Source: a virus
IMG/VR virus record: IMGVR_UViG_3300041999_000047
Location: 1 to 21,759 of that record
Strand: one strand, 5' to 3'
DNA length: 21,759 nucleotides
The notes beneath the pieces are model-generated. The model was not told the DNA's origin. It ran no database searches and was given only the letters and a program-made list of their open reading frames with translations. The number at the start of each line of letters is the position of its first letter. Position 1 is the stretch's first letter. The position numbers and the translations under genes are program-made. Of this stretch, positions 1 to 21,759 are shown piece after piece.

Positions 1-2
1 TG

Positions 3-188
3 GTCGCGGACGGCGACGCCGTCACCGGCGAAATCATGGAACAACTGTCCGCCGGCCATCTGCACACGTTCCTAAAGGCGCTGCTGGGACCGGAGGGCTG
101 GGACAAAATCAAGGCCCTGCCCGTCCGTAAATACAAGGACATCCTGGACGCCTGGGCGGAGGCCAAGGCGGAAGCGGGAAACTCTTAA
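3..188 (+). CDS. Tail assembly chaperone, short form (3' part)
   Basis: This frame is open from the window edge to TAA at 186-188 and gives the last 61 residues of a protein whose start lies outside the window. It sits directly before the tape measure gene, where siphoviruses encode the lambda gpG-like chaperone that coats the tape measure protein during tail assembly. The visible part is charged and helical (ending DAWAEAKAEAGNS). A canonical slippery heptamer lies four bases before the stop, and an open -1 frame follows. This matches the G/GT arrangement of the family. The assignment rests on position plus the frameshift signal, not on recognised sequence similarity. Confidence 0.8.
   Translation, partial: VADGDAVTGEIMEQLSAGHLHTFLKALLGPEGWDKIKALPVRKYKDILDAWAEAKAEAGNS
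176..182 (+). promoter_or_regulatory. Programmed -1 frameshift slippery site (GGGAAAC)
   Basis: The heptamer G GGA AAC fits X_XXY_YYZ in the phase of the upstream frame (codons GGA 177-179 and AAC 180-182). The zero-frame stop TAA follows at 186-188. The -1 frame is open from here to 571. A slip lets both tRNAs re-pair on GGG AAA and continues translation as CTC TTA AGC. GGGAAAC is one of the known efficient -1 heptamers and is common in actinophage tail chaperone genes. Confidence 0.88.
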
Positions 189-571
189 GCCTCGCGTTCC
201 TGCTGGCCAGGTATCGCGGGGCGCTGCGGGCCGACTTCCGGCATCACTACGGCCAGGATCTGCGCGAGGCGCTGGCCCGCCCCTTTGACGCCGCCGACCT
301 CGCCGTCCATCTGCCGCCCGGGTCGGCGGTGTGGCGTGAACACGGCGGGCCGATGGCGTGGACGCAGGCGGAGCATTTCGCGGCCGCGCAGCTGCATGCC
401 CTCCAGGTCGCCAACTGGCAGCGCACCAAGGACGGGGCGCGTGGCGTGAACGCGCCGCACCCGGTGGAGCCGCCCAGGTCCCGCGAGGACAGGGAACGCT
501 CCGCGGCCCGGATTAACGCCAGGGCGCAGGCGTTCCTGGACCGGCAGAAAACACGCCCGCCCAGCGACTAA
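182..571 (+). CDS. Tail assembly chaperone, frameshift extension (gpT-like)
   Basis: This is the -1 frame entered at the slippery site. It adds about 129 residues (LLSLAFLLARYRG... to ...KTRPPSD) to the short chaperone, with TAA at 569-571. No credible start with its own ribosome binding site is seen near the beginning; the first in-frame GTG at 329 lies deep inside. The open frame reaches back exactly to the slippery site, so it is best read as the C-terminal part of a fusion protein. By analogy with lambda gpGT, the extension recruits the major tail protein to the chaperone-coated tape measure. The C-terminal half is rich in Arg, Ala and Gln. Confidence 0.82.
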   Translation, partial: LLSLAFLLARYRGALRADFRHHYGQDLREALARPFDAADLAVHLPPGSAVWREHGGPMAWTQAEHFAAAQLHALQVANWQRTKDGARGVNAPHPVEPPRSREDRERSAARINARAQAFLDRQKTRPPSD

Positions 572-589
572 CCGAACAGGGAGGGACCA

Positions 590-3349
590 GTGGCCAACGT
601 CGAACTAGCGACCGCCTACATCGCACTGGTCCCGTCCATGCGCGACGCGCAGGGCAAAATCACCGAATCGCTGGTCCCTGCCGGAAACGCCGCCGGGGAC
701 AAGGCGGGCAAGGCCGCTGGTGGGACGTTCGCGGCTGGTTTCGCCGGGGTCGCCGGGGCTGCTGCTGTCGGGGCCGCCGCCGTGGGCGCTGCCGTGGGCG
801 GCGCTGCGGTGGGGCTGTATAAGGTCGGGGCCGTTTTTGATGACGTGACGGACAGCATCCGCGTGGGCACCGGCACGTCCGGTGCCGCCCTGGACGGGCT
901 GGTGGACGTCGCCCAGCAGGTCGCCACGTCCGTGCCCACCAGCTTCCAGGCCGCCGGGGACACCGTGGCCGCGCTGAATCAGCGCCTGGGCCTGTCCGGG
1001 GACACCCTTTCCACCGTCTCGCAGCAATACATCCAGGCGGGCAACATCCTGGGCCAAACCGTGGACGTGGACGCCACGACGGCGGCGTTTAACGCCTTTG
1101 GGATTGAGGGCACCAAGGTAGAGGGTGCCATGGACACCCTTTTCCGTGTGTCGCAGGCCACGGGCGTGGGCATGAACGAACTGGCCGCGCAGGTGCAGAC
1201 GTCTGCGGCTCCGCTGCAGAATCTGGGTTTCAGTTTCGAGCAGACCGCCGCGCTGGCCGGAACCCTGGACAAAGCCGGTCTGAACACGTCCCAGGTCATG
1301 GGGTCCATGTCCAAGGCGCTGGTGACCCTGGCCAAGGACGGCGAGGAACCGCAGGCGGCATTCAAGCGGGTTACGGGCGAAATCCAGGGTTTCGTGTCAG
1401 CAGGGGACACCGCCGGCGCGCTGGATCTGGCATCCAAGGTGTTCGGCACCAAGGGCGCCGCGCAGTTCGTGGGGGCGATCCAGTCCGGCAAGGTGAACCT
1501 GGATGACCTGTCCGCCGCCGCCGCCGGGAGCGGGGACACCATCCTGGGGCTGGGCAAGGAAACCGCGGACGCCGCGGAGAACTGGCAGCTGGTCAAAAAC
1601 AAGGCGCTGCTGGCACTGGAACCCATCGGGTCGGCCGTGTTCGATTTGGCGGGCAAGGGCATGGGTTTCCTTGCGGACAACATGGACGGGGTCATCGCCA
1701 AGATTTCCGCGTTCGGTTCCGGGATCGGCGGCGTGGTGTCGCTGCTCGCCACCGGGGATTTCAAGGGGCCTATTTTCGGGATGGAAGAGGATTCCGGGTT
1801 TGTGGATTTCCTGTTTAGCGTCCGCGAAATGGCGCTGTCCATGGCTCCGGTGTTTAGTCAGGTGTTCGGTGCCGTCGGGCAAATTTTCGGCCAACTGGGT
1901 CCGGTGTTCGCTCAACTGCTGCCGCAACTGTTCCAACTGTGGCAGGCATTCTCACCGCTGACGCTGATATTTACGGCGCTGGGGCCGATGCTGCCGCAAA
2001 TCGTGGGACTGTTCGGCACCCTGGCCACATCCCTGGGCGGGGCGCTGACGCAGGCGCTTGCCTCACTGATGCCCACCTTCCTGCAACTGTCCACGCTGCT
2101 GTCCGGGACCCTCGCGGGCGTATTCCTGGCGGTCATGCCCGCCGTGCTGGACATGGTGGGCATGCTCGCCGGGCTGTTCACCCAATTGGCTCCGGTCATC
2201 GCCCAGATTGTGGGCGTGGTCGGGCAGCTGGTTACCCAGCTGCTGGCCTCGCTGGCTCCGATCCTGATGCAGCTTATCGCCACGGTGATGCCCATGGTGG
2301 TGGAAATTTTCGGGGCCGTGACCAGCGCCGTCCTGCCGCTGGTGCAAATGCTGGCAGGGCTGCTGATCCCGATAATTCAGGCCCTGATGCCCGTGGTGAC
2401 TACCGTGTTCGGGGTCATCGCCCAAATTATCGGGACCGTGATGCAGATTGTCATGGGCATCATCCAGGTGGTGACCGGCATTATTTCCGGGAACTGGTCC
2501 CAGGTGTGGGAAGGGATAGTAAATATCTTTTCCGGGATCTGGAACACGATAGTGGCGCTGGTGACCGGAGCGCTTCAAATTGTCTGGTCCATCATCACCA
2601 GCGTTTTCGGCCTGGTGTGGGGCTTCATCAGCGACACCCTGGGCAATATTGGCCGTTTCTTCTCCGACACCTGGAACAACATAGTCAACTGGGTGACCGG
2701 GGCAGTGGGCAAAATCTGGTCCGGCATCCTCATGTATATCGGCATGGCCAAGGAATTCATTGAGGGCACCCTGGCCAATATCGGCAACTTCTTCCGGGAC
2801 ACCTGGGACAACATCATCCGCGGCGTATCCGGCTTCATGGACAATTTCCTGCAATTCTTCCGGGACCTGCCCGGCAAAATCGGGGAATTCCTGAAAGGCG
2901 CAGGGACCTGGCTGCTGGATACCGGTAAAAACCTGATAGACGGTCTGGTCGCCGGCGTGCAGAACATGGCCGGGTCCGTCGCCAAGGCCATCCTGAACGT
3001 CCTGCCGGAAGCCATCCGCGGGCCGATTGAAACAGTCCTGGGCATCCGGTCCCCGTCCACCGTGGCCATGTGGTGGATGGAAATGATAGGTGAGGGCTTC
3101 CTGAAACAGGCACCGCGGGAATCCCGGCGCATGCAGGCGGCCCTGGATGGCCTGGTCACAATCGGCGGGCCGGGCGTTCCCGGCGGTACCAGTGCTACGT
3201 TCCGCGCCGCCGGGAACGGGTCCGCGACCCAGCTGCACATCCACGGGAACGTCTACGGGGACCCGGAGCACATCGTGGACGCCATGGAATCCAGGAAGCG
3301 CCGCGCCGCGACGCTGGCCAACCTGTCCGCCATCACAGCAGGAGGTTAG
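590..3349 (+). CDS. Tape measure protein
   Basis: A 919-residue protein and the longest gene in the window, starting at GTG behind GGGAGGG at 579-585. It sets tail length and probably helps DNA pass the host envelope. Residues 1-75 are Ala/Gly-rich. Residues 80-360 resemble the phage minor tail (TP901-type) domain. Residues about 430-680 are an almost continuous hydrophobic stretch, the usual membrane-active core. A roughly 45-residue repeat follows: FISDTLGNIGRFF near residue 678 and FIEGTLANIGNFF near 723, each followed by DTWxNI. The C-terminus contains the common tape-measure motif LGIRSPSTVAMWW. It lies directly after the chaperones and before the distal tail genes. If length scales with residues at about 0.15 nm each, the tail would be about 140 nm (inference). 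Confidence 0.95.
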   Translation: MANVELATAYIALVPSMRDAQGKITESLVPAGNAAGDKAGKAAGGTFAAGFAGVAGAAAVGAAAVGAAVGGAAVGLYKVGAVFDDVTDSIRVGTGTSGAALDGLVDVAQQVATSVPTSFQAAGDTVAALNQRLGLSGDTLSTVSQQYIQAGNILGQTVDVDATTAAFNAFGIEGTKVEGAMDTLFRVSQATGVGMNELAAQVQTSAAPLQNLGFSFEQTAALAGTLDKAGLNTSQVMGSMSKALVTLAKDGEEPQAAFKRVTGEIQGFVSAGDTAGALDLASKVFGTKGAAQFVGAIQSGKVNLDDLSAAAAGSGDTILGLGKETADAAENWQLVKNKALLALEPIGSAVFDLAGKGMGFLADNMDGVIAKISAFGSGIGGVVSLLATGDFKGPIFGMEEDSGFVDFLFSVREMALSMAPVFSQVFGAVGQIFGQLGPVFAQLLPQLFQLWQAFSPLTLIFTALGPMLPQIVGLFGTLATSLGGALTQALASLMPTFLQLSTLLSGTLAGVFLAVMPAVLDMVGMLAGLFTQLAPVIAQIVGVVGQLVTQLLASLAPILMQLIATVMPMVVEIFGAVTSAVLPLVQMLAGLLIPIIQALMPVVTTVFGVIAQIIGTVMQIVMGIIQVVTGIISGNWSQVWEGIVNIFSGIWNTIVALVTGALQIVWSIITSVFGLVWGFISDTLGNIGRFFSDTWNNIVNWVTGAVGKIWSGILMYIGMAKEFIEGTLANIGNFFRDTWDNIIRGVSGFMDNFLQFFRDLPGKIGEFLKGAGTWLLDTGKNLIDGLVAGVQNMAGSVAKAILNVLPEAIRGPIETVLGIRSPSTVAMWWMEMIGEGFLKQAPRESRRMQAALDGLVTIGGPGVPGGTSATFRAAGNGSATQLHIHGNVYGDPEHIVDAMESRKRRAATLANLSAITAGG

Positions 3350-3352
3350 GCC

Positions 3353-4315
3353 ATGCCATCGGGGATCATCTACGCGCTGCCTGCCCCTGGCGCACTGGCA
3401 CCGCCGGCGCTGGTGGTGCAGACAGAGGTTAGCTGGACCGGCTGGGACGGGTCCGTGTGGAACCTCGCGGACCCTGACGGCGGCGTGGTGCTGCTGAAAG
3501 AGGGTGTGGAGGGCCTGCATATGCCGCCGTTCCGGCAGTGGGCCAGGCAGTCCCCGGCGGTGCCCGGGCAGGTGTTCACCGGGGCCAGCGCGGAGCCGCG
3601 CCAGGTGGTGCTGCCGGTGCTGCTGTTCAGCGACGGATCATCTGCGGAGTGGGTGGCCCGTGACCGCGCATTCTGGAAGTCGCTGCACCCTGCCCGTGAG
3701 GGCGTACTGACCATCAGCCCGGCAGGCGCGGGGTCCCGGCGGAGCCTGCGCCTGCGCCTGATCCCGGAGGATCACCAGTTTGCACTGGACCCGGCACAGG
3801 CGCGATGGGCGGCGTATTCGCTGCTGCTGGTCGCGGATCAGCCGTTTTGGGCCGGACCGGCGCGCACGGCTGGCTGGAAGTCAGCCACGGGCGAGGACTT
3901 CTATGAGGAAACCGGGCCGCACCTGGTCAACATAGCGCCGGGCCACACCACGGCCAGCGCGTCCATCAACAACCCGGGGGATGAGGACGCCTGGCCGGTG
4001 TGGACGGTCATCGGGCCTGCCACTGCCGCGCATATGGGCGTCGGGGACAGTGTCGTGGAAGTGCCCTTTACCGTCGCGGACGGCAAGGCGCTGGTGGTGG
4101 ACACGGACCCCAGGGTGCAGACCGCCATCGAATACGACTACACAGCAGGCGATCCGCCTATCCTGACCAACCCCGTGGACCGGACCGCGGATCTGGACGG
4201 CGCGGTGGATTTCGCCGCGATCCCAGCCGGCGGGACTTCGCCACTGAACGTGTCCATCACCGGGGACGGCACTGTCCGGATCGAACTGGTGCCCTTGTAT
4301 TGGCGGGCGTGGTGA
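3353..4315 (+). CDS. Minor tail protein, Dit-like
   Basis: A 320-residue protein starting at ATG three bases after the tape measure stop, with GGAGG at 3341-3345 as ribosome binding site. It is the first gene after the tape measure, the usual place of the distal tail protein that forms the hub at the tail tip. The N-terminal part has a Dit/phage-tail-family look: a TEVSWTGWDGSVWNLAD start, a central RxFWKSLHPAREGVL segment and an RLRLIPEDHQFALDPAQARWAAYSLLLVADQPFW-type core (given here in parts of a longer run). The C-terminal 130 residues resemble a galectin-like beta domain (WTVIGPA...VDTDPRVQTAIEYD). Its TGA overlaps the next ATG by one base. The precise Dit assignment is inferred from order and general features. 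Confidence 0.8.
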   Translation: MPSGIIYALPAPGALAPPALVVQTEVSWTGWDGSVWNLADPDGGVVLLKEGVEGLHMPPFRQWARQSPAVPGQVFTGASAEPRQVVLPVLLFSDGSSAEWVARDRAFWKSLHPAREGVLTISPAGAGSRRSLRLRLIPEDHQFALDPAQARWAAYSLLLVADQPFWAGPARTAGWKSATGEDFYEETGPHLVNIAPGHTTASASINNPGDEDAWPVWTVIGPATAAHMGVGDSVVEVPFTVADGKALVVDTDPRVQTAIEYDYTAGDPPILTNPVDRTADLDGAVDFAAIPAGGTSPLNVSITGDGTVRIELVPLYWRAW

Positions 4316-5436
4316 TGGCAGACAACCCGTTCCGCATCACCATCTATGACAAGGACTTTGTCCGCCAGGGCTGGCTGGGCGACCCGGAAACCCTGGACGT
4401 CACGGTCAACTACAACGAACTAAGCAGCGCTGACGTGACCGTGGGCGCACGGAACGCGAAACTGCCGCTGCTGATGGAACGCGGCGCCCGGCTGGTCATC
4501 ACGTACCAGGATGAGCACTGCATTAGCGGTCCCGTCAGGGTCAGGGCCGGGAAAGGCCCGGGCACGGACGGGACTGTGACGTTTTCCGTGGTGGATGACT
4601 TCCGGCTGTTCCACAGGGTCCTGGGCTGGCCGGTGCCTGGTGCCGGATTGGGCGCGCAGACGTCGGAGTATCACACCATTTCGGGGCCGGCGGAAACGGT
4701 CCTGAAAACGGCTGTGACCGCCAACGCCGTCACCCGCCTGGGTGAACCGGTGACCGTGGCCGCCGACCTGGGCCGCGGCGGCGACATCACTGCGGCGTTC
4801 CGTTTCCACCCTTTGGCCGACCGCCTGTTCCCGGCGGTGGACTCCGCAGGCATCGGCGCCACGGTGCGCCAGTCCGGTGCCGGGCTGGTGGTGGACTGCT
4901 TTGAACCCCAGCTGCACCCCAGGAACCTGACGGAAGCCGGCGGCGTGGTCCTGGAATGGTCCTGGACGGCGCAGGAAGCGGAAGCCACGGACGTGATTGT
5001 GGGCGGTCAGGGTGAGGGCACCGCCCGGCAGTTCGCCGGGTACACGGATCCCGCCCTGGCCGCGGAGCTGGGCGAACGCGCGGAAGTGTTCCGGGACGCC
5101 CGCGACTCCGGAGACGGGGACGTGTTCGGGGAACGCGCCGCCGAGACGTTCATCGAAACCGCCGCCAAGTCCGGCTTGTCCGTGAAACTTTCCGAATCGT
5201 CCGTTTTCCGGTATGGCGGGCCGGGCGGCGTCCACGTCGGGGACCAGGTTTCTTTGGTGGTCGGGGACGGGCTGGTCATCACGGACACGCTGCGCTCCGC
5301 GTCGCTGTCCTGGACACGGGACGGCGGCCTGGAAGTCATCCCGGCGATAGGCGACATCAGCGACAACACAGACAAGCAGTTCGCCCGCGCCCTGGCGTCC
5401 GTGGCGGCCGGCGTCCGGGATCTAAGGAGGAAATGA
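4315..5436 (+). CDS. Minor tail protein, Gp37-like
   Basis: A 373-residue protein. The frame is open further upstream, but ATG 4315 overlaps the stop of the previous gene and gives the start MADNPFRITIYDKDF, typical of the siphovirus ReqiPepy6 Gp37-like family (opening IYD..F...G.L.D.E.LDVTVNYNE). An in-frame GTG at 4312 is an alternative. The family lies second after the tape measure in actinophages and probably forms part of the tail-tip baseplate (Tal-like position). The C-terminal part (FxETAAKSGLSVKLSES then VGDQVSLVVGD) is the conserved tail of these proteins. It ends in an ATGA overlap with the next gene. The exact biochemical role is not established. Confidence 0.8.
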   Translation: MADNPFRITIYDKDFVRQGWLGDPETLDVTVNYNELSSADVTVGARNAKLPLLMERGARLVITYQDEHCISGPVRVRAGKGPGTDGTVTFSVVDDFRLFHRVLGWPVPGAGLGAQTSEYHTISGPAETVLKTAVTANAVTRLGEPVTVAADLGRGGDITAAFRFHPLADRLFPAVDSAGIGATVRQSGAGLVVDCFEPQLHPRNLTEAGGVVLEWSWTAQEAEATDVIVGGQGEGTARQFAGYTDPALAAELGERAEVFRDARDSGDGDVFGERAAETFIETAAKSGLSVKLSESSVFRYGGPGGVHVGDQVSLVVGDGLVITDTLRSASLSWTRDGGLEVIPAIGDISDNTDKQFARALASVAAGVRDLRRK

Positions 5437-6413
5437 CCGTGACCATTACCAGCACGTTTTACGACACGTCAGCGGGCGTTCCCGCGTCCCTGGTCACGGA
5501 AACGGACTGGGCGCTGTCGCACCCGCAAATCGGTTCATCCTACGGCGTGGACGGCATTACGGATTTCAAGGTCACCGCGCACCCGTCCACGCCGCTGACC
5601 GTGAACGTCGCCGCGGGCACCGCCTGGGGCCACGGCGTCCTGGACATTTCGGACGCCACGGTGTCCGTCACCTGCAACGCGCCGGCGGCGGGGACGTCCC
5701 GCTATGACCTGATCTGCATCCGCCGGGACTGGACCCCGGCAGTGGGCGGCCCCACCACCATCACGAAAGTGGAAGGCGGATCCACCAAGGCCATCCCCGC
5801 CGGGCGCGAACATGACCCGGGAACCCTGGATGACCAGCCGCTTGCTTTGGTGCTGTGGACCGCCGGGCAGACCCAGCCAACACAGATTATTGACCTGCGC
5901 TGCTGGCAGGGCGACGGCGGCGTCCTCGCCCTGGACGCCCTCGCCCGCAACTACCTGGACCGGCTGGGCACCAAGGTAAACATCGGCGGCGTGGTCTGGC
6001 AGTACACCATAGGGTCCGGTGACCTGGCCGTCTGGACCAAGATGACGGAAGTCGGATCCGTGGAGCTGTACGGTTTCGGCGGCGCGCTGGACTTCACCCC
6101 GGCGGCGGGACAAACGGCGTTCAAGATCCAGGGCGGGACCGCCGTGAACACGACGGACAATTCCGGCTACGCCCGTATCACGTTCCCGCGGCCGTTTCCC
6201 AACGGGCTGCTTACCTGCCTACTCATGGACGGCGATTCCAGCGTGGACCGGGCCATCAGCCGCGCCATGGTGTTCAGCGCCGCCGGCTCGCCGTGGCACA
6301 CGGGCCACAAAGCGGACTTCGTCTACGCCGTCGCGTACTCCAACGGCAACGGTAATTACCAGGCAGTGCAAAACCAGGTCCATCGCGTGGACTGGGTGGC
6401 TATTGGCTGGTGA
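5433..6413 (+). CDS. Minor tail / baseplate fibre protein
   Basis: A 326-residue protein with the strong ribosome binding site AAGGAGG at 5424-5430 just before the ATGA overlap. Residues 1-150 resemble the phage baseplate or fibre-anchor modules that begin TSTFYDTSAGVPASLVTETDWA and contain a beta-rich VAAGTAWGHGV segment followed by SRYDLICIRRDW. Residues about 215-326 look like a small receptor-facing beta domain with ITFPRPFPNG and the ending HRVDWVAIGW, which resembles the C-terminal domain of gp53-like tail fibres. The order after the Gp37-like protein supports a peripheral tail-tip role. The receptor is unknown. Confidence 0.75.
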   Translation: MTVTITSTFYDTSAGVPASLVTETDWALSHPQIGSSYGVDGITDFKVTAHPSTPLTVNVAAGTAWGHGVLDISDATVSVTCNAPAAGTSRYDLICIRRDWTPAVGGPTTITKVEGGSTKAIPAGREHDPGTLDDQPLALVLWTAGQTQPTQIIDLRCWQGDGGVLALDALARNYLDRLGTKVNIGGVVWQYTIGSGDLAVWTKMTEVGSVELYGFGGALDFTPAAGQTAFKIQGGTAVNTTDNSGYARITFPRPFPNGLLTCLLMDGDSSVDRAISRAMVFSAAGSPWHTGHKADFVYAVAYSNGNGNYQAVQNQVHRVDWVAIGW

Positions 6414-6434
6414 CGGCCAGGAAAGGAACCGGCG

Positions 6435-8126
6435 ATGACTACCTACCCCTTTGACATGCAACTGGTGGTGGATCCGCTGAACCCGGACAACGTGGTGCTA
6501 AACGCCGCGATCAGCATTTATGACCCGCTTGACACGGCAGGAACCACGCTGCTGCCGCTCAAAGACCTGTACGGCTTCGACCTGCCGAATCCGCTGAATT
6601 CCAACCACCTGGGCTTTATTCAGGCGTTCACCGCCGAGCTGCCGCAAATTATGTGGAAGTCCGGCGATTTTTCCGGCTATTTCAACAGCTACAAAGGTCT
6701 CCGGGATGAGGCTGTGGCGGCGAGGGCTGGAGCCGAAACGGCTCAGCTCGCCGCCGCTGACGCCGCAGCGTCTGCGGATGAGGCAGCAGCCACGGCCGCG
6801 GCCGCAGCTGTGGCACCCACGGATGAGCAGGTGGACGCTGGCATCCAGCGCGCCGGGGTCCTGACTGAGGATGACGCCGCAGTCCAGGCTGTGGACAGGA
6901 CGGCGCCGCTGGGTGCTGCGCTGGCCGCCACCTTTGTCCAGCCGCGCAAAAACAAGGCTGTCCTGCTCGGTAATTCCATCGAGTACTACAACTTTGGCGA
7001 CGCAGCGTGGCAGCCGCTGCGTCCCTGGCCAGCGTCACGCGGCTACGTCGCACAGGGTAATTCGATGCTGGGGCACCGGCTGGAATGGTCCAATCGCGGC
7101 GTCGGAGGCGAGGACACGGGCGCCTACCTGGCACGCGTCCAGGCTGACCTGGTGGATATGGATGCAGGTTATGCCGTCATTGGGGGACCCACAAATGACG
7201 TCACCGGGATAGATGCGGGCTGGCGCACCATACAGCAGACCAAGGACGCCTATAACAGTATCTGGGACCTGGCCACGGCCAGCGGTAAATACATCATCCA
7301 GGTCACGGCACCGCCGCGGGACGCCGCGACGTCTAACCAGAAAGCGCTGCGCGCGGAAATCAACCAGTGGCTGCGCGCGCAGGCGATACTGCGCCGGAAT
7401 TATGTGGTGGTAGACATCGAACTGGCCACCATGGACCCCGTGACCGGTGGCTTTGTCGCAGGATATTCCTGGGACGGCGTCCACCTGGCCACGCCCGGAG
7501 CCGTCGCGGCAGGCGCGGAATTAGCGCGAAAACTGGACGCGATCATCCCGCAGGTTCCCGTCCTGCTGCCAGCCGGTGACGCGCGGAACATCCTGAAAAA
7601 CAACGGCGGGTCATTCTCCGGAACGGCCACAGCAGTGCCCACGGGCTGGTCCGTGGTGGGCGCCACCGGCACGGACCCCACATATTCCAGGGTGGCATTC
7701 ACGGACAGGCCAGGGCAAAAACTACGCATCGTCATGCCCAACGGGTCCATCCGCTTCTACCGCAGCACCACCTTGCAGCAATCTCTGGCAGAATTCGCGC
7801 CGGGCCAGAAATTCAGGTTTGCTGTCGGCTACTCAGCCACGGGCCTGGACAGCGCGCCTGCCGCCAACACGCAGGCCATTTACGCGGTCCTGGAAGTAAA
7901 CGGCGTAGGCGTGGCCATGGACCTGGAATGGAACGCCACAGCGAACCCCAACGGCGTGGCAGGCACGCAAAACGAAAACATGGGCAGTCAGACGCGCTCC
8001 GGAGTCCTGTTGACACCTACCTACACCATCCCCGCTGGCAGTAATCAGACGCTGGCGGCAACGTTCCAGGTCCGCGGCGGCGGCACATATGAATTTTGGA
8101 ACCCCTCGCTGGAAAGGGTGGCCTGA
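6435..8126 (+). CDS. Tail fibre/tailspike-like protein with SGNH hydrolase domain
   Basis: A 563-residue protein starting at ATG after AGGAAAGGAA at 6419-6428. Residues 1-85 form a tail-attachment-like module. Residues 90-125 are an Ala-rich coiled-coil stalk. Residues about 175-375 carry all SGNH/GDSL hydrolase blocks: block I LLGNSIEYY with Ser181, block II GVGGED with Gly225, block III GGPTND with Asn254, and block V DGVHLATPG with Asp347 and His350. Residues 390-563 are a beta-rich domain ending YEFWNPSLERVA, resembling a carbohydrate-binding or jelly-roll fold. SGNH domains in phage fibres usually remove acyl groups from cell-surface glycans. Here this would expose or consume the receptor (inference). 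The substrate cannot be told from sequence. Confidence 0.85.
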   Translation: MTTYPFDMQLVVDPLNPDNVVLNAAISIYDPLDTAGTTLLPLKDLYGFDLPNPLNSNHLGFIQAFTAELPQIMWKSGDFSGYFNSYKGLRDEAVAARAGAETAQLAAADAAASADEAAATAAAAAVAPTDEQVDAGIQRAGVLTEDDAAVQAVDRTAPLGAALAATFVQPRKNKAVLLGNSIEYYNFGDAAWQPLRPWPASRGYVAQGNSMLGHRLEWSNRGVGGEDTGAYLARVQADLVDMDAGYAVIGGPTNDVTGIDAGWRTIQQTKDAYNSIWDLATASGKYIIQVTAPPRDAATSNQKALRAEINQWLRAQAILRRNYVVVDIELATMDPVTGGFVAGYSWDGVHLATPGAVAAGAELARKLDAIIPQVPVLLPAGDARNILKNNGGSFSGTATAVPTGWSVVGATGTDPTYSRVAFTDRPGQKLRIVMPNGSIRFYRSTTLQQSLAEFAPGQKFRFAVGYSATGLDSAPAANTQAIYAVLEVNGVGVAMDLEWNATANPNGVAGTQNENMGSQTRSGVLLTPTYTIPAGSNQTLAATFQVRGGGTYEFWNPSLERVA

Positions 8127-8127
8127 C

Positions 8128-8565
8128 ATGACCAGGACCCACCCGCTGCGGAGCCTGCTGGGTGAACCGCTGGCAATCAATGCCGCGCAGCTGGCGGGCT
8201 ACGTCATGGCCGGCGGTGCCGGGCTGCTCGCTGCTGTCGGGGGCGCGCCCACGTTCCTGACCGGGTCCATCGGTCCACTGCTGTCCGTGGGCGTCGGGTC
8301 CACCCTGGTTATCGGCGGCGTGATCGGCACCATCGCAGTCCTGGCCGGGCACTGGTGGCTGGAACGCGTCGCGCTGCTCATCACCGGCCTGGGCTGGGCG
8401 CTGCTGCTGCCCGCGGCGGTGTTTTTTGCCCTGTCGCCACGGTCATCCGGCGGGATCTGGCTGGTGGTGGCGCTGGTCGTCGTGGCGCTGTGCGACGTTT
8501 TCAAGCGCTACCAGCGCATTTCCTGGGCGTACCTGGACCCTGCAAGAGGACTGCGGAGGGACTGA
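8128..8565 (+). CDS. Multi-pass membrane protein of unknown function
   Basis: A 145-residue protein starting at ATG 8128, one base after the fibre stop, preceded by GGAAAGG at 8110-8116. It has four hydrophobic stretches at about residues 18-40, 52-72, 78-101 and 106-122, with a charged C-terminus (FKRYQRISW...RGLRRD). It lies between the last tail gene and the endolysin, so it could belong to the tail-tip or lysis group. No catalytic motif is seen. I do not recognise a named family. Confidence 0.7.
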   Translation: MTRTHPLRSLLGEPLAINAAQLAGYVMAGGAGLLAAVGGAPTFLTGSIGPLLSVGVGSTLVIGGVIGTIAVLAGHWWLERVALLITGLGWALLLPAAVFFALSPRSSGGIWLVVALVVVALCDVFKRYQRISWAYLDPARGLRRD

Positions 8566-8567
8566 CG

Positions 8568-8864
8568 ATGACCCCGGAGCTGTGGACCGCGATTCTGGGC
8601 ATCGGCGGGCTGGCCGCGATCATTCCCAAGATTATCGACGGGCTGCTGGCGTGGCGGTCGGGCCGGGCGGTCAGTGAGAAACGCAAGAATCAGTCAGTGC
8701 TGGAGCGCCTGGCCGACGCGGAACACCGCGAGCAGGCGGAGGCGGACTTTAGGCGCAGTTTGGAAGAGTACGCCGGCGCGTTGCGGCTGCTGCTCATCCA
8801 GGCGGGCGTGGCACCGGACCGGATCCCGCCGTGGCCGGTGAGGGCGTCCAGGAGGGCATCATGA
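8568..8864 (+). CDS. Small single-pass membrane protein with coiled coil
   Basis: A 98-residue protein starting at ATG 8568 behind GGAGGG at 8555-8560, two bases after the previous stop. Residues 5-28 are one N-terminal hydrophobic helix (LWTAILGIGGLAAIIPKIID). Residues 35-80 form a charged, probably coiled-coil helix (EKRKNQSVLERLADAEHREQ...). The tail is LLIQAGVAPDRIPPWP. It overlaps the endolysin start by ATGA. The shape resembles small membrane proteins that actinophages carry next to the lysin, so a helper role in lysis is plausible but unproven. A structural role at the tail is also possible. Confidence 0.68.
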   Translation: MTPELWTAILGIGGLAAIIPKIIDGLLAWRSGRAVSEKRKNQSVLERLADAEHREQAEADFRRSLEEYAGALRLLLIQAGVAPDRIPPWPVRASRRAS

Positions 8865-9580
8865 GCTACCAATTCATTACCGAACACAGCGCCACGTTCT
8901 ACCATCCGCGTCCACCTGGGCACCGTTACCGGGGCGTTTGTGTTCATCACTGGGGCGATCCGGCGCAGCGTCCCACCTTTGAGTCCACCATCAATTATCT
9001 GGTGTACGGCGGCGCGTCCAGGACGGCCAGCGTCCATTACGTGGCGGAGGCCGGGCGCGTAGCCTGCCTGCTTGACCCGGACACACAGCTGTCCTGGGGG
9101 CAGGGTGACGGCGCCTACGGCGAGGGCAATAACTATTACCTGTCGCTGGAACTGAACCCGCGCGCCAGCGACGGCGACTATCAGACGGCCAGTGAACTGA
9201 TTAGGGAATTGCGCGCCGCCTTTGGGAACCTGCCGCTGCGGCCGCACAACTATTTCACGGCCACCCAATGCCCGGGCGTGTGGGACCTTGCCCGTTTGGA
9301 CCGGCTGGCGCGGGAGTCCCCAGCACCCGCGCCAGTCGCTACCCCGCTACAGGAGGACAACATGCTGATTATCGGCAAGGAAAAGGATGACCCTGACGTC
9401 TGGATCGGGGACGGGATCACGCGCCGGCACATCGGCGGCGATGAGCTGCTGAAGTCCTACCAGTGGATGGCAGCGAATGGCTGGATGAAGATTTACGCGG
9501 ACGGCGCCATTCAGACCATCCAGCCGTCCATCGACGTCCTGGGCCTGGACCTCGCATCCGTGGCCAGGCCGGCAGACTGA
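8861..9580 (+). CDS. Endolysin, N-acetylmuramoyl-L-alanine amidase
   Basis: A 239-residue lysin. ATG 8861 overlaps the previous stop and has GGAGG at 8850-8854; an in-frame GTG at 8831 is less likely. Residues about 15-150 form an Amidase_2/PGRP-type zinc amidase: the first zinc ligand His29 in GVCVHHWG, then SVHYV at 58-61, then His129 and Cys137 in RPHNYFTATQCPG. It would cut the bond between muramic acid and L-alanine in the cell wall. A Pro/Ala linker (residues 153-163) leads to a C-terminal domain from residue 168 (MLIIGKEKDDPDVWIGDG) of unknown fold, probably wall-binding. A perfect internal ribosome binding site lies exactly at this boundary. No signal peptide is seen, so export would depend on holins. 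Confidence 0.92.
   Translation: MSYQFITEHSATFYHPRPPGHRYRGVCVHHWGDPAQRPTFESTINYLVYGGASRTASVHYVAEAGRVACLLDPDTQLSWGQGDGAYGEGNNYYLSLELNPRASDGDYQTASELIRELRAAFGNLPLRPHNYFTATQCPGVWDLARLDRLARESPAPAPVATPLQEDNMLIIGKEKDDPDVWIGDGITRRHIGGDELLKSYQWMAANGWMKIYADGAIQTIQPSIDVLGLDLASVARPAD
9351..9364 (+). promoter_or_regulatory. Internal ribosome binding site in the endolysin gene
   Basis: AGGAGG at 9351-9356 is followed after five bases by an in-frame ATG at 9362-9364. Translation from here would give the last 72 residues of the endolysin (M168 to D239) as a separate wall-binding-domain polypeptide ending at 9580. The site falls at the linker/domain boundary. Separate production of a binding domain from an internal start is known for some endolysins of Gram-positive phages, such as Lys170 and CTP1L. 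Confidence 0.65.
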
Positions 9581-9591
9581 CGGAGGCCGTC

Positions 9592-9894
9592 ATGGATTAC
9601 CAGGTCCTGGATAACGCAGCACTGTGGGCGCTGTGTGTGGGTTTCTTTTCGCCGCCGGTCATTTCCATCATTCAGCAGTCCAGATGGTCCGTCCGGACGC
9701 AGTCGCTGGTGGCCTTTGGCTTTTATCTGGCCGTGGCCGCGGTGACGGCGTGGGTGGCCGGGCTGTTCACGCCCGGCGACTACGTCAGGCTGGCGCTGCT
9801 CATTTTCTTGACGGGCGCGTCCAGCTACAGTGCGCTGTGGAAGCCCACGGGCGTGTCCCCTGCCATCGAACGGGTCACGCCGCCGCCCTCATAG
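9592..9894 (+). CDS. Holin-like membrane protein
   Basis: A 100-residue protein starting at ATG 9592 behind CGGAGG at 9581-9586; the open frame further upstream overlaps the lysin and is ignored. It has three hydrophobic stretches at about residues 8-28, 40-62 and 65-85, a short N-terminus and a hydrophilic C-terminus (SPAIERVTPPPS). Size, topology and place right after the endolysin fit a holin, which would form lesions in the inner membrane to release the signal-less amidase. No sequence signature proves this. Confidence 0.72.
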   Translation: MDYQVLDNAALWALCVGFFSPPVISIIQQSRWSVRTQSLVAFGFYLAVAAVTAWVAGLFTPGDYVRLALLIFLTGASSYSALWKPTGVSPAIERVTPPPS

Positions 9895-9904
9895 GATAGA
9901 CACC

Positions 9905-10213
9905 ATGAAACTACGCACCCAGGCGGCTGAAATCTGCCGCATCCTGGTCTGGTCCGCCCGGAACCCGCCGACGCTGTCCCACGCGCGCATGATGCTGTGG
10001 GCGTGGGGCTGCGCGCTGCTGGCGTCCTGCATCAGCATTGGCGGTCAGCTTATCGGCGGCGTGGACCGGATAACCTGGTGGCTGTTCATCTTCCAGACCG
10101 GAACCCTGTTCCTGGACGCCGTCATGGTCAAGCACAACCTGGCCGGATACCTGAAAGCCCGCGCCGCCCGCGACGTGGACCGCGCATTCCGCCGCCTCAC
10201 GGAAGGCGTCTAG
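9905..10213 (+). CDS. Small membrane protein, possible second holin
   Basis: A 102-residue protein starting at ATG 9905 behind AGGA at 9893-9896. Two hydrophobic stretches, about residues 28-52 (MMLWAWGCALLASCISIGGQ) and 57-75, are flanked by basic ends (MKLRTQ... and ...KARAARDVDRAFRRL). It follows the holin-like gene and is directly adjacent to the next small gene. Actinophages often carry two membrane proteins after the lysin, one acting as holin and one as antiholin or pinholin. Which role this one has cannot be told from sequence. Confidence 0.68.
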   Translation: MKLRTQAAEICRILVWSARNPPTLSHARMMLWAWGCALLASCISIGGQLIGGVDRITWWLFIFQTGTLFLDAVMVKHNLAGYLKARAARDVDRAFRRLTEGV

Positions 10214-10306
10214 GTGGACGTGACCGTGCAAACCGTCCTTATCGTCTGCGCCGCCATAGTGGTGGTCGGAGGCGTCATCATGTGGCTGACCCGCGACATG
10301 GAATAA
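10214..10306 (+). CDS. 30-residue single-helix membrane peptide
   Basis: A short frame begins at GTG 10214 immediately after the previous TAG (a second in-frame GTG lies at 10220) and ends at TAA 10304-10306. GGAAGG at 10201-10206 is a suitable ribosome binding site. The product has one clear hydrophobic helix (VLIVCAAIVVVGGVIMWL) and a charged end (TRDME). It is the last gene before the strong terminator at 10318. Its tight placement and membrane-helix composition argue for a real gene of the lysis cassette; function is unknown. Confidence 0.62.
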   Translation: MDVTVQTVLIVCAAIVVVGGVIMWLTRDME

Positions 10307-10317
10307 CACCAACACAC

Positions 10318-10354
10318 AAAGGACCCCGCCGCATCATCGCGGCGGGGTCCTTTT
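10318..10354 (+). terminator. Strong rho-independent terminator, bidirectional
   Basis: A perfect 15-bp stem (AAAGGACCCCGCCGC with its complement GCGGCGGGGTCCTTT) closes a 6-base loop ATCATC and is followed by T on the + strand. On the - strand the stem is followed by TTTGTGTGTT. It sits between the converging late (rightward) and regulatory (leftward) gene blocks, so it probably stops both. Confidence 0.93.
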
Positions 10355-10363
10355 GTCGTTTGG

Positions 10364-10428
10364 ACGGCGTCCGGGCTGTCAGCAGGAACCATGGATGTCA
10401 GCAAGGCCAGCCAGTCGCCGGACGCCGT
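10364..10428. repeat. Long-loop inverted repeat between converging operons
   Basis: Perfect 11-bp arms, ACGGCGTCCGG at 10364-10374 and CCGGACGCCGT at 10418-10428, enclose 43 bases. The enclosed stretch holds a direct repeat, TGTCAGCAGG at 10377-10386 and TGTCAGCAAGG at 10397-10407. It lies between the terminator and the end of the leftward operon. It may be a secondary terminator structure or a protein-binding site; its function is unknown. Confidence 0.5.
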
Positions 10429-10437
10429 TAGTCCATC

Positions 10438-10713
10438 TTAAAGCCATGTCTCCACTATGGACGGGTCATCATTCGGGGACCGCGGAACGCAGTGCAGGCC
10501 GGGCGGCAGGAGGTCCTGGGCGGCTTCCAGGTCCGGCAGGCACCACGCACGCGCTGGTATCGGCCCGACACCCAAACCCGTCCCTATGTACCATTTCCGC
10601 AGGACGTACCCGTCCGGATACTCCGCAGGGTGCGCGTAAATGGTCCAGTGGGTCAGTAGCAACCCGTCGGCGGCTAGTTCCGCGAGGGCATCCCGGATCC
10701 TGTCCGTGGTCAT
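10438..10713 (-). CDS. Hypothetical protein
   Basis: A 91-residue protein ending with TAA at 10440-10438. The start ATG at 10713 overlaps the upstream stop by ATGA; the frame is open further but would overlap the upstream gene. The sequence begins MTTDRIRDALAELAADG and has an aromatic middle (THWTIYAHPAEYPDGYVLRKWYIG) with WCLPDLEAAQDLLPPGL near the end. I do not recognise a family. It is the last gene of the leftward operon. Its first four residues and the preceding junction are the same as in the next gene upstream. Confidence 0.68.
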   Translation of the reverse strand: MTTDRIRDALAELAADGLLLTHWTIYAHPAEYPDGYVLRKWYIGTGLGVGPIPARAWCLPDLEAAQDLLPPGLHCVPRSPNDDPSIVETWL

Positions 10714-10865
10714 TTGTCCGCCTTTGCTGCCAGTGCTTCCAGTGCTTTGGCGAGTACCGGCCATTCAGTATGCAGGCGGTCCTGCATGAAACGGTGATAG
10801 CCGGGCTGGACGCCGGGGTCCAGCCATGCGGCCACCACAGCCGCCACAGCATCGTCCGTGGTCAT
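10710..10865 (-). CDS. Small hypothetical protein
   Basis: A 51-residue protein beginning MTTDDAVAAVVAAWLDPGVQ and rich in Ala and Leu, with a helical end (LAKALEALAAKADK). ATG 10865 overlaps the HTH gene stop (ATGA) and its own stop overlaps the next start, so it lies inside a translationally coupled run. A longer in-frame reading from 10931 would overlap the upstream gene by about 70 bases and is less likely. Function unknown. Confidence 0.58.
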   Translation of the reverse strand: MTTDDAVAAVVAAWLDPGVQPGYHRFMQDRLHTEWPVLAKALEALAAKADK

Positions 10866-11065
10866 TCGTTCGCCGCCTTTATCCGTGAGGGCCTGGACGC
10901 GTTCCAGGCGTCTATCGTGGCCGGAAGCCACCCTACCTGGCGCGCCCCGATCTGCGCGTCAGGTTCGGGCAGCCTGTACCTGTTCAGCGTGTCCGGTTTA
11001 ACGCCGATACGTTCCGCGACTTCCGGGCGGCTGAGGTAACGCGCCGGGCGTTTGGTCTTTGACAT
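10862..11065 (-). CDS. AlpA/MerR-like helix-turn-helix protein
   Basis: A 67-residue protein from ATG 11065 (MSKTKRPARYLSRPEVAERIGV). An in-frame ATG at 11074 is an alternative. The segment YLSRPEVAERIGVKPDTLNRY is a winged-HTH of the AlpA/excisionase/MerR type, followed by GWLPATIDAWNASRP, the usual closing strand and helix of this family. Such proteins act as small transcriptional regulators or recombination directionality factors. No integrase is visible, so a regulator is more likely. An 18-bp dyad with a possible -10 (TAACAT) lies only a few bases upstream. This suggests a near-leaderless, autoregulated transcript (inference). Confidence 0.78.
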   Translation of the reverse strand: MSKTKRPARYLSRPEVAERIGVKPDTLNRYRLPEPDAQIGARQVGWLPATIDAWNASRPSRIKAANE

Positions 11066-11072
11066 AGCACCC

Positions 11073-11094
11073 ATGTTACACGTCTGGACGTGTA
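11073..11094 (-). promoter_or_regulatory. Operator dyad and possible leaderless promoter for the HTH gene
   Basis: TACACGTCTGGACGTGTA at 11077-11094 is a perfect dyad (8-bp arms, 2-base centre). Its outer bases (TACACG-N6-CGTGTA) match those of the dyad at 13611-13628. On the - strand, CGTG is followed by TAACAT (11078-11073), a possible -10 element, seven bases before the ATG at 11065. No good -35 element is seen. Confidence 0.55.
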
Positions 11095-11108
11095 GACGGA
11101 CTGAAACG

Positions 11109-11285
11109 TCATGGCAGCTGCGCCGCCTTAGCGGCATTCATGAGGTTGTCTTCCAAAGTGACGAACGGATCCCAGGCCAGGGCGTCGCAGTCTTCCGCCG
11201 GGCAGAACCACGGAACGAGTCCGGTCCAGGCGTACAACGGGGCGGAGCCGCACAGCGGGCAGCGTGGGCACTTGACCCGTCTCAT
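11109..11285 (-). CDS. Small zinc-ribbon protein
   Basis: A 58-residue protein from ATG 11285, chosen because AAAGGAA lies just upstream on this strand. The in-frame ATG at 11309, directly after the upstream TAA, would add eight residues. It has a clear pair of metal-binding knuckles: CPRCPLCG near the N-terminus and CPAEDCDALAW after an aromatic middle. This points to a small zinc ribbon of the kind phages use for binding nucleic acid or protein. The role is unknown. Confidence 0.68.
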   Translation of the reverse strand: MRRVKCPRCPLCGSAPLYAWTGLVPWFCPAEDCDALAWDPFVTLEDNLMNAAKAAQLP

Positions 11286-11309
11286 CTGTTCCTTTTCGCG
11301 GATGCTCAT

Positions 11310-11555
11310 TTAGAGCCACAGCCAATCTGTCCGAACCCAGTTCAAATAATCCGGCTGGAGCATCAAGTATCCGGCGTAGCCCTGAGCGCGGCCGTTTAGT
11401 TCAGCCAGGAGGTTCGCCTGTTTCCCGTTTTCCTTGCCCGCCTGCGCCCACTGCTCCGATGACAAGGCGTACCGTCGCGTATGTTCCGACATGACCTTTC
11501 CAGGGACCACGCCGGCGGTCACTTCGATAATCAGTTTCGCCCGGTCCTCGCTCAT
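11310..11555 (-). CDS. Hypothetical protein
   Basis: An 81-residue protein whose ATG 11555 overlaps the upstream stop (ATGA) and whose TAA abuts a possible start of the zinc-ribbon gene. It opens with a strand-like MSEDRAKLIIEVTAGVVPGK, continues with a charged, Gln/Asn-rich helix and ends with the aromatic YLNWVRTDWLWL. I do not recognise a family. Coupling to both neighbours places it in the leftward regulatory operon. Confidence 0.65.
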   Translation of the reverse strand: MSEDRAKLIIEVTAGVVPGKVMSEHTRRYALSSEQWAQAGKENGKQANLLAELNGRAQGYAGYLMLQPDYLNWVRTDWLWL

Positions 11556-12064
11556 ATCAGCTGCCCCTCCATCGCGCCGGCCATATCGTCCGCACGCTGT
11601 TCGCGGCGCCGCCGGCGCTCATCCGCCATCGCCTGGTCATACTCGTCCAGGTAGCGCTGCGGGATCCGCCCGCGGACCGGTTCCACGCCCTTATGGTCAG
11701 CGAGCCACTGCCGGATTTTCAGGCGCTCCGCATTGGTCCTATCCTCCGACCCTTTGCCGGACGTTTTACGCCTGGGCCTGGATTCCACTGCTTTCTGCCT
11801 GGGCATCGGCTGATCCAATTCCGGGACTTCCGCCAGCTCGTCATCCACGGTTATGGAGCCGTCCAGGATGCGGGCCATCTGCCGGGCATGGACGCTGTTC
11901 GGCGGGGTCTGCTCCGCATAGCGCAAAGCCCTGTCTATGCGTTCCTGCAACTGCATCGCCCGGTCAAAGGACTTAGCCGCGATGGCCGGTAACTGGTCCT
12001 CACCGCCGAGCGAGACAAGCAGGGCATTAGCGGCCGCGACGTCCTGGAGTTTTACCGCCGTCAT
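11552..12064 (-). CDS. Protein with Lsr2-type C-terminal DNA-binding motif
   Basis: A 170-residue protein from ATG 12064, which overlaps the upstream TGA by one base (TGATG). Residues 110-147 (TNAERLKIRQWLADHKGVEP followed by VRGRIPQRYLDEYDQA) match the DNA-binding domain of actinobacterial Lsr2, whose RGR motif enters the minor groove of AT-rich DNA. Residues 1-75 are helical and do not resemble the Lsr2 dimerisation domain; residues 85-108 form a basic linker. A final charged helix (ADERRRRREQRADD) follows. Lsr2 silences AT-rich foreign genes, and phage Lsr2-like proteins are known in actinophages. Here it could modulate host or prophage chromatin. The different N-terminus makes its oligomeric state unclear. 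Confidence 0.72.
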   Translation of the reverse strand: MTAVKLQDVAAANALLVSLGGEDQLPAIAAKSFDRAMQLQERIDRALRYAEQTPPNSVHARQMARILDGSITVDDELAEVPELDQPMPRQKAVESRPRRKTSGKGSEDRTNAERLKIRQWLADHKGVEPVRGRIPQRYLDEYDQAMADERRRRREQRADDMAGAMEGQLI

Positions 12065-12345
12065 CAGGACGCCCTAGAGAACTGGATGACGTTGGACTTA
12101 GGTTTCGGCTGCTGTTTGGGCTGGCCTTTCGGAGTGAAATAAACGATGGTCAGCACCAGTGACCTGGACACCCCATATCGTTCGGCCAGTTCCTTGGTGC
12201 CAATACCTTTCCGGAATTCCCTTTGCATCGCGGCCATGGCACCTGCGGCGAGCTTCCTGGGCCTGCCCACCGAATCGTAAAAACGTTCCTCCGGTTCGTG
12301 CTGCGCCTGGTCGGATATGCGCGGGCTGTGCGGCGTATCAGTCAT
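12064..12345 (-). CDS. HTH protein, resolvase-type DNA-binding domain
   Basis: A 93-residue protein from ATG 12345, with AGGAAAGG upstream on this strand. Residues 27-70 (GRPRKLAAGAMAAM then GIGTKELAERYGVSRSLVLTI) are a resolvase/homeodomain-like HTH: GRPRKL, a first helix, then KELAERYGVSRSLV as the turn and recognition helix. The tail is basic and Pro/Gln-rich (KGQPKQQPKPKS). No catalytic serine-recombinase domain is present, so it is a DNA-binding protein and not a resolvase. It is the first gene of the leftward operon that runs down to 10438. Confidence 0.75.
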   Translation of the reverse strand: MTDTPHSPRISDQAQHEPEERFYDSVGRPRKLAAGAMAAMQREFRKGIGTKELAERYGVSRSLVLTIVYFTPKGQPKQQPKPKSNVIQFSRAS

Positions 12346-12416
12346 TCCATTGGGCCTTTCCTGACTAAAAGCGATCTGAATGTCTCACTTATGGCGAACG
12401 GCGCGGGGCGCTGTCC

Positions 12417-12442
12417 GTCTACAACGTAACGCATTTATAGAC
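12417..12442. promoter_or_regulatory. Possible degenerate operator pair upstream of the leftward operon
   Basis: GTCTA at 12417-12421 and its complement TAGAC at 12438-12442 face each other, but with 16 bases between them instead of the 7 seen in the perfect operators. The first nine bases, GTCTACAAC, equal those of the parA operator at 13498. The pair lies about 70 bp upstream of the HTH gene start at 12345, where a leftward promoter is expected. Confidence 0.35.
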
Positions 12443-12492
12443 ACCCGCGCGTTAGTCCGGTCACAGTGTCACGGCATGCCCAAAGCATGACG

Positions 12493-12525
12493 AAAGGGCC
12501 CGCCAAACCGGAGCGGATCCCCTTT
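12493..12525 (-). terminator. Possible terminator after parB
   Basis: An interrupted hairpin lies just beyond the parB stop: AAAGGG at 12493-12498 pairs with CCCTTT at 12520-12525, and an inner CCGC pairs with GCGG. The stem has an internal loop and no long T run on the leftward strand, so termination strength is doubtful. Confidence 0.4.
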
Positions 12526-12538
12526 ATATGAAATGCAC

Positions 12539-12850
12539 CTACTTGGACACGTTGGAGCGTATCCGTTTAGCCACTGCTTTGCGTAGTTCCTGATTCACTG
12601 CAAGTTCCTCCACCAGCGCCCGGAACACTTCCACAATCGGGATCCGCGCCCTGCCCGTCTGCGCGGGCAGGTCCATGTCCTCCGGGTACGCCCACACTTT
12701 CCTATACAGGCCCGGCGACAGGTCCACGGTCATGCGGATGTCCTTGGCCCGCGGGGCCGTCGCGGCGCGTTCCTCGCCGTCGTCCTGGACGTCGTCGGGC
12801 TTCCCTGCCAGGCGGGCGGCGCGGGCGGTCAGGTCTGTTACCTTGCTCAT
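12539..12850 (-). CDS. parB: ParB-type ribbon-helix-helix centromere-binding protein
   Basis: A 103-residue protein whose ATG 12850 overlaps the parA stop (ATGA). Residues 1-35 are a flexible charged N-terminus. Residues about 36-85 fit a ribbon-helix-helix fold: strand KDIRMTVDLS, helix PGLYRKVWAYPEDM, then helix PIVEVFRALVEELA. A last basic helix (LRKAVAKRIRSN) follows. Small RHH proteins encoded downstream of a ParF-sized ParA are the centromere binders of type Ib partition cassettes (ParG-like). Such proteins also repress their own operon. Phased 8-bp repeats upstream of parA are the candidate target. The pair would keep an extrachromosomal prophage in dividing cells. Confidence 0.8.
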   Translation of the reverse strand: MSKVTDLTARAARLAGKPDDVQDDGEERAATAPRAKDIRMTVDLSPGLYRKVWAYPEDMDLPAQTGRARIPIVEVFRALVEELAVNQELRKAVAKRIRSNVSK

Positions 12851-13488
12851 TTGTTCTTCTCCAGTTCCATTGCTGCGGACAGGTAGCCGTACAGGTTCGA
12901 GGGCAGGCGGTCGCCAAAGGACTGCGCGACGGGTTCCCTGCTGGGTATCTCAGCACCCAGCACGGCGCACCCGTGCGATTCCAGCGCCGACCGGATCACT
13001 TTGGTGCTGGACGCGTTCGCTTTCGTCCGGTTCAGCAGGGCACGGACGCGCGGGTCATGTTCGCGGAGCGGGGCGACGTCGTCTATGGCTTTCAGGGTCG
13101 CCGTGACCCGGCGCAGTTCCATCATCGTGGGGGCCAGCGGGATCACCACCGTATCGGCCGCGCGCAGGGCGCTAAAGACGATTCCGGACGTCAGCGGTTC
13201 GCGGCCCTTGTCTGTCGCGCCTGGCGTCCATGGCGGCGTGTCGATGATGACCACGTCATAGCGGCCGTCAAGGATCCCGGCGAGGCGTTTGTGGAGCTGC
13301 GCGGACGGAAGGCCCACGGTGGGGATGGACCAGTCGGCGGTTTCGGCCCAGTCCAGGATGGAGCCTTGCGGGTCGGCGTCCACGATGACCACGCGCCGGC
13401 CTAATTGCTGGTACGCGTGCGCCAGGTAAGCGGCGGATGTTGTTTTGCCAGTTCCGCCTTTCAGGCTGGCTATGGCGATGGTTTCCAT
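12847..13488 (-). CDS. parA: ParA partition ATPase
   Basis: A 213-residue ATPase starting at ATG 13488. It has the deviant Walker A motif KGGTGKTT (residues 10-17) with the signature Lys10, Walker A' DADPQGS (37-43) and Walker B VVIIDTPP (79-86), followed by VVIPLAPTMMELRR. The length is close to ParF (about 206 residues), with no N-terminal HTH, as in type Ib partition systems. It would move plasmid copies by cycling on the nucleoid together with ParB. A perfect 17-bp operator ends nine bases before the start codon and contains a possible -10 (TAGACT), so the message may be nearly leaderless and under phage repressor control (inference). Confidence 0.92.
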   Translation of the reverse strand: METIAIASLKGGTGKTTSAAYLAHAYQQLGRRVVIVDADPQGSILDWAETADWSIPTVGLPSAQLHKRLAGILDGRYDVVIIDTPPWTPGATDKGREPLTSGIVFSALRAADTVVIPLAPTMMELRRVTATLKAIDDVAPLREHDPRVRALLNRTKANASSTKVIRSALESHGCAVLGAEIPSREPVAQSFGDRLPSNLYGYLSAAMELEKNK

Positions 13489-13497
13489 AACCGCAGA

Positions 13498-13514
13498 GTC
13501 TACAACAAGTAGAC
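13498..13514 (-). promoter_or_regulatory. Repressor-type operator in the parA promoter
   Basis: GTCTACAACAAGTAGAC is a GTCTA-N7-TAGAC dyad, the same as sites at 15789 and 15909 beside the repressor and Cro-like genes. On the - strand its inner half reads TAGACT, a TANNNT -10 candidate, eight bases before the parA ATG. Confidence 0.65.
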
Positions 13515-13520
13515 ACGGAA

Positions 13521-13600
13521 TGCAGTAGCCACGCGGGAAAGGAACGCAGTAGCGCAGTGTCCACAGCGTTCTGTGAATAAGTGGATAAGTAGTGCAGTAA
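13521..13600. repeat. Phased 8-bp direct repeats, candidate partition centromere (parS)
   Basis: Divided into octamers from 13521, six of ten contain AGT in the same place: TGCAGTAG 13521, CGCAGTAG 13545, CGCAGTGT 13553, ATAAGTGG 13577, ATAAGTAG 13585, TGCAGTAA 13593. All starts differ by multiples of 8. On the other strand this is ACT(G/T) boxes separated by 4 bases, much like the ACTC boxes bound by ParG. The array lies upstream of parA, the normal centromere place for type Ib cassettes. Confidence 0.6.
13557..13588. other. Cluster of DnaA-box-like sequences
   Basis: Three 9-mers lie within 32 bases. GTGTCCACA (13557-13565) is one base off the actinobacterial box TTGTCCACA. TGTGAATAA (13572-13580) is the complement of TTATTCACA, which fits TTATNCACA. 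AGTGGATAA (13580-13588) is the complement of TTATCCACT, one base off. The stretch to 13632 is AT-rich for this genome. It may be part of a replication origin, but it overlaps the partition repeats and no initiator gene is seen nearby. Confidence 0.35.
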
Positions 13601-13604
13601 ACAC

Positions 13605-13632
13605 TTGCCTTACACGCTTAGCCGTGTATAGT
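13605..13632 (+). promoter_or_regulatory. Rightward promoter with internal operator dyad
   Basis: TTGCCT (13605-13610) and TATAGT (13627-13632) are spaced by 16 bases as -35 and -10. The dyad TACACGCTTAGCCGTGTA (13611-13628) fills the spacer and touches the -10, a classic repression position. It shares the TACACG-N6-CGTGTA frame with 11077-11094. Transcription should begin near 13638-13639, where a GTG in frame with the downstream gene is found. Confidence 0.65.
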
Positions 13633-13676
13633 TAGTCGTGTCAGCAAGGAACACCAGCCACAGACAGGAACCCGAA

Positions 13677-14024
13677 ATGTTCGACCACCTGGAACCCACC
13701 GTCAGCCGCCCCGACGCCATCAAGACCGTAGCCGGCGCGTCCGGCCTCGCCCTCCCGGAAGCATCCGCCCGGTTCACCGCCCTGGCCCGTGACCTGGGCT
13801 ACAGTGCCCCGTTCACCCCGCGCCAAGTGGAAGCCATGGCCGACCTCATCACGGAAGAATCCGCCGATGTCAGCAGCGACAGGTTTACGGTAGAGGCCGA
13901 ATTCGGCGGAACCTTCCGCGTAACCCTTTACAGGAACGGCAGCATGGTAAACCGTCGCCGCGACGTCGCACCGGAACGCGTGGAGGCAGTCAAAGAAACG
14001 CTCATCCTGGAAATGAGGGGCTAA
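13677..14024 (+). CDS. Hypothetical protein
   Basis: A 115-residue protein from ATG 13677, chosen because CAGGAA lies seven bases upstream. An in-frame GTG at 13638 coincides with the predicted transcription start and would add 13 residues as a leaderless start. The first half is helical (ASGLALPEASARFTALARDL then PFTPRQVEAMADLI) and might bind DNA or protein. The second half looks like a small beta sheet (FTVEAEFGGTFRVTLYRNG) with a last helix (VEAVKETLILEMRG). I do not recognise a family. It is the first gene right of the par control region and is driven by an operator-bearing promoter. Confidence 0.72.
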   Translation: MFDHLEPTVSRPDAIKTVAGASGLALPEASARFTALARDLGYSAPFTPRQVEAMADLITEESADVSSDRFTVEAEFGGTFRVTLYRNGSMVNRRRDVAPERVEAVKETLILEMRG

Positions 14025-14100
14025 GACCATGGCCATGTCCAACGCCCAACGCCGTCCTGGAAGCCCTCGCGGAGGCGGACTTCCACAAATGAGCAAGCAG

Positions 14101-14141
14101 GGAAGCCCCCGAACCCATCCCAACGGGTTTCGGGGGCTTCC
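14101..14141 (+). terminator. Hairpin terminator after the 13677 gene
   Basis: GGAAGCCCCCGAACCC pairs with GGGTTTCGGGGGCTTCC around the short loop ATCCCAAC, with one bulged base. The stem is very stable, but the T run is poor. It ends the transcript from 13638 or insulates the next gene, which starts at 14160. Confidence 0.65.
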
Positions 14142-14159
14142 GCCCGTACAGTGAACCCC

Positions 14160-14516
14160 ATGGACTTTGACCTGTATTACGACTGGGACGCCCAACCCGT
14201 CAGCCATCAGCGCTGGATGGAACTATTCCGGCTGGACCGCCGCGTGGCCTACACCGACCTGGGCCAGCAAGGGCGCGTGTCCACCGTCTGGCTGGGCCTA
14301 AACCACGCCTACCCGCCACCATGGGGCGATGACACCCGCCCGCTCATCTACGAAACAATGGTGTTCGGCGGGCCACTCGCGGACGAAATGCTCCGCTACA
14401 CCACACTGGGACAGGCCCGCACCGGCCATCAGTTCATGGTCATGCGCCTGACCTCGCTGGCAGGGGCAACCAAAGCGCGGCAGCTCATCCACAAAGGCGG
14501 GAAGCCCAGGCGCTAA
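14160..14516 (+). CDS. Conserved actinophage hypothetical protein
   Basis: A 118-residue protein from ATG 14160; GTG 14151 is an in-frame alternative and neither has a good ribosome binding site. It contains VSTVWLGLNHAYPP, LIYETMVFGGPLADEMLRYTT and GHQFMVMRL. This pattern of (T)VWLGLxH, then ETMVFGG, then ExxRY(S/T)T, then a closing GH is one I know from many actinobacteriophage proteins of unknown function. It is a small soluble protein. It is placed alone between two terminator-like hairpins, so it must be transcribed by read-through or by a promoter not recognised here. Confidence 0.8.
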   Translation: MDFDLYYDWDAQPVSHQRWMELFRLDRRVAYTDLGQQGRVSTVWLGLNHAYPPPWGDDTRPLIYETMVFGGPLADEMLRYTTLGQARTGHQFMVMRLTSLAGATKARQLIHKGGKPRR

Positions 14517-14526
14517 GGCGGGCCGG

Positions 14527-14550
14527 GGGCCGTCAGGCCCTTGTTCTTTT
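14527..14550 (+). terminator. Rho-independent terminator
   Basis: A short GC stem GGGCC/GGCCC around the loop GTCA (14527-14540) is directly followed by TTGTTCTTTT (14541-14550), giving a typical intrinsic terminator eleven bases after the stop of the 14160 gene. Confidence 0.75.
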
Positions 14551-14589
14551 CCGACACCGGGACGGAAGGGTGGGCGGAAAGGGCAGGGT

Positions 14590-14637
14590 TCAGCCTGATA
14601 AGCGTCCCCCGTGGTGGGGGATGGCTTATCAGGCTGA
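14590..14637. repeat. Large inverted repeat / hairpin
   Basis: Perfect 14-bp arms TCAGCCTGATAAGC (14590-14603) and GCTTATCAGGCTGA (14624-14637). An inner CCCCC/GGGGG helix around GTGGT extends the stem to about 21 bp with one bulge. No T run follows on either strand, so it does not look like an ordinary terminator. Confidence 0.7.
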
Positions 14638-14651
14638 CTTGTCACCGGTCC

Positions 14652-14684
14652 GTATAGGTACGGTATGGATGAGGTATAGGTGAG
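14652..14684 (+). repeat. Three tandem 11-bp repeats (iteron-like)
   Basis: GTATAGGTACG, GTATGGATGAG and GTATAGGTGAG follow one another without gaps. The common form is GTATRGRTNNG. An 11-bp period puts every copy on the same face of the helix, as expected for repeated protein-binding sites such as iterons. Confidence 0.6.
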
Positions 14685-15086
14685 GCTTTCGCCTCTAAAG
14701 TCAGGCCCCGCGGGTTAGGCGGGGCGCGGACGGCTGCCATGGACGCTGGCGCAACGGCTGTTGCACAGTTGGGACTGGTCGCCCTTCGATTCCAGGCCTT
14801 GCGTATCCTGGTGAAATCCCCTGTTCCATGGCTCGACAAAGGGCGCCCTTTGACGGCTCATAACCTCGCATCTCCTGTATTGGACCCTGCGAGGCGGGAC
14901 CCGCGCCGCCTTTCCCGGACGCGCCCGCCAACCCAGCATGTGCCCCTGCATGGCCGGTGACGGGTCCAGCCGTGCAGGCGTTAAAACCTGGCATTCCCGG
15001 CTGGTCAAAAAAAATAACCGGGAACATGAACGTTCGACCGGCTTTGTCCTTGACGCTGGATTGATAAAGTTGTACCCAGCGGTGAG

Positions 15087-15163
15087 GTTCAAACACTACT
15101 TGAACATTCACTCTGAGGCTCCGGAACTGGTAATTCCGGGGCTTCAACATTCAGAACACTACA
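15087..15163 (+). repeat. Shuffled short repeats and a hairpin
   Basis: GTTCAA-N7-TTGAAC (15087-15105) is an inverted repeat. AACACTAC occurs at 15092-15099 and 15156-15163, and AACATTCA at 15103-15110 and 15146-15153, in swapped order. Between them a 12-bp stem with two G-T pairs (GAGGCTCCGGAA with TTCCGGGGCTTC) closes a 7-base loop at 15115-15145. CTGAATGT, the complement of ACATTCAG, recurs near 15203-15211. Confidence 0.5.
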
Positions 15164-15212
15164 GCAGATAAATCGCCCGAATCGACTTTGGCTGGCCGTG
15201 TCGCTGAATGTG

Positions 15213-15248
15213 AAAAGGCCCCCGGTGTGTTAATCCCGGGGGCCTTTC
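15213..15248 (-). terminator. Bidirectional terminator after the repressor gene
   Basis: AAAGGCCCCCGG (15214-15225) pairs with CCGGGGGCCTTT (15236-15247) around a 10-base loop. On the - strand the stem is followed by TTTTC, just past the repressor stop at 15251. It can also end rightward transcripts from the gene-free segment. Confidence 0.85.
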
Positions 15249-15250
15249 CC

Positions 15251-15733
15251 CTATGTCCTGTTCTTTTGCCGGTACGGCGGCGGGCCGGGCGGGGCCGGTG
15301 CCGGTTTGAATATGGGCTTCACGGGCCGGGTTTCTTTGTCCCGGCGTTCCTTGAGCGCCATGATGATGGCCGCGCAGGTCTCCAGGTCATCCTCCGAGAA
15401 GTCCCGCAGGACGCCGGCGAGGAAGTCCACGCGCTGCGCGGCGTCATATTCCTGGGGCATGATCCCGGCGGACGCCAGGGCGGCCTGCTGGATGACGCGC
15501 AAGGGCAGTCCCAGCCCTGTTGATATGCGCTCCAGGGTGTCGGCCCTGGGCATGTGGTTCTGGTGGATGTTGGCCAGCTGCCCGATTTTGGCTTTGGAAC
15601 ATCCGGCGCGCCTGGCGATGTCTGAGTAGCTTTCGCCCGTGCGGTCCTGATGCTGGCGGATGAGGTCCGCCAGGGTTATCAGATGCTGGGTTGGCATGTG
15701 GTCCCTTGGTGTGGTGGTGGTGTCGTCGCTCAT
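15251..15733 (-). CDS. XRE-type HTH repressor, probable immunity repressor
   Basis: A 160-residue protein from ATG 15733 (an in-frame GTG at 15769 is possible). Residues about 20-85 form a Cro/CI-type HTH: TLADLIRQHQDRTGESYSDI, then ARRAGCSKAKIGQLA as turn and recognition helix, then ADTLERISTGLGLPLRVIQQ. Residues 105-130 are a helical segment (FSEDDLETCAAIIMALKER), perhaps for dimerisation, followed by a Pro-rich tail. No LexA-like peptidase motif is seen, so induction would not be by self-cleavage. It is divergent from a Cro-like gene across an operator-filled 170-bp region and alone on its strand, the standard layout of an immunity switch. Its own start lacks a strong ribosome binding site and overlaps a short upstream frame. 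Confidence 0.8.
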   Translation of the reverse strand: MSDDTTTTPRDHMPTQHLITLADLIRQHQDRTGESYSDIARRAGCSKAKIGQLANIHQNHMPRADTLERISTGLGLPLRVIQQAALASAGIMPQEYDAAQRVDFLAGVLRDFSEDDLETCAAIIMALKERRDKETRPVKPIFKPAPAPPGPPPYRQKNRT

Positions 15734-15783
15734 AAGTGTGTTGTTCCCGTCCCCATGGTGGTGCCACACGGTGTAGCACTCAT
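15730..15783 (-). CDS. Possible leaderless 17-residue upstream ORF coupled to the repressor
   Basis: On the - strand an ATG at 15783 lies four bases after TAGACT, a possible -10 inside the operator at 15789-15805. The frame runs 17 codons and its TGA overlaps the repressor ATG (ATGA at 15733-15730). If transcription begins there, the repressor could be translated by coupling to this peptide. The peptide has no recognisable features (it is Thr-rich), so its value would be regulatory. This is speculative. Confidence 0.3.
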   Translation of the reverse strand: MSATPCGTTMGTGTTHL

Positions 15784-15788
15784 TCGGA

Positions 15789-15805
15789 GTCTACAAGTTC
15801 TAGAC
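15789..15805. promoter_or_regulatory. Operator GTCTA-N7-TAGAC next to the repressor gene
   Basis: GTCTACAAGTTCTAGAC is a perfect 5-bp-arm dyad with the same 17-bp size as those at 13498 and 15909. On the repressor strand its last half gives TAGACT, a possible -10, so binding would shut down the repressor's own promoter. Confidence 0.7.
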
Positions 15806-15812
15806 AATCAGC

Positions 15813-15851
15813 GTCTAGCTAACACTGTCCGAACGCCTACCAGCACTAGAC
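15813..15851. promoter_or_regulatory. Two imperfect operators between repressor and Cro-like genes
   Basis: GTCTAGCTAACACTGTC (15813-15829) keeps only one good half. GCCTACCAGCACTAGAC (15835-15851) has one mismatch in the first arm. They lie 24 and 22 bp on from the neighbouring sites, about two helical turns apart, as in cooperative phage operator arrays. Confidence 0.45.
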
Positions 15852-15908
15852 GCGCCGGGAACACCCCGGATGCTGGACGACGTCCCGGCCTGCTGCTAGT
15901 GTCAGGGC

Positions 15909-15925
15909 GTCTAAAGATACTAGAC
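15909..15925 (+). promoter_or_regulatory. Operator GTCTA-N7-TAGAC before the Cro-like gene
   Basis: GTCTAAAGATACTAGAC is a perfect dyad ending 22 bases before the GTG of the Cro-like gene and eight bases before its ribosome binding site. Binding here would block the rightward early promoter. I do not see convincing -35 and -10 elements. Confidence 0.7.
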
Positions 15926-15947
15926 GCCGGAACAGGGAGGTTTGGAC

Positions 15948-16202
15948 GTGGCGGACGTAAACGTCTACATCAGGGCCATACGCAGGACGGACACGGAACC
16001 CACGGAACTGGACAAAGCCATGACCGCCGCCGGCATCAGCGCCAGGTGGCTGGGCGGCGCGGCGGGCGGGATAAACCACCAGCACATCCGCAACGTCGCG
16101 GCGGGGCGCGGCGGCATCGAACGCCGCAAGGCTGACGCCATCGCCAAGGTCCTGGGCGTGCCCGTGTCGAAACTCTTCTCTGCGGACGGGACGGCGGCCT
16201 GA
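15948..16202 (+). CDS. Cro-like HTH protein
   Basis: An 84-residue protein from GTG 15948, chosen because AGGGAGG (15934-15940) lies seven bases upstream; the in-frame TTG at 15942 is too close to it. The middle (LDKAMTAAGISARWLGG, then INHQHIRNVAAGRGGIERRK) and the end ADAIAKVLGVPVSKLF follow the XRE/Cro pattern of helix, turn and closing 'a.aLgv....lF'. It is the first gene of the rightward early operon, divergent from the repressor. A Cro-type antagonist or an early regulator is the natural reading. Its TGA overlaps the exonuclease start by one base. Confidence 0.78.
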   Translation: MADVNVYIRAIRRTDTEPTELDKAMTAAGISARWLGGAAGGINHQHIRNVAAGRGGIERRKADAIAKVLGVPVSKLFSADGTAA

Positions 16203-17221
16203 TGGACGCGCCTGGCGGGTTCGGCGGATCCCTGATCCTCGCCGCCAAGGATTACCGGCGCGACAGGGTCCGCTGGCTGGCGGCGCGCAGGTCCGGACTG
16301 GGCGCATCCGACACCGCCGCCGTCCTGGGCCTGAACCCGTACCGGACCGGCCTGGACGTCTGGCTGGACAAGACAGCCAAAGGGGAACCCGCGGAGGAAG
16401 GCAGCGACGCCACGGAAGCCGGGCAGCGCCTGGAGTCCACCGTGGCGCGCTGGACCGTCAGCAAATACCCGCACCTGGGCAAGCTGGTGTCCACGCCCGG
16501 ACTGCTGCGGCACCCGGAATTCCACTACCTGCTCGCCACCCCGGATTTCGGGCTGGCCCCGCGAGGACGCGCCGGCGCGCAGGTGTCGGCGCTGCTGGAA
16601 GTCAAAACCACATCCGTCAGGTCCTACAGGCGGCACTGGACGGACGGGAACCCGCCCGCCATGGTCCAGGTCCAGGTCCAGCAGCAACTGGCCGTAACCG
16701 GACACGACATGGCCTGGGTGACGTGTTTCGTCGGCGGCGACGGCGGCCCGGGCAGGCTCATGGAACCCGTCCGCATCGACAGGAGTCCGGAGGTCATCGG
16801 GCAGATTATCGGCTACGCCGGGGCCTGGTGGATGCACCACATCATCGAGGGCGTCCGTCCCGAACCCGTGTTCCAGGACGCGGACAAGCTCGCGGCCCTG
16901 TTCCCCGCCGATGAAGCGCTGGAACCCGTCACCGCCACCCCGCACCTGGACGCACAGCTCGCCGCCGTCGCGGAAGCCCGCGCCAACATCAAAATCTGGG
17001 AAACCGCCGAGGCGCGCGCCAAATTCGCCATCGAAACCGCCCTCAAAGGCAGGACGGCCATCGTGTCCGCATCCGGGGACATCCTGGCCACCTGGAAGCC
17101 GCAGACCGTCCGCCGGCTGAACCAGCGCAAACTGGCCGCCGACCACCCCGAACTGCTGGAGAAGTACAAGGAACCCGTTACGGGCCGCGGTGCCCTGCGA
17201 ATCACTACCCTGGAGGACTGA
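16202..17221 (+). CDS. YqaJ-type recombination exonuclease
   Basis: A 339-residue nuclease of the lambda-exonuclease/YqaJ branch of the PD-(D/E)XK superfamily. Motifs in order: RRSGLGASDTAAVLGLNPY (residues 29-47, with Ser36-Asp37), G-x-x-LE at 74-78, ATPD with Asp115, the core LLEVKTT with Glu133 and Lys135, and a Gln-rich helix VQVQVQQQLAVTG at 155-167. It would degrade the 5' strand of duplex ends to give 3' single strands for the adjacent RecT. The C-terminal 100 residues are a charged helical region with the common ending ALRITTLED. It abuts the recT start without a gap. Length is normal for the family. Confidence 0.92.
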   Translation: MDAPGGFGGSLILAAKDYRRDRVRWLAARRSGLGASDTAAVLGLNPYRTGLDVWLDKTAKGEPAEEGSDATEAGQRLESTVARWTVSKYPHLGKLVSTPGLLRHPEFHYLLATPDFGLAPRGRAGAQVSALLEVKTTSVRSYRRHWTDGNPPAMVQVQVQQQLAVTGHDMAWVTCFVGGDGGPGRLMEPVRIDRSPEVIGQIIGYAGAWWMHHIIEGVRPEPVFQDADKLAALFPADEALEPVTATPHLDAQLAAVAEARANIKIWETAEARAKFAIETALKGRTAIVSASGDILATWKPQTVRRLNQRKLAADHPELLEKYKEPVTGRGALRITTLED

Positions 17222-18016
17222 ATGACCGAACAGCAGCAGGACCCCGGGCAGGACCTCGCGCGGGCCATCGGGGACGCGCAGGCGCAGCAGGGCCGCGCCA
17301 CGGCGGTGGACCTGGTCGAATCCATGGCCGGACAGTTCGCCCGCACCCTGCCCAAAGACTTCGCCGTGGAAAAGTTCGTCCGCGACGCCATCACGGAGCT
17401 ACGCCAGACCCCGGAACTGCAAATGTGTACGCCGGACAGTCTCCTGGGCGCTTTCATGACCGCCGCCCGGCTGGGCCTGGAAGTCGGCGGACTGCTGGGA
17501 GAGTTCTACCTCACCCCGCGCAGCGTCAAAAACAGGTCCACCGGCCAGCAGGAAAAACAGGTAGTGCCCATCATCGGATACAAGGGCCTCCTGGAACTGG
17601 CCCGCCGCTCCGGGCGGGTCGGGGCCGTCGGCGCGGAACTGATCCGCGAGGGCGACACGTTCCGGCGCGGCTACGATTCCACCCGCGGCGGCAAGTTCAC
17701 CCAATGGGAACCACTGGACTATGAGGACAGGCGCGAGGTCATCGGCGTGCTGGCCTGGGCGGAAGTCGGCTCCGGTGTTCAGGACAGGTTCCTGCCCATT
17801 TCCGCGGTAATGGACCGTAAGGCGCGTGGCGCGGCAGGGGACAGGGGACCCTGGGCCACGGACCGCGACGCCATGATCCGCAAAACGGGTTTCCGTGCCC
17901 TGGTCACCGAACTGCCGCAGTCCACGGCGCTGGCACTGGCCAGGCAGGTGGACGAACAGGTCCAGACGTACACGCCCGGCGGCGTGGATCCGGCCACGGG
18001 CGAGCTGACGCCATGA
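17222..18016 (+). CDS. recT: RecT single-strand annealing protein
   Basis: A 264-residue protein starting directly after the exonuclease stop, with GGAGG at 17213-17217. It carries the RecT family core: FVRDAITELRQTPELQMC, then SLLGAFMTAARLGLEVG, LGEFYLTPR, VPIIGYKGLLELARRSG, REGDTF, and the late DRDAMIRKTGFRALVTELPQS (each quoted in part). It coats single-stranded DNA made by the exonuclease and anneals it to complementary strands. The pair forms a complete phage recombination module. Its stop overlaps the methyltransferase start by ATGA, so exonuclease, RecT and methyltransferase genes are translated as one coupled unit. Confidence 0.93.
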   Translation: MTEQQQDPGQDLARAIGDAQAQQGRATAVDLVESMAGQFARTLPKDFAVEKFVRDAITELRQTPELQMCTPDSLLGAFMTAARLGLEVGGLLGEFYLTPRSVKNRSTGQQEKQVVPIIGYKGLLELARRSGRVGAVGAELIREGDTFRRGYDSTRGGKFTQWEPLDYEDRREVIGVLAWAEVGSGVQDRFLPISAVMDRKARGAAGDRGPWATDRDAMIRKTGFRALVTELPQSTALALARQVDEQVQTYTPGGVDPATGELTP

Positions 18017-18651
18017 CCCTGACTCTGGGTGAACTGTTCGCCGGTTACGGCGGGTTGGGCCGCGCCGTGGAACAGGTCTTTGACGCGGAATTGCGCTGGT
18101 ACTCCGAATTCGACCCGGCACCGTCAGCGATCATGGCCCACCACTGGCCCGGCGCGCCGAATCTGGGCGACATCACCAAAATTCATTGGCCGTCCGTGGA
18201 ACCCGTGGACATCATTTCCGGCGGATCCCCGTGCCAGGACCTGTCCGCCGCCGGACGCCGCAGGGGCATGACGGAGGGCACCCGGTCCAACCTGTGGGCG
18301 CAAATGCGGGAAGCCATCGCGGTTATCAGGCCGCGCTATGTCGTGTGGGAAAACGTCAGAGGAGCCTACAGTGCCACAGCCATTAGCGATCTGGAACCCT
18401 GCCCGGGATGTATGGGAGACACCGGGAACGGAAAGCCTGCTCTGCGGGCATTTGGACGTGTTCTGGGCGACCTGGCCGACATCGGGTATGACTGCCAATG
18501 GCGTGGCCTACGAGCTGCCGACGTGGGCGCGCCGCACGGACGCTTCCGCGTGTTCATCCTCGCCCGCCGGCGAGAGCGAACACCTGCCACTACTGCGAAC
18601 GCCCCGCGCCGTGGAAGCGGACGGGGGTATGGAGTCCCCGGCGATGTGTAA
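18013..18651 (+). CDS. C5 cytosine methyltransferase, N-terminal (catalytic) subunit
   Basis: A 212-residue product beginning MTLTLGELFAGYGGLG. It has C5-methyltransferase motif I (FAGYGG, residues 9-14), motif IV GGSPCQDLSAAGRRRGM with catalytic Cys74, motif VI ENV (113-115), a CPGC-type insert (130-133) and motif VIII VGAPHGRFRVFILA (171-184). It then stops without a target-recognition region or motifs IX and X. Those lie in a second gene that starts inside this one in another frame (18371). Known C5 enzymes take 300-400 residues, so this looks like one half of a split enzyme, as in M.AquI and M.EcoHK31I. A frameshift joining both frames (+1) is the alternative. It would protect phage DNA from restriction. 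Confidence 0.85.
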   Translation: MTLTLGELFAGYGGLGRAVEQVFDAELRWYSEFDPAPSAIMAHHWPGAPNLGDITKIHWPSVEPVDIISGGSPCQDLSAAGRRRGMTEGTRSNLWAQMREAIAVIRPRYVVWENVRGAYSATAISDLEPCPGCMGDTGNGKPALRAFGRVLGDLADIGYDCQWRGLRAADVGAPHGRFRVFILARRRERTPATTANAPRRGSGRGYGVPGDV

Positions 18652-19516
18652 GCTCCGGAATCACTCACTGCGCCTGTCCGGGCAGATAGTGGACCTGGTG
18701 GACCCGGACCAGCTGCCCCAACCGATGGACGATGTGGCGCTGCTCCCGACGGTGCGGACTTCGGACACGAACGGACCAGGCAAGCACGGGGACGGGGGCA
18801 TGGACCTCCGCACGACGGTGTCACTGCTGCCGACGCCGACCGTGGGCATGACCATGGGCGGGTCGGAGGCCCGCAGTGGGGACCGGAACGGGGAAAAGCT
18901 ATTGCCCGGCGTGGCCAAGGACCTGGCCGAAATGAACGGCGGCCGACTGCTACCGACACCGGAGGCGAAACTGGCCACGTCCGGGCCGGACTATGCACGA
19001 TTCACCAGGCCGGGATCCGGAGGCCCTGACTTGGTCACCGCCATGGCCATGATGCCCACGCCGCGGGCATCGGACGGGGAGAAGGGCGGCCCGAATCAGC
19101 GCGGCTCCAAGGGTGACCGGACCATGCCGTCCACCGCCGTGTCCCTCGCGGACGAAAGCGGGATCCAGTGGGGCGCGTATGAGCCGGCGATCCGGCGCTG
19201 GGAGGCCATCATGGGACCCGCGCCGTCCCCGACGGAACCGAACGCCAGGGGCGCGCTGCGCCTGTCGCCGCGCTTTACCGAGTGGATGATGGGCCAGCCC
19301 GCCGGCTGGATCACGGACCCGGCCATAGGCATCAGCAGTAAGGACATGCTGAAAGCCTGCGGCAATGGCGTGGTGACCCAGCAGGCCGTCGCCGCGCTCC
19401 AGGACATGCTGGACGGCGAACCGTTCCGGGCCGAGGATGACGCCCTGCTGCTGACGCCGGACGGGGAACTGCCCGGCCAGATGAGCCTGTTGGACGGACT
19501 GGAGGGCACGGCATGA
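18371..19516 (+). CDS. C5 cytosine methyltransferase, C-terminal (specificity) subunit
   Basis: A 381-residue product in another frame that overlaps the upstream gene by 281 bp. GTG 18371 is chosen because AGAGGAG (18358-18364) lies six bases upstream. An earlier in-frame start at 18338 lacks this. Residues 1-55 (MPQPLAIWNPARDVWETPG... WPTSGMTANGVAYELPTW) resemble the opening of phage methyltransferase-associated proteins. Residues 75-232 contain five LPTP-like repeats (LRTPRA, LPTVRTSD, LPTPTVG, LPTPEAK, MPTPRASD). Residues 298-340 carry LSPRFTEWMMGQPAGW (motif IX region) and GNGVVTQQA (motif X), the parts missing upstream. It should complete the enzyme and choose the target site. Its stop overlaps the next ATG. 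Confidence 0.82.
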   Translation: MPQPLAIWNPARDVWETPGTESLLCGHLDVFWATWPTSGMTANGVAYELPTWARRTDASACSSSPAGESEHLPLLRTPRAVEADGGMESPAMCKLRNHSLRLSGQIVDLVDPDQLPQPMDDVALLPTVRTSDTNGPGKHGDGGMDLRTTVSLLPTPTVGMTMGGSEARSGDRNGEKLLPGVAKDLAEMNGGRLLPTPEAKLATSGPDYARFTRPGSGGPDLVTAMAMMPTPRASDGEKGGPNQRGSKGDRTMPSTAVSLADESGIQWGAYEPAIRRWEAIMGPAPSPTEPNARGALRLSPRFTEWMMGQPAGWITDPAIGISSKDMLKACGNGVVTQQAVAALQDMLDGEPFRAEDDALLLTPDGELPGQMSLLDGLEGTA

Positions 19517-19656
19517 ACGAGGGACAGCAGTTCCTGGAACTGGCGCAGACCATGACCGCGGCGCTGGTCGGGCTGTTCGCCGGCCTGCTCGCCGGAATCG
19601 TGCTGGCGCTGCTGGTCCTGTCGGCGCTGCGGATGCTGACCTGGTGGCGGCGATGA
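19513..19656 (+). CDS. Small single-helix membrane protein
   Basis: A 47-residue protein bounded by ATGA overlaps on both sides (ATG 19513 in the previous stop, TGA 19654-19656 over the rusA ATG). GGAGGG at 19501-19506 is its ribosome binding site. Residues 14-38 form one strong transmembrane helix (MTAALVGLFAGLLAGIVLAL...), followed by LRMLTWWRR. A membrane peptide inside a DNA-metabolism operon is unexpected. Function unknown. Confidence 0.7.
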   Translation: MNEGQQFLELAQTMTAALVGLFAGLLAGIVLALLVLSALRMLTWWRR

Positions 19657-20120
19657 CAGCGGAACCGTTCCAGGTGGACGTCCTGGGCCTGCCCGTCCCG
19701 CAGGGATCCAAACGCGCGTTCCGGCATGCGAAAACGGGCCGGGTGGTCATGGTGGACGATAACCCGTCCCTGGCCGACTGGCGGGCGACGCTGGCCGGGC
19801 AGGCGCAGCGGGCCATGGCCGGGTCCGGGCCGTTCGTCCGTCCGGTCCGGGCGTCCCTGGGTTTCTACCTGCCAAGGCCCGCCGGGCACTACGGCACCGG
19901 ACGCAACGCCGGGATCCTGCGCCCGTCAGCGCCCCCCTGGCCGGGCGTGAAACCTGACCTGGATAAGCTCATCCGCGCCGTATTCGACGCCCTCACCGTC
20001 GCCGGCGTGTGGCGCGATGACGCGCTGTGCTGCGGGCTGTCCTCCTGGAAAGCCTACGCCGACGCCCGGCCTGTCGGGCTGGCGCTGACCGTCACCGAAC
20101 TGGAGGAAGGCAGGCGATGA
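19653..20120 (+). CDS. rusA: RusA-type Holliday junction resolvase
   Basis: A 155-residue protein from ATG 19653; an in-frame GTG at 19644 is less likely because ATG overlaps the previous stop. It has the RusA pattern: VLGLPVPQGSKRAFRH at the N-terminus and the metal-binding core VKPDLDKLIRAVFDAL (Asp102, Asp104) followed by GVWRDDALC (Asp122, Asp123). RusA dimers cut four-way DNA junctions symmetrically. This enzyme would resolve branched intermediates from RecT-driven recombination or clear DNA before packaging. Coupled at both ends by ATGA overlaps. Confidence 0.9.
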   Translation: MTAEPFQVDVLGLPVPQGSKRAFRHAKTGRVVMVDDNPSLADWRATLAGQAQRAMAGSGPFVRPVRASLGFYLPRPAGHYGTGRNAGILRPSAPPWPGVKPDLDKLIRAVFDALTVAGVWRDDALCCGLSSWKAYADARPVGLALTVTELEEGRR

Positions 20121-21184
20121 CCCGGACACCGTTCTACCGCGATGACACGCTGACACTGTGGCAGGGTGACGCGCTGGAGGTCATGACCTCGCTGGACTCC
20201 GGATCTGTGAACAGCGTAGTGACCTCGCCGCCTTACTACGGGCTGCGCGACTACGGGAACCCCAGCCAGTACGGGCTGGAGGACACGCCCGCGCAGTACG
20301 TCGAAACCATGCGGGCACTGTTCAGCGAGACACGCCGCGTCCTGGCCGATGACGGGACACTGTGGCTGAACCTGGGCGACAGCTACAGCGCCAGGTCATC
20401 CAATAATGGCGGATACAGCAATAAATCCAAGCTTGCCGGGTACACGTCGCCGGACACCAAGGGGCGCATATCCAATGACAGGCATACGGCCAGGAAGCTG
20501 GCACCGGACGTAGCCGCTAAAAACCTGCTGGGCATCCCCTGGCGCGTGGCGTTCGCGCTCCAGGATGACGGCTGGATTCTGCGAAACGCCATCATCTGGC
20601 ACAAACCCAACGCCATGCCCGAATCCGTCACAGACAGGCTATCCACCAGGTACGAACACCTGTTTCTGTTCAGCAAGAAACCGCGCTACTGGTTTGACCT
20701 GGACCCCATCCGCGAACCCCTGGCCTATCCTGACGCCGCGGACGGCACGCGCGTATTCGGCGGCGTCAACAAAGCCGCGGAGCTACAGACAGGATCATCC
20801 GCGAGGCGGACCGGCAACAACGTCTACGGCGGGAAAGGACACGGGCATATCCATCCGCAAACTGGCAAGGATGCAGACCCAGCGCATTCACAGACTCATC
20901 CGGACGGCAAAAACCCGGGTGACGTCTGGACCATCACCACCCAGCCATTCCCCGGCGCGCACTTCGCGGTCATGCCGCGCGAACTCGCCAGGCGCGCCAT
21001 CGTGTCCGGCTGCAAACCCGGCGGCACGGTCCTGGACCCGTTCAGCGGTTCCGGGACCACCGGCCTGGCGGCGCAGAACACCGGAAGGCGCTATGTCGGG
21101 ATAGACCTGTCCGCGGACTACCTGCGGATGTCCCTGGAAACCCGGCTGCACCAGCAGCCCCTGGACCTGGAGGGCACGGCATGA
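20117..21184 (+). CDS. DNA methyltransferase, N4-cytosine/N6-adenine class
   Basis: A 355-residue enzyme. Motif IV TSPPYYGLRDYG comes first (Thr36-Tyr40) and motif I FxGxG comes late (DPFSGSGTTG, 307-316), the beta-class order. Between them are AKNLLGIPWRVAFALQDDGW and IIWHKPNAMPESVTDRLSTRYEHLF (quoted in part), the usual core of phage and restriction-associated amino-methyltransferases. It would methylate an exocyclic amino group, adenine N6 or cytosine N4; TSPPY does not decide which. With the split C5 enzyme it forms a two-modification defence against host restriction. Its last 17 bases equal those of the split methyltransferase gene. Confidence 0.9.
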   Translation: MTRTPFYRDDTLTLWQGDALEVMTSLDSGSVNSVVTSPPYYGLRDYGNPSQYGLEDTPAQYVETMRALFSETRRVLADDGTLWLNLGDSYSARSSNNGGYSNKSKLAGYTSPDTKGRISNDRHTARKLAPDVAAKNLLGIPWRVAFALQDDGWILRNAIIWHKPNAMPESVTDRLSTRYEHLFLFSKKPRYWFDLDPIREPLAYPDAADGTRVFGGVNKAAELQTGSSARRTGNNVYGGKGHGHIHPQTGKDADPAHSQTHPDGKNPGDVWTITTQPFPGAHFAVMPRELARRAIVSGCKPGGTVLDPFSGSGTTGLAAQNTGRRYVGIDLSADYLRMSLETRLHQQPLDLEGTA

Positions 21185-21219
21185 GCCGCAAACCCATGGA
21201 CGGCGGACGCGATGCCTGA
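21181..21219 (+). CDS. Possible 12-codon coupling ORF
   Basis: ATG 21181 overlaps the methyltransferase stop (ATGA) and the frame ends at TGA 21217-21219 after MSRKPMDGGRDA. The next gene starts at 21212, inside it. It is too short to judge as protein. It may serve to carry ribosomes to the next start, which lacks a strong ribosome binding site. Confidence 0.25.
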   Translation: MSRKPMDGGRDA

Positions 21220-21759
21220 CTGGTCGGCGGAATACACGGAGGAACAGGCCCGGATCCTCGCCGCGCACATCACCCGCACCCAGGGCCGCCTGGACGCCCT
21301 CGCGGACCGCTACGCGACACTGCGCGCCCTGCTGGTCACCGGACGCACCGCCCGCGCAGAGGTCCCCACCGTCCGGCCACGGCCAGGCCCGGCGTCCCCG
21401 CTGCGCCTGGACATCCTGGACGCGCTGGGCGACATCGACCGCTACCTGGCCGAGCTGCTGCCGCTGATCCGCGGCGCGCTGCGCCTGGGCCAAGGCGCGG
21501 GCGTGTGGGCGCAGGGCACAGACCGGGCCGTCAGGAACCGGGCCGCGCTGGCGTTCATCGCCAACGCCCTGGCCCGTGTCTACGCGGAGGACCCCGTCCT
21601 GGGGGACGACGTCGCCCGCGGGGCCTGGCACCTGGAACGCCGCACCGGCTGGATGCTGGGCGAAACCTCGCGGCCGTTCGCGCTGGCCGAACCCTGCCCC
21701 GACTGCGGCATCCCCGCCCTATGGGTGGTCCCGGACAAAATGGTCATCCGCTGCGGGAA
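21212..21759 (+). CDS. Hypothetical protein with C-terminal zinc-finger-like knuckle (partial)
   Basis: The frame opens at ATG 21212 (MPDWSAEYTEEQARILAAHI) and runs off the window after 182 codons. It is helical and Ala/Leu/Arg-rich: a first helix to residue 45, a Pro/Arg linker (VPTVRPRPGPASP), a second helical bundle (LDILDALGDIDRYLAELLPL...). Near the edge it has CPDCG and, 14 residues on, another CG, probably the second half of a zinc knuckle (CxxC...C). This design is common in actinophage DNA-metabolism operons and is usually annotated as hypothetical. The start is supported by position after the methyltransferase. Confidence 0.7.
   Translation, partial: MPDWSAEYTEEQARILAAHITRTQGRLDALADRYATLRALLVTGRTARAEVPTVRPRPGPASPLRLDILDALGDIDRYLAELLPLIRGALRLGQGAGVWAQGTDRAVRNRAALAFIANALARVYAEDPVLGDDVARGAWHLERRTGWMLGETSRPFALAEPCPDCGIPALWVVPDKMVIRCG

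Follow-up and report, generated by a model that had tools for sequence, protein, structure and literature searches.

The palindrome GTCTA-N7-TAGAC is well supported, by comparison of phage genomes, as the immunity operator of a clade of Arthrobacter phages and not as a ParB site. In the lineage of the 21,759-nucleotide stretch of DNA analysed here (the window), a perfect copy of this palindrome coincides with the presumed -10 element of the partition gene parA. The sites, their positions, their conservation, and the overlap with the presumed -10 are read directly from the sequence. We consider it likely that the immunity repressor of this lineage acts through the palindrome to hold both its own gene and parAB at a low level of expression, with ParB probably acting as a co-repressor. 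A broader reading has, in our judgment, about an even chance of being correct. It holds that a phage-plasmid partition operon has been recruited into the immunity regulon, such that one dimer site serves as both operator and -10 for the repressor gene and for parAB, the two being co-expressed and coupled to copy number, and such that an overlapping ParB iteron makes the parA promoter the junction of the immunity and partition systems.

Copies of the GTCTA-N7-TAGAC palindrome

A pattern scan of the window confirmed the three perfect copies listed in a preliminary description of this DNA (13498-13514, 15789-15805, and 15909-15925), where 0.0016 copies are expected under a Markov-1 model. Two imperfect copies had been listed as well. 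The copy at 15835-15851 holds up, with one mismatch to the palindrome, but the one at 15813 proved to be a half-site in which GTCTA is present and the right arm, CTGTC, agrees with TAGAC at two of five positions. When arm spacings from 0 to 24 were scanned, 7 was the sole recurring spacing, and a reversed control pattern gave 0 matches, including among the 19 isolates considered below. The sites are as follows.

13498-13514, minus strand: O_parA, a perfect operator ending 9 nt before the parA ATG (pattern scan, weight matrix)
15789-15805, minus strand: O_L, a perfect operator at the repressor promoter (pattern scan, synteny)
15813-15817, plus strand: half-site GTCTA adjoining O_L, conserved in relatives (sequence comparison)
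15835-15851, plus strand: weak middle operator with one mismatch, kept in the relative G003 (sequence comparison)
15909-15925, plus strand: O_R, a perfect operator before the early operon encoding HTH, RecE, and RecT proteins (pattern scan, synteny)

The window matches, at 100% identity, a segment of the 38.3-kb contig IMGVR_UViG_3300041406_000077 (G002; 38,327 bp). The ends of this contig have 481 bp in common at 96.7% identity, which indicates that G002 is close to a whole genome. A motif search beyond the window, conducted on G002, yielded 6 perfect copies against 0.0028 expected (Markov-1). The perfect sites are thus not confined to the three places originally described: two further copies lie past the window end in the right-arm operons (window-equivalent positions 21900 and 23434), and the sixth lies near the contig end.

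Conservation of the operator in cluster-AS-type Arthrobacter phages

Relatives of the window repressor were found in 37 phage records, all of which are Arthrobacter phages. Genera represented among them include Galaxyvirus, Coralvirus, Andrewvirus, Kuleanavirus, and others, and Renna12 and Jamun are assigned to cluster AS. We examined 19 records of cluster-AS-type Arthrobacter phages for the motif and found four perfect copies in every one of them, with a fifth in one isolate. The four copies occupy syntenic places: one precedes the repressor gene (O_L), one precedes the divergently oriented HTH gene (O_R), and the other two are at operons of the right arm. G002 has copies in these four places too. 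Several isolates also have a one-mismatch copy at the place of the middle operator. In three isolate genomes with full gene tables, 11 of the 12 sites are intergenic, either by annotation or after evident correction, and the remaining site falls within a 31-codon annotated ORF of Kepler. In Marchesin, the annotation of the immunity region includes small ORFs particular to that phage.

All of these isolates carry the motif with an integrase gene in place of parA, and it is for this reason that we assign the motif to immunity instead of partition. The possibility that the motif is a ParB centromere only is ruled out as a sole explanation by the same 19 integrase phages. The earlier proposal of one operator common to the immunity and early genes is borne out both by this synteny and by the near-invariant recognition helix of the repressor. 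A clade-wide operator of this kind can readily serve as a marker of immunity specificity in cluster AS phages. Neither a GTCTA-N7-TAGAC operator nor a repressor-controlled parA promoter was found in the literature, for which coverage of subscription papers was mostly lacking.

The parAB locus

The partition genes of the window are the following.

12847-13488, minus strand: parA, encoding a Walker-type partition ATPase (phrog_164, E = 4e-36; Pfam CbiA/AAA_31)
12539-12850, minus strand: small parB-like gene that overlaps the parA stop by 4 bp

Comparison of the genomes indicates that parAB has taken the place of the integrase gene in the window lineage. No tyrosine or serine integrase (PF00589, PF00239) was found in the near-complete genomes G002, G003, G005, and G006, and the tyrosine integrase PF00589 is present in Kepler and Abidatro. 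The window phage, a metagenomic phage of the Arthrobacter type, probably persists as a plasmid. In isolates for which the annotation was read, the integrase and repressor genes overlap by 8 bp, so that the integrase can be transcribed from the O_L promoter. The window parA gene lies 1.8 kb beyond the repressor gene, with two opposite-strand genes in between, and so it most likely needs a promoter of its own.

Profile searches with the parB-like product returned no family match, its fold model is of low confidence, and it has no similarity to gp38 of Jeeves, which is assumed to be ParB since it follows parA. When isolated phages were searched with the window ParA, no Arthrobacter phages appeared among the leading groups listed, and isolated phages gave no match to the parB-like gene or to the window gene at 13677-14024. 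With regard to a plasmid source of ParA, the best match listed is about 49% identical and comes from Actinobacteria.

The operator at the parA promoter

Two inferred promoter elements share the same sequence and the same register with respect to the operator.

13497-13502, minus strand: TAGACT, presumed -10 for leaderless transcription of parA (comparison of five parA-type genomes)
15788-15793, minus strand: TAGACT, presumed -10 for the repressor gene, in the same operator register as at parA (comparison)

At parA, TAGACT consists of the right arm of the operator plus one base, 8 nt ahead of the start codon. Each of the five parA-type genomes has a TANNNT hexamer whose end falls about 6-8 nt 5' of the parA ATG, and the recurrence of this position supports a leaderless parA mRNA for which the right arm of the operator would serve as the -10. 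A scan for sigma-70 consensus promoters found none at parA, so the -10 call rests on this comparison. A search of 13300-16000 against Rfam gave nothing above the gathering score.

The resemblance between the parA and repressor promoters extends beyond the palindrome. The two promoters have TTGTAGACTC in common, in the same register, and O_parA of the window (GTGTCTACTTGTTGTAGACTCTG) is identical to O_L of the relative L057 (GTGTCTACAACTTGTAGACTCTG) at 20 of 23 bases. Among 2.9 million viral contigs, the 18-base pattern GTGTCTACNNNTTGTAGACTC is found in just 4, and these matches are three parA promoters of the window lineage and one L057 O_L. A weight matrix built from other sites gives O_parA a score of 21.9 and O_R a score of 22.6; the other five perfect sites of the genome score 22.6-25.2, and random genomes reach a maximum of about 8. 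Because the matrix was trained on perfect sites only, it is the ranking among perfect sites that is informative.

We then compared the parA-bearing relatives of the window. G001 and G002 are identical to it, and G003 is about 94% identical in the compared region. In G003, both arms and the spacing of O_parA are intact; the spacer differs at one position, and two more differences lie just outside the site. The N7 operator is absent at parA in all three of the diverged parA-type relatives, whose ParA proteins are 52% (G011/L061), 52% (G005/L086), and 55% (G006/L087) identical to that of the window. In L061, the immunity operator is instead found before the homolog of the window gene at 13677-14024. 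All three of these loci have 8-bp iterons at the parA promoter and iteron arrays 3' of parB. Placement of parA under the immunity operator therefore appears to be peculiar to a single lineage, where it would be superimposed on ParB-type control common to the group. The preliminary suggestion that the repressor also sets parAB expression is thus upheld for the window lineage by the promoter anatomy, the approximately 94% identical relative, and the O_L-like pattern, but it does not extend to the group as a whole, given the three relatives without the operator.

Iterons overlapping the operator

13496-13599, minus strand: parS-like array in 8-bp phase (phasing of YACT words)

Upstream of the window parA gene, seven of the eight YACT words fall in one 8-bp phase, and the final iteron in that phase (TACTTGTT) falls within O_parA, where it overlaps the left arm. 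The signal at a lag of 8 has p = 0.004 in the window and p = 0.039 in G003, and it is strong in the arrays of L061, L086, and L087. The window array is parS-like, a putative direct-repeat parS with 8-bp units, and ParB control of parA may be regarded as a live addition or rival to control by the repressor.

Taken as a rival, it would make the 13498 site chiefly a ParB site, the terminal 8-bp iteron in a parS array through which parAB autoregulates, and the palindrome would be incidental. Such a reading would account for the extension of the 8-bp phasing into the operator and for the iterons directly 5' of parA in L061, L086, and L087, and it has a known counterpart in RedRock, whose parS loci each contain eight 8-bp direct repeats (PMC7157519). 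The iteron, however, covers only about TACT, which leaves GTC, as well as the complete TAGAC arm and its exact N7 spacing, unaccounted for. The identical palindrome occurs in phages that lack ParAB, and the O_L-like extension TTGTAGACTC does not consist of iteron sequence. We therefore regard it as unlikely that the site belongs chiefly to ParB.

Candidate operator-binding proteins

Two helix-turn-helix proteins are encoded next to the operators.

15251-15733, minus strand: immunity repressor of the HTH_31/XRE type (family match, comparison, model)
15948-16202, plus strand: Cro-like HTH protein, first gene of the rightward early operon
16202-18016, plus strand: genes resembling recE and recT, also in the early operon

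Across 15 repressors, the recognition helix (SKAK-GQ-A) is nearly unchanged, even where overall identity falls to 48%. A structural model of the repressor has a confident N-terminal HTH domain that is XRE-like and closest to SinR, DdrO, and 434 Cro, all of which bind DNA as dimers. There are no whole-chain structure matches to the model at E 0.001 or better, and the 160-residue protein has no family match outside the HTH domain; it has weak sequence similarity (E 0.0035) to 8bny, an immunity repressor. Given the near-invariance of the repressor helix, the divergence of the Cro-like protein, and the modelled likeness of the HTH domain to SinR, DdrO, and 434 Cro, these comparisons point to the repressor as the predicted main binder of the operator. 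One scan found no host genomes with the window repressor.

It is conceivable that the Cro-like protein is instead the main binder at parA, shutting off parA and the repressor gene in lytic growth, and that the immunity repressor hardly uses the site. The Cro-like gene adjoins the operators in all relatives, and Cro and repressor proteins of the lambda type use common operators. Nevertheless, the HTH of the Cro-like protein has diverged strongly (31-43% overall identity between the window and the isolates) while the operator arms have remained unchanged, as has the recognition helix of the repressor, and this makes a leading role for the Cro-like protein at parA distinctly improbable. Although the three diverged parA-type relatives manage without an operator at parA, a chance match or non-functional relic at 13498 is a very remote prospect in view of the expected number of copies in the window, the position of the site exactly over the presumed parA -10, its retention in G003, and the restriction of the GTGTCTACNNNTTGTAGACTC pattern to the window group.

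Proposed mechanism

From these sequences we infer repressor binding and a direction of control as follows. A repressor dimer would bind the operators of a small regulon consisting of the promoter of the repressor gene, the early operon that diverges from it, and the right-arm operons. In the integrase-bearing relatives, the O_L promoter would serve both the repressor and the integrase. The parAB genes of the window lineage would be too distant to share the O_L operon simply, and they would have their own leaderless promoter with an O_L-type operator over the -10. In the prophage, repressor bound at O_parA and O_L alike would keep both genes low by negative feedback and the early lytic genes off, and induction would free both promoters. 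ParB would probably add a brake on parA through the overlapping 8-bp iterons. A full block would starve the prophage-plasmid of ParA, so the effect of the repressor on parA must be partial, that is, an attenuation. If the phage is indeed maintained as a plasmid, the dose of ParA would be tied to the dose of repressor and thereby to prophage copy number: more prophage copies would give more repressor and less ParA per copy.

Comparison with known systems

By analogy, the nearest kin in lifestyle of the window phage, which is known from metagenome contigs alone, would be the cluster A mycobacteriophages, among which RedRock, Alma, LadyBird, and Jeeves are extrachromosomal prophages with parABS (PMC7157519). 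As in those phages, the window parAB genes lie at the genome centre in the place of the integrase, with 8-bp parS-like arrays and a non-coding region near parA. Cluster A partition regions are largely without repressor sites, and only Rachaly and Jeeves have any within or flanking parABS (PMC7157519). In Jeeves, the one hit of our simple scan was a stoperator-like site with a single mismatch, about 250 bp upstream of parA. The window differs in having a canonical operator on the presumed parA -10 and in having its repressor gene much nearer parA, at about 2 kb.

Little is known about the dosing of partition proteins in plasmid-like prophages, and in cluster A, the best-studied group, repressor control of parABS has been left as a possibility (PMC7157519). 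Here, the promoter architecture predicts repressor control of parA directly. A phage that trades its integrase for a partition system may regain co-expression with the repressor by means of a repressor-type promoter on parA.

The cluster A repressors of L5 and TipsytheTRex bind as monomers to asymmetric 13-mer stoperators, of which there are 20-30 per genome (PMC9283540, PMC6550527). The window system resembles stoperator immunity in its single repressor with operators dispersed over the genome, and in the weak similarity of its repressor to 8bny. In contrast to the stoperators, which are mostly in one orientation, its operator is a 17-bp palindrome present in 4-6 copies, at promoters.

In lambda immunity, 17-bp palindromic operators lie over promoters, with strong outer sites and weaker middle ones. 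The divergent repressor and Cro-like genes of the window, with strong outer and weaker middle 17-bp palindromes, resemble the cI/Cro and OL/OR arrangement of lambda. Unlike in lambda, the operator is also found at the right-arm operons and, in the window lineage, at the partition genes, and the repressor is a 160-residue protein whose family match is confined to the HTH domain. With a short parA followed by a small parB-like gene, and with iterons at the parA promoter, the partition locus resembles the type Ib par operons of plasmids, which a small ParB autorepresses. It differs from these in having an immunity operator on the parA promoter besides the iterons.

Non-coding stretch and iteron arrays

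We consider a stretch beside the repressor gene to be a candidate for the RNA of a plasmid-type replication origin:

14610-14890 (-), non-coding, between the repressor gene and gene 14151-14516

Sequence comparison reveals blocks within it that are nearly letter-identical in L061, a diverged parA-type relative, and in G003, a relative from the window's own lineage and about 94% identical to the window, whereas the L061 repressor is only about 56% identical. When the three sequences are compared, nine pairs of the predicted fold have changed on both sides. Searches of phage and plasmid sequences and of Rfam yielded no hit to the stretch.

Three diverged parA-type relatives carry arrays of TACGT/TACGGG words 3' of parB that are likely parS, each with clear 8-bp phasing:

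L061 6013-6290, iteron array
L086 9326-9540, iteron array
L087, past parB, minus strand, iteron array

Genes 13677-14024 (residues 1-62 are 84-98% identical in relatives) and 14151-14516 both accompany parA-type phages, and neither has a family match.

Other palindromes and a possible leader

13612-13627, palindrome ACACG-N6-CGTGT, preceding gene 13677-14024 in parA-type phages
12417-12442, GTCTA-N16-TAGAC, half-sites 21 bp apart, upstream of leftward HTH gene 12064-12345
15733-15783 (-), possible 17-codon ORF beginning directly past the repressor -10

Could the first, which reads ACACGGCTAGCCGTG(T) in L086 and L087, be the operator for a different regulator? The half-site pair is retained in G003. 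The ORF, which overlaps the repressor start as ATGA, would be a leader; its reading frame is not conserved in G003.

The one-mismatch operator GTCTATAGGTGCTAGGC is present in L087 and L057:

L087 6153-6169, 163 bp upstream of parA
L057 4889-4905, in a locus whose repressor-promoter operator resembles the window parA operator

Its flanks are conserved between these copies, which may be part of a conserved RNA and not an operator.
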